A stretch of DNA of 64,000 nt, taken from positions 1-64,000 of the forward strand of contig JAUCGA010000015.1 in assembly GCA_030377865.1 (NCBI GenBank). The letters run 5' to 3'. Of this stretch, positions 1 to 64,000 are shown piece by piece; position 1 is the stretch's first letter, and each line of letters opens with the position of its first letter. The position numbers and the translations under genes are program-made. This DNA comes from Anaerolineales bacterium HSG25 (GTDB lineage Bacteria > Chloroflexota > Anaerolineae > 4572-78 > J111). A model generated the notes under the pieces. The model did not search any database and was not told the origin of the DNA. It saw only the letters and a program-made list of their open reading frames with translations.

Positions 1-1202
1 TCATTTTCATAGTAGTCATTAATTGACCACCATTCCAACATTCGTTTATAAGCCGCGACAAGAAAGACCCCTGAACCGCAACTTGGGTCAAGCACTTTGA
101 ATTTGTTTTTAGGAAAATATATTTCTGCTTTATTTAAAGGCATCACCTCGTCAATTAAAAAATTGACTAAAAACGGAGGAGTGTACACAACTCCTCTTTC
201 CTCTCTTGACAAAAAACGTTCATAAATCGCACTGATAAGTTCTACTGGTAAATAGTTAAAACTATATTGTCCCCAAAGAAAATATTGACCTGTGGAGAGG
301 TCAAGAGTGGCCCTTAGAAATTGAGCAACTAAAAGAAATTCCGTTCCTGCAATTTTTCCCCTCTCTTCATCGGAAAAACTATCAAAAATATTTCCGTTAT
401 TATCAGGTCTAAATTCCGACCCAAGTGCATTTAGAATCGATAAACACTTTCCGGCTTCTAAAGCCATTGCAAAATCTTTTATCAAATGTTTTTTATAAAT
501 CTCTTTTAGAGTATGGGTTCCATGATCGTCTTTAATTTCCTCTAAAAACTTTATAAGAATAGAAACAATCAGCAATTTATCAATCGTTTCGGGGGAAAAA
601 TGCTTTTGGTTATCATGTAAGTGTTTGCGGACAATCATTAAGTATTCTAGTAGTTGGTGGAATGGAGTGTTTTCTTCTTTTAACTGATTATTGTAAAAAT
701 TGTCATCTTTTTGAGGATGATAAAAATCTTCCTGTTCCCAGAATGTTCCTTTACCAAATACGATTGCTGAAAATCGCTGGTCATTGAATTGCTCTATAGC
801 CTCGCTAACTAAGCGTAAATTTTGCACATCAAGCTTGTTGTCTTGTATCTCAGCAGGTTTACGCGCATTGATAATATCTATTCTTGTATTAGAGACAATA
901 AAATAGAGTTCGATTTCACCAGCACTCCAAATTTTGGCATGCAACTCTTTATGTGCTTTGCTATTAAAAAAACTGTTTTCTTTCTCGTAGATATACAAGA
1001 CAGGTTTAGAATTTATTACCTTGTTTTGCTCGTGTTTTCTGCGAAATAATATTGCAGTAGGCTTAAATTTTTCATCCCTGCTTTTTTCTTGAATATAGTA
1101 ACGCTCACTAATATGCCTAGCCTCATTGAGCCTATTACAAAAAAGCAGTCCATTTTCAGAGGTGAGTTGTATTTTTTCCAGCGTATTTTCTAAAACATTC
1201 AT
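1..1202 (-). CDS. N-6 DNA methyltransferase, type IIG restriction-modification-like (N-terminal part, cut by window edge)
   Basis: Reading from 1202 towards 1 gives about 400 residues with no stop, so the gene continues beyond the window. The first 300 residues are a helical/specificity-like region. A YTPPFLVNF segment follows, then the SAM-binding motif DPSCGSGVFLVAAYKR near residue 375, which is motif I of adenine-N6 DNA methylases of the Eco57I / type I HsdM class. The catalytic NPPY motif must lie outside the window. The start ATG follows AGGAGG at good spacing. A long N-terminal domain before motif I fits type IIG enzymes or BREX PglX-like methylases. Which one cannot be decided from this part. 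It sits next to a toxin/nuclease cassette, which suggests an accessory defence region. Confidence 0.85.
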   Translation of the reverse strand, partial: MNVLENTLEKIQLTSENGLLFCNRLNEARHISERYYIQEKSRDEKFKPTAILFRRKHEQNKVINSKPVLYIYEKENSFFNSKAHKELHAKIWSAGEIELYFIVSNTRIDIINARKPAEIQDNKLDVQNLRLVSEAIEQFNDQRFSAIVFGKGTFWEQEDFYHPQKDDNFYNNQLKEENTPFHQLLEYLMIVRKHLHDNQKHFSPETIDKLLIVSILIKFLEEIKDDHGTHTLKEIYKKHLIKDFAMALEAGKCLSILNALGSEFRPDNNGNIFDSFSDEERGKIAGTEFLLVAQFLRATLDLSTGQYFLWGQYSFNYLPVELISAIYERFLSREERGVVYTPPFLVNFLIDEVMPLNKAEIYFPKNKFKVLDPSCGSGVFLVAAYKRMLEWWSINDYYEN

Positions 1203-1390
1203 AATACAAAAACCTCCTAACTTCATTCGGAAAGTTCAGGTTCTGTAACCTAAAATTTCCTCAACTAATAGATAACATCTAAATAACAAATTATGTGCAC
1301 AATACATACAAAATCAAACATGTAATTATCAATACTCAATGATATTTGTCAAATTTTGTTCATGTCTATGGAATATGAAAGCTCCAAACA

Positions 1391-1425
1391 AAAAGGCCAC
1401 CCGCTCAGGAATTGGGGTGGCCTTT
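1391..1425 (-). terminator. Rho-independent terminator, possibly bidirectional
   Basis: An 11-bp stem (AAAGGCCACCC with GGGTGGCCTTT) is followed by T5 on the minus strand. It lies downstream of the PIN toxin gene. A close copy, including about 20 bp of 3' flank, is at 3207-3246. Confidence 0.65.
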
Positions 1426-1518
1426 GAACAGCAGATCGAATGTTTTGTGGCCTCGTTTTTGTCGATTACGACAGCCCATGAACTTTTCTGTCGCTTCAAT
1501 CTTTAGAGGCTAGTCTCA

Positions 1519-1640
1519 GTACCCGACATGCTGATTAAATAAAATTCTTTTCGACAGAATTAACAGGATTTTTTGCCTTTAATCTTGTTAATTCTGTTAA
1601 TCCGTCAGATATTTCTTTGTGTTTAGTTGAGACTAAAAAA
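1519..1640. repeat. Family A repeat copy (A1), uninterrupted variant
   Basis: Contains the family A core of alternating GACAGRATTAACAGGATT and AATCYTGTTAATTCTG hairpin arms. It matches the two halves around the D element at 35585-35716, so it serves as an empty-site reference. The rest of the 1203-1708 gap holds the hairpin at 1391 and no recognisable gene. Confidence 0.6.
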
Positions 1641-1708
1641 CTTGTCGGGTAACAAGGAGGCTAGTTCCCACAAATCTACACCTCGCAGGCGTTGGAAGCT
1701 TATACAAT

Positions 1709-2113
1709 TTACAAATCAAACGCCTCACAAAACTCTTGCGGCGACATCACCTCAAAATGATGTCCGGCGGATAAACCTCGCAGAAAATCTCGGTTATCAG
1801 ACACGATTTTATCAACCCTTTGCCATTCAGCAAAACCACCAATGATGGCATCGCCCTTTTTTAAGCCCTTTGATTTTAACAGGCTGACGTACATATCAGG
1901 TACAGTATCGTAATTTAATTGGACATTTGACTGATTAACGAACATATAGAACTGCTTAATATCCTGCTCGCTCAGATTATAGGTCAGTTCTACTCGCACT
2001 TGATTAGGAACAACAATATCAAATTCGGACAAATTTAGGATGATTTTCCGACAGTAGCGATCTGTATTCAAGAGACCAAATATCCAAACGTTGGTGTCCA
2101 AACTAATCCGCAT
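1709..2113 (-). CDS. PIN-domain ribonuclease toxin (VapC-like)
   Basis: A 134-residue protein starting MRISLDTNVW, the typical first strand of a PIN domain with its first acidic metal ligand. Further acidic positions lie in QVRVEL (around residue 39), KKGDAIIGGFAEW (around 86) and VSDNRDF (around 105), matching the four-acid PIN pattern. PIN proteins are Mg-dependent RNases, usually toxins neutralised by a partner made from the gene in front. Here the gene in front is the antitoxin-like gene, whose end this gene overlaps. In-frame ATGs also exist at 2125 and 2119; 2113 was chosen because it gives the usual PIN N-terminus. Target RNA is unknown. Confidence 0.8.
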   Translation of the reverse strand: MRISLDTNVWIFGLLNTDRYCRKIILNLSEFDIVVPNQVRVELTYNLSEQDIKQFYMFVNQSNVQLNYDTVPDMYVSLLKSKGLKKGDAIIGGFAEWQRVDKIVSDNRDFLRGLSAGHHFEVMSPQEFCEAFDL

Positions 2114-2453
2114 AGACATCCCCATAGAGTTCTTCGTATACCATCTCGCGAGTTTTACGTAACTGTTTTAATACCTCTTCTTTACTCATCGTGGCAAAAG
2201 GGTGTCTCTGACTCAGATCATCCATCCACCGCGTCATCTCTTCACTCGATAACTCATCATTTGTGTTTGTAGGCGTAGTTTGATTATCGTCCACCCGCTC
2301 AGATGTTGCTGTGTTTTCCGGTGATTGTTGAAACGGCATAACAATCTGCTCAAGCGGATTTTTCAGTGCTTGAATAATCCGATACAACACCTCAAAATAC
2401 TGCTCCGGAAGCTTATCGATTTCTGCTTTAAGACGTTCTCTAGTAATGATCAT
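2103..2453 (-). CDS. Antitoxin-like protein paired with PIN toxin
   Basis: A 116-residue charged, mostly helical protein with a Thr/Asn/Ser-rich middle (around residues 50-70) and a C-terminal acidic tail (YEELYGDVYAD). I recognise no DNA-binding motif with certainty; the call rests on position. It directly precedes and overlaps the PIN gene, as antitoxins do. The start MIITRERL was preferred over an ATG seven codons upstream because GGAGGT stands just before it, inside the longer reading. The toxin-binding part would be the C-terminal half if it behaves like VapB-type antitoxins. Confidence 0.6.
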   Translation of the reverse strand: MIITRERLKAEIDKLPEQYFEVLYRIIQALKNPLEQIVMPFQQSPENTATSERVDDNQTTPTNTNDELSSEEMTRWMDDLSQRHPFATMSKEEVLKQLRKTREMVYEELYGDVYAD

Positions 2454-2489
2454 GGTTATACCTCCAAATATCATCTCAAAAAACCAGAA

Positions 2490-3131
2490 CTACTCCTGTT
2501 CAGTCAACATAATCACATACTCTTTCAACACTTTCAAAATACGGAAGATATCGAACACACTGTCCCCACTGGCAGAGTAGGCGATACTAATCCCATACTC
2601 TCGCCCTTGCAACAGCATAAAGCGCCATATATCGCCGACCACATAACAGCCATAAATCGGGTGTTGATGTTGGTTCAGTTCTTGGGCCACCAACATGGCG
2701 GCTAAAGCCTGTCCGGCTGGATCACCTTTGGGGTCAAGGTGGCGTTTATATTCCTGCATGCAAAAATATGGTTTTTCCGGCTCTCGAAACCCAGAAGCGA
2801 TCATGCCATCAGGGTTGCCGGATAATTCTATATCATCAACAACACCGCTAAATTCACGTTGGGCAAAATAGTTAAATCGCTTGCTCGAAAAATTAACAAG
2901 GGTAAAAACTGGGCCAATAAAATGTTGAATCAACTCCGTCTCATTCCAGTTGTGAACGTTATGGTTCAAAACAGCTTGGAAAAAACGCAAATTTTGACGC
3001 TCCCACTCCGAAATATCACTGTCATGATTCAACCATGTATCAAGCGGTGCTAAATCATCAACCTGATTTAAGCCAAATGCTTTGTCGAGTTTTATTAACC
3101 GACACTCATTAAATTTCATCTCTTTACTCAT
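2490..3131 (-). CDS. Predicted PD-(D/E)XK nuclease-like protein
   Basis: 213 residues. The pattern fits the PD-(D/E)XK fold: an early helix with glutamate (NETELIQHF, around 68), then GNPDGMI (around 105), then CMQEYKR (around 125), followed by a helix with GQALAAML. The spacing D-x19-E-x-K is plausible. Such folds occur in restriction and DNA-repair nucleases; actual nuclease activity is inferred. It lies 36 bp upstream of the antitoxin gene in the same direction, so all three may be co-transcribed. The start is the ATG at 3131 (AGAGGTGAGT before it); a GTG lies two codons upstream. Confidence 0.5.
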   Translation of the reverse strand: MSKEMKFNECRLIKLDKAFGLNQVDDLAPLDTWLNHDSDISEWERQNLRFFQAVLNHNVHNWNETELIQHFIGPVFTLVNFSSKRFNYFAQREFSGVVDDIELSGNPDGMIASGFREPEKPYFCMQEYKRHLDPKGDPAGQALAAMLVAQELNQHQHPIYGCYVVGDIWRFMLLQGREYGISIAYSASGDSVFDIFRILKVLKEYVIMLTEQE

Positions 3132-3206
3132 ACTCACCTCTCAACAATTGCCGTATACTCAGCATATCATTTTAACAAAGCCATTATACCATGCCGATAC
3201 CTCAAA

Positions 3207-3246
3207 CCAAAAGACCACCCGTTCAGGAATTGGGGTGGCCTTTTGG
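3207..3246 (-). terminator. Terminator hairpin, copy of the one at 1391
   Basis: Stem CCAAAAGACCACCCC paired with GGGGTGGCCTTTTGG. It separates the cassette 1709-3131 from the genes to its right. The sequence shared with 1391-1440 extends past the stem into ACAGCAGAT. Confidence 0.6.
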
Positions 3247-3320
3247 ACAGCAGATAAAATGTTTTTTGGTCGTATCAATTAAGCGCTGGATATGGTTGAG
3301 AGTCGTGTTTGCCATGCCTT

Positions 3321-3463
3321 TAAGTAACTTTCATTTCTAAGTTGTCACTTTTATCAACATGTCATTCCCGCATGTTTTGGGCGGGAATCTATGTGTTGTC
3401 AGTGGATTCCCGCTAAAAACGTGCGGGAATGACAATTTACAAGTTAGTTCTGAAAACTACTTA
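3321..3463. repeat. Family B element (B1) with a family C core
   Basis: The ends TAAGTAACTTTCA and TGAAAACTACTTA form an imperfect inverted repeat. The inside (3358-3434) is a C module: TGTCATTCCCGC...GCGGGAATGACA. Other B copies carry a different core. Confidence 0.75.
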
Positions 3464-3498
3464 ATTCTATGATTTGGGCAAACTTATTCGCAACTAAA

Positions 3499-3533
3499 AC
3501 AGGTGGTATAGCGTTGTGCTATATCGCCTGTTT
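3499..3533 (-). terminator. Hairpin downstream of the zinc-ribbon gene
   Basis: An AACAGGNGRTATAGC stem with a 5-nt loop, followed by TTTTAGTT on the minus strand. Likely terminator for the gene ending at 3572. Confidence 0.5.
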
Positions 3534-3571
3534 ACGGTTTGTTTTAGAATGGAGATAATACCATCCCTTCG

Positions 3572-4258
3572 TTATTTCTTGGGTTTAGGTAGTTTTCCGA
3601 TGGTGTATGCGGCCACTACCGCGGCCTCATGCGGTAAACCACCGATAAAATAGGTCGCGAACTCTTCTTTTTTGAGTTGAACAGCAATCCCATTACGAAA
3701 AGCTCGCACCACAGATATTTTTCGGCCTAGTCGGATAAAGGTGAACTTGTTACTCGGCATGACTAAGCGGTTGGAGGTACAGAACAGATTGCCCTCATCT
3801 TTCCATGTGAGGTCTTTGGCTGGAATCTCAGCCGTGGGTTGATAGCCATGTTCGCCGGTGAGGGCTGGCCCATGCGCTCGGCGAATACCTCGTACCTCAA
3901 CAAAACACTCTTCGCGTAATTGCTCAAGGATGATTCCGGCCAACACTGTGGTCACTGGACGTAAAACAGATTGGTCGCCAGCGGCCAACTGAGTCAACTG
4001 ATCATCACTGTATATGTTATTGAGGGTGATTTTTAGTACTTCGGGAGTAAACGATTGACCCTGTACGGCCTGTTTGGTTACATCGAAACTGCCCGTTCCT
4101 AATTTGATCACCTCATATTTTCCTGCATTTAAGACCATAAATCGTTTGCTTTCTTTCAAGGTCAGTTCACAATTGGCGCATTGATACAGAGAGCCTTGCA
4201 GTCGTACAACTCCTTGCCGACAACTAGGGCAGGTATCATATAATATTTCTTCTGTCAA
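3572..4258 (-). CDS. Conserved protein with N-terminal zinc ribbon, function unknown
   Basis: 228 residues. Near the N-terminus CPSCRQG and CANCEL form a CxxC-x(15)-CxxC zinc ribbon. The remaining beta-rich part contains a segment with RLVMPSNKFTFIRLGRKISVV, a phage-tail/cell-wall style beta domain I cannot name. The start is a TTG with AAAGGAG 8 nt upstream. The upstream ATG at 4288 lies inside a family F repeat end and is therefore unlikely. It is monocistronic, with a hairpin behind it. Confidence 0.6.
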   Translation of the reverse strand: MTEEILYDTCPSCRQGVVRLQGSLYQCANCELTLKESKRFMVLNAGKYEVIKLGTGSFDVTKQAVQGQSFTPEVLKITLNNIYSDDQLTQLAAGDQSVLRPVTTVLAGIILEQLREECFVEVRGIRRAHGPALTGEHGYQPTAEIPAKDLTWKDEGNLFCTSNRLVMPSNKFTFIRLGRKISVVRAFRNGIAVQLKKEEFATYFIGGLPHEAAVVAAYTIGKLPKPKK

Positions 4259-4275
4259 GATAAAAACTCCTTTGG

Positions 4276-4378
4276 TAGGAATGAGCATTAATTAACTTGT
4301 GCAGTTCGTCATGAGAGTGGTTCAATCTTTAAGATTGAACCACTCTGGAGCGCGCAACTTATTTAGACCTCATCCCTA
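4276..4378. repeat. Family F element (F1), intact
   Basis: TA-bounded ends TAGGAATGAG and CATCCCTA enclose a 14-bp-stem hairpin (GAGTGGTTCAATCTT...AAGATTGAACCACTC). It lies directly upstream of the AAAGGAG of the zinc-ribbon gene. Confidence 0.75.
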
Positions 4379-4387
4379 AAATAATCA

Positions 4388-4545
4388 AGAGTTTGTCGTT
4401 TCATTCATAACCTGACATGTTGATAAAACCAAAAGCATTTTTCGACAGGATTAACAAGATTAACAGGATTTTTTTGCTTGTAATCCTGTCAATTCTGTTA
4501 ATCCTGTCAGATATTGTTTTAGTTATGTTGAAATGATAAACTTCT
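4388..4545. repeat. Family A element (A2), overlapping a gene end
   Basis: Ends AGAGTTTGTCGTTTCA and TGAAATGATAAACTTCT are inverted repeats. The flanks share AATAATC, compatible with a decayed 9-bp target duplication. The right end encodes the last codons of the small membrane protein. Confidence 0.7.
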
Positions 4546-4816
4546 GAATAATCCCTGAATTATACAGGGGAGTTTCCATCTCCGCAACCTCTTTTTCCTG
4601 CCAAAAAGATGGCTCTGGGGTGGGGGTGGGAGATTGGTGGTATAACCACGTCGATACGACCGGACTCAGAAATGGAAGCAACATGGCTAAAATTAGCAAA
4701 AGTAAAATGAGTATGCCCAATGGTGATGGGCGATAGGGGAAACGTCGCTCATCAAAGAAACCCTCGTCATCATCATATTCATCATCATAAAAGTCGTCGA
4801 TTGTATCGATGTCCAT
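4523..4816 (-). CDS. Small single-pass membrane protein with acidic N-terminus
   Basis: 97 residues: a very acidic N-terminal 25 residues (DDFYDDEYDDDEGFFDE), one strong membrane segment at about 32-55 (LGILILLLLILAMLLPFL) and a short Pro/Thr-rich outer part (SPTPTPEP). The last residues, KFIIST, and the stop are encoded by the inverted-repeat end of family A element A2. The native C-terminus was therefore probably different. No family recognised. Confidence 0.55.
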   Translation of the reverse strand: MDIDTIDDFYDDEYDDDEGFFDERRFPYRPSPLGILILLLLILAMLLPFLSPVVSTWLYHQSPTPTPEPSFWQEKEVAEMETPLYNSGIIQKFIIST

Positions 4817-4834
4817 AAGTAATAACCTCGTTGC

Positions 4835-4971
4835 TACCTTGACAATGTTAGATTACAACATGTCACACTGAGAGAAGCGAAGTGTCTCCCATGATGCTAC
4901 TTTAGAGTGGATTCTTCGCAAACAGCACTCAGAATGACATGCAAGAAGGCTAATGTAACATTGTCAAGCTA
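4835..4971. repeat. Family N element (N1), TA-bounded, forming a stop codon
   Basis: Inverted ends TACCTTGACAATGTTA and TAACATTGTCAAGCTA. Inside is a TGTCACACTGAG...CTCAGAATGACA arm pair. On the minus strand its right end reads TAGCTTGACAATG, and that TAG is the stop of the kinase gene. Confidence 0.75.
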
Positions 4972-7614
4972 CTTTATATCACTAATAAATAGCCGCTCTA
5001 GCCGAGTTTCCTCCCCGGCTTGTACCATCAACCGTTCATCAGAGCCAAAGGAGTAACCTTCTTCTTTTTTGGTTAGGATATACCATTTTTCGTTAGGTAC
5101 TTGCACTGCAACCCGATAATGACCAACAGGTAGGTCGGATACGGTAAAATAACCGTCAGCATCGGTTTGGGTTTTGTGGATAAACGGTTGCTCGGCACAG
5201 GGAGTCGGGCCGTCAAAACTTCTGGAAATGTACTGGACACATAGCTCAACCAAGGCCGAGGCAATCGGTGTATTTTCCTCGGCTCGTAAAACACGACCCG
5301 TTAGTGAGCCGGTCGGTTTTTCCTGTAAGGCCGGTAACTCTGGGCCTGTGCCGGAAACGACAAGAGCGTTAATCTCATTATCAACCATGTCGGCAGTGTG
5401 CATAAAATAGTTGTGCCACGTTTCACCGTCAAGCACCTGCAACCCCCAATCGGTGCCAATCCAAAGTCGACCACGCCCATCCGTGGCTAATGACTTAACT
5501 CGATTGGTCGAGAGGGGGCTATTATCAGGCGTATAGTTTGTCCAATTGTTGTCGGCAAAACGATATAATCCCTTGTTAAAAGTTCCTATCCAAACCGTTC
5601 CCTGATTATCAACGATGATATCTTCGGCGATAAACCATGTCGGCCCATGATAAATTTGCCATTCACCTTGTTGATAGGTCAACAGTTCTCTATTGGCGAC
5701 AATCCAAGGCTGACTATTTGGCCCGATGGCTAATCCCTTTACGAAATATTCTTCTGCAAAACCATTGTTATGGTCGTAAATTGTCCATGTTTGACCGTCA
5801 AATCGAGCCGCAGTGCGCGAACTTAAGGCCCATACATCACCGTTGGGAGCAATCTCAACCGTCTCCATGAGTTTTACGGAAGGATCGTTAGTTAGATTCT
5901 CCATTGAATAATTCGTCCATGTTTGTCCGTCAAAATAGGTAATTCCACCAAAATAGGCAAGCCAGATGCCGCCTTGCTCGTCACAGGCTATGGCATCAAG
6001 TCCGGCAGTGAGGTCGGGGTCATACTCTTGCCAGTTCTGACCATCAAAACTGGTAATGCCAGAACTGTGCATCATCAAAACTCTCCCATCAGAGCAAATG
6101 GCAAAGTTGCTGATTAAATCGCCATACAAGGCCGAGTTTGCTTTATTATAGCTCTGCCAGCCTTGCTGAGTGAGACAACTGACCCCAAATCCAAAGGAGC
6201 CGATACAGGCTAGGTCATCATTATTGACCGGCAGGTTGGGCTGATTCGGGGCACTTTCTTCGATTGGCGTTGCGGAGGGGCTTGCTGTTGGTGATGGGGT
6301 TTGAGTTAGGGTTGATGTTGGCGTTGGGGTGTCTAATTTGGGCAGGTTGCTCTCTTTTTGGGGCGTGACCACTTTATTCGATTCGGAGAATGTTTTCTGA
6401 TTAACTTCACCCTGTTTAAGGATTTTAGTCGGTGTATTAGATGGCGTTATGGTGGGCGTATCTGTTGGGGTAGACTGCTTAACCTGACCGTTTTGTGCGG
6501 CAACTAAAGTCGCGGTTGGTAAAACATCATAATCACCTCTCAACATACCCATTATCGTGAAAAACAGCATCATACAGCCCACCAGTGCAATGCCGCCGAG
6601 AATCAACATGGGGCCGATAAATCTATTGCGAGGCTTTGCTGTCGGACTCGTTGAGCCAACACCTGCTCCGCCACCTATCTTCTGTTTGGTCGCGGCCGAA
6701 CTAGAGGGAAACGAGGCCGAAAGAGGGCGTTGTTGCGGCAGTGCAGGAGCCGGATTAGGACTGGATGCCGATAACGGTTTTTGCAATGGGATATTGACGG
6801 GCGTAAGAGTTGGCGCTTGATTTTGTGATAATCCGCTAACCGCCTGTTGCCATGCTTGGCTCATTTCGGTCATAGAGGCGTACCGATTTTTGGGCGACCA
6901 AGCCAATGCAGTCAAAATAATCTGCTCCAGTTCAGGTGAAAGAGCGGGGTTGTATTGTGAGGGGAGTGCTACGGTTTGGCTGGTTACATCCAACAGTTGG
7001 CCGGTTGCCAGCCGATAAATCAAAGCTCCCCATGCATAAATATCACTCTGGATAGTAGCCGATTGCCCGGCCTGTTGTTCGGGTGAGATCATGCTGGCTT
7101 GCTGACTTGCGCTGGTCAACAGGTTGGCGAGGGCAAAATCGGCCAGTAGATACTGGGGCGAATCGGCCATGCTTTGCCCTTGGATCACAAAAATATTGCG
7201 TGGCTGAATGTCGCCGTGAATTAAGCCTAACGAATGAACATGGCTCAAGGCAGGAGCAAGTTGAGCTATCAACAGGTTGAGTTGTTCGACCGTCCACGGT
7301 TGTTGAGTGAGCGTTACGGCCAGTGTTGGTTCGGCTTGCCACGGCATAACCAGATACGTATATCCTGCATCCTGTCCGAAATCGAGCAAGGATAGAACAT
7401 GGGGCTGGTTAACTGTGGTCAGCACCTTTAGTTCTTGATGTAGGTCAGTGCCAAAACCAAGCTGTTTTTCAAATTGGGGCGAGAACCATTTCAAGGCTAC
7501 ATAACGCCGGTTGGGGCCGGGTTGATAGGCTTGATGAACCGTGGCTAAACGGCCTTGTCCAATCATCTCAGCGAGTTGATACGGGCCTAGCATCCGACCT
7601 GTAAGATTGAGCAT
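4969..7614 (-). CDS. Membrane Ser/Thr protein kinase-like receptor with propeller sensor
   Basis: 881 residues. An N-terminal PknB-like kinase domain (about 10-270) has GQGRLATVH as glycine loop, VALK with Lys42, HGDIQPRN in place of HRDLKPEN, and ADFA in place of DFG. The catalytic and Mg-binding aspartates remain, but the catalytic-loop lysine is glutamine, so activity may be weak. A Pro/Ser linker, one membrane helix (about 335-360), a Thr-rich linker and beta-propeller repeats of the two-component-regulator type (GNxWxx.. FDGQTWTxY units, about 460-740) follow. A C-terminal carboxypeptidase-regulatory-like domain (about 765-870) ends it. The stop TAG coincides with repeat N1. Confidence 0.88.
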   Translation of the reverse strand: MLNLTGRMLGPYQLAEMIGQGRLATVHQAYQPGPNRRYVALKWFSPQFEKQLGFGTDLHQELKVLTTVNQPHVLSLLDFGQDAGYTYLVMPWQAEPTLAVTLTQQPWTVEQLNLLIAQLAPALSHVHSLGLIHGDIQPRNIFVIQGQSMADSPQYLLADFALANLLTSASQQASMISPEQQAGQSATIQSDIYAWGALIYRLATGQLLDVTSQTVALPSQYNPALSPELEQIILTALAWSPKNRYASMTEMSQAWQQAVSGLSQNQAPTLTPVNIPLQKPLSASSPNPAPALPQQRPLSASFPSSSAATKQKIGGGAGVGSTSPTAKPRNRFIGPMLILGGIALVGCMMLFFTIMGMLRGDYDVLPTATLVAAQNGQVKQSTPTDTPTITPSNTPTKILKQGEVNQKTFSESNKVVTPQKESNLPKLDTPTPTSTLTQTPSPTASPSATPIEESAPNQPNLPVNNDDLACIGSFGFGVSCLTQQGWQSYNKANSALYGDLISNFAICSDGRVLMMHSSGITSFDGQNWQEYDPDLTAGLDAIACDEQGGIWLAYFGGITYFDGQTWTNYSMENLTNDPSVKLMETVEIAPNGDVWALSSRTAARFDGQTWTIYDHNNGFAEEYFVKGLAIGPNSQPWIVANRELLTYQQGEWQIYHGPTWFIAEDIIVDNQGTVWIGTFNKGLYRFADNNWTNYTPDNSPLSTNRVKSLATDGRGRLWIGTDWGLQVLDGETWHNYFMHTADMVDNEINALVVSGTGPELPALQEKPTGSLTGRVLRAEENTPIASALVELCVQYISRSFDGPTPCAEQPFIHKTQTDADGYFTVSDLPVGHYRVAVQVPNEKWYILTKKEEGYSFGSDERLMVQAGEETRLERLFISDIK

Positions 7615-7661
7615 GGGGGTATCCTCTGCTTCATTAAAATAGCCTTGCTACCCGACACCAT

Positions 7662-7880
7662 TAAGTAACTTTCATTTCTAAGTTGTCACTTTTCACGGAG
7701 TGCAAGAATTCCATTCTTGCTGTCAAAATACAATTTTGACACTCCTGTTTTCCTGATCGTTGCGATTATGTAATCGCAACGGGTATTTGGCGGGCATATC
7801 CTCCTTCAAGGAGGCTTCGCGCTACCCGCCTATTATGGGTACACTTCTGTTTTTTACAAGTTAGTTCTGAAAACTACTTA
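7662..7880. repeat. Family B element (B2) with J and inverted-hairpin core
   Basis: The same TAAGTAACTTTCA / AAAACTACTTA ends as B1. The inside holds a GGAGTGCAAGAATTCC...GACACTCC hairpin and a J module (GCGATTATGTAATCGC, then GGCGGGCAT...CCCGCC). It fills the gap between the kinase and folE genes. Confidence 0.75.
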
Positions 7881-7913
7881 ATATGTCGGATAACAATGTT
7901 TTTTGGTACATCC

Positions 7914-8546
7914 TTAATCATCAAAAGAACGTCGGCCAATATGAGTCATAAACTCGGCTCGTGTTTTGGGGTCACTTTTGAAGTTACCAGAAACCGCACT
8001 GGTGATCATTTTGGCGTTTGCCTTTTTTATACCTCGCATCATGCTACACATGTGAGTTCCCTCAATAACGACTGCCACACCATAAGGGTCTAGTAATTTT
8101 TCGATGAAATCCACAATCTGTTGAGTCATGCGCTCTTGCACTTGTAATCGACGAGCGAACATCTCTACAATACGGGGGATTTTGCTTAAACCTAGCACTC
8201 TACCCTGTGGAATATAGGCGACGTGTGCTCGACCAAAAAACGGAAGCATGTGGTGTTCGCATAGTGAATAGAAATCTATATCTCTCACAATTACCATTTC
8301 ACTATAATCAACATCAAACAGAGCATCGTTAATCAATTTTACTGGGTCTACATGGTAGCCTGCGGTTAGCTCATCATACATACGTGCTACTCGATTCGGG
8401 GTACGTTGTAAGCCCTCTCGGTTGGGGTCTTCACCAATACTGATTAAAATCTGTTGAACTGCCTGTTCTATTTCCTGTTTTGCTTGAAAATCTTTGTCAG
8501 TTGAGGTATCTCCGTTGAGTGACACCTCAGAAATTGCTTTATACAT
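7914..8546 (-). CDS. folE: GTP cyclohydrolase I
   Basis: 210 residues, about the family length. It converts GTP to 7,8-dihydroneopterin triphosphate, the first step of folate synthesis, in the cytoplasm. Visible signatures are [12 protein letters not shown], the zinc-site segment [10 protein letters not shown] (Cys and His ligands, about 113), [21 protein letters not shown] and [11 protein letters not shown] carrying the second Cys ligand. The first 25 residues are a variable extension. The start is preceded by AAGGAG. The folK-folB pair lies 230 bp upstream in the same direction, with repeat D1 between. Transcription may be shared, but the hairpins make that uncertain. Confidence 0.96.
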
Positions 8547-8588
8547 TACCTTGTCTCCTTAAATAAGACTTGTATGGCTAGTCTCTAA

Positions 8589-8796
8589 TAGAGTTGTTCG
8601 GGAATAAAGGAGTGCAAAAGCATCTTGCTTTTGCATGTTTACCTTTGGCAAAAGCAAGATGCCTTTGCATGTTTACTTCTGGCAAAAGCAAGATGCTTTT
8701 GCATGTTTACTTCTGGCAAAAGCAAGATGCTTTTGCACTCCGCAGACCTCGAATTTGAGTTTTTATGAGATGATTGGTTATTGCCGAACAGGTCTA
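8589..8796. repeat. Family D element (D1) with internally amplified hairpin unit
   Basis: TA-bounded inverted ends TAGAGTTGTTCGG and CCGAACAGGTCTA. A 34-bp unit (GCATGTTTACTTCTGGCAAA...) is repeated three times at 8633-8734, so the core is longer than in other D copies. Its right end encodes the end of folK. Confidence 0.8.
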
Positions 8797-9314
8797 GCCA
8801 TTTGTTGTAATTGAGTGGATACATCTTCTCGTAAAATCATATTTGATTGCTTGATGTCAAAACAGCGGGCAATTTCGCGTAAAGTTTGTTTGGTTTGAGG
8901 ATGCTGATAGTCGGGCGCAACCTCAGCCAATGGAATCGCGACAAATGCTCGTTCCATGATCTCTGTATTGGGTATTTTTCGTACTCCAATTGTTAAAATT
9001 TGCTGATTAAATAACATAATATCAATATCGATAGTGCGGGGCGCATATTTGTCTTGGTGGCGTACTCGCCCCATAGTCTGCTCAATATCGGTCAATAACT
9101 GATATTTTAGTGCCTCGGCAGATAGAGGGGTCTGAATCAGCACCACCGCGTTTAGAAAATTGGGTTGTGACGTAGTTACGCCAATTGGCACAGTCTCCCA
9201 CACTGATGAGACCGCGAGCAAACTGCTCCGCCGTGCTAACTGTTCTACCGCGGCTACGATATTGGTCTCAGGGGCGATATTTGAGCCTAATGATAAATAA
9301 GCTCGATTAGTCAT
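8778..9314 (-). CDS. folK: 2-amino-4-hydroxy-6-hydroxymethyldihydropteridine pyrophosphokinase
   Basis: 178 residues. It transfers pyrophosphate from ATP to 6-hydroxymethyl-dihydropterin in folate synthesis. Typical segments are YLSLGSNI at the N-terminus, SSVWETVPIG, PNFLNAVV, LLTDIEQTMGR and APRTIDIDIMLF (Mg-binding acidic pair). The start MTNRAYLSL overlaps the folB stop by 8 nt (ATGACTAA), a coupling arrangement; an in-frame ATG six codons earlier is less likely. The last codons (PVRQ, stop) are read from the terminal repeat of element D1, so the end of the gene was altered by that insertion without touching the conserved core. Confidence 0.95.
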   Translation of the reverse strand: MTNRAYLSLGSNIAPETNIVAAVEQLARRSSLLAVSSVWETVPIGVTTSQPNFLNAVVLIQTPLSAEALKYQLLTDIEQTMGRVRHQDKYAPRTIDIDIMLFNQQILTIGVRKIPNTEIMERAFVAIPLAEVAPDYQHPQTKQTLREIARCFDIKQSNMILREDVSTQLQQMARPVRQ

Positions 9315-9669
9315 GCCCCTGACTCCGGTCAACTGTAACTCCGACCGACCGCGTAAATCGTAGTGCCGTTGGCTTTTCTACTGTTACCACCGCCCGTTCA
9401 ACTCGTTTATCAGCTAAACAGAGAGCAACGATTTCTAAGGCCATCTTTTCGACCAAAAATAGCGCCGAATTTTCTACAAAATCTATGATCTGTTTGGTTA
9501 ATGTCCGGTAGTTAATTACATCTTTTATATCATCAGATACAGCCGCACTGTGGTCGGCATAAAGGGTGATATTAATCAAAACATCCTGTTTATTAACCCG
9601 TTCATCTGGGTTAATACCGATAATCGTTCTGACTAACAAGTCTTTAATGTGAACCTGATCCATTGCCAT
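9307..9669 (-). CDS. folB: Dihydroneopterin aldolase
   Basis: 120 residues, the usual FolB length. It cleaves dihydroneopterin to hydroxymethyldihydropterin and glycolaldehyde. Visible motifs are DLLVRTIIGINPDER near the start, INYRTLTKQIIDFVEN (substrate-binding Tyr), LVEKMALEIV and VTVEKPTALRF with the conserved lysine. The open frame continues upstream to 9720, but that part is repeat sequence. MAMDQVHIKD was chosen, with AAGGAG upstream. It lies directly before folK with an 8-nt overlap. Confidence 0.94.
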   Translation of the reverse strand: MAMDQVHIKDLLVRTIIGINPDERVNKQDVLINITLYADHSAAVSDDIKDVINYRTLTKQIIDFVENSALFLVEKMALEIVALCLADKRVERAVVTVEKPTALRFTRSVGVTVDRSQGHD

Positions 9670-9716
9670 TTGGGTTGATTGCTCCTTAAAATAGATAAAC
9701 TTCTGATAAGGCAATT

Positions 9717-9870
9717 CCAAGAAAATAAATCTCCCAAATTGAGCAGAGTCTCTACCCCCCTCGGTCCCCCCTGCTAGGGGGGAAGAGACTCCTCCCCCTA
9801 GCAGGGGGAGGCTGGGGGGGGGTAGAGTGTCACAATGATTTTGGGAGGTTTTAAATTCTGGAACTTCCTA
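9717..9870. repeat. Family O element (O1) with a C/G-run hairpin core
   Basis: TA-bounded inverted ends TAAGGCAATTCCAAG and CTGGAACTTCCTA, followed inwards by CTCCCAAA / TTTGGGAG. The core is a long hairpin of CTACCCCCC...GGGGGGTAG, different from O2 and O3, whose core is family C. Confidence 0.75.
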
Positions 9871-9941
9871 ATGTAGTTTTCCTCGGAGGTGTTGGTGTTT
9901 GAGAAAAATCCCACAAAATTTATTTTGCCAAGTATTAAGAG

Positions 9942-10184
9942 CTAACTCTTTCGTTTTGCCCTAGAGTCGGCTAACAAGAGTTCTAACAAATATTCTAGCG
10001 CCTCACCTTGGTTATCAAACCAGGCCGTGTACTCCTTTATACCTCGTTCAAAGTAGTAGACTTCATATCGCTCGCCACGGATTTGAACCGTGTACATACA
10101 GTCATTAGGTGGGGTACCAAGGGTGAACATGGTTCTGTTGATATTATGTTCGTATAGTTTTTGATTGAACAGTTTGTTGTCCAT
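9942..10184 (-). CDS. Small hypothetical protein
   Basis: 80 residues, no family recognised. Predicted alpha/beta: an N-terminal helix (MDNKLFNQKLYEHNI), a beta part (MYTVQIRGERYEVYYFERG), then a helix (GEALEYLLELLLADSR) and a basic tail. No strong ribosome-binding site is visible. Coding support is moderate: even codon use and a length larger than expected for a chance frame in this AT-balanced sequence. Confidence 0.5.
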   Translation of the reverse strand: MDNKLFNQKLYEHNINRTMFTLGTPPNDCMYTVQIRGERYEVYYFERGIKEYTAWFDNQGEALEYLLELLLADSRAKRKS

Positions 10185-10284
10185 ATTTTATCCATAGTAG
10201 ACAACAACGGTTCTCAGATCATTATAGGAAAGATACCTGCATTTTGGAAAACCGTTAGTGTCATTAGTTTTTCGCTACCTCAAC

Positions 10285-10370
10285 GAGGACACTGATTGAA
10301 ATCAGTGTCTTAAACGGAAAACCTGCTTAAGCAGGTTTCTCGTATCAGCCTGTGAATTCATTCACAGGGC
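10285..10370. repeat. Family G repeat (G1)
   Basis: Three hairpins in a row: CACTGATT/AATCAGTG, AACCTGCTTAAGCAGGTT and CCTGTGAATTCATTCACAGG. Other copies at 11278, 48346 and 50095, and an interrupted one at 34289. Confidence 0.8.
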
Positions 10371-10407
10371 ATGGTTACATTTTTAGTATAGCCCTCCGTG
10401 TATCTGT

Positions 10408-10435
10408 TTGACAAATCTACCCGAAATGATAGAAT
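10408..10435 (+). promoter_or_regulatory. Sigma70-type promoter, probably leaderless
   Basis: TTGACA, 16 bp, TAGAAT; the -10 box ends 7 bp before the ATG at 10443, so transcription should begin at or next to the start codon. No Shine-Dalgarno is present. Confidence 0.6.
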
Positions 10436-10442
10436 CGACGGC

Positions 10443-10853
10443 ATGTTAACCATGCTATCATTTTATCAGAGAGGTCAAACAATCCTATACTTGTGGCTAA
10501 TTGTCACCATTGGCCTGATTTCTCCCTTGGTACAGGTTAACCAACTTTCGAGCCATCACGGTGTACCAAGCTACCAATTTGGCTTTTCGGTTTCGCGTCC
10601 CCTTCCGGCTCAACTGGTCGAAAAACTTAGTGGACGCTCATCGTTAGTCTCCTCAATTCAGCCCCAAACCTATCGCCGAGTGTTGCCTCGTAGTACGCAA
10701 CAGTTTCAGGCCGAAACTGGGTTTATGGTGCTGACCATTCAACATGTTTCTTCCCTTTTCTTAAACCTCGTAGGAACCATTTTCGTCATGCTATTGCTCG
10801 CATATCCGACATGGCTTGCTCCGCCAGACAAACCTCCAAGGTCAATTTTGTAA
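10443..10853 (+). CDS. Hypothetical membrane protein, two predicted helices
   Basis: 136 residues: a membrane segment at about 13-30 (ILYLWLIVTIGLISPLV), an outer loop of about 75 residues rich in Ser/Gln, and a second segment (LFLNLVGTIFVMLLLAYPTW). No family recognised. The start MLTMLSF was chosen because the promoter places the transcript start here; an upstream in-frame codon at 10398 would lie before the promoter. It precedes the SCO1/PCuAC pair but is separated from it by about 530 bp of repeats, so a link to copper is only positional. Confidence 0.55.
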   Translation: MLTMLSFYQRGQTILYLWLIVTIGLISPLVQVNQLSSHHGVPSYQFGFSVSRPLPAQLVEKLSGRSSLVSSIQPQTYRRVLPRSTQQFQAETGFMVLTIQHVSSLFLNLVGTIFVMLLLAYPTWLAPPDKPPRSIL

Positions 10854-10869
10854 CACAGCCTATCGACTG

Positions 10870-11000
10870 AAGGGCTGTTCAGTTCTCCATCTTGTCACGC
10901 TACAAGCGTGACCTACATGGTTTCATCTCCAGCAAAATTACTGTAGGTGACGCTTGTAGCGTCACGATTATACCCACATGGATTAGAATTGAACAGCCCT
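10870..11000. repeat. Family H element (H1) with 9-bp target duplication
   Basis: Inverted ends AGGGCTGTTCA and TGAACAGCCCT with inner TCACGCTACAAGCGTGACCTA / TAGGTGACGCTTGTAGCGTCAC type arms. It is flanked on both sides by TATCGACTG (10861-10869, 11001-11009). Confidence 0.85.
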
Positions 11001-11059
11001 TATCGACTGTGTATCTAAAGACATAACTCTTTACCCTCATACAATTTATCATGAGCCTG

Positions 11060-11364
11060 TTTGGCAATACAGGAGCGTAGTAGCTGAAAGGCTATTGCCA
11101 GCAAAAGCAATCGGCTTTTGCACGCCGCGTATCTCAACGTTGAGTTTTCATCATAAAAACTCACTGATGCTATTGGAGTTTTCCATGATGGTAACGGGTG
11201 GGTAGCGCGAAGCCTCCTTGAAGGAGGATACACCCGCCAAATACCCGTTGCGATTACATAATCGCAACGATCAGGAAACGAGGCCACTGATTGAAATCAG
11301 TGTCTTAAACGGAAAACCTGCTTAAGCAGGTTTCTCGTATCAGCCTGTGAATTCATTCACAGGG
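11060..11364. repeat. Composite of D-core remnant, J copy and G copy (G2)
   Basis: 11060-11170 resembles the inside of family D (AGCAAAAGCAATCGGCTTTTGCA). 11193-11277 is a J module ending in GATTACATAATCGCAACGA. 11278-11364 is G2, nearly identical to G1. No gene is visible between 10854 and 11387. Confidence 0.65.
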
Positions 11365-11387
11365 CTAATAGCCGATTATACAATATC

Positions 11388-11996
11388 ATGATCACCTACC
11401 AACAATTCAGTAGGATTGTTTTGGTGTGGGTTGGTTTAACGATTTTGTTAACCAGTTGTTCAACCGCACATCACTTCAATGGCGCAGAACTCGACCCACC
11501 TCTGACGATTCCTGATTTTGAACTAATCGATACAACAGGTCAACCGTTTCGCCTCAGTAAGGTTGACGCGGACTTGATCTTAGTCTACTTTGGTTACACA
11601 TATTGTCCCGATGTGTGCCCTCTAACTCTGTGGAATGTAAAACAGGCACTTGAGGGCTTGGCTGGCCGAGAGCATGTCCAGACCATCTTCATTACCGTAG
11701 ATCCAGAGCGGGACACACCCGAAACGTTAGCTGTTTATATGCCAGCTTTTGAGGCTGATTTTATCGGCCTAACGGGTGATCAGGCTCAGATTCAGACTGT
11801 ACTGCATGCGTTTGGAGCAACTGCAACCAAAGAGGAGCTACTAAACTCAAAAACCCAATATTTGGTCAGCCATACCAGCCGATTATACCTGCTCACACCG
11901 GGTCGAAAGGCACAACTGACTTATTCGTATGGCTTTTCTATTGACGATTTACGTGCTGATTTAGCACATTTACTAACTACACATAACCTAAATTAG
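11388..11996 (+). CDS. SCO1/SenC/PrrC-family copper chaperone lipoprotein
   Basis: 202 residues with a lipoprotein signal (LTILLTSC, Cys24), so it is anchored outside the membrane. The thioredoxin-like domain has the copper-binding CPDVCP motif (about 71-76), TVDPERDTPE, and the distal histidine in VSHTSRLYLL. SCO proteins deliver copper to, or reduce, the CuA site of cytochrome c oxidase. The next gene, 10 bp on, is a PCuAC chaperone, which is the known partner in CuA assembly. No clear ribosome-binding site; TATACAAT just before the ATG could give a leaderless message. Confidence 0.92.
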   Translation: MITYQQFSRIVLVWVGLTILLTSCSTAHHFNGAELDPPLTIPDFELIDTTGQPFRLSKVDADLILVYFGYTYCPDVCPLTLWNVKQALEGLAGREHVQTIFITVDPERDTPETLAVYMPAFEADFIGLTGDQAQIQTVLHAFGATATKEELLNSKTQYLVSHTSRLYLLTPGRKAQLTYSYGFSIDDLRADLAHLLTTHNLN

Positions 11997-12006
11997 GAGA
12001 TTTATA

Positions 12007-12558
12007 ATGATTCAGAAACTAACAATTTTCGCTTTACTTATTCTCATGATCGTTCTGACCGCCTGTGGTGGTGCAGATCCACAAACCAATAGTCCGTCCG
12101 ATACGGATAATGACCATAGCGATACCGCACATCATGACATGGAAGATAGTGACGCTCAGGGAATTATGATTGTAAAGCCGGTGTCTCGACTATCTAACCC
12201 GAATGGGGCTGTTTATATGCAGATTATGAACCACACCGACCAAGATGATACACTCGTTAGTGCCGAGACCGACATTGCCGAGACTGTTGAAATCCATGAA
12301 ACAACGATTGACGAGAACGAAGTAATGCGTATGCGTCCGGTTGATGGTTTACGCCTGCCAGCAGGTGAGACCGTCACGCTCAAGCAGGGCGGGCTTCATG
12401 TGATGCTGATTAATCTTCAGCAGGATGTCGCTGAGGGCGAGACCTTTGAGATAACCCTTAACTTTGAGCATGCTGACTCGATGCAAATTACAGTCACAGT
12501 GCAAAACGGCATGACTGGTGCTGGCGATATGGATCATGGCGATCATTCTGACAATTAA
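12007..12558 (+). CDS. PCu(A)C copper chaperone lipoprotein
   Basis: 183 residues. Lipobox IVLTACGG (Cys20). A His/Asp/Met-rich segment follows (DNDHSDTAHHDMEDSD), then the PCuAC domain (DUF461) with its copper motif: VEIHETT, then MRMRPV, then GGLHVML. A His-Asp tail (DMDHGDHSDN) adds further metal-binding capacity. It carries periplasmic or extracytoplasmic Cu(I) to cytochrome oxidase. Preceded by AGGAGA and 10 bp behind the SCO1 gene, so the two form an operon. It indicates aerobic respiration with an aa3/cbb3-type oxidase elsewhere in the genome. Confidence 0.93.
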   Translation: MIQKLTIFALLILMIVLTACGGADPQTNSPSDTDNDHSDTAHHDMEDSDAQGIMIVKPVSRLSNPNGAVYMQIMNHTDQDDTLVSAETDIAETVEIHETTIDENEVMRMRPVDGLRLPAGETVTLKQGGLHVMLINLQQDVAEGETFEITLNFEHADSMQITVTVQNGMTGAGDMDHGDHSDN

Positions 12559-12570
12559 GGTATAATCACA

Positions 12571-12604
12571 GAGAGGTTCAATCTTTAAGATTGAACCTCT
12601 CTTG
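12571..12604 (+). terminator. Hairpin after the copper operon (family F core)
   Basis: AGAGAGGTTCAATCTT, 3-nt loop, AAGATTGAACCTCTCT, starting 12 bp after the stop of the PCuAC gene. A strong stem, but followed by TGACCC rather than a T run, so termination is uncertain. Confidence 0.45.
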
Positions 12605-12612
12605 ACCCGTTA

Positions 12613-12950
12613 TTGATAGCCTTGGGCTAAAGCCACAAGGCTAAAAACTGAAGCCAGCTAAAGCGGCCTATTTAGCTGGCTTCAGCCTGCTTAGGCTATC
12701 AGCATCGGGATTTATTCCGATGTGAGTTGATGCCTTCATGATGATAACGGGTGTGTACCTGTTACCCATAACAGGCGGGTAGCGCGAAGCCTCCTTGAAG
12801 GAGGATACACCCGCCAAATATCTGCGAGCTGTGTGGTTGACTGCAAGGTCTTGTATAGATGTTCAGATAAACATTTTCAGTTGTCACCTTCCCGCAAGTT
12901 CAAAACTTGCGGGAAGGTTGGTCTTGAATTGAAAATCATTATCTGAAAGA
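12613..12950. repeat. Tandem pile of families I, J and K
   Basis: I1 12613-12724 (TGATAGCC...GGCTATCA with inner GCCAGCTAAA hairpin), J 12740-12822 (GGCGGGTAGCGCGAAG...) and K1 12860-12950 (TTCAGATAA...TTATCTGAA with the CCCGCAAGTT hairpin). 12960-13070 adds an AAGGTCTTG/CAAGACCTT pair and a lone family B end. No gene is visible in 12605-13140. Confidence 0.65.
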
Positions 12951-13151
12951 CTGTAGGTGTGTCGTTACAGCCAAGACCTTGCAGGTTTTTAAAACCTACA
13001 AGGTCGATTTTCCGGTTATCCGCATAGGTCGCAATTTTTTTTACAAATTAGTTCTGAAAACCACTTAGTATAAAACGATATGATTTCTCCGTGGAAGGCA
13101 GGGCGACTGACCTGATTTCCAAGTAATGAGCCTATCGAGGAGTGACAACAG

Positions 13152-13766
13152 ATGACCCTTCAAAATCGAGTAGACCCGTTTGGCAATATCCATGCTGTAT
13201 CCCCGCGAGGGCAAGTGATGGGGAATCGGGGTAAACTTCATAATCAGCATCAAAAAATTACCCATTTTTACCGTAACAAACGTTGGATTATCTGCAAATT
13301 GAATTTCAAAGATCGACAGCGGCAGGTAATGGCAACCGACAACTATCAGTATACGGAGCTATTTTTTCTTGACGAGGCTACCGCTCTTGCCGCGGGGCAT
13401 CGTCCATGTTGGCGTTGTAACCGAGCGAACCATCAGCGTTTTATGGCTTACTGGCAAACTGTCCATCCGCAAAGTACAAGATCAGTTGACGAGATATTGC
13501 ATCGGGAGCGCACCTTGTCCCATCAACCTCGTCAGCATAGCAAGGTCGATTATCGTATCAGTATCAACTCGTTGCCATACGGAACGTTTATAACCATAGC
13601 TGGTCAACCCTATATTTTGCTTGAGGAAACCATGCGCCCGTGGAAGTTCACTGGGTATGGTCAGGCGTTGCTTCGGTGGCAGGATACCAAAGTGAGGGTT
13701 TTAACACCTGAATCGACGGTGGCAGTATTGGCGGCAGGGTATCGACCGGAGGTCAGCGAGGTTTGA
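13152..13766 (+). CDS. Conserved protein with Ada-like CxxC metal-site segment
   Basis: 204 residues. It starts MTLQNRVDPFGNIHAVSPRG, a pattern I have met as a conserved protein of unknown function. The centre has ELFFLDEATALAAGHRPC followed by WRCNRANHQRF. The GxRPCxxC arrangement resembles the zinc-binding site of Ada (GFRPCKRC), but only two cysteines are present. The C-terminal part is beta-rich (YGTFITIAGQPYILL). A strong AGGAG lies 8 nt before the ATG. A DNA-repair role is only a guess from the Ada-like segment. Confidence 0.6.
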   Translation: MTLQNRVDPFGNIHAVSPRGQVMGNRGKLHNQHQKITHFYRNKRWIICKLNFKDRQRQVMATDNYQYTELFFLDEATALAAGHRPCWRCNRANHQRFMAYWQTVHPQSTRSVDEILHRERTLSHQPRQHSKVDYRISINSLPYGTFITIAGQPYILLEETMRPWKFTGYGQALLRWQDTKVRVLTPESTVAVLAAGYRPEVSEV

Positions 13767-13817
13767 TGATGCGGGGGAGTTGGTCATAAGAGGTTCATAA
13801 ATGATTTTCCACGTATC

Positions 13818-13975
13818 TAAGGTAACTCCAAGAAAATAAACCTCCCAAATGTCATGCCCGAATGTTGTTATCGGGCATCCATTTGTATGCAGAATGTGGA
13901 TTCCCGCTAAAAACATGCGGGAATGACATAGAGAATTTAATCAGTTTGGGAGATTTTAAAAGTTGGAACTGCCTA
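13818..13975. repeat. Family O element (O2) with family C core
   Basis: Ends TAAGGTAACTCCAAG and TTGGAACTGCCTA, CTCCCAAA / TTTGGGAG next to them, and a C module at 13849-13930. Confidence 0.8.
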
Positions 13976-14098
13976 AAGAGGAAAATTTGCGTCATCAAAA
14001 TTATAAATGGTAAACGGTAAATGAGCGGTATTACGGATGAATCTGATCAATTTTGTCGTGTTTTCAATGCCAGTATTTAAATAAAACTTCCTGCATTA

Positions 14099-14239
14099 AG
14101 AGAGTTGTTCGGCAATAAAGGAGTGCAAAAGCTTCTTGCTTTTGCCGGAGACAAACATGCAAAAGCAAGAAGCTTTTGCACTCCGCAGACCTCGAATTTG
14201 AGTTTTTATACGATGATAAGTTATTGCCGAACAACTCTA
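14099..14239. repeat. Family D element (D2)
   Basis: Inverted ends AGAGTTGTTCGGCAATAA and TTATTGCCGAACAACTCTA. The core is AGCTTCTTGCTTTTGC / GCAAAAGCAAGAAGCT. The single-unit form of D1. Confidence 0.8.
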
Positions 14240-14302
14240 AGTGACAATTCGCGAGCTTTTTGATTGGCGGTCATATCCCCCGAACCGTTCCCTCTGCCTT
14301 AT
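14239..14302. repeat. Truncated family L element overlapping the end of the ycaQ-like gene
   Basis: Right half of family L (GACAATTCGCGAGC...CATATCCCCCGAACCGTTCC). The left end is missing where D2 abuts. Confidence 0.65.
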
Positions 14303-15509
14303 CCCAACCTTCTGGTAAAATAACTGTTTTAGCCCCCAAAAATTGACCCAAAGCATTAATCTGGTCTGTAATCGCTTGTCGCCCAGCAGATGTTGGTGAC
14401 CAACTTGGTTCTAAATAGATGGCATTAACCCGAAAAGTACTGGTTTTACGATCCATTTTGGGGTCAATACGACCAATTAACTGGTCTCCATGCAAAATCG
14501 GTAGCACATAATATCCATATTGCCGTTTAACTTTGGGGACGTATATTTCGATACGGAAGTAGAAATTCCACAGGAGTTCCGTTCGGTCACGGTTACAAAT
14601 TAGGTTGTCGAAGGGAGAGAGCAAGGTAGTCCGGGGATACCATTCGCCATGTTGCAAGCGTTCTAATAGCGGTAAATCATCGGCATGAATATACCACTCA
14701 TCAGAATATGTCGTCGTTTCATCGGCAATTGTAACGGGCATAATTGTCTGCTCACTGACCAAGTCGGCCAATATTTGTTTGAGATTGGGGTAACGATTGC
14801 GGATAAAATGAATTTTAATCTGTTTGGCAGTGGCGACACCCAAGGCTCGTAGCGACTTTTGGCAGGCAATCCGTACAACCTCTGCTTCAGGGAGTGGTGG
14901 CTGATTGATCCATTGAGGGAGCCACTGCTCGGCCAAGGCCCATTGCCGTTGATTCCCTTTTCGCCCAGCAACCATCACTTCTCCTTGGGTCCACAAAAAA
15001 TTGAGCAGTTGCCCCAGATTTCGTCCCTCATTCCAGCCCTCCGATTTCCAAGGTGTTACCGACCTATCTTCGAGTTGCGTACCGAATAATGGCCCTTGAG
15101 TTTTTAACGCATCATGGACATACTGATAAAACTCGTGGTTTTCGCGTAGCCATTTTGCTACCCGTTTTGTCCAGTCGTTATCTTCAACTCTCGAAGCGAG
15201 CATGTTCGGCTGATGGAGGGGGTAATCTTCGGTCAAAACAATGGAGGCCGCGTGTGCCCAATATTCAAACAGGTCGCGACGTTCCCACAATAGGGTATGC
15301 AGATGCTCAACATCATAGTGACCCAAGCGACTCCATAATACCAGATATTGGGTCTTCTCCACCGCCCGAATCGGGTCGAGTTGTAGACACCCCAAATCAC
15401 GGACTACGTCCATAATTCCGGCGGGAGTTGGGTCGGGCATAGGGCCAGCTAATCGCTGACGGGTGATGGCTAAACGACGAGCTATAGTAGGGGTGATGGT
15501 TAGAGACAT
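14271..15509 (-). CDS. YcaQ/AlkX-type winged-helix DNA glycosylase
   Basis: 412 residues, the usual length of the HTH_42 (DUF1006) family, whose members excise alkylated bases and unhook interstrand crosslinks. Visible family features are ARRLAITRQRLAG, LGCLQLDPIRAVEKTQYLVLWSRLG, the catalytic-region QPPL/EYWAHAASIV segment, LLSPFDNLICNRDRTELLW and HGDQLIGRIDPKMDR. The start is 2 nt after the stop of the 155-residue gene, without its own ribosome-binding site, so translation is probably coupled. The final residues EGTVRGI and the stop are encoded in a truncated family L repeat. Confidence 0.9.
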   Translation of the reverse strand: MSLTITPTIARRLAITRQRLAGPMPDPTPAGIMDVVRDLGCLQLDPIRAVEKTQYLVLWSRLGHYDVEHLHTLLWERRDLFEYWAHAASIVLTEDYPLHQPNMLASRVEDNDWTKRVAKWLRENHEFYQYVHDALKTQGPLFGTQLEDRSVTPWKSEGWNEGRNLGQLLNFLWTQGEVMVAGRKGNQRQWALAEQWLPQWINQPPLPEAEVVRIACQKSLRALGVATAKQIKIHFIRNRYPNLKQILADLVSEQTIMPVTIADETTTYSDEWYIHADDLPLLERLQHGEWYPRTTLLSPFDNLICNRDRTELLWNFYFRIEIYVPKVKRQYGYYVLPILHGDQLIGRIDPKMDRKTSTFRVNAIYLEPSWSPTSAGRQAITDQINALGQFLGAKTVILPEGWDKAEGTVRGI

Positions 15510-15511
15510 GG

Positions 15512-15979
15512 TTATTGGTTCGGCAAAGACGTACTTTGGGCAATGAGTGATTGGATGATAGTTTTTGTTTTAGGCGCTTTAAATATATCACCTAAAATCG
15601 TTAGGAACTCTTCTTCGGTATTTGCTGATAGCTCTCTTGTTTCTTTGTCTACGTGTAGCGATTTTGCCAATTTGACTTGAGTTGGATACATATCAACATT
15701 ATGAAAAATAGCAAACAATAGGTAGCTATAGTTATTGAGCACTGGAGCAACTAGTTCAAAGCTATACTTAAACGGCTGACTAGGCATATCTAATGGTTCC
15801 TTAATTCCTACAACGTCTTTTCCAAGTTCCCAAAACTCCCGTTCATAAGGTTGTACATCGGCTTTAACCAAGTTTTGAGTTTTCTGAGCCAAAACAGATG
15901 CCTGCTCTCTAAGAATATTGACAGGTGCTCTGACGGATACTTGATCTACAGTTATATCATTGGGCCATAAATCGATCAT
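15512..15979 (-). CDS. Unknown helical protein in an operon with EEP nuclease and glycosylase
   Basis: 155 residues, not recognised. Predicted mainly helical: LREQASVLAQKTQNLV (about 22-38), a central FKYSFELVAPVLNNYSYLLFAIFHNV segment (about 70-95) and a C-terminal helix (EEFLTILGDIFKAPKTKTIIQSLIAQS). AGGAGG precedes the start, 11 bp after the EEP gene. The tight packing (11 bp and 2 bp gaps) implies a common role with its neighbours, perhaps as specificity or regulatory subunit of the nuclease. Confidence 0.6.
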   Translation of the reverse strand: MIDLWPNDITVDQVSVRAPVNILREQASVLAQKTQNLVKADVQPYEREFWELGKDVVGIKEPLDMPSQPFKYSFELVAPVLNNYSYLLFAIFHNVDMYPTQVKLAKSLHVDKETRELSANTEEEFLTILGDIFKAPKTKTIIQSLIAQSTSLPNQ

Positions 15980-15990
15980 AATAAAACCTC

Positions 15991-16794
15991 CTACAGTTCT
16001 AAAGCAAAAAGGATGGGTAAATGGTCAGACTGTTTAGGTAAACCTTGTGTTGATAAGAGTGATTCTTCACCATCAGTCTCTAATATTTGGATATGGTGAC
16101 TATTGAAATGGTTCAGTAACGCCGGCCTTAACATCATTTGGTCAAATATATGCCAAGAATTAGCACCACTATTGTAGTGATATGTTCCCGGTGGGCCGGG
16201 TGTAACATCACCAAATAGATTCCACATGGGATTATAGAAATAAGGGTATTGCACGTCGTTTGATTTTCTTTCAGCTTTCATCGCTTTACGTCGGCTCATG
16301 GTAGCATTGAGACCTGAGACACTTGTTATACCATACTCAAAAGGATTCATGTTCAGGTCACCAACCAAAAGGGTACGAGTATGGCCTATTTGAGTTTCTG
16401 TTTGTCTGATTTTTTGAGCAAAATGAATACTGCTTGAGATTTGGTCGCTGTCATTATGGTACAATTTGCTTGGTAAATGACTAACGACTAGTAGTATTTC
16501 AGGTAATCCCGGTAACGTTAGATGACGATATACAGACCTTGTATCCTCATAAACAGATGGCATCATCGAATCATTAAAACGGGTGATGAGATGGACCCGT
16601 TTACAACTGTTGTTGGGCACGTAATGGTAAAGACTTTCTTGACCTCGATTCAGCATGAAAAGGATATTTCCAATCGGAATAGTATCATCATACTCGGCTA
16701 ACATCAGCACATCGACTCGATGATTTTGCACCAGTCGAACGATATTTTCTTGTAGCGATTTATTATTGACGTTCCAAAATAAGAAGGTGAGCAT
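15991..16794 (-). CDS. Endonuclease/exonuclease/phosphatase (EEP) family protein
   Basis: 267 residues. EEP-fold landmarks in order: FLFWNVNNK (metal Asn), VLMLAEYDD (metal Glu), VVSHLPSKL, LLVGDLNMNP (catalytic Asp/Asn), and QSDHLPILFAL at the end (Asp-His). It is therefore likely a Mg-dependent phosphodiesterase acting on DNA, RNA or a phospholipid. It is first in a three-gene operon with an unknown protein and a YcaQ glycosylase, which makes a DNA substrate more likely. No clear ribosome-binding site at the ATG. Its lower GC bias compared with ycaQ, judged by eye, suggests acquisition. Confidence 0.82.
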   Translation of the reverse strand: MLTFLFWNVNNKSLQENIVRLVQNHRVDVLMLAEYDDTIPIGNILFMLNRGQESLYHYVPNNSCKRVHLITRFNDSMMPSVYEDTRSVYRHLTLPGLPEILLVVSHLPSKLYHNDSDQISSSIHFAQKIRQTETQIGHTRTLLVGDLNMNPFEYGITSVSGLNATMSRRKAMKAERKSNDVQYPYFYNPMWNLFGDVTPGPPGTYHYNSGANSWHIFDQMMLRPALLNHFNSHHIQILETDGEESLLSTQGLPKQSDHLPILFALEL

Positions 16795-16867
16795 GGATGG
16801 TTTTTTATGTAGTTGCCCTCAAAACAGGCTCAACGATTCGTTTCATAGTCATGATAAGTTTGACTAG

Positions 16868-16917
16868 ACGATTTGTCGAATCTTGCACTTGACAAATCGT
16901 TACAAACCCCCTATTCT
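16868..16917 (+). promoter_or_regulatory. Promoter with inverted-repeat operator over the -35 box
   Basis: TTGACA (16889), 17 bp, TATTCT (16912). ACGATTTGTC (16868-16877) and GACAAATCGT (16891-16900) form a perfect 10-bp inverted repeat covering the -35 box, a likely repressor site for the LysE gene. Confidence 0.6.
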
Positions 16918-16957
16918 GTTGCCATTACATCACACAAATTAACGACGGAGGAGATTT

Positions 16958-17599
16958 ATGTTCGACACAGCATCACTCATTATCTTTATAACCGCCGCAT
17001 TGGCTTTGTTACTGGCTCCGGGGCCAGCCGTGCTTTACATTGTGGCTCGTAGCCTTGAGCAGGGGCGCATGGCCGGCATTGTCTCGGCGTTTGGTATCGC
17101 TCTTGGCGCGGTGGTACATGTTATTTTTGCCGCCTTAGGGCTGTCCGCATTGTTGCTGAAAAGTGCGTTGGCCTTTAGTTTGGTCAAATATATGGGAGCG
17201 GCCTATCTCATTTATATCGGGATTCAGACGTTACGAAAAAAGACGGAACTGAACGAAGTAACTGAAATTGAGACCATGAGCTATTCCCGTATATTTACGC
17301 AGGGGTTTATTGTAAACCTCTTAAATCCCAAAACAGCTCTTTTCTTTTTGGCCTTTTTACCCCAATTTGTCTCTGTCGAGCGAGGCGTTGTCGCCATTCA
17401 GATTATTCTTTTGGGGACAATTTTTGTCGGTCTAGCCATTGTGAGCGATTCTTTATACGCTCTTATTGCGGGTACGGCTCGACACCTTTTGGTTGGAAAT
17501 ATAGCTGTAGCTCGTTCGCAGAAATACATGTCAGGCTCTATCTACATTTTGTTGGGGCTTACAACTGCTTTATCCGGCAATAGTAAAAGCATAGGTTAA
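16958..17599 (+). CDS. LysE/RhtB-family amino-acid exporter
   Basis: 213 residues with six predicted membrane segments. The N-terminal signature LLAPGPAVLYIVARSLEQGR and FIVNLLNPKTALFFLAFLPQF are characteristic of the RhtB/LysE translocator family, which exports amino acids or similar small molecules. GGAGGAG stands 6 nt before the ATG. Promoter and palindromic operator lie 40-90 bp upstream, so expression is probably controlled by a dimeric repressor or activator. Substrate unknown. Confidence 0.9.
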   Translation: MFDTASLIIFITAALALLLAPGPAVLYIVARSLEQGRMAGIVSAFGIALGAVVHVIFAALGLSALLLKSALAFSLVKYMGAAYLIYIGIQTLRKKTELNEVTEIETMSYSRIFTQGFIVNLLNPKTALFFLAFLPQFVSVERGVVAIQIILLGTIFVGLAIVSDSLYALIAGTARHLLVGNIAVARSQKYMSGSIYILLGLTTALSGNSKSIG

Positions 17600-17654
17600 A
17601 TATTCGTCTGCTATATTTTTATGATCGTTATAGGCACGTGGAAGAATTAAAATG

Positions 17655-17745
17655 GTAAATATTCAGTGAACTCGCCGGAAGGAACGTCAGAAACCCGATT
17701 TCTCAAAGAAATCGGGTTTCTAGGGCGGTTTTACTGAACTTTTAC
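17655..17745. repeat. Family E element (E1)
   Basis: GTAAATATTCAGT...ACTGAACTTTTAC ends and central ACCCGATTTCT/AGAAATCGGGT hairpin. No target duplication recognisable; it abuts truncated L1. Confidence 0.8.
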
Positions 17746-17937
17746 AATCAAAAAGCCCACGAATTGTCTTTTCAGAGGTGACTCATTCGCGTCAACTGGA
17801 TTAGCGGTCATATTCCGTACCTTCGCCAACTACTTTATGCGCGTAAATATTCAGTGAACTCGCCAGAAAGAGTGTCAGAAACCCGATTTCTTTAAGAAAT
17901 CGGGTTTCTAGGGCTACTGAACTTTTACTTATGCGCC
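17746..17937. repeat. Family L element (L1), interrupted by E2
   Basis: Reverse copy of the long L form at 44798, from ATCAAAAAGCCCACGAATTGTC to TTTATGCGC. E2 sits inside its last 10 bp. Confidence 0.7.
17843..17928. repeat. Family E element (E2) with 8-bp target duplication
   Basis: Flanked by TTATGCGC on both sides (17835-17842, 17929-17936). Inserted into the end of L1. Confidence 0.88.
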
Positions 17938-17973
17938 ACTTAGTACCCGACAGAAAATTTAGTCTGAACTAAT

Positions 17974-18032
17974 TAACACAGAGATTCACAGAGAAAAAGC
18001 GAACAAATTTTTCCTCCGTGAATCTCTGTGTT
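17974..18032. repeat. Family P hairpin
   Basis: AACACAGAGATTCACAGAG facing CTCCGTGAATCTCTGTGTT around an A-rich loop. A related half copy is at 27168-27205. Confidence 0.6.
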
Positions 18033-18113
18033 CCTGTTTTAGTCTTGTTCCAGTATCTTGTAGGAGAACCTTGGGATGATTATTTCTTTCCCTCTGCCAT
18101 ATTACAACAAGAG

Positions 18114-18146
18114 AGGCTGTCCTCACCACTGAGAACAGCCTTTTTT
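18114..18146 (+). terminator. Rho-independent terminator
   Basis: AGGCTGT, 14-nt loop, ACAGCCT and T6. It is 515 bp downstream of the LysE stop with repeats between. Confidence 0.55.
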
Positions 18147-18169
18147 GTGAAGGAATCCTTGTTCTGTAG

Positions 18170-18253
18170 TGGTCAGCTTGATGTTGAAAAGTAACGGGTT
18201 TGCGGCGCGTCGGTTTTCTAGCCGACGCGCCATTTTTAACATCAAGCTGACCA
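18170..18253. repeat. Family Q inverted repeat
   Basis: Outer arms TGGTCAGCTTGATGTTGAAAA and TTTTTAACATCAAGCTGACCA; inner GCGCGTCGG/CCGACGCGC hairpin. One arm recurs at 28337-28360. Confidence 0.7.
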
Positions 18254-18275
18254 CCATAAAGAAAACCTTATTCCT

Positions 18276-18375
18276 TAGGAATGAGGTTTTTTAACTTGTG
18301 CATGTTGGTCATGAGAGTGGTTCAATCTTTAAGATTGAACCACTCTGGAACGTGCAACTTAATTCCGAATCCTTA
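18276..18375. repeat. Family F element (F2), forming a stop codon
   Basis: TA-bounded: TAGGAATGAGG at left and CGAATCCTTA at right. On the minus strand the right end reads TAAGGATTCG; that TAA is the stop of the secreted metalloprotease gene. Confidence 0.75.
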
Positions 18376-21033
18376 CGGCAAGCTCACCTCAATTTTTCCC
18401 GTAATATCTTGATCAAGAATAAACGCCGTAACCTCAGCACTGGTACTAGACCCCGCATCAACACAGAGCGACAAAGTGACGTTACCGGTCAAGCCACCAT
18501 CTGAGCTATTGTGGACAAATCCATCCTCACTATCACTATAGTCGAACAGACCATCATTGTCCCCGCCGCCACTAAATCGGATGTTCGCCTCAAAATTGAA
18601 GACATTCGTATCTATAGCCGTGCTTGAACTATAATCATAACTGATTGTCCATGTCACCCCTTGGTCAACATTTTCTGTGCCAGTACAGGCCGCGCCGCTG
18701 GTATCAACCTGCATGTTGGTGATGGCATTATCACCAACGGGCGACGTGGTAGCGGTTGGTGTGGCGGTTGGAAATGCAGTCTCGGTGGTAGCGGTTGGCG
18801 TGGTGGTTGGAATTGCAGTCTCGGTGGTAGCGGTCGGGGTAACAGGGGTTGCTTCTGGAGTGGCCGTTGTTTGGTCGGTTGGCATGGATGTTGCCGTTGG
18901 GGTGATATATGGGTGCTCGTCCAACACGGTAAATAGTGTAAAGTGGTCGGTTGTATAAATCAACTCAGTATCAGTTTGAGAGACAATCTTAATTCCCTCA
19001 TCGCTCCAGGTTGAACCATTCCAATAATATGGGGCTGGATTAATTGTATTAGCTGGAATCTTAACCGTGATTTCGACGGGTAGGTTAAATGTCTCGATAG
19101 ATGGGTTGGTCGTCAGTTCAAAAAACAGGTCAAGCCCGATTTTGTTACCCAAAGGATGGGTGTTGGTTTGCCAGTTAAAAGTGGCCTCAGTCTCTTGGCT
19201 CACTGCTCCAATTGGGAATGAAACTGTTACTTGTTGGTTTACATCATTTGATTTGAGTGTTGTTTCTTGAGATGGAGATACAACTCTGGTGGTTGAGTTG
19301 TCTGGTGGGGTCACGTTGCCACGCAGAATCAGCGGTAAGTATGCTACCGGAACGATCTCTCCCGGTGGGTTGCTGGTTGGTGTAGCCGTCGGTTCGGTGC
19401 CATCACTTTGTTCGGTACTAAGCTGATAGGTGTTGATAGCACATGCCGCAGGGTTGGCTTCGGTAAATTGTTGATTGCTGATGACCGCGACGATGTTAAT
19501 CGCTCCGGCGGGTGGGGTATAGGTTAAACTTTGAGTCTCGTTCGCTTTTACGACTGCGCTAAAGGCTTGTACATCTAGCCCGGTGCCGGTATCGGCCACA
19601 ATACTGACTCGAAACTCGCCACCATTTTTGGCTTGCAGGCTGACCTTGTAGCTTCCGCTGGTCGGTAGCCCGACCCAATTGAGGGCATAATTATCCTTCA
19701 TACTCCCATCATAACTGCCCCCAATCGCCCCGATGGTGCCACTATCGGCAATTGGGTTGATTCTGTCCTGATAATTTTTATATCCTTCTGCCTCTTCATA
19801 ACAATATGGCGAGGCAGTAGAACACGATTTCATAAATCGAGAGGCGATGGCAAAATTATGGAAGGTATCGTTTAAGTTTGTTCCTTTCTGCACCAGAGCG
19901 TCATTATAGGAGGTCAGGGCCGTTTTACCGCTGTCTAGCCCCATAAAAAAGTTCTGGATAATATCTTTACCACTACCATCGGTGCTACTGTTTGCTCCGC
20001 CATTATGCTCGGCGGCATATCGGAAAAACATAAAGTTACGGTAAATGCCCGAACTATCATCCTCTGGGATGTTTGCATACTCTCCTAAACATTGTTGGGT
20101 AAAGGGTGGGTAAAGATATTCGTACTGCGTATTTCGGTCATCATAGACTTCATCCTCGATATAGGCCGCCGTTGATTCAAACCACATGGCATCTTCGGCG
20201 GGGTCTGCATCGCCATAAGCATTTTGCACGGCATGGAAATATTCATGAGCAATTGTACCCTCCATTAACCCTTTGGGGTCATCACTACTCGAATAATCGT
20301 ATCCCAACACCATGCAAGAGGCCCAAGCTTCGGCCTCTGTATTGGTTGTGTTCGGATTATCGCCCACAAACCCAACGTATATACTGCCGCCAGTAGTCAC
20401 ATAGGCCAATACCCCATCCTCTAACTGATCCGAAATCTGAATCGGATATTTATCCCACAGATTGCTTGTCGTTTGACAGGTCGCGTCTTGTTCGTCTTCA
20501 TTATCTGTACAAAATGGTGGTTTTGGCATGCCATATTGGTTGATAAGCACCTCATAAGAGTTATCTAAGGCCGTTTTATAATCCTCTATGGTCAATCCAT
20601 CACGAAGGTTTCCTGAATCATAGTTGATATGAAAATAGGTGCTATCGGTGTTCTCTGTCCCATCAGTCTGATCACACACCCCGCCAACCTGTTGGGCAAT
20701 AATGTCGGCCATCTCAGCCAATTCAGGACTGCTGGCTCGTTTATTACTCTGCACTGCCTGTTGGGTGGCATAAATTTCCTTAAGGTAGCGCGTTGGTGAC
20801 CAGCGCGCATCACTTTTGTATTGGCTTGGTAACGCATCAGGTTGATAAATCGCCTGCGTCAAATGGAGCAGACGCTGGTCGGCGGTAATCTCACCATTGG
20901 TAAAGGCTTGGTCAATCAAATTGCCGGTTGAGGCTGTTTGTGGTGCTTGAGCTTGTGTTTGGGTGACGGTCAAACTGGCAAACATGGTCACCGCTAAAAC
21001 AAAAAATAGGAATGTAACAACTTTGAACTTCAT
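18373..21033 (-). CDS. Secreted zinc-metalloprotease-like protein with multi-domain tail
   Basis: 886 residues with a signal peptide (LFFVLAVTMFASLTVTQTQAQA). The catalytic-type segment IAHEYFHAVQNAYGD gives HExxH (about 263), and WFESTAAYIEDEVYD supplies a downstream glutamate, the gluzincin pattern. Then come a pre-peptidase-like beta domain (about 450-550), VAYLPLILRG, a ZU5-like beta domain (about 600-720), a Thr/Ala/Pro linker and a C-terminal Ig-like domain. Start MKFKVV follows AAGGAG; the frame is open 36 codons further up. It is probably released or wall-bound and digests extracellular protein. The stop is made by repeat F2. Confidence 0.82.
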   Translation of the reverse strand: MKFKVVTFLFFVLAVTMFASLTVTQTQAQAPQTASTGNLIDQAFTNGEITADQRLLHLTQAIYQPDALPSQYKSDARWSPTRYLKEIYATQQAVQSNKRASSPELAEMADIIAQQVGGVCDQTDGTENTDSTYFHINYDSGNLRDGLTIEDYKTALDNSYEVLINQYGMPKPPFCTDNEDEQDATCQTTSNLWDKYPIQISDQLEDGVLAYVTTGGSIYVGFVGDNPNTTNTEAEAWASCMVLGYDYSSSDDPKGLMEGTIAHEYFHAVQNAYGDADPAEDAMWFESTAAYIEDEVYDDRNTQYEYLYPPFTQQCLGEYANIPEDDSSGIYRNFMFFRYAAEHNGGANSSTDGSGKDIIQNFFMGLDSGKTALTSYNDALVQKGTNLNDTFHNFAIASRFMKSCSTASPYCYEEAEGYKNYQDRINPIADSGTIGAIGGSYDGSMKDNYALNWVGLPTSGSYKVSLQAKNGGEFRVSIVADTGTGLDVQAFSAVVKANETQSLTYTPPAGAINIVAVISNQQFTEANPAACAINTYQLSTEQSDGTEPTATPTSNPPGEIVPVAYLPLILRGNVTPPDNSTTRVVSPSQETTLKSNDVNQQVTVSFPIGAVSQETEATFNWQTNTHPLGNKIGLDLFFELTTNPSIETFNLPVEITVKIPANTINPAPYYWNGSTWSDEGIKIVSQTDTELIYTTDHFTLFTVLDEHPYITPTATSMPTDQTTATPEATPVTPTATTETAIPTTTPTATTETAFPTATPTATTSPVGDNAITNMQVDTSGAACTGTENVDQGVTWTISYDYSSSTAIDTNVFNFEANIRFSGGGDNDGLFDYSDSEDGFVHNSSDGGLTGNVTLSLCVDAGSSTSAEVTAFILDQDITGKIEVSLP

Positions 21034-21079
21034 GAGTTTCTCCTTGAAATGTAGTAATAAATAGTTTTGATTTTTAAGT

Positions 21080-21111
21080 AAAAAGGGATGGCTTAAGCCA
21101 TCCCTTTTTAC
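21080..21111 (-). terminator. Terminator of the pentapeptide gene
   Basis: Perfect palindrome AAAAAGGGATGGCTTAAGCC and its complement, ending in TTTTT on both strands, between the pentapeptide stop and the metalloprotease start. Confidence 0.8.
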
Positions 21112-21141
21112 TTGTTGTTGGTTTATAACAGTATCGTACAA

Positions 21142-21572
21142 TTACTCGTGAGCTGTACCATCAGGCATAATTGTTCCGGTCAGATCCACCGAATCGCCCA
21201 ATGTATCTTGACCTAGTTTAGTACCTGTCAAATTCGCTTTACTTAAGGTGACACCGCTAAGAGAGGCCGCGCTCAAATCGGCTTGAGTAAGGTCAGCCTC
21301 GCTCAAGTCAACTCCTATGAGAGTGGCTTCGCTTAAATTGGCATTACTCAAATTCGCCTTGCTCAAATTTACACCAGCTAGACTAGCTTTACTCAAATTG
21401 GCCCCGCTGAAGTTGGCACCAGCCAAATCTGCATCGGCCAAAGTCAACTGGCTTAAGTCAGCATTGGAACAATCGGGTAAACAAGTAGGCAAATCAGAAG
21501 AGCAACCGATTATCAACAAACCGATAAATACCATAAGACAGATGCTACAAAAATTTTACTTCGATAGAACAT
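21142..21572 (-). CDS. Pentapeptide-repeat lipoprotein, apparent frameshift in the signal peptide
   Basis: From 21534 the frame gives 130 residues: a lipobox LIIGC, then about 17 pentapeptide units (A(D/N)LSx type: NADLSQLTLADADLAGANFS...), which fold into a right-handed quadrilateral helix. That frame starts with ATG but has no ribosome-binding site and no basic n-region. A strong AGGAGG followed by ATG at 21572 starts MFYRSKIF, a proper signal n-region, in a frame shifted by one. One missing base in the A4T5 run at 21549-21557, or a programmed -1 shift, would join the two into a normal lipoprotein signal. It may also be a sequencing error. Confidence 0.7.
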
Positions 21573-21677
21573 GATAATCCTCCTAATTTTGTAATTGGTA
21601 AAATACTGCACAATAAAACGAATCGCGGTTATCATACTCCAAAGTGCGGTTTTTTGCAAACGGATTATGTCGGATAT

Positions 21678-21710
21678 AAAAAAAGAGTAGTCTTATCGAC
21701 TACTCCTCTT
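21678..21710 (-). terminator. Terminator of the L,D-transpeptidase gene
   Basis: GAGTAGTC, 5-nt loop, GACTACTC, followed by CTTTTTTT-like T run on the minus strand, 55 bp after the stop at 21764. Confidence 0.8.
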
Positions 21711-21763
21711 TACTCAGAACAGGCTAAAGCACTGTTCTACGCAACACACAATATGTCCCACGC

Positions 21764-23371
21764 TCACGGCTGAATCTCCACAATCACCCCTGCCTCGGCC
21801 CAACTGAACAACTGCTCGGCATTTTCGGAGCTAATCAGGATACAGCCATAAGTGACTGGCCCACCCAGATTATTCGTCCACAATAACTGCGCTCCATCTC
21901 GACTGGGGAAACCATGAATCCCGTTCATGAAATCGGCGTAGGGTGCTGCCCGATAGATGCCCATAAAATAGGGCATCCACAAATTCCAGTTTTCGGCGTA
22001 GGCATTTTCTTGATGGGTTTGAATCTGGAAAATCCCCGGTGAGGTCGGACTAGAGGCGATGCCGGTGCTGGCCTCCCAAAGCCATTTCTCAGCCCCATCT
22101 TCATAAACCCACATTTTCTGCTCGCTGATGCTGACCACAATCCGCTTATGTGCCACAATCGGCAGAGGCAGAAGCATATCCGCCGAGGGGATGGTAATCA
22201 TCTGACCGACAGTTAAATTATTCCCAATCTCTGGATTGGCATTTTGCACCCAAGGGTAAGGAAAACCATGCTGATAAGCAATGCTAGAAATCGTGTCACC
22301 CGCTTGGACTTGGTACGGGTAGGAATTGTGATAGATTCGGGTATGGATGGTCGGCAAATCGTTGCTCAAGGCTTCAACTACGTTACCTGTCAACATCTCT
22401 ATATTCACATGCCGAGGCGTAGATAGTGCCGCTTGCTTGGTTAAAAACCGCTCAATATGACTGGAATCCAGTTCCCATACCAGTTTTGGTTGATTATCAG
22501 CAGTCAGGTCAAACTCAATCGCCTGCCCCCATAAAGCTCGATCCAATGTCCAACTTAGCCGCTCATCTAAAATCGGATCATACGCTTCAACCGTGATCTG
22601 TTTGGCTAACAGTTGATTGGCCTGCTCAACCGCATCTGAGACATCTGTCACCGCCGGTTGGATCGGTTGCAGGGCGATAGAGAGCGTGCCATTGGCGATC
22701 ACATTGGCCATGTTCTGACGCAAATCAGCCACGGTAGACGGAATGTTGATAGTCTGACCCGCTATCGCAGGCACAACCTCGACTTGACCAGCCATGACCC
22801 GAATATCGGCACTGGTCGGAGCGACAGCAAACTCAGGCGTTAAGTCAGTCAGATACTGCTCGGTCTGAGCCAAATCGAGTCGCCACACTGGGCTGAGTTC
22901 AATTTGCTGGTTGGCTTCCCACCATTCGCGCAACATCACCGGCGAGCGTCCTTGTCGATGGGCCGCTTGTATGGTGGCCGGTAGGTCAAGCATAATGCCC
23001 AATGCGGCTGGTGTGACCGGAATCGCTTGATTGGAACTGTTCAGGGTGATGCTCTGTTGTTGCCACCGTTGCTCCAATCGAATCATGGCCTCACCTTGTG
23101 GCAAACCGCCAATATCAATCCCCGACACGGTTACGCCGGGTATAATTAGGTCACTCTGATGAAGGAAAACCAACCCGACTGCCAGAAATAGAATCACCGC
23201 AATCAGCGTCCCCAATCCGCCTCCGACTAACAACCACAATAGACCACGTATCCATGACGCACCGCGTGACCGTTCTTCTTGATAGGCTGGTGAACGATTT
23301 GGACGAGGAAATCCCCGAATAACTCGACTTGGAATGGTGGCCGCGCTGGCCCAGTTTTGTTTGATAGACAT
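21764..23371 (-). CDS. Membrane-anchored L,D-transpeptidase with LysM and peptidoglycan-binding domains
   Basis: 535 residues. One membrane helix (about 43-70), then two VanW-type peptidoglycan-binding_4 domains (VTVSGIDIGGL..., about 80-315), a LysM repeat (YQVQAGDTISSIAYQHG, about 350) and a C-terminal YkuD domain (about 400-533) with HGFP and the catalytic VTYGCILIS cysteine. It cross-links or anchors to peptidoglycan stems outside the membrane. The start MSIKQNW has AGGGG upstream; a longer frame to 23488 is open but unlike coding sequence. It implies a peptidoglycan-containing wall. Confidence 0.92.
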   Translation of the reverse strand: MSIKQNWASAATIPSRVIRGFPRPNRSPAYQEERSRGASWIRGLLWLLVGGGLGTLIAVILFLAVGLVFLHQSDLIIPGVTVSGIDIGGLPQGEAMIRLEQRWQQQSITLNSSNQAIPVTPAALGIMLDLPATIQAAHRQGRSPVMLREWWEANQQIELSPVWRLDLAQTEQYLTDLTPEFAVAPTSADIRVMAGQVEVVPAIAGQTINIPSTVADLRQNMANVIANGTLSIALQPIQPAVTDVSDAVEQANQLLAKQITVEAYDPILDERLSWTLDRALWGQAIEFDLTADNQPKLVWELDSSHIERFLTKQAALSTPRHVNIEMLTGNVVEALSNDLPTIHTRIYHNSYPYQVQAGDTISSIAYQHGFPYPWVQNANPEIGNNLTVGQMITIPSADMLLPLPIVAHKRIVVSISEQKMWVYEDGAEKWLWEASTGIASSPTSPGIFQIQTHQENAYAENWNLWMPYFMGIYRAAPYADFMNGIHGFPSRDGAQLLWTNNLGGPVTYGCILISSENAEQLFSWAEAGVIVEIQP

Positions 23372-23484
23372 AGAATGATACCCCTGTGTTATGAGTGATA
23401 AGTGATGAGTGAGGTGTAAAAAACCGCCAGTAAAGAAATTTGTACCTTGACGGTGAGATAATTTACGTTTCACGTTTTTACGCC

Positions 23485-24249
23485 TCACGCTGTTATCTTC
23501 TTAACGTCTAGCACCACGATTTTGTTCCCTTCATTCCCTTCATTTCCTTTGTTCTCTTCAACTTGCCATTGCAAATCAAAGTCGAGCAATTTGATGCCGA
23601 AGTGGTTTTTTTGTGGCTTTGTACCATAATATGCGGGGCGAGGGTCATCCTTCAATATCTGGCTTACCAAACGCCTAAAATTAGGATAAATAGTCTGCTC
23701 TATTTCCTGACAAACTGCTTCTGCGGACGGAGTAAATTCGATGGTCATGGTTTCGGCGGGGGGTGAGGGGGCAAATCCGCCGGTGGCTATGGGGATGCTG
23801 TCGCTGTAGGGGAGGTAGGGTTTGATGTCGATGATCGGCGTTCCGTCCAATAAATCGACCCCGCCAAGCTGTAACACCAGCTTGCCAGATTCCTGACCAT
23901 AGCCCAACAGTTCAACCGCCGATAGTCCCACAGAATTCGGACGGTAGGTGGAACGCGTGGCGAACACACCGAGTCGTTTGTTACCCCCCAAACGTGGTGG
24001 GCGCACGGTCGGCTTCCAGTTTTTACGTTGCTTGTTTTGCGGTGTTTGATTCCCATGAAAGATAAAAAGTAACCAGACATGGGAGAATCCGTCCAAGCCA
24101 GTTAAGGCTTCGGGACGGTTGTAGGGGGGGAGTAGTTCGAGCGTGGCGCGGGCCGAGGGAGCGAGTCCGGCTTGGCGGGGGATGCCGAACTTTTCTTTGA
24201 AGCATGAATGGATAATGCCGATGGGTTGCATGGTGTGGGGCATGGGCAT
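23485..24249 (-). CDS. trmO: tRNA (N6-threonylcarbamoyladenosine37-N6)-methyltransferase
   Basis: 254 residues of the TrmO/YaeB family (UPF0066), which methylates t6A at position 37 of tRNA-Thr using SAM. Signature parts: PIGIIHSCFKEKFGIPRQAGL, LDGFSHVWLLFIFH, VRPPRLGGNKRLGVFATRS, RPNSVGLSAVEL and the C-terminal DDPRPAYYG, which contacts tRNA. It begins MPMPHTMQ, with GGAGAG upstream. Near the C-terminus a short KGNEGNEGN tract comes from a DNA triplet expansion. It is in line with the downstream transpeptidase gene but 113 bp apart. Confidence 0.93.
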   Translation of the reverse strand: MPMPHTMQPIGIIHSCFKEKFGIPRQAGLAPSARATLELLPPYNRPEALTGLDGFSHVWLLFIFHGNQTPQNKQRKNWKPTVRPPRLGGNKRLGVFATRSTYRPNSVGLSAVELLGYGQESGKLVLQLGGVDLLDGTPIIDIKPYLPYSDSIPIATGGFAPSPPAETMTIEFTPSAEAVCQEIEQTIYPNFRRLVSQILKDDPRPAYYGTKPQKNHFGIKLLDFDLQWQVEENKGNEGNEGNKIVVLDVKKITA

Positions 24250-24315
24250 GAAATCTCTCCGCGTGCTTCTGATTTTTGGTAGTGCGGAAGTAATGATATG
24301 AATGATATGCACATA

Positions 24316-25512
24316 TCAGGTAGTTAAGTGGTCAAACTCGGCTATATCGTTTACCTCCAATGCTTTATCCAGCCATTTCTCTAAGAGTTTAAGGTCGGTA
24401 GTCGTCTCGATGCGCCGAACTAGTATTTTAGGAACGGTAGTAAAACGGTGGCGCAATAAACGAAGTAAGGTTTGTAAAAGTTGTTGTTTATGTTTTTCCT
24501 GTTCAGCAACGAATAGGGCTTGTTGTTTTTCCTGTTCAGCCAGTAAGGCTTGTTGTTTCTCACGTTCAGCCAGTAAGGCTTGTTGTTTCTCACGTTCAGC
24601 CAGTAAGGCTTGTTGTTTCTCACGTTCAGCCAGTAAGGCTTGTTGTTTCTCACGTTCAGCCAGTAAGGCTTGTTGTTTCTCGCGTTCAGCTAGTAAGGCT
24701 TGTTGTTTCTCACGTTCAGCCAGTAAGGCTTGTTGTTTCTCACGTTCAGCAATGAGTACGACCTGTTGTTCAGCCAACAGCGTCTGAAACGCGGGGGATT
24801 TCTGAATCAGCACGGTGTCGGTTATTAGGGGCATTAATCGCTCCCCAACATCTTGTATGATAAACTCTAGGTTTTCTTTGGTGATGTAAGCACTTTCAGC
24901 CATAGTTATTTCCTCCTTAGTTATCGTCGGGCGGACGATATAAGCATAATGTAGATAGATATGATAGGCTGTATCAGCCATGATTTCCTGTAAAAACTGT
25001 CGAAACTTCTGTTCTGATGAGGCGAACAACAGGAGAGGATAGTTTTTCGGTATCAACGGTAGTTCGTTGACCACAATAATAAGGGTGGGTGGCTGTTCGT
25101 TCCCCAAATAATATCCGGGTTTGATTGCTTGAAAACCAAACATACTCGTTTGCAGGAGTTTGTTTGGTTTACCAGCACAAACAATTGAGACACTCATCTG
25201 AGGAGGCAACAATTGATGTTCACTCATGTAAAACATGCTTCGTCCTCTGATGAGTTGATAGCCCGCAATATGCAGACGGTCTGCTTTTCCTTTGAACTCA
25301 ATTTGATTATGCTCAGCGAACCGAATGAACGACGTTTGTTGTGCTAGCCGTTTTTGGTCTGCGGGATGTGGCAGTTCAATCACCACATCAATCGTTCGTG
25401 GCAAACGGCTCACCTCAACCTCGGTTTGGGGGGTAAAATTTAGGGTTTGGCCTAATGAAACCAGTATCTGTTTGAAGAGTGGGTCTAACTCAGTCCGTTC
25501 AGTTGTTGCCAT
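24316..25512 (-). CDS. Unknown protein with a decapeptide coiled-coil repeat
   Basis: 398 residues. The N-terminal 190 residues look like a compact alpha/beta domain; IDVVIELP and QIEFKGKAD could be a D...ExK nuclease-like pair, but this is weak. A central segment ends around 245. Seven near-perfect AEREKQQALL units (about 255-325) and two looser ones follow, predicted as one long charged coiled coil. A C-terminal helical part (LLRLLRHRFTTVPKIL...) closes it; such tails with a short 'LEKWLDKAL' helix occur in Rpn/PD-(D/E)XK-like proteins of cyanobacteria and Chloroflexota. Function unknown. Confidence 0.65.
   Translation of the reverse strand: MATTERTELDPLFKQILVSLGQTLNFTPQTEVEVSRLPRTIDVVIELPHPADQKRLAQQTSFIRFAEHNQIEFKGKADRLHIAGYQLIRGRSMFYMSEHQLLPPQMSVSIVCAGKPNKLLQTSMFGFQAIKPGYYLGNEQPPTLIIVVNELPLIPKNYPLLLFASSEQKFRQFLQEIMADTAYHIYLHYAYIVRPTITKEEITMAESAYITKENLEFIIQDVGERLMPLITDTVLIQKSPAFQTLLAEQQVVLIAEREKQQALLAEREKQQALLAEREKQQALLAEREKQQALLAEREKQQALLAEREKQQALLAEREKQQALLAEQEKQQALFVAEQEKHKQQLLQTLLRLLRHRFTTVPKILVRRIETTTDLKLLEKWLDKALEVNDIAEFDHLTT
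24511..24750. repeat. 30-bp coding minisatellite
   Basis: Seven 30-bp units at 24541-24750 differing at two positions only, plus a degenerate unit at 24511-24540. The unit length keeps the frame, so copy number can change without a frameshift. Confidence 0.95.
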
Positions 25513-25634
25513 GGTGTTGCCTTGTTTTGCTAGGATGATTGCCGATACCCTTATTATATATGGTTTGCCGAGTAAATAAAAATACTCGATTCTCGCAAGA
25601 TAGGTTGCATGGTGTGGAGCATGGAAATTCTCCT

Positions 25635-25871
25635 TTAATCATCTGTTTCCTCATAAACAAACAAATCAGAAATCTCACAATCAAAATATTCTAAAAATTT
25701 AGCTATAACGCCACGATCATATTCCTGCGTTTCATTACGCACCCATTTCCCTACAGTATTTTTACTTAATCCCGTAGACAATGCAATATCACGGTAAGGA
25801 TAACGTTTGCCGCTTCGCCGTTCTTTTTCCGCAATAAGTTCTTTTACACGATTATGGATTTTTTTTACCAT
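25635..25871 (-). CDS. Small XRE-family helix-turn-helix regulator
   Basis: 78 residues: KELIAEKERRSGKRYPYRDIALSTGLSKNTVGKWVRNE is a Cro/C1-type HTH (recognition helix around KNTVGKW, about 38-46), followed by IAKFLEYFDCEISDLFVYEE, the usual C-terminal helix of this class. No clear ribosome-binding site. It lies upstream of and in line with the decapeptide-repeat gene (120 bp gap) and could control it. The last residues are acidic. Confidence 0.8.
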   Translation of the reverse strand: MVKKIHNRVKELIAEKERRSGKRYPYRDIALSTGLSKNTVGKWVRNETQEYDRGVIAKFLEYFDCEISDLFVYEETDD

Positions 25872-25922
25872 TTTTATTTGTAGCTTATATGTTTTCCTTG
25901 AGTAAAATTATATACTTCTTAA

Positions 25923-26099
25923 CAAACATTAATAAGAATCTCTCGCTTTGCCTGTCTGTGTCACTACGCCGAGTTCATGCTCGAAAATGACACCCATCGC
26001 GACGATATTGCTCATTTGCGCTGGGTGGTCGAGACACCACTGGTAGATTTGGTGGTGTGGTTATCAGCGGCTAAGGGGCAGTGGGTGTGGGATGAGTGA
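25923..26099 (+). pseudogene. Possible gene remnant (C-terminal fragment)
   Basis: An open frame of about 58 codons ends in a normal-looking tail: HYAEFMLENDTHRDDIAH, then LRWVVETPLVDLVVWL, AAKGQWVWDE. Composition and the Trp content look protein-like, but no start with a ribosome-binding site is visible upstream. An ATG at 25977 would give 40 residues. It is the only long coding-like frame in this gap; the family was not recognised. Confidence 0.3.
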
Positions 26100-26107
26100 A
26101 AAATGAA

Positions 26108-26147
26108 GAATGGCTCGTTCCCAAATACAGCGGGAATGAGCCATTCG
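26108..26147 (-). terminator. Hairpin downstream of the cyclodeaminase-type gene
   Basis: GAATGGCTCGTTCCC, 9-nt loop, GGGAATGAGCCATTC; the minus strand continues TTCATTTTT, fitting a terminator for the gene ending at 26172. Confidence 0.55.
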
Positions 26148-26171
26148 CTATTCGCTACATTCGCTTGTCGC

Positions 26172-26795
26172 TTAAAACTTACTTTTCACAAACTCATACA
26201 CCTCTTGGGCCAATGGCTCAGAGGCTTCGATAATCTGGTCAAGTTTATCACGATGTTCGGTCACAAAGGTTTCGTCTTTAATCGTGCCCAGATTTATCAT
26301 CACATTAAGCGCCGAGGCTTTTAAGCCTGATTGAGCCGCGGCGACTGCCGCGCCCACATCACTGACAACATTGCTATTGCCCTTTTCAGCGGCGGGTCTC
26401 GCTAGTTCAATCACTTTCGCACAGGCCTGAGCCGCTTGTAACGGTACAATGGTGGCCTGTTTCGAGGCTGTTTGAATCGCCGCGCTCCGAGCCGATTTTT
26501 CCTCGTCAGTTGCTTTAGGCAAGCGATAAGCATCCATGACCGAGTTAAAGGCGGCCACATCATCAGCAATAAGAGCGGTCAGTTGGGTGCGTAATTCCTC
26601 GGCTTGCTCTAATAGCTCCTTCATTTGTGGCTCAACCTCGGCATATTTCTTTCTGCCGATAGTTAAGTTACAAACCATGCTGACTAGGGCCGCGCCCATC
26701 GCTCCCGAAAGGGCCGCCGCACCACCACCGCCGGGGGTGGCGGCAGAACTTGCGAGATCATCTAAAAACTGTTGAATCGGTTGTTGTTGAGACAT
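26172..26795 (-). CDS. Cyclodeaminase/cyclohydrolase family protein (FchA/FTCD C-terminal type)
   Basis: 207 residues, the length of stand-alone formimino-THF cyclodeaminase or methenyl-THF cyclohydrolase. Family features: PGGGGAAALSGAMGAALVSMVCNLTIGRKKY near the N-terminus, DDVAAFNSVMDAYRLPK, and the C-terminal GNSNVVSDVGAAVAAAQSGLKASALNVMINL. It forms 5,10-methenyl-THF or hydrolyses it, connecting with the folate genes at 8-9.7 kb. AGGAG precedes the ATG. Which of the two activities applies cannot be told from sequence alone. Confidence 0.88.
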   Translation of the reverse strand: MSQQQPIQQFLDDLASSAATPGGGGAAALSGAMGAALVSMVCNLTIGRKKYAEVEPQMKELLEQAEELRTQLTALIADDVAAFNSVMDAYRLPKATDEEKSARSAAIQTASKQATIVPLQAAQACAKVIELARPAAEKGNSNVVSDVGAAVAAAQSGLKASALNVMINLGTIKDETFVTEHRDKLDQIIEASEPLAQEVYEFVKSKF

Positions 26796-26814
26796 AATTA
26801 ACTCCTAATTAAAT

Positions 26815-26954
26815 TAGACCTGTTCGGCAATAACTTATCATCTCATAAAAACTCAAAATCGAGGTCTGCGGAGTGCAAAAGCTTCTTGCTTTTGCATGTT
26901 TGTTTCTGGCAAAAGCAAGAAGCTTTTGCACTCCTTTATTCCCGAACAACTCTA
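26815..26954. repeat. Family D element (D3)
   Basis: TAGACCTGTTCGGCAATAA and TTATTCCCGAACAACTCTA ends, TA on both sides; the core is as in D2 but inverted. Confidence 0.82.
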
Positions 26955-26981
26955 TTATAGCACAGATTTTAATCTGTGTAT

Positions 26982-27139
26982 TAGGGATTTCCAAGGAAAT
27001 AAATCTCCCAAACTGATTAAATTCTCTATGTCATTCCCGCATGCTTTTAGCGGGAATCCACATTCTGCATACAAATGGATGCCCGATAACAACATTCGGG
27101 CATGACATTTGGGAGGTTTATTTTCTTGGAGTTACCTTA
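26982..27139. repeat. Family O element (O3) with family C core
   Basis: Ends TAGGGATTTCCAAGG and CTTGGAGTTACCTTA; C module at 27028-27108 in opposite orientation to that in O2. It abuts a lone family N end (TTTGACAATGTTAC). Confidence 0.8.
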
Positions 27140-27167
27140 GTTTGACAATGTTACATTGGTATTTGAA

Positions 27168-27308
27168 TCTGTGTCCCTCTGTGAATCTCTGTGTTCCTGT
27201 TTTAGCCTTCCCTAAATCACTTTCTACGATGGTAACGGGTGTATCCGTTACCCATGCTAGGCGGGTATGTACCCGCCAAATACCCGTTGTAATTACATAA
27301 TCGCAATA
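27168..27308. repeat. Half P hairpin followed by a J copy
   Basis: CTGTGAATCTCTGTGTTCCTG (P half), then 27226-27308 a J module (GGTAACGGGTG...GTTACC, GGCGGGTATGTACCCGCC). No gene in 26796-27317. Confidence 0.55.
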
Positions 27309-27317
27309 ATTAGAAAT

Positions 27318-27722
27318 TTATACTTGTTGACTGGTATTACGCAAGAATATTAACGAGGTGACAAAACGGGCTACACTTAACAGTGCTAGAAGTGCCCCTA
27401 ACTCTTCGTAGCCGGTCAAAACAATGAACATGGCTCCATAAATTGCTCCAAAGGCAACGTATCCGGTGTTGGTCATTAGGAGAGCTTTACGGGCAGAAGG
27501 GTTTTTACTGTTGGCAATTTGATGCATGGCGTACAGCATCAGTGGGACTTCAGCGAGTGAGAGAATTAAAAATGAGCCAAAGAAGATATAAGCTAGAATA
27601 TAGTGGGAAAATATAATCGGAACCCATTCTAAACGAACCACAACGATGGATAGCAGAGTCAATAGAAGTGCCCCAACTAATCCTATTAGACTGGTAAAAA
27701 TAAGGTTTTTACGACTGATCAT
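27318..27722 (-). CDS. Hypothetical four-helix membrane protein
   Basis: 134 residues with four predicted membrane helices (about 8-28, 37-58, 79-98, 104-124) and short loops. No family recognised. Its start overlaps the end of the upstream gene by 14 nt and has no ribosome-binding site of its own, so the two small membrane proteins are probably made together, perhaps as a complex. Confidence 0.6.
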   Translation of the reverse strand: MISRKNLIFTSLIGLVGALLLTLLSIVVVRLEWVPIIFSHYILAYIFFGSFLILSLAEVPLMLYAMHQIANSKNPSARKALLMTNTGYVAFGAIYGAMFIVLTGYEELGALLALLSVARFVTSLIFLRNTSQQV

Positions 27723-27963
27723 GGGTTTTTTTGGCTAATTCTGCTTCGCGGACATCTTTTTCTACCTCTACAGTAGCAAAGGCTATGGCCCAACTGACAA
27801 TGCCCCAAGTGCCACCAGCAATCACCGTGCCAGCGGTCAACGACCACATGGTAATGGGAGTAGTCGGGTCACGAAAAATACCGACAATGGTCAACAAGAT
27901 GCCAATAATGGCAAAGGTAAGACCCACTTTGGTCGGGCCGTCTAAACGTTTTAGTTTGTTCAT
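27709..27963 (-). CDS. Hypothetical two-helix membrane protein
   Basis: 84 residues starting MNKLKRLDGPTKVG, with helices at about 13-30 (GLTFAIIGILLTIVGIF) and 38-60, and a charged C-terminal tail (EVEKDVREAELAKKTHDQS). The open frame extends to 28029, but that part runs into repeat I2, so the inner start was taken. Translationally coupled to the next gene by a 14-nt overlap. Function unknown. Confidence 0.55.
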   Translation of the reverse strand: MNKLKRLDGPTKVGLTFAIIGILLTIVGIFRDPTTPITMWSLTAGTVIAGGTWGIVSWAIAFATVEVEKDVREAELAKKTHDQS

Positions 27964-28007
27964 AAAAAATCGTATCCATTCAATAAGGTAGTGTTGACGT
28001 GTTGACT

Positions 28008-28118
28008 GATAGCCTTGGACTAAAGCCACAAGACTAAAAACTCAAGATCGCTAAAAGCGGCCTAAATAGCTGGCTTTAGCCTGTTTTAGCTATCAGCATC
28101 GGGATTTATTCCGATGTG
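28008..28118. repeat. Family I element (I2)
   Basis: TGATAGCCTTGG...AGCTATCA outer pairing, inner GCTAAAAGCGGCC...TAGCTGGCTTTAGC hairpin and CATCGGGATTTATTCCGATG tail, as in I1. Confidence 0.7.
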
Positions 28119-28283
28119 TCATCTTGTGCAGGTCGTCATGAGAGTGGGCGCATAGAGTGACAATTCGTGGGTTTTTTGATTGGCGGTCATATCCCCCGAA
28201 CCGTTCCTTGCGCCCCATGAGAGTGGTTCAATCTCTAAGATTGAATCACTTTGGAGCGCGCAACTTATTTGGACTCATTCCTA
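28119..28283. repeat. Family F element (F3), interrupted by L2
   Basis: F sequence (CTTGTGCAGGTCGTC | ATGAGAGTGGTTCAATC...GCGCAACTTATTTGGACTCATTCCTA) is split at 28147-28216 by an L element. Intact copies F1 and F2 show the empty site. Confidence 0.8.
28147..28216. repeat. Family L element (L2), short form, 9-bp target duplication
   Basis: GGCGCATAGAG...CCTTGCGCCCC, flanked by ATGAGAGTG at 28138-28146 and 28217-28225. It lacks about 100 bp present in L3. Confidence 0.88.
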
Positions 28284-28353
28284 AGGTATATATGGATACA
28301 ATTTATACTGCTATCAATCTAAAACCGCAAATTTGGATGGTGGTCAGCTTGAT

Positions 28354-28445
28354 GTTGAAAATTTCAGTAAAGTAGCTCTAGAACCCGATTTCTCAAAGAA
28401 ATCGGGTTTCTGATGCTCTTTCTGGCGAGTTCACTGAATATTTAC
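28354..28445. repeat. Family E element (E3), left end decayed
   Basis: Right end ACTGAATATTTAC is intact; left end fused to a family Q arm. Central ACCCGATTTCT/AGAAATCGGGT hairpin present. Confidence 0.7.
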
Positions 28446-28495
28446 CCAAAATCTCTATAACCCATCGAAATAAACCATGATATACTAGAGCTGTT

Positions 28496-28614
28496 CGGCA
28501 ATAAGAAAGGTGGGTATTTATTGGGCTATCGGAGTGCAAGAATTGTATTCTTGCCAGCCAAAATAGAATTTTGACACTCCTTTCCGCACAAATCCTTATT
28601 CCCGAACAAGTCTA
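28496..28614. repeat. Family D element (D4) with alternative core
   Basis: TAGAGCTGTTCGGCAATAA and TTATTCCCGAACAAGTCTA ends, but the core is GGAGTGCAAGAAT...ATTTTGACACTCC, the hairpin found in B2 and B3. Confidence 0.8.
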
Positions 28615-28759
28615 CTAAACACAAGGTGAAACACTCGGTCAAATCACCATAATTCTAAGCAAACAGTTCACATAAAACATCTTGAATGATATAATACTTT
28701 TAACAACAACTTGATTTTCCCAAAAATGGGACTGTTTTGGGATAAAGTTGGGACAACTG

Positions 28760-28787
28760 TTGGCAACGATTTATGGTATAGTATAAT
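28760..28787 (+). promoter_or_regulatory. Promoter of the chemoreceptor gene
   Basis: TTGGCA, 16 bp, TATAAT, 110 bp before the start codon. The preceding region has the related stretches CCCAAAAATGGGA and TTTTGGGATAAAG, possible regulator sites. Confidence 0.6.
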
Positions 28788-28897
28788 CACGTTCTTTTAC
28801 ATCTCTTTTCTATCAAGATGTATAAGCAAGATGTACAGGATTTTTTAAAACACAATGTTTGAGTATAACCCATATTGTTTAGCTTTAGGAGATTAGG

Positions 28898-31894
28898 ATG
28901 AATACAAAACAAACACAATTGCCATTTACTCGATCAATCCGTGGAAAATTACTCGGTTGGTTTTTATTCTTTGCACTCGTGCCATTAATCTTTATGGCCG
29001 GAGTCGCTTATTGGCAGGCTCAAACCTCGCTACAAGCCGCGGCTTATGAAAAACTGGAAGCTGTTCGGGTCATTAAGGCCAATCAAGTCAACGGTTATTT
29101 TGCCGAACGTGAAAGCGACATGGCCGTTTTGGTTGAGATGGTCACCGCGTTGCAACAAGAAGCCTTTGATGTTATTGCATCTACGCAGAGCAATAAGGCA
29201 AGCAGTGTTGAGACCTATTTCCAAACGTTAGAGAAACAGTTAAAACTATTGGGCCATAGTCGTTTTGCTTACGAGGCGATCGTAGAACTAACCTTTGCCT
29301 TTGAAGAGAGTAACAATAAGGTGGGCACACCCCTATGGAATCAAGTGGCTCGCAAATATGATCCCTATTTCAAAACAGCCGCTCAGGAACATGGCTGGCA
29401 TGAACTGATGCTTATTGCTCCTGATGGAGCGATTGTTTATGGCACAAATTTAGACTCAGATGTTGGCATGTCCATTACCGATGCGGCTATAAAAGATACG
29501 GGCTTAGGAGATGTTTTTGAAAAAGCCAAAACAAATAATAACCAAGATGTTATTTTTCAAGACTTTTCCAGTTATGCTCCGGCAGGAGGACAACAACAAG
29601 CCTTTTTGCTGACCACCATACGAGACGAGAACAGTAAGGTGGTTGGTCATATCGTAGCAGAGGTGGGCACAGATAAGATTAACCAGTTTATGCAAGACCG
29701 AACTGGTTTGGGTCAAACCGGCGAGACCTATATGGTGGCTCGGGAGGTTGACGGACAGATTACCTTCCGAAGCAATGTTACAACTATGGGGCATGACGAG
29801 TATGTGGTTGGGTATGACGTAACCGACGTATCCCCCGAATATGTTAGTTTCGCCTTAGCCGGCCAATCGGGACAAAATGATTTTATCGATAGTGATGGGA
29901 ATCCGGTATTGGTCTCTTACGACCCGCTTAACCTGCCCGGCCTAAATTGGGCTATTATTACCAAAATGAATGCCGAAGAGGCGATTGTGCCGCAGGTTGT
30001 GGGGAGTGATAAAGACCTGTTAAGCCAATATGAGGAGTTGTATGGCTATGACGACCTATTTTTAATCAATAGTGAGGGGTACGTTTTCTACTCAGTAGAA
30101 CATGAAGCCGACTATCAAACCAACATGGTGTCTGGTGATTATAAAGATACAAATTTAGGGAGAGCGGTACAAGAGTTGTTACAGAGCAATGCCTTTACCT
30201 TTGTTGATTTTGAACCCTACGCCCCTAGTAATGGTAAGCCTGCCGCCTTTATGGCTCAACCCGTTATCCATGATGATAAAGCAGAGATGATTGTGGCCCT
30301 GCAACTATCATTAGATGAAATTAACACGATTATGCAAGAACAAGAAGGGATGGGGCTTACCGGTGAGACCTATCTGGTCGGTGCAGATAAACGGATGCGA
30401 TCCGATTCCCGCTTACACCCTGAAACCCACTCGGTTGAGGCTTCCTTGAATGGTACGGTGACTGAAAATGGGGTTGACACTGTGGCCTCACAAATAGCTT
30501 TAGCCGGAGATGAAGATTCAGGACTTATTGCGGATTATAGCGGCGAATCGGTGCTGTCAGCTTATGCCCCGCTTAACGTTAGAGGACTAAATTGGGCCAT
30601 TATCGCCGAAGTAGATGAGGGTGAGGCGTTTGCCGCGGTGACCGAGTTGCAGTACATAACCGTTGGTTTGGTAGTGGTGGTGGCACTTGTTGTGATAGGT
30701 GTCGCGTTATGGGTGGCTAACAGTTTCTCTAGCCCTATTATTAAAATGACTGATGTGGCTCAAGCGGTTAGTCATGGGGATTTAGAGGTTCAGGCCAAAA
30801 CTGACTCTAATGATGAAACCGGTATTTTAGCCAATGCCTTTAACACCATGATCGTTAATTTGCGAGAGCAGATTCAGGCCGAACAAGAACAAAAGTTGTA
30901 TCTGGAACAAACGGTTGATAATTACCTTGGTTTTACTGAACGAATTTCTCAAGGTGATTTGAGTAGCCGCTTATCGATTAATGGTAAAACCGATGCCCTA
31001 ACGACGTTAGGCCATAACCTAAATCGGATGGTTGAAGGATTGGGTGAAATGACCAGCCAAATCCGAGAAGCAACGGTCAATATCACCTCTGCCGCGGCCG
31101 AAATTCTAGCGGCTACCACCCAACAAGCCTCTGGAGCCAATGAACAGTCGGCGGCTATCAATCAAACCACCTCGACGATTAGTGAGGTTCGGACGGTGGT
31201 TGAGCAGGCCTTAGCAAAGGCTCAGGCGGTTTCTGAAAAATCGAGACAGACTGGTCAAATTTCCCAAAATGGTCAGGAAGCGGTTATTGAGACCATCGAC
31301 GGTATGTCGCAGATAAAAGAGCGAGTGGCTGGTATTGCCGAAAACATTCTGGCTTTGAGCGAGCAGACGCAACAGATTGGTGAGATTACAGCCACCGTCA
31401 ACGACATCGCCTCACAGAGTAACCTGCTGGCTCTAAATGCCTCCGTTGAAGCGGCTCGAGCCGGTGAGCATGGCAAGGGGTTTGCCGTTGTAGCCGTCGA
31501 AGTTCGTAACTTGGCCGAGCAGTCAAAACAGGCTACCACCCAAGTCAAGGCAATTCTAAATGAGATTCAACAGGCCACCAACGCCGCGGTTATGGCGACC
31601 GAAGAGGGAACCAAGGGGGTTGATTCTGGGGTAGAGATGACCCAACAGGCTGGTATGACCATCGAGCAGTTGGCTCAAAATATCGACGAAAACTCGCAAA
31701 TGGCTGACCAAATTGTCGCCAGTGTACAACAGCAAACTGCCGGCATGGAGCAGATAACCCTAGCCATGCAGAACATCAATCAAGCGACCATGCAAAACTT
31801 ATCCTCGACCCGACAAACCGAACGAAGCGCCCAGGACTTGTCATCTGTATCTCAACAACTAGAGAGCCTAGTGGCTCGCTATAAGCTCAATTAG
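28898..31894 (+). CDS. Methyl-accepting chemotaxis protein with large double sensor region
   Basis: 998 residues. Membrane helix 1 (about 17-40), then a long outer region of two Cache-like sensors (about 45-360 and 375-580; repeated motifs [20 protein letters not shown] and [11 protein letters not shown]), helix 2 (about 585-608), a HAMP domain and a second HAMP-like stretch (about 610-720), and the signalling domain with the conserved hairpin tip [20 protein letters not shown] and [22 protein letters not shown]. No C-terminal NWETF-type tether. AGGAG precedes the ATG. Signals go to a CheA/CheW array or to a type IV pilus/gliding pathway. The histidine kinase that follows is 92 bp away. Confidence 0.95.
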
Positions 31895-31920
31895 GAAATT
31901 GAGTAAGCAATAGAAAAATA

Positions 31921-31954
31921 GTTATAAGCCCGATTTTTGAAAAATCGGGCTTAT
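31921..31954 (+). terminator. Hairpin between chemoreceptor and kinase genes
   Basis: TTATAAGCCCGATTTTT, 3-nt loop, AAATCGGGCTTATAA. A strong stem without a following T run; it could be an attenuating or RNA-processing structure. Confidence 0.45.
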
Positions 31955-31986
31955 AACGCGATCGTAAATCGGTTTAGGGGAAAATA

Positions 31987-33423
31987 ATGATTTATTTAGA
32001 GAGTGTGTGGGATAGCTTGATTCGCCCCGTATATTCAGATATTTCGGAAATTTTGATTAGAAAAATACAGGCATTTTTGCCTTTTTATCAACTGCAAAGA
32101 CTGACTGACGAGCTAGATGTCAAAAATAAAGCGTTACGACAATCAGAAATGGCATTGCATGCGGTAAATCAACATCTTTCTGAGCAAACTAAACAACTCG
32201 AGTTGAGCAACCAAGTTGGACAACAGATTATCTCGGTTTTAGATTTAGACAAACTTCTGCCAAAAGTGGTTGACCTAATTTTGGATAGGTTTAATTGTTA
32301 CTTTGTGGCAATTTGGTTATTAAGTGAGCGTAAAGAGGGCAACCAGTTCATTAAAGTTGACCTGACCCTACAGGCCAGTGCCAGCCAAAATATCACCTCG
32401 CCATACAACGTCGAAACCAAAATGGATTTAACCATCGCTGATACTATTTTGGCACATGCTTGTCATACCGAAAAGGAATATTATGCCCCCGATGTAAATG
32501 TCGATTCTCATTATAAGCATGCAGAGGAACTGTCCAATACTCGTTCTCAATTAGTGCTTCCTTTACCAATTGGTAAAAGAATTATCGGCATGCTAGATAT
32601 TGAGAGTGAACAACTAGATGCGTTTACCAATGATGATTTAGTGACGTTACGCATGCTCACTAATCAAATTGCCATTGCCGTGCGGAATGCTCAACTACAT
32701 GGCATGGTACAGCAGGCCAATCAAGACCTATCAAAACTTAATGCCGATAAAGATAAATTCTTCTCCATTGTTGCTCATGATTTAAGAGGCCCATTTCTAC
32801 CATTATTGGGTAACGCAGAACTTTTATCTGAAATGGCAACCCAGTTAATGCCCGACGATGTGGCTAAGATGAGCAGGGCGATGCATCAGGCGGCTAGTCG
32901 CATAGTAGATTTGTTAGAAAATTTGCTACAATGGTCACAAATACAAAAGGGGCGCATGCCGTATCGACCCAAAAATATCAAGTTACATGACACGGTACAA
33001 ATAGTTTTTAAGCTATTCGATTCGGTGGCCGCGCAGAAACAGATCAAACTAAGTCATCAAATACCAGTTGACATCATGGTTTATGCAGATGAGCACATAC
33101 TCAGTACAGTGGTGCGGAATTTGGTCAATAATGCCCTTAAATTTACTAACCAAGGGGGCGAGGTGAGGGTTTCGATAAAATTGAGTACTGGATTTGTTGA
33201 GGTGTCCGTAACCGATACGGGATTGGGTATTAGTGAAGTAGACCAAGCCAAACTATTCAAAATTGATGGTCACCATCGTACAAATGGCACGGCTAACGAG
33301 AAAGGCTCTGGGCTAGGGTTGATTATGTGCAAAGAGATGGTCGAGATGCACGGAGGTCAAATTTGGCTTGATAGCAAGTTAAGACAGGGAACAACAGTAA
33401 GTTTTACTATTCCGAAGGAATGA
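31987..33423 (+). CDS. Soluble GAF-domain sensor histidine kinase
   Basis: 478 residues, no membrane helix. A unique N-terminus (MIYLESVWDSLIRPVY) and coiled coil (about 40-75) lead to a GAF domain (about 80-235: LPKVVDLILDRFNCYFVAIWLL ... GMLDIESEQLDAFTNDD). The DHp helix with phospho-acceptor histidine in FFSIVAHDLRGPF (about 262) follows, then a HATPase domain with N-box LVNNALKFT, DTGLGI and GSGLGL. AGGGG lies before the ATG. The start resembles that of the 85-residue protein at 33988. Its stop TGA lies in a remnant of a family F end. The response regulator is not in the window. Confidence 0.93.
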   Translation: MIYLESVWDSLIRPVYSDISEILIRKIQAFLPFYQLQRLTDELDVKNKALRQSEMALHAVNQHLSEQTKQLELSNQVGQQIISVLDLDKLLPKVVDLILDRFNCYFVAIWLLSERKEGNQFIKVDLTLQASASQNITSPYNVETKMDLTIADTILAHACHTEKEYYAPDVNVDSHYKHAEELSNTRSQLVLPLPIGKRIIGMLDIESEQLDAFTNDDLVTLRMLTNQIAIAVRNAQLHGMVQQANQDLSKLNADKDKFFSIVAHDLRGPFLPLLGNAELLSEMATQLMPDDVAKMSRAMHQAASRIVDLLENLLQWSQIQKGRMPYRPKNIKLHDTVQIVFKLFDSVAAQKQIKLSHQIPVDIMVYADEHILSTVVRNLVNNALKFTNQGGEVRVSIKLSTGFVEVSVTDTGLGISEVDQAKLFKIDGHHRTNGTANEKGSGLGLIMCKEMVEMHGGQIWLDSKLRQGTTVSFTIPKE

Positions 33424-33732
33424 GTCCTAAGTAGCTTTCAGAACTAACTTGTAAAAAACAGAAATGTACCCATAATAGGCGGGTATATACCCGCCAAATA
33501 CCCGTTGCGATTACATAATCGCAACGATCAGGAAAACAGGAGTGTCAAAATTGTATTTTGACAGCAAGAATGGAATTCTTGCACTCCGGAAAAAGTGACA
33601 ACTTAGAAATGAAAACTACTTAACTTATGCATGTTGATAGTTCGCCTTCGATAGGCTCAGGTGGCGAGACGTAGCCTGAGCCTGTCGAAGGCGATGCAGA
33701 AACGCGCAACTTATTTAATCCCGATTCCTAAG
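33415..33732. repeat. Family F-type element (F5) interrupted by family B element (B3, 33428-33622)
   Basis: GGAATGAGTCC and TTAACTTATGCATGTTG...GCGCAACTTATTTAATCCCGATTCCTAA are F ends around a different core (CCTTCGATAGGCTCAGG / CCTGAGCCTGTCGAAGG). B3 has TAAGTAGCTTTCA...AAAACTACTTA ends and a J module. Confidence 0.65.
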
Positions 33733-33757
33733 TTGCGCGTTTGATTAACGAAGAATT

Positions 33758-33847
33758 GTAAATATTCAGTGAACTCGCCAGAAGGAACGTCAGAACCCCG
33801 ATTTCTCAAAGAAATCGGGGTTCTAGGGTGGTTTTACTGAACTTTTA
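33758..33847. repeat. Family E element (E4) with near-perfect 8-bp duplication
   Basis: Flanks GAAGAATT (33750-33757) and TAAGAATT (33848-33855) agree at seven of eight positions; the element's last base is lost or changed. Confidence 0.75.
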
Positions 33848-33987
33848 TAAGAATTGACCTTCTTCGAAGATTGATTTAGTCTAAAATAGTTATATATTAT
33901 AGTATCCAGAAGAATCTTGTCCTATTTATTCATCCGATGAGTAGAGGCTAAATTTTTCTGGAGGAGTAGTTGAGGGGTAACAAGATA

Positions 33988-34245
33988 ATGACCTATTTAG
34001 TAGATGTGTGGGATAGTTCGATCCGTTCAGTTTATTTGATTAATGCCGAAACGATGGAGCGAGCCTATTATAAGTTAAGTAATTATTTGAACACTCAGGC
34101 CAGTGTATTAGCTACAGGGCAGGCGATTCTGTTGAATCGCATGGGGCGGCAAATTCAAGCAATCGCAGTACCGATTGATGCTCAAAAATTGGCTAGTGAC
34201 ATCCATTGCGTGACCTGTGACCAAACTACTGGGCTTGAGGAATAG
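33988..34245 (+). CDS. Short protein sharing its N-terminus with the GAF histidine kinase
   Basis: 85 residues starting MTYLVDVWDSSIRSVY; 11 of the first 16 residues equal those of the histidine kinase encoded at 31987, and the DNA is similar too, indicating a partial duplication. The rest (helical, then ILLNRMGRQIQAIAVPIDAQK, ending with CVTCD) is not recognised. A GGGG stretch lies 10 nt before the ATG; a TTG at 33970 is a less likely start. It may act as partner or competitor of the kinase N-terminus. Confidence 0.6.
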   Translation: MTYLVDVWDSSIRSVYLINAETMERAYYKLSNYLNTQASVLATGQAILLNRMGRQIQAIAVPIDAQKLASDIHCVTCDQTTGLEE

Positions 34246-34288
34246 TTTCTCCTACTGCTCAAGGATTAAATAATTTGCGCGTTTTCAC

Positions 34289-34475
34289 ATAAGAATGAAT
34301 TCTTATGCTGACACGAGAAACCTGCTTAAGCAGGTTTTTTTTGTTTAAGAGTAAATATTCAGTGAACTCACCAGAAAGAGTGTCAGAAACCCGATTTCTT
34401 TAAGAAATCGGGTTTCTAGGGCTACTTTACTGAACTTTTACGTTTAAGATGCTGATTTCAATCAGCGGCCATAAG
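34289..34475. repeat. Family G repeat (G5), reverse, interrupted by E5
   Basis: ATAAGAATGAATTCTTAT and AAACCTGCTTAAGCAGGTTT (34309-34333, with T8, a likely terminator for the gene ending at 34245), then E5, then the rest of G (GTTTAAGATGCTGATTTC). Confidence 0.8.
34351..34441. repeat. Family E element (E5) with perfect 8-bp target duplication in G5
   Basis: 91 bp flanked by GTTTAAGA on both sides (34343-34350, 34442-34449). The uninterrupted G copies have GTTTAAGA once. Confidence 0.93.
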
Positions 34476-34498
34476 CACAGGTTAATTAATGCCCATTT

Positions 34499-35323
34499 CT
34501 AAATAACCGCAAACCAATACACTACCGTAAATACACTCACCGCGACACAATATCCCGCAAATACATAGAGCGAGTGACGTTGCAGATAATGCAACAACCA
34601 CCGAATACAGATATATCCAGAGATCGCGGCGGCGATAAAACCGACGGTAATCGCGGGTAGTTCGGCCATGAGGTTTCCGGTATCTAACAAATCTTTTAAG
34701 GCGACGAGACCCGCTCCACCTAGCGCCGGAATCGACATGAGGAAACTGAATCGAGCCGCGGCGGTGCGGTTAAAGCCTTGTAATACTGCCCCACTAATGG
34801 TCGAGCCGGAGCGACTGACTCCGGGCAGAAGAGCGGCCACTTGCCAAAACCCGATAATCACCGCGTCGAGCCAAGTTAGTTTCTCCAAATCCCGTTCACG
34901 TGAGCCAAATTTTTCGGCCATGACCAACAATATGGCGGTCAGAAAGAGTAGGCCACCAGCGTATAGTGGGGCTTGCTCGGCATCGAAAATCGACTCGAAA
35001 AAATCTTTGAACATAAGCCCAAATACTACTGCCGGAAGGGTAGCCACGATAACGAGCCAGCCTAACTTCGCGTCGGTGGTGGCAAACGGTTCTCGTTTCA
35101 TCAGTCCCTCAATTACCGCTTTGGCAATATTGACGATGTCTTGCCAGAAAAAGATGAACACTCCAACGAGTGTGCCCCATTGCACCAATATCTCAAAGGT
35201 AAACGGGGCATCGGGCCAACCCAATAGCCACGGCACCAACACCAAATGAGCCGAACTTGAGACCGGAATATACTCGGTGGCCCCTTGAATAAGGCCCAAA
35301 ATAAATGCTTGAAATAGATCCAT
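34499..35323 (-). CDS. uppP: Undecaprenyl-diphosphatase
   Basis: 274 residues, seven to eight membrane helices, the BacA/UppP family. It dephosphorylates undecaprenyl diphosphate to recycle the lipid carrier for cell-wall and polysaccharide synthesis. Key motifs: GATEYIPVSSSAHL (Glu/Ser active-site region, about 16-27) and PGVSRSGSTI (about 165) with the catalytic Arg/Ser; FNRTAAARFSFLMSIP follows. GGAG precedes the ATG. It also gives bacitracin tolerance in other bacteria. A wecA/tagO-like gene using the same carrier lies at 61254. Confidence 0.96.
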   Translation of the reverse strand: MDLFQAFILGLIQGATEYIPVSSSAHLVLVPWLLGWPDAPFTFEILVQWGTLVGVFIFFWQDIVNIAKAVIEGLMKREPFATTDAKLGWLVIVATLPAVVFGLMFKDFFESIFDAEQAPLYAGGLLFLTAILLVMAEKFGSRERDLEKLTWLDAVIIGFWQVAALLPGVSRSGSTISGAVLQGFNRTAAARFSFLMSIPALGGAGLVALKDLLDTGNLMAELPAITVGFIAAAISGYICIRWLLHYLQRHSLYVFAGYCVAVSVFTVVYWFAVI

Positions 35324-35356
35324 TGTTATTACTCCATTTTAGATTTGCGATTTTGG

Positions 35357-35508
35357 ACAGAAGTTTATCATTTCAACATGACTAAAACAATATCTGACAG
35401 GATTAACAGGATTGACAGGATTACAAGCAAAAAAATCCTGTTAATCCTGTCAAAAAATGCTTTTGATTTTATCAATATATCAGGTCATGAATGAAACGAC
35501 AAACTCTT
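35357..35508. repeat. Family A element (A3)
   Basis: AGAAGTTTATCATTTCAACATGAC at left, GTCATGAATGAAACGACAAACTCT at right, hairpin of GACAGGATTAACAGG type inside. It lies directly upstream of uppP. Confidence 0.75.
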
Positions 35509-35519
35509 GTTTGGAATTC

Positions 35520-35752
35520 TAAACTACTTGTTACTCGATAAAGTCTTTTAGTCTCAATTAAACATAAGAGAATATCTGACAAGATTAGAGTTGTTCGGCA
35601 ATAACTAAAACGGGTATTTACGGGCTGATAGGAGTGCAAGAATTATATTCTTGCTAGTCAAAATATAATTTTGACACTTCTCATTCGTCCCAATATTTTA
35701 TTCCCGAACAAGTCTATTAAAGGCAAATAATCCTGTCGAAAAAATATTTCCG
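35520..35752. repeat. A-type repeat interrupted by D element (D5, 35585-35716)
   Basis: CTCAATTAAACATAAGAGAATATCTGACAAGAT | D5 | TTAAAGGCAAATAATCCTGTCG; the parts join in the uninterrupted A1 copy at 1519-1640. D5 has the TAGAGTTGTTCGG / CCGAACAAGTCTA ends and the alternative core of D4. Confidence 0.75.
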
Positions 35753-35767
35753 ATATTGTCTGTTACA

Positions 35768-36907
35768 TCACTTTCGAGACTGCCGATTTTCTTCCGGCAC
35801 AGGCTGGTAAGCGGTGAGGAACGCATCTTTGTAGCTGACAAACGTACCATCGAGAATTGATTCCCGAATTTGGCGCATGGTGTCGAGCATAAAGTGGAGG
35901 TTGTGCAGAGTGGTTAGGCGGAGGGCAAGGGTTTCCTTAGCAACGAGTAGGTGACGAATGTAAGCGGTGCTAAACATGCGACAGGTATAACAGGTACAAT
36001 CGGACTCGATAGGTTGTTTGTCGGTAGCAAAACGGGCGTTTCGTAGGTTGATACGGCCTCGTTTGGTAAAGACGGCTCCATTCCGAGCGATACGAGTCGG
36101 TAGAACACAATCAAACTGGTCAACCCCTCGAGCTACACATTCAAACAAATCTTCGGGACTGCCCACGCCCATGAGGTAACGGGGTTTATGGCGGGGCAAA
36201 ATCGGGTTGACAACTTCTAACATGGCATGCATATCAGCCTTGCTTTCACCCACACTCAAGCCCCCAATCGAGTAACCCAGAAAATCGAGCGAAGATAGGA
36301 ACTCGGCACTTTTAGCCCGTAAATCAGCAAAGATACCACCCTGTACAATTCCGTACAACGCTTGATCGGTACGAGTTTGAGCCGATTTACAGCGCTCGGC
36401 CCAACGATGGGTACGAGCGAGCGCCTCTACATTATAGTCATAATTATCTGGTGCGGGACATTCATCAAAACACATAATGATGTCAGCGCCCAACTTTTCT
36501 TGAATACCAATTACTGTCTCAGGCGTAAAGCGATGTTTCGAGCCGTCGATGTGGGAGCGAAAGTTGACTCCGTCCTCGTCGATTTTACGTAATCCTTCAA
36601 GGCTAAACACCTGAAAACCACCTGAATCGGTCAGAATAGGCCGTTCCCACTGCATAAACTGATGCAAACCACCAAACTCGGCAATCAAATCAGCCCCCGG
36701 TCGCAAATAGAGGTGATAGGTGTTGCTCAGAATCAAGGTCACATCTAGGTCGTATAAGTCATGTGGGGTTAGGGTTTTGACGGTGGCTTGTGTGCCCACT
36801 GGTGCAAACACCGGAGTCGGAATGTCGCCATGTGGGGTATGGATTACGCCCGCTCTGGCTTGACTGTTTGGGTCTTCGTGAATAAGGTCGAAAGAAAATG
36901 AGGTCAT
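35768..36907 (-). CDS. tgt: tRNA-guanine transglycosylase
   Basis: 379 residues, standard bacterial length. It exchanges guanine 34 for preQ1 in GU(N) tRNAs on the way to queuosine. Active-site parts: ILTDSGGFQVFSL (Asp acid/base, about 95), GIVQGG, and QFDCVLPTRIARNG with the nucleophile Asp. The zinc site is CTCYTCRMF...HLL (CxCxxC-x(n)-H). No other queuosine gene is seen nearby. The start has no good ribosome-binding site. Confidence 0.97.
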   Translation of the reverse strand: MTSFSFDLIHEDPNSQARAGVIHTPHGDIPTPVFAPVGTQATVKTLTPHDLYDLDVTLILSNTYHLYLRPGADLIAEFGGLHQFMQWERPILTDSGGFQVFSLEGLRKIDEDGVNFRSHIDGSKHRFTPETVIGIQEKLGADIIMCFDECPAPDNYDYNVEALARTHRWAERCKSAQTRTDQALYGIVQGGIFADLRAKSAEFLSSLDFLGYSIGGLSVGESKADMHAMLEVVNPILPRHKPRYLMGVGSPEDLFECVARGVDQFDCVLPTRIARNGAVFTKRGRINLRNARFATDKQPIESDCTCYTCRMFSTAYIRHLLVAKETLALRLTTLHNLHFMLDTMRQIRESILDGTFVSYKDAFLTAYQPVPEENRQSRK

Positions 36908-36944
36908 AGTTATAGAGTTTCACCACTTAATAGAGTTGGATTTA

Positions 36945-36994
36945 CATACCTGCCAAATACCCGTTGCGATTACATAATCGCAACAATCAGGAAG
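36945..36994. repeat. Partial J repeat
   Basis: CATACCTGCCAAATACCCGTTGCGATTACATAATCGCAAC, right half of a J module. The remaining 36995-37155 has short hairpins (CGCAGAGCG..., AATCACG..CGTGATT-like) and no gene. Confidence 0.5.
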
Positions 36995-37155
36995 TATAGA
37001 CGCAGAGCGTCAAATAGTCATTCCAACGCAGAGTATTGGAACGAGGAATCACCTAATCACGTATCACGCATCACGTCTTCACGCCTAGTATATTAGCTCT
37101 TGCGGGATGGAGCAAAAAGAGGTATAAAGGATACAATTTCCTAAGAGGTGTTACC

Positions 37156-37638
37156 ATGTCTACATTTGAGATTCGATCTGCCACTCCAGCGGATGTGCCG
37201 CAGATTTTACAGTTTATTCGAGCGCTGGCTGACTATGAAAAGTTAAGCCATGAAGTGATCGCTACAGAGACCATGTTGCATGATGGGCTGTTTGGCTCAC
37301 GCTCCACCGCTGAGGCGGTGCTGGCCTTTCAAGCCGACCAACCGGCGGGATTGGCGCTGTTTTTCTACAGTTTTTCGACCTTTACCGGACGACCGAGTTT
37401 GTATCTGGAGGATTTGTATGTTGATCCGGCATTTCGGGGGCATGGGATAGGTCGAGCATTGCTGGTTCATTTGGCGAAAATTGCCCATGAACGTGGTTGT
37501 GGTCGCTTTGAGTGGAGTGTGCTCGATTGGAATAAACCGGCCATTGAATTTTACGAGAGTTTAGGAGCCAAGCCTCGTCCGGGTTGGACAGTTTATCAAG
37601 TGACGGGTGAGGCGTTGGCTCGATTAGCCAAAGAATAA
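37156..37638 (+). CDS. GNAT-family N-acetyltransferase (diamine-acetyltransferase-like)
   Basis: 160 residues. Acetyl-CoA binding motif A is visible as LEDLYVDPAFRGHGIGRALLVHLA (about 84-107). The N-terminal IRSATPADVPQILQFIRALADYEKL and FEWSVLDWNKPAIEFYESLGA closely follow the spermidine/diamine acetyltransferase subgroup. The substrate could be a polyamine or thialysine-type amine, in line with the agmatine and ornithine genes at 58-61 kb, but this is not certain. AGAGG lies before the ATG; the amidohydrolase gene follows after 37 bp. Confidence 0.88.
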   Translation: MSTFEIRSATPADVPQILQFIRALADYEKLSHEVIATETMLHDGLFGSRSTAEAVLAFQADQPAGLALFFYSFSTFTGRPSLYLEDLYVDPAFRGHGIGRALLVHLAKIAHERGCGRFEWSVLDWNKPAIEFYESLGAKPRPGWTVYQVTGEALARLAKE

Positions 37639-37675
37639 AGTCTTGCCTAATTCTGCCTGCCCAGTATATTATCTT

Positions 37676-38884
37676 ATGAAAATAGATGCTCATGTTCATT
37701 ATATGCCCCCCTCGCTCAAGGAGAACTTGGCTGATTTTGCGGCACGGGAACCCTATTGGGGGTTGCTCGTTACACCACCTTCGATTCAAGGTTGGGCCAC
37801 GCCGGAGCGCATGATTGCTGATATGGACGCGGCTGGACTGGATAAAGTCGTGTTAGTTGGCGAATATTTCTATCAACATTCTGCCTGTGTGGCGCGTAAT
37901 AATCAAGCGATCGACCTGATTAATCGTTGGCCGGAGCGGATTATGGCTTTGGCAACGATTCAACCGACCGCAGGCGACACAGCACTGACTGAACTCAAAC
38001 GTTGTATCTCTGCCGGACTGGTTGGCGTGGGTGAGTTAAATCCTTATGCCCAAGGATACCGCCTCGATGACCCCAATTTTTTGCGACTGGTTGAAGCCTG
38101 TATCATGGCCGACCTGCCGCTGAACCTGCATGTCAACGAGGCGGTTGGCCCATACTATCCGGGTAAAAGTACCACCCCGCTACGACACTATTATCAGCTG
38201 GCACGGCGTTATCCTCAGCTCAAATTGATTTTGGCTCATTGGGGGGGAGGGCTGTTTTTTTATGAGTTGATGCCTCGTGTACAACAGGATTTGCATAATG
38301 TCTGGTATGATACCGCGGCCTCACCGTTGTTGTTCCCCACGGAAAAAATATTTCGCATAGCGATTTTAGCTATCAAATCACACAAGATTTTGTTTGGCTC
38401 TGACTATCCATTACGAATCTATCCTCGACAGCAAAAAGAGCCGGAGTTTCAGACGTTTATGACCGATATTGCCGCAGTGGGGTTAGAGGGGATGGTTTAT
38501 CAGGATATTATGGGAGGCAACACCGCTCGGTTGTTTGGCTTGATGGGGGATGAGCGCGCAGGTGTCTTGCCTACTTCCATACGGAGCGAGGGAGTCTCAA
38601 CGGCTGGAGAAGCGTCACCCGCTAGTTTCTCAGATTTGGTTCAGCATGCTCAGTCGGTTGATTTTGAGGAGAACCTGCCTGACATGTCGGTCGGTCTCGT
38701 AGCTGTCACTTGGCCGCAAACTCAAGCTGTGTTCGACCAGTTTGGCATCCCGTGGCAAGACAACCCCGTCCCAATCTGGGAGCCAGTTGGTCAAGCCGCG
38801 GCGGCACGGGGAATGAATCCGACGCGGCAAAAACAACTGTTGCAGGCGCTAAATGAGGCGTGTTGCGCGAGTGGTGAGGCGTGA
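37676..38884 (+). CDS. Amidohydrolase_2-family hydrolase with C-terminal DUF1858-like domain
   Basis: 402 residues. Residues 1-290 form a TIM-barrel amidohydrolase: MKIDAHVHY (HxH metal site), NLHVNEAVG, LILAHWGGG and LFGSDYPLR (Asp ligand), as in decarboxylases/lactonases of this family. After a linker, DMSVGLVAVTWPQTQAVFDQF and GIPWQDNPVPIWEPVGQAAAARGMN match the DUF1858 (ScdA N-terminal-like) pattern without its cysteines. I know this domain mostly alone or joined to hemerythrin-like proteins, so the fusion is unusual. It is probably co-transcribed with the GNAT gene. Confidence 0.85.
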   Translation: MKIDAHVHYMPPSLKENLADFAAREPYWGLLVTPPSIQGWATPERMIADMDAAGLDKVVLVGEYFYQHSACVARNNQAIDLINRWPERIMALATIQPTAGDTALTELKRCISAGLVGVGELNPYAQGYRLDDPNFLRLVEACIMADLPLNLHVNEAVGPYYPGKSTTPLRHYYQLARRYPQLKLILAHWGGGLFFYELMPRVQQDLHNVWYDTAASPLLFPTEKIFRIAILAIKSHKILFGSDYPLRIYPRQQKEPEFQTFMTDIAAVGLEGMVYQDIMGGNTARLFGLMGDERAGVLPTSIRSEGVSTAGEASPASFSDLVQHAQSVDFEENLPDMSVGLVAVTWPQTQAVFDQFGIPWQDNPVPIWEPVGQAAAARGMNPTRQKQLLQALNEACCASGEA

Positions 38885-38954
38885 TGCACATCTCAAGTGT
38901 CAAGTCTTGAAATAGATTTAGGCAGAGGGAAAGAAATAATGTGGGATTGTTCTT

Positions 38955-38988
38955 TGGGAGATTTTAAAAGTCGATATTGCCTAATTGC
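38955..38988. repeat. Lone end of a family O element
   Basis: TTTGGGAGATTTTAAAAG followed by TCGATATTGCCTAA. Only one inverted-repeat end is left; it encodes the end of the methyltransferase gene. Confidence 0.65.
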
Positions 38989-39911
38989 TGCCGAATGGCT
39001 GTTATGTCGGCAGGAGTTGTACGGCAACATCCGCCAATCAGTTGTGCCCCATGTTGATACCATTGCTGAGCCGGACGGCTCAAGTCGGCAAAATCAGGAT
39101 CAGCCAGCCAACAGCTAGTTGCCGAGTCCCAATTTTCACCGCTATTGGGATAAACCAGCAACGGCTTGGTTGTCACATCGGCCAATGAATCAAGCAGAGA
39201 GGGTACGTAGCGAGGTGGGGTACAGTTTAGTCCAACGGCTACAACCTGCGGTGAGTTGTTAGCTAAGGCAACACAATCAGCCAATAGCTCCCCTTGAGAA
39301 ACATGGCTCGTATCACGACAGCTAAAACTGAGCCATGCCGCCTGAGTTGAAAACTCTGCCAATAAGCGCAATAATGCCTCCGCCTCCTCCGGGCAGGGAA
39401 TCGTCTCACAAGCTAACAAGTCAACTCCACATGCCACCAAACAGGCCATCCGAGGCCGATGAAACGCCATCAACTCCTCGATGGTACGCCCATAATTTCC
39501 CCGATATTCTGAGCCATCGGCCAAAAAAGCCGCATACGGACCAATCGAAGCCGCTATCAAAGGGCGAATTCGCTCAGCCTGAAACGATGTTTCTTGCCAG
39601 AACTGATTCCGTGCTTCGTTGGCTAATTGCACACTCAATCGCAGTAGCTCTTCAGCCTGAGCATGGTTAATACCCCGCTGTGCTAACCCCTCAAAGGTAG
39701 CTTGATATGTGGCTGTGGTGGCAATATCAGCTCCCGCAACAAAATAGTCATAATGCACTTGCCGAATCAGGTCAGGTGCTTCGAGTAATATTTTGGCTGA
39801 CCAGAGGGGGTCGTTCAAGTCAGCCCCGCGTTGTTCTAACTCGGTGGCTAACGCACCATCAAGAATCATGACTCCTGCTTGATCTAAAAACGGTTGAATA
39901 GGATTGGGCAT
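38964..39911 (-). CDS. Homocysteine S-methyltransferase family protein
   Basis: 315 residues, MmuM/Hcy-Smtase family. It moves a methyl group from S-methylmethionine or SAM to homocysteine. Motifs: ILDGALATELEQRG, TTATYQATFEGL, AASIGPYAAFLADGSEYRG, VGLNCTPP (first zinc Cys) and LIGGCCRTTPADI (last zinc Cys pair). The ATG at 39911 has GTGAGGT before it; a GTG at 39923 overlapping the kptA stop is possible. The last residues LGNIDF and the stop come from a family O repeat end. Third gene of an operon with kptA. Confidence 0.92.
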   Translation of the reverse strand: MPNPIQPFLDQAGVMILDGALATELEQRGADLNDPLWSAKILLEAPDLIRQVHYDYFVAGADIATTATYQATFEGLAQRGINHAQAEELLRLSVQLANEARNQFWQETSFQAERIRPLIAASIGPYAAFLADGSEYRGNYGRTIEELMAFHRPRMACLVACGVDLLACETIPCPEEAEALLRLLAEFSTQAAWLSFSCRDTSHVSQGELLADCVALANNSPQVVAVGLNCTPPRYVPSLLDSLADVTTKPLLVYPNSGENWDSATSCWLADPDFADLSRPAQQWYQHGAQLIGGCCRTTPADITAIRQQLGNIDF

Positions 39912-39919
39912 GATAGACC

Positions 39920-40468
39920 TCACTTCTCATCAAATTCAAGATACTGAATCGACACGGTGTTGGTCAGCCAGATATTACTAGCCGAACAGTAAAAAAGGTG
40001 TCCATCCTGAGCCATTTTACGAGCCTGCACGGTGATAATACTGGGCTGACCATGTCGTCGTCCGACCTTGTGAGCCATTTCTCGATTACTAGAGAGATGG
40101 ACATATAGCCGTCCTTGGCTGATGAGACCTTCCGTTTTGATGGAGGCTAAAAAACGGGTGGCAGTCCCATGAAATAGTTGGTCGGGTGGCTGACGAGGGG
40201 ACAGTTCTAGCTCGACCGGAACTGAGTGACCGTGGTTGGCTCGGATTCTCTGTTTGTCTGGACTAAAGGCGAATCGTTGCTTGTCGTTTTCGGCCACGAC
40301 CTGCTCAAGCGTGACCATGTCGAGCGACAAATTGGTCTGTTTAGCGGCCTTGAGTAGGGCAGACACCTCAACCCAGCCAGCCGGATCAAGCTGTAACCCC
40401 GCTGATTCTGGTTTGTGGCGTAAAACTAGACTGATAAATTTACTGAGTCGAACTAATTTTTTTTGCAT
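39920..40468 (-). CDS. kptA: RNA 2'-phosphotransferase (Tpt1/KptA family)
   Basis: 182 residues. Family motifs: LVRLSKFISLVLRHKPE with the catalytic Arg-His, GWVEVSALL, RIRANHGHS, LFHGTATRFL and VHLSSNREMAHKVGRRHG. The enzyme moves an internal RNA 2'-phosphate to NAD+, giving ADP-ribose 1'',2''-cyclic phosphate. In eukaryotes it ends tRNA splicing; its natural bacterial substrate is unclear. It sits 3 bp after a small DUF4177-like gene and just before the homocysteine methyltransferase, an arrangement that suggests an RNA-repair or stress role. Confidence 0.95.
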   Translation of the reverse strand: MQKKLVRLSKFISLVLRHKPESAGLQLDPAGWVEVSALLKAAKQTNLSLDMVTLEQVVAENDKQRFAFSPDKQRIRANHGHSVPVELELSPRQPPDQLFHGTATRFLASIKTEGLISQGRLYVHLSSNREMAHKVGRRHGQPSIITVQARKMAQDGHLFYCSASNIWLTNTVSIQYLEFDEK

Positions 40469-40471
40469 CAG

Positions 40472-40714
40472 CTACAATCGCTCTCGTTTTAGGTACAAGG
40501 TGGTGATAGATTGGCTATTTTCACCATTCGCCTCGGCGTTGGTCGAAATCAACTCCCAACCATTACTCCCAACCTGTTGTAAAAACTCCCACACATCAGG
40601 GCAAGTATTGAGGGCGTTGGGCATGTCGGGTGGTAAAGTACCTTGCCAGCGGCCATTTACAAAGGTAATCCGCATTAGTTGGGATGAACATATCATATAA
40701 TCAAATCGTCGCAT
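40472..40714 (-). CDS. DUF4177-like small protein
   Basis: 80 residues. MRRFDYMICSS at the start, then WEFLQQVGSNGWELIST and the C-terminal LYLKRERL match the short beta-alpha-beta DUF4177 pattern (Y-x-V ... L-N-x-x-G-x-x-GWELV ... FKR). Function unknown. GTGAGG lies before the ATG, and the kptA gene starts 3 bp after its stop, so it heads that operon. Confidence 0.7.
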   Translation of the reverse strand: MRRFDYMICSSQLMRITFVNGRWQGTLPPDMPNALNTCPDVWEFLQQVGSNGWELISTNAEANGENSQSITTLYLKRERL

Positions 40715-40808
40715 AAAACCTCACATGGTTAAATAAGTTATCATTTGTCAGAGTCTACCCCGAAATGAAAAAACTCCCAAATTTAAACCGCTACTCTGGG
40801 AGCGCAGA

Positions 40809-40964
40809 CATCCCTGTCTGCTAAAAGGGCTGTTCAGTTCTCCATCTTGTCACGCTACAAGCGTGACCTACACGGTTTTATCTCCAGCAAAATTACTGTA
40901 GGTGACGCTTGTAGCGTCACAATTATACTCATATAGATTAGAACTGAACATCCCTGTCTGCTAA
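40809..40964. repeat. Family H element (H2) between 16-bp direct repeats
   Basis: H sequence (AGGGCTGTTCAGTTCTCC...GAACTGAA) lies between two CATCCCTGTCTGCTAA copies (40809-40824, 40949-40964). Its right end is shortened compared with H1. Confidence 0.7.
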
Positions 40965-40970
40965 TCTGCC

Positions 40971-41081
40971 TAGTACAGCATGGCAGAAGTTCTCCGGTAG
41001 TAAAAAACGTCCGCACTACGTGCGGTGCAGACAAGGATGTCTGCGCTCCAACTACCGGAGGATTTACGCCGTCTTGTACTA
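40971..41081. repeat. Family T element, TA-bounded, forming a stop codon
   Basis: TAGTACAGCATGGC...CTCCGGTAG at left, CTACCGGAGG...CGTCTTGTACTA at right. The minus strand of the right end begins TAGTACAAG; that TAG is the stop of the LysE gene. Confidence 0.7.
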
Positions 41082-41693
41082 GTACAGAACCATCAACCCC
41101 GTGCTAATTTGAACAAGACCAAACAACAACAGAGCCACTGCGGCCACTTGACTAAGCCGTTTGTTGAGGTTGGGGTTAACTTGACTAGTGGCCGCTACCA
41201 AAAATACAAATCCCATAAATCCCGCGATGATGGTTACATAAAAGCCGACTACAAAACTCAATCCCAAAGCTGGTGATTGTCGCCAGCCTTCTAGCACAAT
41301 TGGCCCGGCCAAAATACTCCAGAAAATGTAGGGGCCGGGGCTTAGAGCATTCATCATGGCTCCTTTTAACATGGTGCGAGGAATAGAATCTGTAACACTC
41401 TCCGTCAACTGTATCTCTTGTTGAGCCGCTTGCCAGGCCCCTTTGGCTAAATAAAGCAGAAAAAAACCACCCAATATCTGAATAATATTCAAAAAGTTAT
41501 CGGGTGTTTGGGTCAGTACAACCATCACCAAAAAGATAATTGGCCCATCGCTAATTAATGGAGCAAACGTGGCCGGTAAAGTTCGCCGCCAGCCATTTTG
41601 TAATGTTTGGGAGAGTAAAAAAGCCAAAAATGGGCCTGGTGTAACCGAGGCCGAAAAACCTAATATCATGCCTTGCAATAAATAAGAAAACAC
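41079..41693 (-). CDS. LysE-family translocator
   Basis: 204 residues, six membrane helices. SASVTPGPFLAFLLSQTLQNGWRRT near the start and MMNALSPGPYIFWSILAGP in the middle are LysE/RhtB features (two PGP motifs). Distinct from the exporter at 16958 and more like the YggA/ArgO-distant group. Substrate unknown. No promoter seen; the upstream 300 bp is repeat M and short hairpins. The stop TAG comes from the end of repeat T. Confidence 0.85.
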   Translation of the reverse strand: MFSYLLQGMILGFSASVTPGPFLAFLLSQTLQNGWRRTLPATFAPLISDGPIIFLVMVVLTQTPDNFLNIIQILGGFFLLYLAKGAWQAAQQEIQLTESVTDSIPRTMLKGAMMNALSPGPYIFWSILAGPIVLEGWRQSPALGLSFVVGFYVTIIAGFMGFVFLVAATSQVNPNLNKRLSQVAAVALLLFGLVQISTGLMVLY

Positions 41694-41809
41694 GTAACCT
41701 CATACAAAATCAAACCCGAATCAATTTCAGCAATCGATTCGGGTTAAGTAATAAATTTTCTAGTTATTCGGTCAGTCTTGACAAAACAACACCTATCAAT
41801 TCTCAATTC

Positions 41810-41998
41810 AATTCACATGCTTAAGACTCATTCGACCCCTTGTTCCCAAACTCAGTTTGGGAACACAATTGCTCAAGCAAACTCTGTTTGCGACTTGCAA
41901 CATGCCAGAAACAGAGTTTCTGTGGCATAGGCGTTCCCAATCTGGAGATTGGGAACGAGGGGGGGTGAACGGTTACCAATTCACATGCTTAAGACTCA
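41810..41998. repeat. Family M element between 21-bp direct repeats
   Basis: AATTCACATGCTTAAGACTCA at 41810-41830 and again at 41978-41998, enclosing a GTTCCCAAACTCAGTTTGGGAAC and GTTCCCAATCTGGAGATTGGGAAC hairpin pair. The second copy is 4 bp from the DUF4139 stop. Confidence 0.75.
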
Positions 41999-42002
41999 CT
42001 CC

Positions 42003-43937
42003 TTACCCAAATGTGGTAATCATCTGTTCGAGTTGATGAGTAATTGTTTTGATTTCTTGTTGCATCTGAAGAACCGTCTGGTCAATTTGGCTCAACTCTT
42101 CTTCGCTTTCGGTCAACTGTTTAACGTAGCGACTACGTAGGCGACCCTCTTCTCCATCATGAGACAACACTGCCATGTTCTTTTGGGCTTGTTCCTGCAT
42201 CTGATATATCTTTTTTCGTCGTTTTTCTTGAGTCGCAATCTCCTGCTCAAGTTGAGAAATTTTAGCCCATAAATCAAGCAAGGATTTGAGAGCATCAAAG
42301 GTTGTTTCATCCAAAAAATTATCTTTTAAGTAACGTTGTAATCCTTTGTAAGAAAGGTTACGAATCTCTTGGCGACTAGCTCGTAGGTGTCGCTCTTGAA
42401 CCGTGAAGCTAACGATTTTACCGGCTGTAGCGTTGATCTCATATCGTACGGTTTCTAGCGTTTTTTCGGCTGGGTCTGGGGTATTAAAAATCGTATAGTT
42501 GTTCAACCTATTGTGTTCAAGCAAAACCAGTTTATCGGTGCCGGTTCGATTATCGACTTGATAGACGGTATGTTGAATATCGTAATAGTTTTGATGTAGG
42601 AAACGACCTTTGACCTCAATCGAGTTCAGATGGCTTTCGGTTTTTAGGGCTTCGTTGATATGCACCCCTAACTCAACCGCATAAGAAATCACAGTTTCGC
42701 TTTCGTTGGCACTAAAGGGTAGTACTGCCTCGCCGACGTATTCGCCCTGTTCCATGACCGTGACAGGGCCACGTTCTAGGGTTAAGCCTGTCAAATTTTT
42801 AAAGCGGATGGTCGCCACAGGATGGGTCGGCATTTTTCTACCATTGTAGATTAAATCCTTTTTGAAGCCTAGTTTGCTACCCACAATCGGCACCAGAGCT
42901 GACTGACCTCGTCCTACTGTTACCGGAGCGCTGACATTATATTGGAACAGTTCGCCCATAGCTTTACCCGTGGTCGCCGTTTCTACCGACTTCTCCATAC
43001 TGGCGGCCATGTGTCTCGGTGCAGAGGCGGCGGCTCGATGAAGTTTTGGCGAGGGTGGTGGCGCACTGGCCATAGTCATTGCTCCAAAAGACTCTTCTAA
43101 CTCAACTGCGCTTTCAAACATAATCGGCGCGGCGGCGGTACGGTCTTCATCTTCAACGACGGGGCGTTCTGGGGTGTGGGGAGTGTATAAATCATAAACA
43201 AACGAGATGGGCATGCCCGCGGTTAGCGATAACGAAATATTATTCAAATCCTCTTCAAGTCGATTATCAAAGATACCCCACCCCTGCAATAATGCTTGGG
43301 GGGACTCGTCGTCGGCTTGTTGATACGTAACCAGTCGGTAACTAACTCGCCATGTGGGAGCTGGAGCAATATAGCTAACCTCTAGGTCATGCTCACCAGC
43401 ACTAAGCCGGATTGTAATCGAGCGGTGAGTTTCTTGTCCAAGTGCAGTTTGGAGGAAAAATCGCAAGTCTGATGCCGCAGTCTCGTCTTGCAGTTCTACA
43501 CCTACAAGACGATTAATCATCAACACCAAAACCGAGGTGGTGCGTTGCTGTAAAATTGAGAGGGAAGAGTTTTCAAGTGGGTTTTCATCCGCTTCATCTA
43601 AACCGAGAAGCAGTCCTTCAATCGGTTCATCGTCTTTAATAAATAGCTTGACCTGCCGACCGCGTAATGCAATCAGAAGATCACGCAAACTACGCTGGTC
43701 ATCCAAAATTACCGAACAACCAGCTAAACGTTCGGCTTGTGATTGAGGTGTATCATAGTCAATACCCTGTACCTGCCCCTCAGCATGGTCGATGACCGTT
43801 AGGCTTTTTAGCATGTCGTCCATTTCTTCGCGGCGAAAGCTCAGTTTTAAGCCCTCACCATCAAACAAACCACGACGACGAAAAAAACCCACCCCATGTT
43901 TGTATAAAGTCATGTGGACAATCGGCAAGTTAGTCAT
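42003..43937 (-). CDS. DUF4139 domain-containing protein
   Basis: 644 residues, cytoplasmic, no signal peptide. An N-terminal beta region (about 1-150: VHMTLYKHGVGFFRRRG) leads to a DUF4139-like middle (about 175-480: YIAPAPTWRVSYRLV ... FDNRLEEDLNNISLSLTAGMP ... VTVMEQGEYVGEAVLPF). A C-terminal coiled coil follows (about 540-640). Relatives are mucoidy-inhibitor-like proteins of unknown biochemical role. It starts 2 nt after the DtxR-type gene, whose last codons contain its AGGAA, so the two are one operon. A metal-linked role is inferred only from that. Confidence 0.8.
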   Translation of the reverse strand: MTNLPIVHMTLYKHGVGFFRRRGLFDGEGLKLSFRREEMDDMLKSLTVIDHAEGQVQGIDYDTPQSQAERLAGCSVILDDQRSLRDLLIALRGRQVKLFIKDDEPIEGLLLGLDEADENPLENSSLSILQQRTTSVLVLMINRLVGVELQDETAASDLRFFLQTALGQETHRSITIRLSAGEHDLEVSYIAPAPTWRVSYRLVTYQQADDESPQALLQGWGIFDNRLEEDLNNISLSLTAGMPISFVYDLYTPHTPERPVVEDEDRTAAAPIMFESAVELEESFGAMTMASAPPPSPKLHRAAASAPRHMAASMEKSVETATTGKAMGELFQYNVSAPVTVGRGQSALVPIVGSKLGFKKDLIYNGRKMPTHPVATIRFKNLTGLTLERGPVTVMEQGEYVGEAVLPFSANESETVISYAVELGVHINEALKTESHLNSIEVKGRFLHQNYYDIQHTVYQVDNRTGTDKLVLLEHNRLNNYTIFNTPDPAEKTLETVRYEINATAGKIVSFTVQERHLRASRQEIRNLSYKGLQRYLKDNFLDETTFDALKSLLDLWAKISQLEQEIATQEKRRKKIYQMQEQAQKNMAVLSHDGEEGRLRSRYVKQLTESEEELSQIDQTVLQMQQEIKTITHQLEQMITTFG

Positions 43938-43939
43938 GC

Positions 43940-44614
43940 TTATGACGGTTCCTGAGATGTCTCAACGGGGGCAACTCGAACCGATTTAGCGGCTTGATAC
44001 CCTAAGTTATGCTGTTTTCCAGCGACCTTTAAAGTCAGGGGGCCGTCAAACGGAGCGCGCTCGACCAGTAGCAACTCGGTGCCGGGGTACAGCCCAATCG
44101 TACCCAAATATCGTAACAGTTCTGAGTCGTCGTCATTCACCTCAACCACCACAAACCTATTTCCGGCCTTCATGTCGATGAGGGATTCGCTCTCTGGTCG
44201 GAAGATAGTTCCATTTCGAGAGGGGATGGGCGCACCGTGTGGGTCAAATTGAGGGTCGCCTAGCATTTCTGCCATACGATCTTCTAAATCCTCACTGATA
44301 ACATGCTCTAATTTTTCAGCTTCCGCATGCACCTGATCCCAAGGAACGTTGAGCGCCTTGGAGAGATAAAGCTCAATCAAACGATGATGCCGGATAATTT
44401 CTAAGGCAACTTGTAATCCTGCCTCCGTAAAGACCACCCCTTGATACGGCTCATAATGGAGGAGATTCAACTCAGCCAGTTTTTTACACATATTGGTCAC
44501 TGAAGCTGGCGAAAAACCCATGTGCTCAGCCAAGGCAGAGGTTGGGACAGGTTTTATAGTTTGTTGTAATTTGTAAATCGCTTTTAGATAATCTTCCATT
44601 GCTTGGCTAATCAT
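43940..44614 (-). CDS. DtxR/MntR-family metal-dependent transcriptional regulator
   Basis: 224 residues: winged-helix DNA-binding domain (about 1-62: MEDYLKAIYKLQQ ... SALAEHMGFSPASVTNMCKKLAEL), dimerisation/metal domain (about 65-140: HHRLIELYLSKALNVPWDQVHAEAEKLEHVIS, carrying the His and Glu ligands) and a C-terminal FeoA/SH3-like domain (about 150-218). It represses iron or manganese uptake genes when metal is bound. AAGGAG lies before the ATG. A DtxR-box-like palindrome 118 bp upstream suggests autoregulation. First gene of the operon with DUF4139. Confidence 0.93.
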   Translation of the reverse strand: MISQAMEDYLKAIYKLQQTIKPVPTSALAEHMGFSPASVTNMCKKLAELNLLHYEPYQGVVFTEAGLQVALEIIRHHRLIELYLSKALNVPWDQVHAEAEKLEHVISEDLEDRMAEMLGDPQFDPHGAPIPSRNGTIFRPESESLIDMKAGNRFVVVEVNDDDSELLRYLGTIGLYPGTELLLVERAPFDGPLTLKVAGKQHNLGYQAAKSVRVAPVETSQEPS

Positions 44615-44707
44615 AGGGATAACTCCTTGTGGGTCATCTAAAGAACTACAGACCTGCTAAATTTATAATTTTGACACAAATTGCATAGAAGGTTGACGAA
44701 TGTGTTT

Positions 44708-44750
44708 ATTATATTCGTTGCTACCAAAGGTTTAGGTAAGTCTAACCTAG
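44708..44750 (-). promoter_or_regulatory. DtxR/IdeR-type iron box with -10 element
   Basis: TTAGGTAAGTCTAACCTAG at 44732-44750 agrees with the DtxR consensus (TTAGGTTAGCCTAACCTAA) at 16 of 19 positions. A TATAAT on the minus strand (44713-44708) lies 19 bp inside, so the box would cover the -35 region of the DtxR-type gene. Confidence 0.6.
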
Positions 44751-44797
44751 AGGCTAAAAAGTGTCAAATGGTAGCATATTGGGGAGACGTGTATTAA

Positions 44798-44970
44798 AGG
44801 CGCATAGAGTAGTTGGGGGAGGAGTACAGAATATGACCGCTAATCTAGCTGACGCGAACGAGTCACTTCCGACAACATACCTCTTTTTGACTCAAAATTC
44901 ATCCTGCGAGTGATAATTCGTGGGTTTTTTGATTGGCGGTCATATCCCCCCGAACCGTTCTCTGCGCCCA
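44798..44970. repeat. Family L element (L3), long form, 9-bp target duplication
   Basis: AGGCGCATAGAG...CTCTGCGCCCA, flanked by GTGTATTAA at 44789-44797 and 44971-44979. It contains about 100 bp missing from L2. Confidence 0.88.
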
Positions 44971-45005
44971 GTGTATTAATCCTATCTATATGCAAGATTC
45001 TTAAT

Positions 45006-45035
45006 TTGGCGTAACAGCGTGCTTTATAGTAAAAT
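45006..45035 (+). promoter_or_regulatory. Candidate promoter of the aminotransferase gene
   Basis: TTGGCG, 18 bp, TAAAAT, 42 bp before the start codon. A weak match. Confidence 0.4.
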
Positions 45036-45076
45036 ATTTCACCGTAATTAACTTATGGAAGTATGGAGAAAAAACT

Positions 45077-46174
45077 ATGTCAAACGAAAGATCGGTTATT
45101 AATTTTACTCGTGGTGTACCTGCTAACGAATCTCTACCTGTAACAGCCATGCAAAGCGCAGTTCAAGCGGCGTTGGATAATCATGGACAAACCATGTTGC
45201 AATATGGAAAAGCTTATGGCTTTGTTCCTTTACGCGAATGGTTGGCCGAAAGCAATGGTCTATCTGTAGACCAAGTTTTAATTACCAACGGATCATTACA
45301 AATTGTTGAATTTCTATCCTATCACTTTATTCAACCGGGTGATGTCATCTTTACAGAATTACCAACTTACGACCGTGCCTTGACCTTGCTCAAGCGCCAT
45401 AATGCAAAAGTCGTGGGGATTGAGCTAGAACCAGATGGGCCAAATATTGAGGCTCTTGAACAGGCATTAGCCCAACATACCCCTAAATTCTTTTACATTA
45501 TTCCTGATTTTCAAAACCCAACCGGAGCAACATGTTCACTAGAAAAACGACAAAAAATTGCCGCTCTAGCTGAAAAACACGGCTTCTGGATTCTTGAGGA
45601 TGGGCCATATCGCCCCTTGCGTTTCCAAGGTGAAGAGCATCCTTCATTTTTTGATTTAGCACCGGAACGAACCCTACACATGTTTGCCTTTACCAAATTA
45701 ATTGGCCCCGGTGTACGAACGGGAGTGTTATTAGGTTCTGCTGAGGTGTTAGCCAAAGTGGCTAAAATTGCTGAAAATACTTATATCTGCCCTGCTTTAT
45801 TTGGACAAGGTGCCGTTTATGAATTTTGCCGAACCGGTGAACTAGATAAACAAATTGAGCGTATTAAAACACTGTATGCGCCTCGTTTACAGGCCTGTCT
45901 TGATTCTATAGCAGAACATTTACCCGACGTAGAGGCCACTCGTCCTGAAGGCGGCTTTTTCATGTCATTGACCTTCCCAGAAGGCGTTACTAATGCGGCT
46001 GTACGTGAGGCGGCTAAGAAATATAATCTTAATTTGGCTGATGGTCAAGCCTTTTTCCCCAATGGCGGTGGAGAACGCTTTTTACGGTTGCCATACTGTG
46101 CGCTCTCTCCAGAAGAGATTAACGATGGGGTAAGTCGCCTAGCTATGGCAATTCGAGATGTTCAAGCCAGTTAA
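45077..46174 (+). CDS. PLP-dependent aminotransferase (class I/II, 2-aminoadipate-transaminase/MocR-like fold)
   Basis: 365 residues. Fold type I: ITNGSLQIVEFLSYHFIQPGD (phosphate-binding helix), YIIPDFQNPTG (Asn, about 155), WILEDGPYRPLRF (Asp/Tyr), FTKLIGPGVRTG with the Schiff-base lysine (about 217), and the C-terminal ERFLRLPYCALSPEEI with the carboxylate-binding Arg. The arrangement follows 2-aminoadipate and aromatic aminotransferases of thermophiles (LysN type) and lacks the MocR DNA-binding domain. GGAG precedes the ATG. Amino-donor specificity is open. Confidence 0.9.
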   Translation: MSNERSVINFTRGVPANESLPVTAMQSAVQAALDNHGQTMLQYGKAYGFVPLREWLAESNGLSVDQVLITNGSLQIVEFLSYHFIQPGDVIFTELPTYDRALTLLKRHNAKVVGIELEPDGPNIEALEQALAQHTPKFFYIIPDFQNPTGATCSLEKRQKIAALAEKHGFWILEDGPYRPLRFQGEEHPSFFDLAPERTLHMFAFTKLIGPGVRTGVLLGSAEVLAKVAKIAENTYICPALFGQGAVYEFCRTGELDKQIERIKTLYAPRLQACLDSIAEHLPDVEATRPEGGFFMSLTFPEGVTNAAVREAAKKYNLNLADGQAFFPNGGGERFLRLPYCALSPEEINDGVSRLAMAIRDVQAS

Positions 46175-46186
46175 CGAATAAAACCC

Positions 46187-46277
46187 GTAAATATTCAGTG
46201 AACTCGCCAGAAAGAGCGTCAGAAACCCGATTTCTTTGAGAAATCGGGTTTCTAGGGCGGCATCACTGAACTTTTAC
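46187..46277. repeat. Family E element (E6) with perfect 8-bp target duplication
   Basis: 91 bp flanked by TAAAACCC on both sides (46179-46186, 46278-46285), 12 bp after the aminotransferase stop. Confidence 0.93.
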
Positions 46278-46301
46278 TAAAACCCAACCCCATTTGAACT
46301 C

Positions 46302-46336
46302 AAAAAGGCAGAGGAGTTATCCTCTGCCTTTTTTTT
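46302..46336 (+). terminator. Terminator of the aminotransferase gene
   Basis: AAAAAGGCAGAGGA, 5-nt loop, TCCTCTGCCTTTTTTT. E6 was inserted between stop codon and terminator. Confidence 0.85.
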
Positions 46337-46411
46337 GTCCATTTGCCCAAAATTTTATCAGGGACTGAGTCAAAGTAACGCATTGACCAAACTGAAATAA
46401 AGGTCTCCACC

Positions 46412-46493
46412 ATGTCATGCCCGAATGTCTTTATCGGGCATCCATTCGTATGTGGGACAGTGGATTCCCGCCAAAAGCATGCGGGAATGACAT
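46412..46493. repeat. Free-standing family C repeat (C4)
   Basis: ATGTCATGCCCGAATG...GCATGCGGGAATGACAT: two hairpins, GCCCGA/TCGGGC and TTCCCGC/GCGGGAA, between ATGTCAT ends. Confidence 0.75.
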
Positions 46494-46609
46494 GGGTAAG
46501 TAGCTCCCATTTTAGAAGGAGTATTATCCCTACTTGACGGACTCCCTGTTTATAGATTCGGGAGACAGTTCGTTTCTCTCAGTGTGACATGGCAAACGTA
46601 CCCAAGTAG

Positions 46610-48187
46610 CTATTCCTTATCGTCGTCAGAATCGTCGTCAGAGGCTGATGGATCACGGCCAAAAAACTCAACCAGATCGCGCAACATCCAGGCTGTACTT
46701 TCACTTAGGTCAGCAGATTGATACCGCCAGCCCCAGTTGTCGCCCAATAATGAGGGGGTATTCATTCGAGCCTCACTATCCAATTTAAAGGCATCTTGAA
46801 GCGGAACAACTGCCCAACGAGATACTGAAGCCATTGCCATTCGCATAAAGGCCCAAACAATATCACTGTCTGAGCGCCCCATATAGCGCCGAATAACATC
46901 CTTTTCAACATCCGTTCGATGCTGATACCAACCTAACGTAGTATCATTGTCGTGTGTACCTGTATAAACGACACTATTTGGAGTATGATTGTGAGGTAAA
47001 AATGGATTATCTGCATTTAAACCGCTTTCATTGCTATCAAAAGCAAATTGAAGAATTTTCATACCCGGAAAACCAAAATCGTCTCGCAGAGCAGTTACTT
47101 TTTTGGTAATAACCCCTAAATCTTCTGCAATAATGGGCAAGTCGTCACCCAAGGCTTTTTTGATTGCCTCAAATAGTTTATGTCCGGGGGCTTTCACCCA
47201 TTTACCATCAATGGCGTTTTCCGCGTCAGCGGGAACTTCCCAATAGGCTTCAAAGCCACGGAAATGATCAATCCGCACAATATCAACCATGTTTAGCATG
47301 GCCTTAATTCGCTTAACCCACCAAGCAAAATTTGTTTTTTGCAACGCCTTCCAGTTATATAACGGATTACCCCATAACTGTCCGGTGGCACTAAAATAGT
47401 CTGGTGGAACGCCTGCCACTACAGTTGGTTGACCTTTAGAATTAAGGAAGAACATATCTCGATTAGCCCACACATCAACGCTGTCGGGAGCAACAAAAAT
47501 AGGGATGTCCCCAATGATTTGAATCCCTTGGTCGTTGGCATACTGTTTTAACTCATCCCACTGTTGAAAAAAGTAGAACTGTAGGACATTTTTAATTTCA
47601 ATAGTTTCTGCTTTTTTAGTTTGCCATCGTTTCATGGCCGCTGGTTTTCTCAAACGAATATCCTCGTCCCAATAGTTACTCCACATGGCTCCAGAAACCT
47701 CTTCTTCTTGAGCTTTTTGGTCAAAATCTTCCTTAACCGCCATAAATAGGGAAAAATCATCTAACCAACCTGAATTTTCTTTCAGAAATTTCTTATAGGC
47801 CGTTTTACGTTTTTTGTTACCATTAGCGATAAAGTTACGAGCCGCTTTTTCGAGTAACGGTAGTTTCCAGTGGATAACCCAGCCATAATCGACTTTATCT
47901 TGAGGAAAGGGTGGCAAATCTGCTAAATCAGCAGGAGCCAAATCACCTACTTCCAAAAGCTTATCCAAATTAATCAATAAGGGATTACCGGCAAACGAAG
48001 AAAAAGAGGCGTAAGGTGAATCACCGTATCCGGTCGGGCCAAGCGGTAGTATTTGCCATAGTCCTTGTTTGGCTTGTACTAAAAAATCAATAAATTGGTA
48101 GGCCGCATCCCCCAAATCACCAATGCCATGTGCTCCGGGGAAAGATGTTGGATGCAGTAAAACACCGCTCAAACGTTTCATTTCCAT
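46610..48187 (-). CDS. malQ: 4-alpha-glucanotransferase (amylomaltase)
   Basis: 525 residues, GH77. It transfers maltodextrin segments between 1,4-glucans (glycogen/maltose use). Conserved parts: RLSGVLLHPTSFPGAHGIGDLGD, WQILPLGPTGYGDSPYASFSSFAGNPLLI, DIVRIDHFRGFEAYWEVPA with the nucleophile Asp, IIAEDLG with the acid/base Glu, and YTGTHDNDTT. The start at MEMKRLSG has GGAG upstream; the frame stays open to 48283 through a hairpin. The very acidic tail (SDDDSDDDKE) is an extension. It diverges from pfk, sharing a 690-bp control region. Confidence 0.96.
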   Translation of the reverse strand: MEMKRLSGVLLHPTSFPGAHGIGDLGDAAYQFIDFLVQAKQGLWQILPLGPTGYGDSPYASFSSFAGNPLLINLDKLLEVGDLAPADLADLPPFPQDKVDYGWVIHWKLPLLEKAARNFIANGNKKRKTAYKKFLKENSGWLDDFSLFMAVKEDFDQKAQEEEVSGAMWSNYWDEDIRLRKPAAMKRWQTKKAETIEIKNVLQFYFFQQWDELKQYANDQGIQIIGDIPIFVAPDSVDVWANRDMFFLNSKGQPTVVAGVPPDYFSATGQLWGNPLYNWKALQKTNFAWWVKRIKAMLNMVDIVRIDHFRGFEAYWEVPADAENAIDGKWVKAPGHKLFEAIKKALGDDLPIIAEDLGVITKKVTALRDDFGFPGMKILQFAFDSNESGLNADNPFLPHNHTPNSVVYTGTHDNDTTLGWYQHRTDVEKDVIRRYMGRSDSDIVWAFMRMAMASVSRWAVVPLQDAFKLDSEARMNTPSLLGDNWGWRYQSADLSESTAWMLRDLVEFFGRDPSASDDDSDDDKE

Positions 48188-48242
48188 AATATTATACACT
48201 CCAAATTGTATTTGATTGAATAGGTCTGTTTTTACTAACTTA

Positions 48243-48275
48243 AAAGCCCCACAACATACGGCTGTGGGGCTTATT
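48243..48275 (-). promoter_or_regulatory. Terminator-like hairpin in the malQ leader
   Basis: AAGCCCCACAGCC...TGTGGGGCTTTT on the minus strand, 56 bp before the malQ start, with no gene on that strand behind it. It may be an attenuator or an orphan terminator. Confidence 0.4.
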
Positions 48276-48345
48276 GTCTTCAATAATTAATAGTATCGAC
48301 ACCGATACTTAAAATCCCTTTTTGGTTAGAAAATCTACATTACAA

Positions 48346-48475
48346 CCCACTGATTGAAATCAGCGTCTTAAACGAAAAACCTGCTTAAGCAGGTTTCCCG
48401 TATTAGCCTGTGAATTCATTCACAGGGCAAGATCAATTTCGGGAGATTCTAAAAGTTGGAACTGCTGTAGCCGCA
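48346..48475. repeat. Family G repeat (G3) followed by a lone family O end
   Basis: CACTGATTGAAATCAGCG...CCTGTGAATTCATTCACAGGG, then CGGGAGATTCTAAAAGTTGG. Between 48476 and 48700 nothing is recognisable. Confidence 0.7.
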
Positions 48476-48710
48476 ATACAAAATTTATGGTGGTAAATTT
48501 CAATCGGCTACTAACCAAACGCATTATATCATGCCTGATGATGAATAGGCAAAAAGTTGTAATTAACGATTTAGTCCCAACAGTTTACAACAATATACTT
48601 CGTCAGGTGTATCAGTCTCACCATAGAAGGTATTCCCGTGTAAACTCCTATTTATTGCATGTTTTTTGATCGTTTAACCCGCTTTAACAGCTCGTTAGTC
48701 ATGCTAAATA

Positions 48711-48740
48711 TTGGCAAATTTGCCGTTTTTGCACTATACT
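48711..48740 (+). promoter_or_regulatory. Promoter of pfk
   Basis: TTGGCA, 18 bp, TATACT; 135 bp of leader before the start codon. Overlapping TTGGCAAATTTGCCG is a dyad that could bind a regulator. Confidence 0.5.
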
Positions 48741-48875
48741 GCTTGGCGAGCAAATTGACCAGATAATTTTCTTGAAGTGCTGGTGACACCTCAATTTTGG
48801 TTGATTTGCAACACTTAAATTCACTATTTCGGGAGCCGATGTAGGCTCCCTGTAAATCATTGGAGGTTTATCAAA

Positions 48876-50078
48876 ATGGCAAACGTAAAAAAAACAAAGG
48901 GTACAATTGCTATCTTAACTGGTGGTGGCGATGTTCCGGGCTTGAACCCAGCAATTAGAGCGGTAACTATTCGAGCTATTCGAGAAGGCTATCAAGTAAT
49001 TGGTCTGCGCCGAGGCTGGGGTGGTATTATCGAAATGACGCGCGACAAAAAAGCTGACAATAGTGCCCACTACCAAGTGTTAACCGAAAACATCGTTAAC
49101 CGTGCAGGACGAACAGGCGGTACCTTTTTACACACATCTCGAACACGTCCAAGTCATGTCGCTAAGGCAGATGTTCCAGAACACCTAAAAGAAACGTATG
49201 GTGCTGAGATGAATGACCTTACCCCAGAGGTGATCAAAAATTTAGACTGGTTGGGTGTTGATTACTTAATCCCAATCGGCGGTGATGATACGCTTAGTTA
49301 TGGGGTGCATCTCTATAAACAAGGGTTAAAGGTCGTAGCTATTCCCAAAACAATGGATAACGACGTACCGGGAACCGATTACTGTATTGGATTTAGTACC
49401 TGTGTCACGCGCACAATTCATCTGACCCATAGCCTACGTACCTCAGCCGGTTCTCATGAACGTATCTTAGTGCTAGAGGTATTTGGACGATATGCTGGAT
49501 ATACGGCCATGTTACCGACAATGGCTGGGGCGGCGGATCGATGTGTTATTCCTGAATATAAATTTAACATTGAACAGTTAACCGAATTAATGTTACATGA
49601 TCGAGCCAAACATCCTAGCAACTACTCCGTTGTGCTTGTCTCAGAAGGGGCAATGTATAAGGGAGGCGAGATGATCTTCCAGAATCGAACAACCGATGCT
49701 TATGGTCATGCCAAATTAGGTGGTATTGGTGACTTGGTTTCTGATGAGATAAAAAACATCTCAGCCAAATTTAATAACGGTAAAAAAGTTAACGTTATCA
49801 ACCAAAAACTAGGCTACATGGTTCGAGGTGGTGACCCTGATGCCATCGACTCGATTGTACCTATGGCTTATGGAAACTTGGCTCTCGACTTAATTTTGGG
49901 AGGGATTCATGGTCGTTTGGTTGTCTTGAAAAATGGCCGGTATGATAATGTTCCGGTTGAAGTTGTTACTAGCACCAAAAAACTGATTAATGTTGACAAG
50001 CATTACAATGTTGAGCGTCTACGACCTTACTACAAACGATTTGAGATGAAACCACTGTTCCTTATGACCAGTGACTGA
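48876..50078 (+). CDS. 6-phosphofructokinase, predicted pyrophosphate-dependent type
   Basis: 400 residues. Phosphofructokinase features: AILTGGGDVPGLNPAIRA (nucleotide/PPi loop), VDYLIPIGGDDTLSYG, IPKTMDNDVPGTD with the catalytic Asp, and VLEVFGRYAGYTAM. At the two diagnostic sites it has Asp (GGDD, where ATP enzymes have Gly) and Lys (PKT, where ATP enzymes have PGT). In known enzymes both mark PPi-dependent PFKs. GGAGG precedes the ATG. It phosphorylates fructose 6-phosphate, reversibly if PPi is used. Divergent from malQ. Confidence 0.92.
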   Translation: MANVKKTKGTIAILTGGGDVPGLNPAIRAVTIRAIREGYQVIGLRRGWGGIIEMTRDKKADNSAHYQVLTENIVNRAGRTGGTFLHTSRTRPSHVAKADVPEHLKETYGAEMNDLTPEVIKNLDWLGVDYLIPIGGDDTLSYGVHLYKQGLKVVAIPKTMDNDVPGTDYCIGFSTCVTRTIHLTHSLRTSAGSHERILVLEVFGRYAGYTAMLPTMAGAADRCVIPEYKFNIEQLTELMLHDRAKHPSNYSVVLVSEGAMYKGGEMIFQNRTTDAYGHAKLGGIGDLVSDEIKNISAKFNNGKKVNVINQKLGYMVRGGDPDAIDSIVPMAYGNLALDLILGGIHGRLVVLKNGRYDNVPVEVVTSTKKLINVDKHYNVERLRPYYKRFEMKPLFLMTSD

Positions 50079-50094
50079 TAAATCCTTAAATCAA

Positions 50095-50180
50095 GAGACC
50101 ACTGATTGAAATCAGTGTCTTAAACGGAAAACCTGCTTAAGCAGGTTTCTCGTATCAGCCTGTGAATTCATTCACAGGGC
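50095..50180. repeat. Family G repeat (G4)
   Basis: Almost identical to G1 over 80 bp; begins 17 bp after the pfk stop. Confidence 0.8.
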
Positions 50181-50213
50181 ATGGCGAAAACATCGAGACA
50201 CTAACATAATAAC

Positions 50214-50247
50214 AAAAAGGCGGGCATCGACTGATGTCCGCTTTTTA
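50214..50247. terminator. Bidirectional terminator between pfk and ybaK
   Basis: AAAAAGGCGGGCATC, 4-nt loop, GATGTCCGCTTTTT; it serves the two convergent genes. Confidence 0.75.
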
Positions 50248-50274
50248 AGTTGACCAACATAAATGCTCGTAATC

Positions 50275-50745
50275 CTACCTCGCACAAGCGACCGCTTTAG
50301 CCTTAGTGATTTTCATCAAATCGGCCACTGCTAATTCTATGTTGATGCCCCGTTTACCAGCACTTACCAGCACTCGTTCTAACTGTAACACCGACTCATC
50401 AATGTAAACTGGGTAGTTCTTATGCGGCAAAGCCAAGGCCGATATACCACCTGTTTGTAAACCTGTAAGCCGCTCTGCTTCTTTGTGAGCGGCCATATAA
50501 ACTTTTTTTTGTCCGATAGCTTTAGCGAACAGTTTTAAGTTAAGAGCATGGTTTCCGGCTACCATCACTAAACATGGCTTTTTAGCGTTGGTTAATACGA
50601 CCAAAGTTTTATAGACCATTTTATGTGGCAAGTCAAAATAGTCAGCTACCCCATCCGCAGAATGGATTGAGGCAGGGAAATCACGGGCTATATAAGCGAT
50701 TTTCTGTCGCTCTAACAAACGCATCGAGTTAAGTTTTTCGGCCAT
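50275..50745 (-). CDS. ybaK: Cys-tRNA(Pro)/aminoacyl-tRNA deacylase, YbaK type
   Basis: 156 residues, the size of single-domain YbaK/EbsC. It hydrolyses mischarged Cys-tRNA(Pro) (editing in trans). Segments: SIHSADGVADYFDLPHKMVYKTLVV, with the key lysine in MVYKTL (about 44), VAGNHALNLKLFAKAIGQKKVYMA, RLTGLQTGGISALALP and YIDESVLQLERVLVSAGKRGINIEL. AAGGAG stands before MAEKLNS; the frame is open 40 codons further up but without a start site. Confidence 0.93.
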   Translation of the reverse strand: MAEKLNSMRLLERQKIAYIARDFPASIHSADGVADYFDLPHKMVYKTLVVLTNAKKPCLVMVAGNHALNLKLFAKAIGQKKVYMAAHKEAERLTGLQTGGISALALPHKNYPVYIDESVLQLERVLVSAGKRGINIELAVADLMKITKAKAVACAR

Positions 50746-50876
50746 TTGTTTCTCCTTGTCGAACAGACTAAATATCGTTTCATTCCACTTGGCAAAAATA
50801 AGGCCAAACGGTATAATGGGTCTTGAAATTACATTACTTAAGTACAGGAAAAGGTAGTCCTGCATAGGTAGTGATC

Positions 50877-50909
50877 AGCTACCCGCAAGTTTAGAACTTG
50901 CGGGTAGCT
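50877..50909. repeat. Hairpin related to the K core
   Basis: GCTACCCGCAAGTTT, 2-nt loop, AACTTGCGGGTAGC, 36 bp upstream of the TPR gene; it may influence that gene's leader. Confidence 0.5.
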
Positions 50910-50944
50910 AACGGATCCGTGCACCACTACCCAGGAAAGATACC

Positions 50945-51616
50945 ATGAGCAGACCCATCTCCACAACTGATGCATTACGCGCTCAAACCCTTAACCGAGC
51001 GGGGCTTGAACATTATGAACGCTGGGAGATGGAAACAGCGATTACTTTATTTCAAGAAGCAATTCGGTTAGACAAGCAAATCCCAGAATATTACTTAAAT
51101 TTGGCTAGAGCACATGTTCGTATGGGTGATTATGAGCTAATGCTCCAAGCACTCGGTGACTACCTGCATATAGAACAGGATGTTACGCTAGTCAACCGCT
51201 TCCAAACCTTGTTCAGTAATGCCTTAGATAGTGTAGAGGAATTACTGACCATGACGATGCGTGATCAGAAAGTTCGGTTAGAGATTATTGGAGCCGCGAT
51301 TCAAATGTGGCTCGAATATCGAGTCACCATCGGTAAACGCTATCTTGACTTAAGCCATCCCCAAGCATGGGCTAGTGCGCTAGATTATACCGTACGAAAA
51401 GTTAATTTTGAGGAAGTTTCACTAGAAACAATTACTGAATGGTATAAGACTGACGAGGCCGCGGTACAGACAAATCAAGCCCAACTCGTTGAAATACTCG
51501 ATATTATGCCCTGTGATTACCGCTACTTTAGAGGCAAAGATAACCCGCTTGATAAACTGGTTGAGGCGGCGACCATGCTAGAAGAGCTAGAAAATCGCTT
51601 TCGAGCAGTTGGGTAA
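50945..51616 (+). CDS. TPR-repeat protein
   Basis: 223 residues. The first 70 residues contain two tetratricopeptide units (LNRAGLEHYERWEMETAITLFQEAIRLD; PEYYLNLARAHVRMGDYELMLQALGDYL). The rest is helical and less typical (WLEYRVTIGKRYLDLSHPQAWASALDYTVRK), ending in EILDIMPCDYRYFRGKDNP. Probably a cytoplasmic protein-protein adaptor; partner unknown. A ribosome-binding site (AGGAAAG) precedes the ATG, and a terminator follows 25 bp after the stop. Confidence 0.75.
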   Translation: MSRPISTTDALRAQTLNRAGLEHYERWEMETAITLFQEAIRLDKQIPEYYLNLARAHVRMGDYELMLQALGDYLHIEQDVTLVNRFQTLFSNALDSVEELLTMTMRDQKVRLEIIGAAIQMWLEYRVTIGKRYLDLSHPQAWASALDYTVRKVNFEEVSLETITEWYKTDEAAVQTNQAQLVEILDIMPCDYRYFRGKDNPLDKLVEAATMLEELENRFRAVG

Positions 51617-51637
51617 CTCTTTTATTGTAACCGAATC

Positions 51638-51672
51638 AAAAAACCCCGCTTCTTATCGGAAGCGGGGTTTTT
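51638..51672 (+). terminator. Terminator of the TPR gene
   Basis: AAAAAACCCCGCTTC, 6-nt loop, GAAGCGGGGTTTTT. Confidence 0.9.
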
Positions 51673-51688
51673 ATTATTTTGAAACTGA

Positions 51689-51770
51689 ATGTCATGCCCG
51701 AACGTCTTTATCGGGCATCCACACAACCTGTAAAGAATGGATTCCCGCTAAAAGCATGCGGGAATGACAT
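51689..51770. repeat. Free-standing family C repeat (C5)
   Basis: ATGTCATGCCCGAACG...GCATGCGGGAATGACAT, same layout as C4. Confidence 0.75.
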
Positions 51771-51808
51771 CGCAAAAATTACGCTTCCATTCTAATCACG
51801 GTATAGGC

Positions 51809-52504
51809 TTAACTAGCGGCCATACGACTATACCCTAACTCGTCCATGACGTGAATAATATCCCGTAGACTACTCAGATGCTCTTGAATATTTTCATCTA
51901 AACGATTAAGCCGACTACTACTAAAGTCACCTTTGGTGATGACCAAAAGCATCTCCGCATGCGCTCGAGTTAAATCGCTGGCAATTTTTCGTATCTCTAA
52001 TTCGGCATGTTCTTGAAAATCCTGCATCTCCTCAAGTGTTACTAAATATTCTCGTTTGCTCTTAAGTAAACGACGCAGAAGTTTGGCTTGTGTATCTTTT
52101 GCCACCATCAGTTCACGACTAACTTGTTCGATTTCATTATACGTTTTGCTCAGCTCTCGTTTAATATTACGATGACTGTATAACTTAATCAGTGCCTCTT
52201 CAAGCTGACCCAAACTCTCCAATGACTCATCGACATGTTTAACCGTCAAACTTCTTAAATGGCTCTGCACAGGACCGGGTGGACATTCTTCGGCAGTTTT
52301 AGTAATGAGTTGCCCGTATTGCCGAGCTTGGCGTAACGGTTTGGATACGGAACGTGGCAATCGTGACATTTTAGAGGTATGCTGAAGTTTATCACGTAGG
52401 CGGCTGAACAAATCAACCATTAAATAGGTAATTCCCCCAGCTATTGTCATACTAACCACAGCAACCACAACAGCTAACATATTTATTAGGTATTCTACTT
52501 CCAT
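51809..52504 (-). CDS. N-terminally anchored coiled-coil protein
   Basis: 231 residues: one membrane helix at about 4-30 (YLINMLAVVVAVVSMTIAGGITYLMV), then a basic segment (about 35-60) and long helical coiled coils to the end (RNIKRELSKTYNEIEQVSRELMVAKDTQ... NEIRKIASDL-like heptads). No family recognised; the layout resembles septum-organising or scaffold proteins (EzrA/RmuC-like), without clear similarity. MEVEYL was taken as start because GAGG lies 8 nt before it. Confidence 0.65.
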   Translation of the reverse strand: MEVEYLINMLAVVVAVVSMTIAGGITYLMVDLFSRLRDKLQHTSKMSRLPRSVSKPLRQARQYGQLITKTAEECPPGPVQSHLRSLTVKHVDESLESLGQLEEALIKLYSHRNIKRELSKTYNEIEQVSRELMVAKDTQAKLLRRLLKSKREYLVTLEEMQDFQEHAELEIRKIASDLTRAHAEMLLVITKGDFSSSRLNRLDENIQEHLSSLRDIIHVMDELGYSRMAAS

Positions 52505-52754
52505 TATATTTGCCTCGAATAGGTTTGATGTTATTAACAAATAAAAGAACTGACTGAGAAATTATAGCATGAACCATACAATTTCAAAACAACCTGCTTT
52601 TAACAAGATTAGAATCGTAGGTGCAAATTTCCCCAAAGCGCGTTCTTGCACTATCATTAATTATACGTATGTATCTTAAAAAAGTTTTAAACTTTATCGA
52701 GTTTAATAAAAATAACGCCAAAAAGAAGGTGTGACACTGTTGAGTATCATACTA

Positions 52755-52860
52755 TGGAATTGGAATCAAATAAGTTGTGCGTTCCAGAGTGGTTCAATCT
52801 TTAAAGTTGAACCACTCTTATGACCAACATGCACAAGTTAATTAATACTCATTCCATGTT
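52755..52860. repeat. Family F element (F4), reverse
   Basis: CAAATAAGTTGTGCG...CCAGAGTGGTTCAATC...GACCAACATGCACAAGTTAATTAATACTCATTCC. The preceding 52560-52750 is AT-rich without a recognisable feature. Confidence 0.7.
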
Positions 52861-52985
52861 GATGTGTCACTATTCTATTGGCAAAAATAACTAATTCAGG
52901 AGATTTTAGACCAGATTGATGGGTAAATAAGTTTGATATAGACTATCATAATCAAAGTTATTTAGCTCACTTTCTCTAATTCAAG

Positions 52986-54281
52986 ATGTATCGTCCAATA
53001 AAAAAGCAAACCCAAATTTTCTCTTTTATATTAATCGGTGCTATCGCTTTTGTAGCCTGTGCCATCGCCTTTAGCATCAGTAGCACCCCACAAACCGTAT
53101 CGGCTAAAGAAGTTATACCGTTATCTATGCCGATACAAATCAATCCATTAATTCCAGTTTTACTAGAGGAAGATGCCGATTTAGAAGTGACCCAACAAAC
53201 CAGTGCCTTAACAGTAACATCTGGTTCAGATGTAGTTTACACCATCACCATTAAAAATGTAGGTGTTGAGCCAGCCAAAGAAGTTGCTTTAGTCCACAAT
53301 CCTCCAGATGAATTACAAAATATGGAACAGAACTTTGCTCCATTTATAGAGTTCCGTGGTGAGTGGTTGTATAGCGGTCAGTTTGAGCCAAACCAGTCTG
53401 TTGTCATAACTTTGACCGGCAAGTTGGTATCAGACAAATCATGTCCAGCCCGAAACACAATCAGTGTTAGTACCACCTCACCAGAATCGAATGTTCCAAA
53501 CAATGACACCGCCACCATCAACATCAGTGCTGATGAACCATGCGCGGGGGATGTTTATTTGCCTGCCGTTTATAAGAATCCAACCCCGACTCCCACCAAT
53601 ACCCCGACTCCTACCGAGACCCCGACTCCTACCCTAACTCCTACCGAGACTCCTATAGCTACAGCTACATCGTCTTTTAACTACTATGAGGATTTTGCAG
53701 GTAATAATAGTGACTGGGCTGAAGGAACCGACACTAGTGGATATTGTAAATCATCTCATAGAGATAATACCTATCGGATTGAGGTTGACAAGGGACTCTC
53801 TGATGGTCGAACAACCTGTTGGCGTTGGCCGCCAGACAAGGCTTATACAACCTACGGTGAAATCGAAGCCGCGTTCTACCAAAATGATGCTGGTGATGAT
53901 GCTTCTTATGGAATTTATATGAATGGTAAAGGTGGCGGCGAATATTACCTGTTACGGGTTCGTCCCAATGATAAAAATTGTAGCAGTGGCGGCGATTGGG
54001 AGCTATGGAGAAATGAAGATGGAGAGAGCGCCGTACGAGTCAAAAGAGAAGAATGTCGCGACACAATCCGGCGAGGTTATGGATCCAGTGTTAAAAATAT
54101 TCTTAGATTGGAGCACTCTCGCGGTGGTACAATAAAGGTCTATATTAATGGAACCTTGATGACCTCATATCAGGATGATGATCAGCTTGAGGACGGAGAT
54201 GGAACCGGCATCTATGTTCGGACTGATGAATCGGATGATTCCGATACAAGACTCGATTATTTTGGGGCTAGGTTTGATTAG
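52986..54281 (+). CDS. Secreted DUF11/CARDB-type protein with lectin-like C-terminal domain
   Basis: 431 residues with a signal peptide/anchor (IFSFILIGAIAFVACAIAFSI). Residues 62-185 are a DUF11-like beta domain (LEVTQQTSALTVTSGSDVVYTITIKNVGVEPAKEV). VYLPAVYKN precedes a Pro/Thr linker (TPTPTETPTPT...), and residues 230-431 form a concanavalin-like beta-sandwich (YYEDFAGNNSDWAEG... DGTGIYVRTDES). Such proteins sit on the cell surface and bind glycans or other cells. No ribosome-binding site is visible, and the long AT-rich leader holds a possible CATAAT -10. Confidence 0.8.
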   Translation: MYRPIKKQTQIFSFILIGAIAFVACAIAFSISSTPQTVSAKEVIPLSMPIQINPLIPVLLEEDADLEVTQQTSALTVTSGSDVVYTITIKNVGVEPAKEVALVHNPPDELQNMEQNFAPFIEFRGEWLYSGQFEPNQSVVITLTGKLVSDKSCPARNTISVSTTSPESNVPNNDTATINISADEPCAGDVYLPAVYKNPTPTPTNTPTPTETPTPTLTPTETPIATATSSFNYYEDFAGNNSDWAEGTDTSGYCKSSHRDNTYRIEVDKGLSDGRTTCWRWPPDKAYTTYGEIEAAFYQNDAGDDASYGIYMNGKGGGEYYLLRVRPNDKNCSSGGDWELWRNEDGESAVRVKREECRDTIRRGYGSSVKNILRLEHSRGGTIKVYINGTLMTSYQDDDQLEDGDGTGIYVRTDESDDSDTRLDYFGARFD

Positions 54282-54311
54282 ATAAACGATTTATAAAAAA
54301 ATAAGAAATAT

Positions 54312-54346
54312 AAAAGCTCTGGCTGATTTTTTCAGCCAGAGCTTTT
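54312..54346 (+). terminator. Terminator of the secreted protein gene
   Basis: AAAAGCTCTGGCTGA, 6-nt T loop, TCAGCCAGAGCTTTT. Confidence 0.88.
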
Positions 54347-54424
54347 AATTATCATACTGAACAGACTTCTGCCTGTTTTAGCTTGAGGGTCAATGTACAG
54401 GACAAAACATCTTGTTGAGATGAT

Positions 54425-54498
54425 GGTGTCATTCCCGCACGCTTTTGGCGGGAATCTATGGATAATGGATGCCCGATAACACCATTCGGGCATGACAT
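54425..54498. repeat. Free-standing family C repeat (C6), reverse
   Basis: TGTCATTCCCGCACG...CATTCGGGCATGACA; short form. Confidence 0.72.
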
Positions 54499-54556
54499 TT
54501 TCATTCAATCTGATTGATGTTTGTTTTTGTCCGGTACAGAGATTGAGGGTTTAGCC

Positions 54557-56494
54557 TCAAGCCCGCCGTTTTTCCAGATGAACCAGCAAAATACTAATAT
54601 CTGCCGGATTAACGCCAGCAATTCGGCCAGCTTGACCAACCGTCGCGGGGGTGAAGCGTTTTAACTTCTGCCGAGCCTCAGTTCGTAGGCCCCTAATCTG
54701 TTCATAGTCAAAATCGGTCGGAATACGTTTATTCTCTAACCGTTGTACTCGCTCAACCTGTTGATGTTGTTTGGCGATATAGCCCTCATATTTAACCTCG
54801 GTATTAACCTGTTCAATCACCGATTTGGAAAGCGGAGCAGGTGGCGGGGTGATGGCCTGAATAACTTCGTAAGTTACTTGGGGACGACGCAAAAACTGGA
54901 GGGCATTGGCTCCGTTAGGAATCGGAGGTAAGCCGAATTCGGCCAACTGTTCATTTGTATCGTTAGTTGGCGATAAATTAGTCGCCCGCAATCGGTCAAT
55001 TTCTGCCTCGGTTGCTTGCCGTTTGGCCTCCATAGCCTCATACCGAGCGCGAGGCAACAAACCAACCTCGTAGCCCAATTTTGAGAGACGCAAATCAGCA
55101 TTATCTTGGCGTAACAGTAGACGATATTCGGCTCGTGAAGTCATTTGACGATATGGTTCTGTATGCTCTTGGGTCACCAAATCATCAATCAGTACCCCTA
55201 AATAGGCTTGGTCTCGACCCAAAATCAAAGGCTGACGACCTTGTACTTTTAAAGTAGCATTGATTCCGGCGATGGTTCCTTGTGCCGCGGCCTCCTCGTA
55301 ACCAGTTGTGCCATTAACTTGTCCGGCGTGGAACAGTCCCTCAATATGTTTCGTCTCTAGCCAAGCATGAAGCTGGTCGGGCAATACGTAGTTATACTCT
55401 ACCGCGTAACCTGTTCGCATAATTTCGGCATTACGCAAAGCTGGAATCGAACGAATCATCTGTATCTGTACATCATGTGGTAAACTGGTATTAGCTCCCT
55501 GAACGTATATCTCGGTCGTTTGCCAACCTTCTGGCTCTAAGAACATCTGGTGACTATTTTTATGAGCAAATCGGACAATTTTATCCTCAATACTGGGGCA
55601 ATACCGCGGCCCTGTGCCTTCAATCATCCCCGTAAACATGGGAGCGCGGTCAAGATTGGCTCGAATAATTTCATGTGTTTCTAACGTAGTATGTACCAAA
55701 TAACAGGGCATTTGTGGTCGCCATGCGGTCTGCTCTTCGATAGGATAGACTGGATGGGGTGCTTCTTTTAACCAGTTCGGCAGAGGCGGCGACTCGGCTT
55801 CCACATTCTCAAAACTAAAATATAAAGGGGTCTCACTGCCATACTGAATATCAATTCCATCAAAATCAATTGTACGAGCATCAATCCGAGGAGGGGTGCC
55901 AGTTTTCAGTCGTTCTAAGCGAAACCCTAACTCAGTCAATGACGCAGAGAGACGCACTGCGGCTCGTTCTCCAGATCGACCACCTTCGGTCACATCTTCA
56001 CCGGTAATTAAGCGTCCACCCAAAAATGTACCGGTCGTTAACACCACAGCCTTACCATAATATTGGATCCCGTACTGGGTCTGTACTCCTTCAATCCGGT
56101 CGCCTTTTATCAACAGACCTTCCACCATAGCCTGCTTAATCTGTAGATTCGGTGTATTCTCTAAGGTATGTTGAACCGTCCAAGCGTACCGTTTTTTATC
56201 AGCCTGAGCGCGCAGAGCATGCACCGCTGGCCCTTTCGTGTGATTCAACATTCGGACTTGGATAAACGTCTGGTCAATCAGTTTACCCATTGCCCCACCA
56301 AGCGCGTCCACCTCTCGTACCAAATGCCCCTTGGCCGAACCACCGATACTAGGATTACAACTCATCCAGCCAATTGTATCGAGATGAATGGTCAACAAAA
56401 GTGTATTCGCGCCCATATTAGCCGCGGCTAACGCGGCCTCTACACCCGAATGACCGCCTCCAACCACAATAACATCATAACTCCCTGCTACCAT
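54557..56494 (-). CDS. mnmG: tRNA uridine-5-carboxymethylaminomethyl modification enzyme MnmG
   Basis: 645 residues, slightly longer than typical (about 630). FAD-dependent partner of MnmE; it adds the aminomethyl-type group to U34 of tRNAs. Visible: FAD fold VVGGGHSGVEAALAAANMG, CNPSIGGSAKGHLVREVDALGG (folate/tRNA region), GTGPRYCPSIEDKIVRF, and the C-terminal helices YKGYIAKQ-like (KYEGYIAKQHQQVERVQRLE) with IPTDFDYEQIRGLRTEARQKL and VGQAGRIAGVNPADISILLVHLEKR. GAGAGG precedes the start. mnmE is not in the window. Confidence 0.97.
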   Translation of the reverse strand: MVAGSYDVIVVGGGHSGVEAALAAANMGANTLLLTIHLDTIGWMSCNPSIGGSAKGHLVREVDALGGAMGKLIDQTFIQVRMLNHTKGPAVHALRAQADKKRYAWTVQHTLENTPNLQIKQAMVEGLLIKGDRIEGVQTQYGIQYYGKAVVLTTGTFLGGRLITGEDVTEGGRSGERAAVRLSASLTELGFRLERLKTGTPPRIDARTIDFDGIDIQYGSETPLYFSFENVEAESPPLPNWLKEAPHPVYPIEEQTAWRPQMPCYLVHTTLETHEIIRANLDRAPMFTGMIEGTGPRYCPSIEDKIVRFAHKNSHQMFLEPEGWQTTEIYVQGANTSLPHDVQIQMIRSIPALRNAEIMRTGYAVEYNYVLPDQLHAWLETKHIEGLFHAGQVNGTTGYEEAAAQGTIAGINATLKVQGRQPLILGRDQAYLGVLIDDLVTQEHTEPYRQMTSRAEYRLLLRQDNADLRLSKLGYEVGLLPRARYEAMEAKRQATEAEIDRLRATNLSPTNDTNEQLAEFGLPPIPNGANALQFLRRPQVTYEVIQAITPPPAPLSKSVIEQVNTEVKYEGYIAKQHQQVERVQRLENKRIPTDFDYEQIRGLRTEARQKLKRFTPATVGQAGRIAGVNPADISILLVHLEKRRA

Positions 56495-56746
56495 AAGTTA
56501 CCTCTCTTTTCCTATCATTAATATTGCGACGGTTAGTATAATTGATAACGGTTTGGATGCAAACTAAATTTGCCGATATGGATGAGCAGGTTACAATAGA
56601 GCGATTCTGCAAACATAAGGAGTGCAAAGCTTGCTTTGCCGGTTTTGCCAGACCTGGCTTCCCCATAGGTTAGAACGCCAACTTGGTGAATTTAGCAGAC
56701 TATTCGCCAGCTATACTGCGATTAGAATGAAAACGTAACTTTTGCG

Positions 56747-56826
56747 ATGTCATGCCCGAATGTAGTTATCGGGCATCCACACCACTTAAGGAATAGATTC
56801 CCGCTAAAAACATGCGGGAATGACAT
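56747..56826. repeat. Free-standing family C repeat (C7)
   Basis: ATGTCATGCCCGAATG...CATGCGGGAATGACAT. 56600-56670 upstream holds a decayed GTGCAAAGC/GCTTTGC hairpin; no gene in 56495-56921. Confidence 0.75.
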
Positions 56827-56921
56827 GAGGAAAGTATCGGTCTCAAACTAATTTGAGTATAGAACGCGTAATATAATTACGCGAAGCAAGCTTTGTACTC
56901 CATTTACAACGAGGTAATTCT

Positions 56922-58103
56922 ATGAATATTCAAGCGATTCAAACGGCTTTACAACAAGAAGGGTTTGACTGTTGGTTGATTTACGACTTTCAAAATAGTA
57001 ACCCGGCCTTAGCTCAATTTGTGGCTGGACAACTTCACCTAACCCGTCGAGTATTTATCATCATTCCCGCGCAAGGGGAACCAACTATGCTTGGTTCTAT
57101 TATTGACCATGATGCCCTACATTCATTGCCCATTCCGTTGACAAAATATACCAATTGGCGAGAGATGAACCATAACTTGGAGGCTATGTTGACCGATTAT
57201 CAAGTCATCGCTATGGATTACTCTCCGCATGGTGCGTTGCCGACCGTTTCGCGAGTCGATGCCGGAACAGTGGAGGCGATTCGGGCTTTGGGTAAGGAAG
57301 TCGTTTCTGCGGCCAATATCTTTCAAACAGCGACGGCTCAATGGAGCGCAGAGGCGGTCATTGCTCATGAGCAGGATTGTCAGCGGGTGGCCGAGATTAA
57401 AGATGCGGCTTTTCAACATATTGGGCAGAAACTAAGTACCGAAGAGAGCATCAACGAGTATGAGGTACAACAGTTTATTATGAACCAATTTTCTGCGGCC
57501 AACCTCATCACCCCCTACCCGCCAATTGTGGCAATTAATGCCCACAGTGGCGATCCTCATTTTTCGCCCACACCCGACAAACATGCTCCGATTCGGGCGG
57601 GTGATTGGATTTTGATTGATTTGTGGGCTAAGCGGTCGGGGTATCAATTTATATTTGCTGATATGACTTGGGTGGGTGTAGCCGCGGCACAGCCTACAGA
57701 AAAGCAACAGTCTGTGTTTGATATTGTGATCGGAGCGCGCGATGCCGCGGTCGATTATATCCAAACGCAGGTGAATCAGGGCGCGGTTATTGAGGGCTGG
57801 CAGGTTGATGATGTAACGCGCGACTACATTAGTCAACGTGGCTATGGAGAACAGTTCTTCCATCGGACGGGGCACAGTCTCGGCCCCGGTGACAATGTCC
57901 ACGGCATGGGAGCCAACATCGACAACTTAGAGACCCACGACACCCGACGACTAGCCCCCGGTATTGGTTTCTCAATTGAACCGGGAATCTATTTGCCAGA
58001 GTTTGGAATCCGCTCCGAAATCAATGTTTACATGACTGAAAATGGCCCGCAAGTAACCACGCCGATTCAACGGGAAATCATCTGTTTGGGGGATTATAGT
58101 TAG
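56922..58103 (+). CDS. M24-family metallopeptidase (Xaa-Pro aminopeptidase/prolidase-like)
   Basis: 393 residues: N-terminal creatinase-like domain (about 1-150) and C-terminal pita-bread domain. The five metal ligands can be followed: Asp in WILIDLWAK (about 230), Asp in FADMTWV (about 247), His in FHRTGHSLGPGDNVHG (about 317), Glu in SIEPGIYL (about 350) and Glu in IRSEINVYM (about 363). The family cleaves Xaa-Pro bonds or, in some members, other substrates. GAGG precedes the ATG. The gene stands alone, followed by a long block of repeats. Confidence 0.93.
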   Translation: MNIQAIQTALQQEGFDCWLIYDFQNSNPALAQFVAGQLHLTRRVFIIIPAQGEPTMLGSIIDHDALHSLPIPLTKYTNWREMNHNLEAMLTDYQVIAMDYSPHGALPTVSRVDAGTVEAIRALGKEVVSAANIFQTATAQWSAEAVIAHEQDCQRVAEIKDAAFQHIGQKLSTEESINEYEVQQFIMNQFSAANLITPYPPIVAINAHSGDPHFSPTPDKHAPIRAGDWILIDLWAKRSGYQFIFADMTWVGVAAAQPTEKQQSVFDIVIGARDAAVDYIQTQVNQGAVIEGWQVDDVTRDYISQRGYGEQFFHRTGHSLGPGDNVHGMGANIDNLETHDTRRLAPGIGFSIEPGIYLPEFGIRSEINVYMTENGPQVTTPIQREIICLGDYS

Positions 58104-58119
58104 AGTAGCTCCCAAATAA

Positions 58120-58550
58120 GTTACAGACTCCAGAGCGGGTCAATTTTTATGATTGACCACTCTGGGTAAAAGTTCAGTAATACCGCCCTAGAAACCCGAT
58201 TTCTCAAAGAAATCGGGTTTCTGACGCTCTTTCTGGCGAGTTCACTGAATATTTACGATGTTCAGATAAACATTTTCAGTTGTCACCTTCCCGCAAGTTT
58301 TGAACTTGTGGGAAGGTTGGTCTTGAATTGAAAATCATTATCTGAAAGACTGTAACTTGTTAAAAAATCGGGTGTCCGCATGATGGTAGCGGATGTATAG
58401 ATACTACCTATACTAGCCCACCAAATACCCGTTGCGATTACATAATCGCAACGGTCAGGAAAACAGGAGTGTCAAAATTGTATTTTGACAGCAAGAATGG
58501 AATTCTTGCACTCCGGGAAAAGTGACAACTTAGAAATGAAAGTTACTTAG
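58120..58550. repeat. Repeat pile: F-like core, E7, K2, J7 and a family B end
   Basis: F-core-like hairpin (AGAGCGGGTCAATTTTTATGATTGACCACTCTG) to 58165; E7 58166-58256; K2 58259-58350; J 58379-58462; then the GTGTCAAAATTG...GGAATTCTTGCAC hairpin and TAGAAATGAAAGTTACTTAG, a B end. Elements abut within a few bases. Confidence 0.75.
58166..58256. repeat. Family E element (E7), reverse
   Basis: 91 bp, GTAAAAGTTCAGT...ACTGAATATTTAC; no target duplication recognisable because both sides are other repeats. Confidence 0.8.
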
Positions 58551-58562
58551 AGTTACCTGACT

Positions 58563-59663
58563 TTACAATTGAGCAGTAGCAGGCTGTTGTTGAGTGATAC
58601 AATGAACATTACCCCCACCGAGCAGAATCTCACGCCCCGGAACGGTTACAATCCGTCGATTAGGAAAAAGTTGTTGTAGGGTCTCAAATGCAGGTTTATC
58701 ATGCGGATCGTTGAACACAGGCATAACTACTCCGCCGTTAGCAATATAAAAATTAACATACGAACCAGCTAATCGTTTATCCTCTTGCCGCAAACTAGAA
58801 GTCGGTAGCATATCAATCCCCGCGCCTTCCCCTTCGGTAATATACAACGGCTCCGGCTGATGGAGTTTATGAATTTCCAAGCGTCGCCCCTTGGCATCGA
58901 CGGCCTCACTCAACTGCTGATAGGCCATTTTTGAAACGGCGTGTTGGGGATCGGATTCATTGTCTGTCCAAGTTAAAGCCACGACACCGGGTCGAATAAA
59001 ACAGCACAAATTATCCACATGACCATCGGTTTCGTCTTTATAGACTCCCTCGGTAAGCCAGATAATCGTCTCTATATTTAGGTAGTTTCGTAGATGGGTT
59101 TCAATGTCAGACCGGCTTAATTCAGGGTTACGGTTTGGGTTGAGCAAACATTGTTCGGTGGTAATCAACGTTCCCTCCCCATCAACATGAATCGAGCCAC
59201 CCTCTAAAATTAAGGGTGCGTCGTAACGGGCTACACGTTCTATCTGTAAAATTTTATGAGCTATCAGATCATCTTGATCCCATGGAAAATAAGCTCCACT
59301 AAGTAATCCACCCCAAGCGTTAAACTTCCAGTCAACCCCGCGTATCTCACCAACATCATTCACCACAAATGTCGGGCCGCAATCACGCACCCAAGAATCA
59401 TTACAGGTTAGTTCGACAACTCGCACCGAATCGGGTAATAACTCTCGAGCATGGATAAACTGGTCGGTAGAAACACCCATCGTAACCGGCTCAAACTGAG
59501 AGATGGCGGTTGCCACCTCGACAAAGGCATGCTGAGCAGGTTTGCCACCATTACGCCATACATCAGGCCGTTGAGGCCACAACATCCAACATCCGGCATG
59601 CGGTTCAAACTCACCGGGCATGCGAAAATTGTCCTGTTTGGGGGTACTATTTATAGTTTTCAT
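58563..59663 (-). CDS. aguA: Agmatine deiminase
   Basis: 366 residues, peptidyl-arginine-deiminase-type fold. It converts agmatine to N-carbamoylputrescine and ammonia, part of the arginine-to-putrescine route. Active-site pieces: [12 protein letters not shown] (Asp), [31 protein letters not shown] (His-Asp) and the nucleophile in [11 protein letters not shown] (about 357). The start MKTINS has TGGAGTAAC before it. That segment is duplicated at the far side of repeat A4, which was inserted right behind the ribosome-binding site. The rocD operon lies upstream in the same direction. Confidence 0.95.
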
Positions 59664-59673
59664 AGTTACTCCA

Positions 59674-59802
59674 AAAGTTTGTTGTTTCATTCATGACCTG
59701 ACATATTGATAAAACCAAAAGCATTTTTTGACAGGATTAACAGGATTTTTGCTTGTAATCCTGTCAAATATTGTTTTAATCATGTTGAAACGATAAACTT
59801 CT
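59674..59802. repeat. Family A element (A4) with 9-bp duplication including the aguA ribosome-binding site
   Basis: AAAGTTTGTTGTTTCATTCATGACCTGAC...GTTGAAACGATAAACTTCT between two GTTACTCCA copies (59665-59673, 59803-59811). On the minus strand the duplicated bases are TGGAGTAAC. Confidence 0.85.
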
Positions 59803-59827
59803 GTTACTCCAACGTTATCTAAAAGTT

Positions 59828-59866
59828 AATCAAAAAAGCCGTCTAAACCAAGATTCAGGCGGCCTT
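59828..59866 (-). terminator. Terminator-like hairpin upstream of aguA
   Basis: GCCGCCT, 12-nt loop, AGACGGC, T6 on the minus strand; likely end of the pentapeptide-truD-wecA-rocD operon. Confidence 0.6.
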
Positions 59867-59878
59867 TATTGCAAAATT

Positions 59879-60019
59879 TAATGGACTTGTTCGGCAATAA
59901 CTTATCATCCTATAAAAACTCAAATTTGAGGTCTGTGGAGTACAAAAGCTCCTTGCTTTTGCATGTCTGTCTGGCAAAAGCAAGAAGCTTTTGCACTCCT
60001 TTATTCCCGAGCAACTCTA
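59879..60019. repeat. Family D element (D6)
   Basis: GGACTTGTTCGGCAATAAC and TTATTCCCGAGCAACTCTA ends; the core is as in D3. Left TA is displaced by a few bases. Confidence 0.75.
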
Positions 60020-60037
60020 ATAAAATAAATCCTGAAC

Positions 60038-61240
60038 TTAGGGCATGTTCAATACTTCAGTCACATGATCAACTATCCAGTCAATCTGATCTTTGCTGAT
60101 GACCAATGGCGGGGCGAATCGAATGACGGTGGCATGGGTTTCCTTGCACAAAATGCCTCGGTCTCGTAATGCTTCACAGAATCGACGCGCTCCATTAGCA
60201 GAATCATTCAACTCTATCCCAATTAACAACCCCTTACCGCGCACCTCTTTGACATGCGGGCTAGGAATTTCAGCTAAACGCTCTTGAAAATAGGTTCCTA
60301 ACTCATCAGCCCGTTCTATCAGATTTTCATCTTTAAGAATCTCTAAGGCTTTCGTGCTAATGGCCGCGCCCAATGGATTGCCGCCAAAGGTACTCCCATG
60401 ATCTCCCGGCTTAAACAGACCCAAAATGTTTCTGTCTGACACGACTGCCGAAACCGGATAAAATCCACCGGATAAGGCTTTACCCAAAATCACTACATCG
60501 GGTCGAATTCCTTCATGCTCACAGGCCAGTAATTTTCCGGTACGCCCTAAGCCGGTTTGAATTTCATCTGCAACAAAAAGGACATTATGTTTTTTGCATA
60601 GGTCATACGCTTTTTTGAGGTATCCTGCCGGAGGAAGCACCACGCCTCCCTCACCCTGAATTGGCTCGACCATAAATGCGACGGTATTGGGTGTTATGGC
60701 CGCTTCTAAGGCGCTCACATCGCCATACGGCACACGAATAAATCCGGCTGGAAATGGGCCAAAATCTTGCTTATATTGGGCTTCGGAGGAAAAACTGATG
60801 ATAGTAGTTGTGCGACCATGAAAATTCCCGTCGCAAACAATAATTTCGGCTTGATTAGCTGTAACCTGTTTGGTCTGATACCCCCATTTACGAACTACTT
60901 TGATGGCTGTTTCAACCCCTTCTGCACCACTGTTCATGGTTAAAGCCATCTCATACCCTGTGACTTCACATAATTTTTTATAGAATAGAGGAAGTTTAGT
61001 ATTAAAAAATGCCCGTGAGGTTAAGGTAAGGGTTTTTGCCTGCTCGGTCATCACTTCAACCAAACGAGGGTGGCAATGCCCCTGATTAACCGCAGAATAA
61101 GCACTCAGACAGTCTAAATATTTGTTCCCTTCAACATCATATACCCATACCCCATCACCTCGTTCAATCACCACTTCCATAGGGTGATAGGTATGCGCGC
61201 CATATTGGTTTTCTATTTCAATGTAATTATTAGCATTCAT
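60038..61240 (-). CDS. rocD: Ornithine aminotransferase
   Basis: 400 residues, PLP fold type I, class III. It converts ornithine and 2-oxoglutarate to glutamate semialdehyde and glutamate. Features: NQYGAHTYHPMEVVIERGDGVWVYDVEGNKYLD, typical of OAT rather than acetylornithine transaminases, NSGAEGVETAIKVVRKWGY, FHGRTTTIISFS, VADEIQTGLGRTG and VVILGKALSGGFYPVSAV with the Schiff-base lysine, and GDHGSTFGGNPLGAA. AAGGAG precedes the ATG. It follows the wecA-like gene by 13 bp and may work with agmatine deiminase in arginine breakdown. Confidence 0.95.
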   Translation of the reverse strand: MNANNYIEIENQYGAHTYHPMEVVIERGDGVWVYDVEGNKYLDCLSAYSAVNQGHCHPRLVEVMTEQAKTLTLTSRAFFNTKLPLFYKKLCEVTGYEMALTMNSGAEGVETAIKVVRKWGYQTKQVTANQAEIIVCDGNFHGRTTTIISFSSEAQYKQDFGPFPAGFIRVPYGDVSALEAAITPNTVAFMVEPIQGEGGVVLPPAGYLKKAYDLCKKHNVLFVADEIQTGLGRTGKLLACEHEGIRPDVVILGKALSGGFYPVSAVVSDRNILGLFKPGDHGSTFGGNPLGAAISTKALEILKDENLIERADELGTYFQERLAEIPSPHVKEVRGKGLLIGIELNDSANGARRFCEALRDRGILCKETHATVIRFAPPLVISKDQIDWIVDHVTEVLNMP

Positions 61241-61253
61241 TGCAACACTCTCC

Positions 61254-62351
61254 TTATTTAGTTATTGTATTTTCTGGTTGAAATGGTATCGCCTGCCCCG
61301 TTCTCAAGGTATACGATGCCTTAAATTCAAGAAACCATAACATATATATAGCCACAAAAATAATTGATCCAAAAATAATATAAGCTTCATAAAATACTGC
61401 CTGCGTAACAAAAATAGCGATTAACCCCAGCGCGCCAGTAATAAGGCTGACGGTCAGCGCCACCGAAAGTTTATCCATGCCCAAACGGGCTAAACGGTGT
61501 GTGGTATGATCGACACCACCTCGGAAAAATGAGATGCCCCGTCGTCGCCGAGAGATGAAGACAAGCGCGGTATCAAAAATTGGCAATCCCAACACTAGCA
61601 CTGGTACCATCCAAGTAATGACCGCAGTATTGCCCGGAATACGTATCTTTATCCCCAAAATAGCGAGCAAAAAACCAAGGAATAGAGACCCTGAATCACC
61701 CATAAAAATAGTACTCCGAGGCAACGGCAGATTATATCGAGCAAATCCAAGGCTTGCTCCTAACAACGCCGCGGCCAAAACAGAGACGAGTTGTTGTCCA
61801 TTCAGTACCGCAATCAACAAAAATATGGCACTAGCTGTAGCACTCGTCATTACTGCTGTTCCATCAGCATTGTCTAAATAGTTGATTGCGTTGGTGATGT
61901 ACAACAGCCAACAGACCGTAATTATAAAATTAACAAATTCTGACAGCATGGGGTCAGAAATTCCAGGCATACTAACCTGTACGCCAGCAAAATAGATAAA
62001 AATGGCTGGAATAAATTGAGCTAGTAGTTTTACCTTAGCCGGTAACGCCTTGCGATCGTCCCACAAACCAACAGCCGACATCAATGATGCGGCAGAGATT
62101 ATCGCTAAAAACTCAGCTACTCCTAATTGATTGCCGAAAAAAACGGTTGTTAGCGCGGCAATCACTAACAAGGCAACAATTGAAGCCGTATAAATTGCCA
62201 CGCCTCCCATGAGGGCAGTGACCTCGGTATGGGCACGGTCTGCTTTAGGAACTGCTACAAATCCAGTATTAATGGCAACGTCTCTAACTACACGAGTTCC
62301 AACAAAGCTAAAGGAAAGTGCAACTGTAAAGATAAGCATAATCGCTATCAT
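61254..62351 (-). CDS. Undecaprenyl-phosphate glycosyl-1-phosphate transferase (WecA/TagO/MraY superfamily)
   Basis: 365 residues, ten to eleven membrane helices. Superfamily landmarks: DRAHTEVTALMGGVAIY near the N-terminus, WDDRKALPAK, NAINYLDNADGTAVMTS (catalytic Asp region), FMGDSGSLFLGFLLA and the cytoplasmic HTTHRLARLG loop. It moves a sugar 1-phosphate (often GlcNAc-1-P) to undecaprenyl phosphate, starting a surface polysaccharide or teichoic acid. MraY would show a different DGLDGL pattern, so WecA/TagO type is favoured. GAGG precedes the ATG. Confidence 0.92.
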   Translation of the reverse strand: MIAIMLIFTVALSFSFVGTRVVRDVAINTGFVAVPKADRAHTEVTALMGGVAIYTASIVALLVIAALTTVFFGNQLGVAEFLAIISAASLMSAVGLWDDRKALPAKVKLLAQFIPAIFIYFAGVQVSMPGISDPMLSEFVNFIITVCWLLYITNAINYLDNADGTAVMTSATASAIFLLIAVLNGQQLVSVLAAALLGASLGFARYNLPLPRSTIFMGDSGSLFLGFLLAILGIKIRIPGNTAVITWMVPVLVLGLPIFDTALVFISRRRRGISFFRGGVDHTTHRLARLGMDKLSVALTVSLITGALGLIAIFVTQAVFYEAYIIFGSIIFVAIYMLWFLEFKASYTLRTGQAIPFQPENTITK

Positions 62352-62424
62352 ACATTAACCTCAAAATTTATTTGATTGTTTATCATACAGGACTATAAAC
62401 GAAAGTGGGGAATCGGACAAATCA

Positions 62425-63618
62425 TTAAGGCTTCATCACTTCAGCCATAACTGTGGTTGCGTATGCACCGGGAGGCAGTTCAAACGAAACCATGACCCCT
62501 TCATCCCACCAAACCTTTGGATCGGTGAGTCTAAAACGATAGGGACGACGATTTCCTCGGATACGTAACCCGGGCAAGGAAAAATCGTCCAACGACAATC
62601 CATATTTGGTTAAAAGTGCTTGCTCTCGTACACCGGGCGACGCTTCAGCAAGGAGGGTTTTTGTGCCATACATTGGCCCAGAGGGACTAATTTCAAAGGA
62701 ATCAACCCGTTTTTGTTCGGCAATTAAATCATCCACCACAAAAGAGGCTCCTTTATGATGAACGTAGGCAATATCCCCCAATTCTATCTTATCCAAAGAA
62801 TCGAGGCGTTGGGTAAGTAGTTGATTATATAAATGAGATTGAAAAGCCGAAACAAAAAACAGTTTCATTTTTTTTGATAACCGTCGAAAGGCACCTGTTA
62901 CATCACCATTTGCCTTAACAATTGATTGGAGCAGTTTCCGTTCGTCGGACAGCTTACGGCGAGGCCAACAGGCTAAGGCTTCAGTCCATTTTTCAGCATC
63001 GACCAACTGCCTAGCTCTCTGGATGTCTGGATTTTCAATAGTTTGAGGGCGACCAAGATATTCACGACAAAACTCTACTTCATTTTGGCGAATCAACTGT
63101 TCGCCCAAACAATGGGTATTGCCCCGCAAACCAAACCGTTGCTCACCAAAAAAATTAGGCACGCCTTTGGTCGATAATAAATTAACAATCTCTTGAGCTT
63201 GAGCCAAACTAGATTCAGTTACTTGCCGAACTCGAATCACAAATCGATTCCCTTTAAGATGACCAATTCGCAATTTATTACCATGACGGTTTGTCTGCAA
63301 AACATTGATGTCAGGAATCATCATTTGAGCAACTACATCCGGCTCTAGCCCGTCTATCGACAGCGTTTGACGGGTGATAGCATGAGCGTCTTTAAGGCCA
63401 GCATACCCGATTTTTTGACGCGGTATATTTAATGCCGAGGCAACTTTTTTTATCGCTTCGTAGGTTGACAATCCCCGTTTTTCGATGGTGATATATACAT
63501 GCTGACCCTCACCAGAAGGATGATAGAGCGGAATCTCTTCGACAAAAAAGTCAGTGGGGCTTGTTTTTATTTGCCCACCGATACCGGACAACGATGCAGT
63601 GATGTATGGATGTTTCAT
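62425..63618 (-). CDS. truD: tRNA pseudouridine(13) synthase
   Basis: 397 residues. TruD domain order: TSPTDFFVEEIPLYHPSGEGQHVYITIEK, ALNIPRQKIGYAGLKDAHAITRQT with the catalytic Asp in GLKDA (about 82), RIGHLKGNRFVIRVR, GVPNFFGEQRFGLRGNTH, and the inserted TRUD domain (about 160-340) before FSLPGLRIRGNRRPYRF. It makes pseudouridine 13 in tRNA-Glu. Start by GGAAC; the pentapeptide gene ends 13 bp upstream, so these are co-transcribed. Confidence 0.95.
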   Translation of the reverse strand: MKHPYITASLSGIGGQIKTSPTDFFVEEIPLYHPSGEGQHVYITIEKRGLSTYEAIKKVASALNIPRQKIGYAGLKDAHAITRQTLSIDGLEPDVVAQMMIPDINVLQTNRHGNKLRIGHLKGNRFVIRVRQVTESSLAQAQEIVNLLSTKGVPNFFGEQRFGLRGNTHCLGEQLIRQNEVEFCREYLGRPQTIENPDIQRARQLVDAEKWTEALACWPRRKLSDERKLLQSIVKANGDVTGAFRRLSKKMKLFFVSAFQSHLYNQLLTQRLDSLDKIELGDIAYVHHKGASFVVDDLIAEQKRVDSFEISPSGPMYGTKTLLAEASPGVREQALLTKYGLSLDDFSLPGLRIRGNRRPYRFRLTDPKVWWDEGVMVSFELPPGAYATTVMAEVMKP

Positions 63619-63631
63619 GGATTAGTTGTTC

Positions 63632-64000
63632 CTAGTTTGTACCGACTTCGCCAAAAACTCGACCGCCAAACAGAATAACGCCCTCTAAATTAGCGAGGGG
63701 AAACTTGGCTTTCCACCATAGTTTACCGGGGTCTGCCCCTTCTAGCGATGCATTTCGGAGGTTGGCCTCATAAAAATTAACGTTTGCCAAATTAGTTTCT
63801 CGAAAATCAGTTTTTTCAAGCTCGGCTTGACTAAAGTCACTCCCACTGAGGTCGGCTTGATAAAATATGGCTCCGTTTAATGTAGCAGAGCTGTAGTCTG
63901 CCTTTTGACTTTCAGCCTGAGTAAAGTTGGCTCGGTCTAGTTTGGTTGAGCTAAAATTACAGCCCTTGAGCTTAGTATTAATAAACGTTGTTTCTTTAAG
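63632..64000 (-). CDS. Pentapeptide-repeat protein (C-terminal part, cut by window edge)
   Basis: The last 122 codons of a gene entering from the right edge. About 14 consecutive pentapeptide units are visible (KGCNFSSTKLDRANFTQAES..., ANLRNASLEG), followed by a non-repeat tail LWWKAKFPLANLEGVILFGGRVFGEVGTN. Pentapeptide helices mimic DNA shape or serve as scaffolds; which applies here is unknown. It is followed by truD at 13 bp. Confidence 0.85.
   Translation of the reverse strand, partial: LKETTFINTKLKGCNFSSTKLDRANFTQAESQKADYSSATLNGAIFYQADLSGSDFSQAELEKTDFRETNLANVNFYEANLRNASLEGADPGKLWWKAKFPLANLEGVILFGGRVFGEVGTN

Follow-up and report, generated by a model that had tools for sequence, protein, structure and literature searches.

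An EEP-fold gene and the gene directly downstream of it, which in the window encodes a 155-aa protein of no known family, constitute a mobile two-gene pair that recurs on viral contigs and plasmids. With moderate confidence, we favour reading it as a mobile module built around a nuclease and most probably directed against phages, in which the second protein (the partner) would target or restrain the nuclease.

The window locus

The window, a stretch of 64,000 nucleotides from Anaerolineales bacterium HSG25 (contig JAUCGA010000015.1), comes from contig C46 of the draft genome G000 (4.99 Mb). The three genes described in an earlier sequence-only reading were present as ORFs, all on one strand (Table 1), with gaps of 11 bp between the EEP gene and the 155-aa gene and of 2 bp between the 155-aa gene and the YcaQ-type gene. 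The assignment of the third gene as a YcaQ-type glycosylase was confirmed by a match to PF06224 (E 8.9e-64, 216.6 bits versus a gathering score of 25.9). The EEP protein gave weak matches to PF19580 and PF03372 in Pfam, and the 155-aa protein, which had rightly been flagged as new, gave no match in Pfam, NCBIfam, PADLOC or PHROGs. The G+C content of the pair is 0.388, that of the YcaQ gene 0.48 and that of the window 0.444, and values as low as the pair's were found in approximately 3% of equal-length stretches. The number of sites found in a promoter scan across the operon was not above that in shuffles. In G000 and in two relatives the pair lies in ordinary chromosomal surroundings with no prophage visible.

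Table 1. Features at and near the EEP locus in the window
Feature	Position	Strand	Size	Remarks
EEP-fold Mg-dependent phosphodiesterase/nuclease (predicted), gene 1 of pair	15991-16794	-	267 aa	
Partner, 'LWP' subfamily, gene 2 of pair	15512-15979	-	155 aa	alpha/beta, no known family
AlkZ/YcaQ-type DNA glycosylase, neighbour judged outside module	14271-15509	-	412 aa	PF06224
PDC-S40-type protein	13152-13766	+	204 aa	
MITE-like repeat	14095-14245		~140 bp	
MITE-like repeat, second copy	26814-26957			

Recurrence of the EEP gene with its partner

An ORF matching the partner profiles was located directly 3' of the EEP gene in 77 of 80 viral-contig loci (two scores weak), and the EEP-to-partner gaps at these 77 loci ranged from -62 to +11 bp. 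The profiles were built with 35 of 66 distinct viral loci, a set that excludes L126, whose contig has no sequence beyond the EEP gene, and L157, in which that gene is frameshifted. The remaining 31 loci served as a held-out check, and in 28 of these the partner scored E<=1e-18; the partners of L159 and L161 scored approximately 1e-3 and 4e-4, respectively, and that of L049 was lost to the ORF filter yet was visible on direct inspection of the locus. A reverse scan from partner sequences with a narrow pattern gave nine loci, all on contigs known via the EEP gene. Most of the distant EEPs obtained from plasmid and phage protein searches are followed by a protein of approximately 150 aa; scanning viral contigs with EEP profiles added many further loci, and six Bacteroidota loci with distant EEPs and no partner (L023-L028) were used as outgroup. 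The partner of L020 is split over two frames, i.e. frameshifted, and the EEP gene of L008 (a Rhizobium plasmid) seems to be frameshifted. A neighbourhood survey of the 155-residue protein had been proposed in the sequence-only reading; the EEP and 155-aa pairing was found to recur widely, beyond what chance would give, and the three-gene set was not.

The window partner belongs to a subfamily designated 'LWP' (LWP...ILREQA...YP...), with a commoner prophage subfamily designated 'GYPC'; relatives are found beside EEP genes. Comparison of the LWP and GYPC partner profiles aligned 105 columns with a probability of 93.4 (P 2.4e-07). The EEP tree contains the same two clades as the partners, each supported at 100/100, and on it the window EEP protein has L080 beside it and L079 close by, both from the bacterial family of the window. 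In PHROGs, EEP proteins, that of the window included, matched phrog_24714, annotated as of unknown function, and partners matched phrog_24185 and phrog_10179, which are held as separate families. phrog_10179 is not confined to an N-terminal piece, since the C-terminal part of the L006 partner aligns with it too. Linking phrog_24714 with phrog_24185 and phrog_10179 as one module provides context for both proteins. No paper describing the pair was found, a weak negative given that the name 'endonuclease/exonuclease/phosphatase' is unsearchable with its slashes.

Fold and active site of the EEP protein

The EEP fold proposed for the first gene was borne out by the weak Pfam matches together with a confident structural model (pLDDT 93.8, pTM 0.92) and a Z of about 20. 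Foldseek comparison of this model with the PDB gave 201 chains at E<=0.001, the top rows being EEP proteins, and DNase I, APE1, TRAS1, NExo, Mth0212 and neutral sphingomyelinase were tied at Z 19.6-20.4. As nucleases and neutral sphingomyelinase tie in Z, the fold does not fix the substrate, and naming one from the fold alone was rejected, nuclease, AP endonuclease and sphingomyelinase being inseparable on this basis. The protein begins immediately with the first catalytic strand. Residues E34, H106, D146, N148, D218, D257 and H258 are kept in 77 of 77 aligned EEP sequences and N8 in 76, with a gap in the other, and we take these residues together to be the EEP active-site set. H106 presumably occupies the place of the tyrosine at ExoIII Y109/APE1 Y171, with a histidine as in DNase-I-like enzymes (position matched by eye). 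The family shares with the DNase I/ExoIII/TDP2 branch its fold (Z 19-20 for DNase I, APE1, Mth0212 and NExo; Foldseek matches also to TDP2 and ExoIII) and the catalytic N, E, H, D/N, D, D/H set, but differs from it in an identity of approximately 20% or less and in a nearly invariant, family-typical YNPxW...W...DQ block found in the 77 sequences.

The suggestion that the enzyme is an ExoIII-like cutter of abasic sites was not upheld. Against the equivalog cut-offs of the ExoIII/AP endonuclease (xth) models the window EEP protein scored 18.7 versus 182.55 bits and 15.7 versus 99.05 bits, and this assignment was rejected; unlike the DNase I/ExoIII/TDP2 branch, the family also regularly has a partner gene downstream. 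The curated families matched, all of them weakly, were ExoIII, ExeM/NucH, MnuA and one general EEP family, and are mostly nucleases. The best PDB sequence-profile match was nocturnin (E 4.7e-08), an NADPH phosphatase according to the title of 6nf0, followed by DNase gamma, Angel 2 and ExoIII-like enzymes. PADLOC-DB 2.0.0 contained no family for either protein of the window pair or for 33 EEP members.

The partner protein and its C-terminal tails

The window partner was modelled with a pLDDT of 82.8 and a pTM of 0.76, the predicted structure consisting of a helix (residues 19-33), five strands (39-44, 70-78, 84-93, 100-104 and 116-119) and two further helices (122-133 and 136-151). Its earlier description as helical is incomplete, as the model combines one N-terminal and two C-terminal helices with a sheet of approximately five strands. 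The structure-based search suggested for this protein gave no match at E<=0.001 when the model was compared by Foldseek with the PDB and viral models. The best VIA-align rows, Mediator Med17C (7.3), CapZ and frataxin, were at the level of a common arrangement and were not used, and a search of PDB sequences with the partner profile gave chance-like rows only. Partners had no Pfam match to the SSB family or to a toxin subunit, and the window partner model had no convincing match in the PDB. Searching PADLOC with 30 partners gave two stray single matches only (E 0.006-0.009), and three weak matches to the 155-aa protein within the phylum, from a single-protein search, were judged unrelated.

Two kinds of C-terminal tail were observed among the partners, although most, including that of the window (which ends ...AQSTSLPNQ), have neither. 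An acidic SSB-like tip ending in IPF is present in six of 79 distinct partners (L006, L010, L012, L142, L086 and L079). The first four of these represent one plasmid clade, which also holds the tipless L009, and the tip-bearing loci occupy three places on the EEP tree. Such an acidic tip was found in none of 962 other ORFs of the same loci, one of which ends in a non-acidic LPF; this background excludes SSBs that had been fetched on purpose, which were four of the five [ILV]PF-ending background ORFs. The enrichment corresponds to a Fisher p of 1.6e-07, or of 3.8e-04 when the plasmid clade is counted once (3/76). The tips resemble those of host SSBs: in genome G307 the partner ends LREDEIPF and three SSBs of the same genome end LTEDEIPF, and a Klebsiella-plasmid partner ends DDDIPF, the E. 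coli SSB ending ...MDFDDDIPF. The SSB tip is bound by RecO and by other proteins too. For RecO the bound segment is the last nine residues of SSB (PMC7913777, excerpt).

The second kind of tail consists of Lys/Ala/Pro repeats of variable length and was found in L128, L132, L139, L143 and L160 (four distinct partners; 294-438 aa). A Lys/Ala/Pro-rich composition is known from DNA-binding tails of the histone H1 type. Judged from these sequences, both kinds of tail suggest an association with DNA.

Genomic placement and distribution

Nine of the 66 distinct viral loci lie in P2-like prophages, with a gpA-type replication gene upstream of the pair and, downstream of it, a portal gene on the opposite strand (L111, L114, L115, L116, L118, L119, L120, L154 and L155). 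A further six have the downstream portal only (L098-L101, L108 and L112), at L113 gpA is the only one of the two, and at L134 a portal gene precedes the pair. The P2 hotspot, which carries old and tin, sits between gpA and gpQ; anti-phage systems are numerous there, alongside cargo of other kinds (PMC9122126, excerpt). An integrase gene is immediately adjacent to the pair at six loci (L117, L128, L132, L138, L143 and L148). Scanning of 94 of the 126 computed neighbours of the 66 loci gave model matches to integrase (6), portal (6), gpA (3) and UmuC-type polymerase (3), four matches to Dam-type methylase/methyltransferase models, and also SRAP and replication genes. Defence-type matches among the same 94 were single for Old, GajA, AriA and a 2TM effector, with two for Aga nuclease.

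Small plasmids are a second setting. The pair is present on 3.5-kb Klebsiella plasmids and on E. coli pEC904, as well as on Edwardsiella and Photobacterium plasmids, and on plasmids of approximately 3 kb it is the main cargo, with little else annotated. Downstream of the pair on the Photobacterium plasmid (L011, 5404-9622) are genes for the type VI secretion proteins Hcp and VgrG. In Acinetobacter prophages the gene order is integrase, EEP, 151-aa partner, FRG, and an FRG-domain gene follows the pair on the same strand at L005, L013, L015 and L148; the FRG-domain protein could be a third component of the module or belong to defence in its own right.

The pair was found in one of 400 genomes of the phylum, as against three of 12 searched genomes of the window's family, a distribution that points to horizontal transfer or to loss on many occasions. 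No match to the pEC904 pair was found in 5,426 E. coli genomes.

Proposed function and alternatives

The preferred interpretation is that the pair, which prophages and small plasmids carry from one bacterium to another, would exclude competing phages from its carrier. The EEP protein would be the effector, a DNase-I-like nuclease acting on nucleic acid, and the partner would bind either the EEP protein or its target and so set the place and time of cutting, with replicating or single-stranded DNA as the likeliest site. Defence is argued chiefly from placement, and action at DNA chiefly from the partner tails. Weighing against this interpretation are the neutral sphingomyelinase among the fold ties, the lack of a PADLOC model matching the EEP proteins, the non-defence cargo of P2 hotspots and the ordinary chromosomal setting of the window copy and its two relatives. 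In lineages whose partner reproduces the host SSB tip, it could dock on SSB-binding proteins at replication forks, and the Lys/Ala/Pro-rich tail of other partners could provide a hold on DNA. An aside in the sequence-only reading, that the operon could be a defence system using base excision against modified phage DNA, anticipated this direction, which the prophage, plasmid and P2-hotspot placement supports, but not the composition of the system, as neither membership of YcaQ nor base excision was sustained. If the pair is a defence system, prophage-encoded immunity would gain an effector nuclease of the EEP type together with a new partner, in a form carried by plasmids of about 3 kb and by prophages from several groups of bacteria.

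A more ambitious version, which we regard as a doubtful but attractive extension, would make the pair a new type of defence in which a partner imitating the host SSB tail (or bearing an H1-like tail) loads a DNase-I-like nuclease onto forks; replication of incoming phage would be destroyed and the tip would be tuned to the SSB of each host. The absence of the tip from 73 of 79 partners, the window's among them, and the origin of four of the six tips from one clade count against this idea and against the preferred interpretation. The SSB-like tips nevertheless offer a concrete idea of how a small defence protein might find replicating DNA.

Tight spacing or overlap of the two genes on 3-kb plasmids that carry hardly anything more, and a location at prophage edges, would also be expected of a toxin-antitoxin or addiction module in which the EEP protein is a toxic nuclease and the partner its inhibitor, keeping plasmids and prophages in place without fighting phages. 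We consider this unlikely in view of the repeated seat of the pair in the P2 old/tin defence hotspot and of the gene order, as a toxin-first arrangement is the rarer one in toxin-antitoxin systems. The two interpretations overlap, since many defence systems are toxin-antitoxin-like. The literature yielded no phage-resistance, toxicity or nuclease experiment on the pair, and the excerpts of two surveys, DefensePredictor (PMC13092281) and an E. coli functional selection (PMC9519451), contain no mention of EEP nucleases.

The UmuC-type polymerase (3/94), SRAP, Dam-type methylase and replication genes among the neighbours, together with SSB-like tips that are compatible with a role in repair, are consistent with a helper of phage replication, recombination or repair, whose nuclease would process ends or lesions and whose partner would tie it to the host replication machinery. 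Such a role is rather unlikely, as the pair is also found alone on small plasmids free of phage genes and in ordinary chromosomes, and its occurrence (1/400 in the phylum, 0/5,426 E. coli genomes for the pEC904 pair) is too sporadic for a core phage function. A role in counter-defence, in which the EEP protein would destroy a nucleotide used in signalling or a product of host defence and let the prophage or plasmid establish, appears improbable: EEP enzymes take many phosphodiesters, nocturnin was the best PDB profile match and the fold ties are broad, but the nearest curated families are mostly nucleases and both kinds of partner tail point to DNA.

Among known systems, the pair resembles Old and Tin of phage P2 in being prophage cargo in the same gpA-gpQ slot but differs in comprising an EEP effector and a new partner, neither of which matches the PADLOC Old models. 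CdtB, a subunit of cytolethal distending toxin, is itself an EEP nuclease; in contrast to CdtB, considered here by description only, the pair has a single downstream partner of another kind. CDT has been named as P2-hotspot cargo (PMC9122126, excerpt). AbpAB is a two-gene nuclease system tied to single-stranded DNA-protein complexes (PMC10732053, excerpt). Unlike AbpAB and other SSB-sensing defences, the pair lacks a helicase, and some of its partners imitate the tip of the host SSB rather than sensing a phage SSB.

The YcaQ gene as a neighbour of the pair

In a set of 41 genomes (the window's plus 40 relatives), 10 carried YcaQ and three the EEP profile or pair, with both present only in G000. 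Close YcaQ copies occur in G303, G304, G305 and G309, which have no EEP match anywhere, and neither an EEP nor a 155-aa homologue was present in the fetched flanks of the relatives' YcaQ loci. Conversely, in G307 and G302 the EEP and partner genes lie elsewhere than beside YcaQ, next to genes named by eye as glycosyltransferase and C-N hydrolase (G307) and ABC1-type kinase and hydrolase (G302). Across 153 loci, a set that includes duplicates and a few outgroup loci, YcaQ was found in three, all of which had been fetched for YcaQ itself. As each of the two, YcaQ and the pair, occurs in relatives that lack the other, the YcaQ gene was judged to be a resident or chance neighbour outside the module. 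A three-gene operon of YcaQ, EEP and 155-aa genes for base-excision or crosslink repair, as put forward in the sequence-only reading with EEP and YcaQ as the repair pair, is consequently very improbable and was rejected: the gaps of 11 and 2 bp would permit one transcript, but YcaQ and the pair are apart in relatives and nowhere else together in the searched set, the EEP protein scores far under the ExoIII cut-offs, and the G+C content of the pair is unlike that of YcaQ. A lack of conserved co-occurrence was the outcome that the sequence-only reading had itself named as refuting.

Two further features were noted near these genes. A protein encoded 0.5 kb from the YcaQ gene matched PDC-S40, a PADLOC candidate defence family (E 2e-74), with a weak match to an Ada zinc motif. 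A MITE-like repeat, which combines long inverted repeats at its ends with an almost perfect internal hairpin (RNA fold z -12.4), is present twice in the window, and at least approximately 40 near-full-length copies, mostly 93-98% identical, occur genome-wide (40 of 351 first-look candidates scored), some copies forming a tandem array on contig C41.

What the first reader, a model, noticed from the sequence alone, without database searches (positions are those of the whole stretch)
34289..34475. Family E is a true mobile mini-element: 8-bp target duplication inside another repeat with its empty site in the window
E5 (91 bp, ends GTAAATATTCAGT / ACTGAACTTTTAC, 11 of 13 positions inverted) splits a family G repeat, and GTTTAAGA is present on both sides. 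Uninterrupted G copies (10285, 11278, 50095) have it once. E6 (46187) is flanked by TAAAACCC twice and E2 (17843) by TTATGCGC twice; E4 (33758) by GAAGAATT/TAAGAATT. Seven copies in 64 kb and no transposase in view: a non-autonomous family.
Basis: seen in the sequence. Interest (0 to 1): 0.72.

Follow-up and report, generated by a model that had tools for sequence, protein, structure and literature searches.

The report
Orphan IS66-type mini-transposon (MITE) family
A 91-base DNA parasite without genes has copied itself to several hundred places in the genome of an uncultured Chloroflexota bacterium, probably using a transposase of the known IS66 type borrowed from another element; it is a clear case of a known kind of thing, unusual mainly in its copy number and in the lack of any surviving helper gene.

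Summary
E5 is 34351-34441, flanked by GTTTAAGA at 34343-34350 and 34442-34449, inside a G repeat. The window has seven E copies. The genome (4.99 Mb, 80% complete) has 463 left ends against 1 for a reversed control. Of 211 full copies in 2.23 Mb, 95 carry a perfect 8-bp duplication; in a subset of 190 the figure is 87, against 1 in 35,910 mispaired flanks. Thirty-six of 110 copies lie in other repeats that also exist uninterrupted, with the 8 bp once. Elements with the same ends, different interiors and perfect 8-bp duplications occur in another genus, another family of the order, and singly further afield. The ends (GTAAATATTCAG / GTAAAAGTTCAG) resemble those of single-ORF IS66 insertion sequences of the same class, which also make 8-bp duplications. 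E is best read as a MITE mobilised in trans by an IS66-type transposase. No IS66 gene was found in the four genomes with sets of such elements, and no parent with exactly these ends, so the helper remains inferred. Side result: the 3-base loop of the central palindrome occurs in both orientations about equally. New member of a known kind.

The parts
34343..34350 (.). left copy of the 8-bp target duplication GTTTAAGA of E5
   Evidence: identical to 34442-34449
34351..34441 (+). E5, 91-bp MITE; ends GTAAATATTCAGTGAAC / GTTTACTGAACTTTTAC class, 11 of 13 terminal positions inverted
34385..34417 (.). central 33-bp palindrome of E5 (15-bp arms, 3-base loop)
   Evidence: RNA fold z -6.7; DNA fold z -6.2
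34442..34449 (.). right copy of the target duplication GTTTAAGA
   Evidence: uninterrupted copies at 10282, 11277, 48340, 50092 and elsewhere in the genome
17655..17745 (+). E1, full length, no recognisable duplication left
17843..17928 (+). E2, 86 bp, flanked by TTATGCGC on both sides
28356..28445 (-). E3, decayed right end, no duplication
33758..33848 (+). E4, last base changed, flanks GAAGAATT / TAAGAATT (7 of 8); stem has a change on both arms (CCCC/GGGG)
46187..46277 (+). E6, flanked by TAAAACCC on both sides
58166..58256 (-). E7, full length, no duplication; abuts another dispersed repeat that starts at 58257

Best explanation
E is a MITE: a 91-bp, gene-less DNA transposon consisting of two short imperfect inverted ends around a palindromic core. 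It moves when a transposase supplied in trans recognises the ends (GTAAnnRTTCAG...), joins them to a target cut with an 8-base stagger, and the gaps are filled to give an 8-bp duplication. The transposase was most likely of the IS66 family, from the short single-ORF elements common in this class of Chloroflexota. Shown here: insertion with exact 8-bp duplication, empty sites, the same ends carrying other interiors, hundreds of copies, almost wholly intergenic. Inferred: the IS66 helper, and that it is now absent, lost or unassembled, so that the family may be idle. The core palindrome appears to invert independently of the rest of the element, probably by template switching or arm-arm recombination at the hairpin.
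For: Exact 8-bp duplications: 87 of 190 copies against 1 of 35,910 mispaired controls; 95 of 211 in a larger sample. 36 of 110 copies with a duplication have an uninterrupted counterpart of the site. Same-genus relative HSG24 has 25 left ends, with perfect duplications in several sampled copies. Another genus of the family has 134/135- and 206-bp elements with the same ends, other interiors and perfect duplications in nine sampled copies; further cases are L139 (another family of the order), L132 (same class) and L151 (Armatimonadota). IS66 elements in the class have ends GTAACCGTTCAG, GTAAGCGTTCAG/C, GTAACTGTTCAG; L276, L285, L291, L292 and L081 have perfect 8-bp duplications, L270 and L290 have 7 of 8. 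A matrix of IS66 ends ranks the E left end in the top 2.6e-5 and the right end in the top 1.6e-4 of genome positions. Published description of IS66: 20-30 bp ends starting GTAAGCG and 8-bp repeats (PMC11946415). Loop counts CAA 79, TTG 62, TTA 29, TAA 26.
Against: No IS66 transposase domain in the own genome or in the other three genomes with sets of such elements. The E ends match IS66 ends over about 12 bases only; inside that, E has TGAACTCGCC where the IS66 elements have other bases. No long element with E-like ends in 1.95 Mb of own genome. The genome is only 80% complete and fragmented, so absence is weak evidence.
Confidence: 0.75

Rival explanations
1. E is a MITE as above, but its helper belongs to another or undescribed DDE transposase family that also makes 8-bp duplications.
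For: IS66 domains are absent from all four genomes with sets of such elements; the E right end scores slightly below the weakest IS66 end used in the matrix (8.34 against 9.08).
Against: The IS256 domain is absent from all four genomes, and the six DDE_Tnp_1 loci have no E-like ends bounding the gene. Start GT(A)A, TTCAG at positions 8-12 and 8-bp duplication together fit the IS66 elements of the same class.
Confidence: 0.22
2. E is not mobile but a structural repeat (REP/BIME-like, attenuator or terminator) spread by recombination, and the flanking octamers are chance or part of the repeat.
For: Strong hairpin; intergenic placement, 7 of 110 sites in ORFs against 974 of 1210 random positions; mild excess between convergent genes.
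Against: Octamers differ from copy to copy, match exactly 8 bp and not 7 or 9, and empty sites have them once.
Confidence: 0.02
3. The apparent copies and duplications are an assembly artefact.
For: The assembly is a fragmented draft (143 contigs).
Against: Copies lie in unique flanks on many contigs; the family recurs with its own duplications in other assemblies.
Confidence: 0.01

Closest known systems
IS66 family insertion sequences, short single-transposase-ORF type as found here in Anaerolineae (L088/L267, L276, L285, L292)
   Same: Ends beginning GTAA with TTCAG/TTCAC at positions 8-12, imperfect inversion, 8-bp target duplication (PMC11946415)
   Different: E has no gene, is 91 bp, and differs from every IS66 end found beyond about base 12; no IS66 gene in its genome
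Bacterial MITEs, e.g. MITEPsy1 of Pseudomonas syringae (100 bp, 4-bp duplication, shown to transpose; PMC3189936)
   Same: About 100 bp, no gene, inverted ends, target duplication, presumed mobilisation in trans
   Different: MITEPsy1 is present in 6 copies with a probable parent IS in the same genome; E has over 400 copies and no parent found; different ends and duplication length
REP/REPIN palindromic repeats (PMC3733652 for tagged REPs)
   Same: High-copy palindromic repeats, mostly outside genes
   Different: No target duplication is expected of REPs (own knowledge); E has transposon ends and 8-bp duplications

Membership tests
MITE (non-autonomous DNA transposon) | short, no coding capacity, terminal inverted repeats | tested here: met
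   91 bp, 11 of 13 inverted ends
MITE (non-autonomous DNA transposon) | target site duplication of fixed length and empty sites | tested here: met
   8 bp
MITE (non-autonomous DNA transposon) | multiple dispersed copies | tested here: met
   463 left ends, control 1
MITE (non-autonomous DNA transposon) | autonomous parent with the same ends (usual, but not required: orphan MITEs are accepted, own knowledge) | tested here: inconclusive
   none found in 1.95 Mb of own genome nor in the class and phylum samples; absence is weak evidence in drafts
IS66-derived element | ends starting GTAA and similar to IS66 inverted repeats | tested here: met
   GTAAATATTCAG/GTAAAAGTTCAG against GTAACCGTTCAG etc.; similarity limited to about 12 bases
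IS66-derived element | 8-bp target duplication | tested here: met
   E; IS66 elements of the class:
IS66-derived element | IS66 transposase (PF03050) in the same genome able to act in trans | tested here: inconclusive
   none found, but the genome is 80% complete and the helper could have been lost after the copies spread
IS66-derived element | transposition of E by an IS66 transposase | not testable with these tools
   needs a bench assay
IS256 family | Transposase_mut domain present as candidate helper | tested here: not met
   none in four genomes

The most novel reading that the evidence does not exclude
The central palindrome of E, and of other repeat families in this genome, flips orientation so often that the two loop orientations are at equilibrium. 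This would mean that a hairpin-processing activity (replication template switching, or the transposition intermediate itself) acts on these cores about as fast as the elements spread, so that the loop state could serve as a clock of hairpin formation in the cell.
Probability: 0.2. Interest if true: 0.5.

Novelty: new member of a known kind. Interest (0 to 1): 0.36.

Why it matters
It is a clean, statistically firm example of a bacterial MITE burst (over 400 copies in a 5-Mb genome, against 25 left ends in its same-genus relative) in a lineage of uncultured Anaerolineae, with the helper gene apparently gone. It gives a set of filled/empty sites and a likely helper family to test. It also warns that this genome's many palindromic repeats include transposons and are not all regulatory signals. 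The near 1:1 inversion of the palindrome loop is a natural record of hairpin dynamics that could be exploited.

Tried and rejected
IS66 domain searches in the own genome by HMM and by protein: nothing. Other transposases in the four genomes with sets of such elements: DDE_Tnp_1 (six loci, none bounded by E-like ends) and IS256 (none). Long elements bounded by E-like ends with a 7-8 bp duplication in 1.95 Mb: only a nested E (L209), a segmental duplication (L220) and weak chance pairs. End-pattern scans: the stricter pattern found nothing in IMG/VR, the looser one two unpaired hits. Phylum-wide sample: two single hits outside the own genome, neither with a partner end. The central palindrome as a widespread repeat: no match in viral contigs, only weak partial matches in plasmids. 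Literature: no paper found on an IS66-derived MITE with these terms.

Full report
Observation. E5 is exactly as described: 34351-34441, ends GTAAATATTCAGT / ACTGAACTTTTAC, with GTTTAAGA at 34343-34350 and 34442-34449, inside a G repeat. The window has seven copies, two of them on the minus strand. Three have a perfect 8-bp duplication, one has 7 of 8, and three have none. Ten of the larger window ORFs were scanned with NCBIfam and ten with Pfam (one in both), and none matched a transposase.

Larger sample. The window is contig 46 of a 4.99-Mb, 143-contig draft genome, 80% complete. The left end occurs 463 times in it, against 1 for the reversed pattern. I took 1.95 Mb as stretches and found 190 full copies, of which 163 are exactly 91 bp. 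The longest exact flank match is 8 bp in 87 copies, 7 bp in 7 and 9 bp in 1. Mispaired flanks gave 1 exact octamer in 35,910. With 2.23 Mb held, 95 of 211 copies have a perfect duplication and 123 have at least 7 of 8. There is no strong target sequence; the last duplicated base is mostly C or G and the interior is A+T-rich.

Empty sites. For 110 copies with at least 7 of 8 matching flank bases I joined the flanks minus one octamer and searched the held DNA. 36 joins align across the junction to an uninterrupted stretch elsewhere, often at 91-99% identity over 60-80 bases and in many copies, because E often lands in other dispersed repeats. E5 is one of them, with 44 matches. Insertion with duplication is thus shown directly.

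Distribution. In 60 relatives the strict end occurs only in a same-genus genome (25 left ends; loci L142, L143 and others name it as Anaerolineales bacterium HSG24) and in a same-family genome with 11 (Chloroflexi bacterium Dive96_bin10.46). In the latter the elements are 134/135 and 206 bp, with the same ends and unrelated interiors, and nine sampled copies have perfect 8-bp duplications. A looser search found L139 (134 bp, other family of the same order, CCTCTTTT twice), L132 (78 bp, same class, CCTTAGAG twice) and, in the GTDB contig scan, L151 (264 bp, Armatimonadota, ATTAAATT twice). The ends are therefore the mobile unit; the interior is passenger.

Which transposase. An 8-bp duplication with ends beginning GTAA suggests IS66; a published description gives ends beginning GTAAGCG and 8-bp repeats (PMC11946415). 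PF03050 and a 490-aa IS66 protein found IS66 genes in 18 of 61 relatives and in 85 of 396 genomes of the class. Their ends could be read in many cases: GTAACCGTTCAGTTGG (L267), GTAACCGTTCAG/GTAAGCGTTCAG (L268, L270), GTAACCGTTCAGCCGG with GAGTGCCT twice (L276), GTAACTGTTCAGGTACCC with GTCCGCTC twice (L285), GTAACTACTAAGCC with GCCAAAGA twice (L292), GTTACTACCCAGG with AATGTATA twice (L291). A matrix built from 27 IS66 ends puts the E left end in the top 2.6e-5 and the right end in the top 1.6e-4 of 3.9 million positions. A MITE of the Dive96 genome (L116) even has a right end starting GTAACCGTTCAG, identical over 12 bases to the IS66 end of L267. This is good but not conclusive evidence. No IS66 domain is in the own genome or in the three other genomes with sets of such elements, and no IS66 element with the same 17-base ends was found. 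In the whole own genome only one partial DDE_Tnp_1 hit and no IS256 or IS66 hit was found. Either the helper was lost, or it sits in the unassembled 20%.

Core palindrome. Positions 35-67 form a 15-bp stem with a 3-base loop. Oriented by the ends of E, the loop reads CAA 79, TTG 62, TTA 29, TAA 26 times. CAA/TTG and TTA/TAA are reverse complements, each pair compatible with 1:1 (binomial p 0.18 and 0.79), and both orientations occur within the common right-side haplotypes. The simplest reading is that the core inverts often compared with the age of the copies. The mechanism (template switching, arm-arm recombination, or a step of transposition) is not shown.

Context. 7 of 110 insertion sites fall in ORFs of 120 aa or more, against 974 of 1210 random positions: surviving insertions are intergenic. 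Placement between convergent genes is somewhat above the intergenic length share (45 of 191, expected about 29; whole table p 0.012), which would fit tolerance or use as a terminator but is weak.

Verdict. A real, large, probably IS66-mobilised MITE family; a new member of a known kind. My estimate is that the claim 'non-autonomous transposon' is about 98% secure and 'IS66-type helper' about 75%.

Noticed in passing
L209:4090-4420: An E copy with perfect duplication GATGAATC holds, inside its left end, a second dispersed repeat (CAGAAGTTT...AAACTTTTGT) flanked by what looks like a 5-bp duplication ATTCA; this second family (compare window 4386-4461 and 59672-59747) is probably another MITE with a different helper.
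   Followed up: partly
window 12858-12955, 58257-58354 (D15), 4304-4364, 18304-18364 (D9): Other palindromic repeat families of this genome also show both orientations of the loop (e.g. GTTCAAAAC and GTTTTGAAC in D15), so core inversion is not special to E.
   Followed up: partly
window 24447-24776: Eight overlapping 120-nt copies at 30-bp spacing, i.e. a head-to-tail 30-bp unit, overlapping ORFs on both strands (24302-24787 + and 24316-25512 -): possibly an in-frame protein repeat.
   Followed up: no
L220:5480-6860: A direct segmental duplication of about 1.14 kb that includes an E copy and a response-regulator-like ORF; real or an assembly effect.
   Followed up: no
window 33758-33848 and L181:1077: Stem changes on both arms at once (AACCCCG/CGGGGTT in E4; GAAGCCCG/CGGGCTTC in L181), as expected if one arm templates the other.
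   Followed up: partly
L267, L276, L285, L291, L292: IS66 elements of about 1.4-1.6 kb with a single transposase ORF, several with 8-bp duplications, in Anaerolineae, with ends other than the textbook GTAAGCG.
   Followed up: partly
own genome, E intergenic placements: E is somewhat over-represented between convergent genes (45 of 191 against about 29 expected by length).
   Followed up: partly
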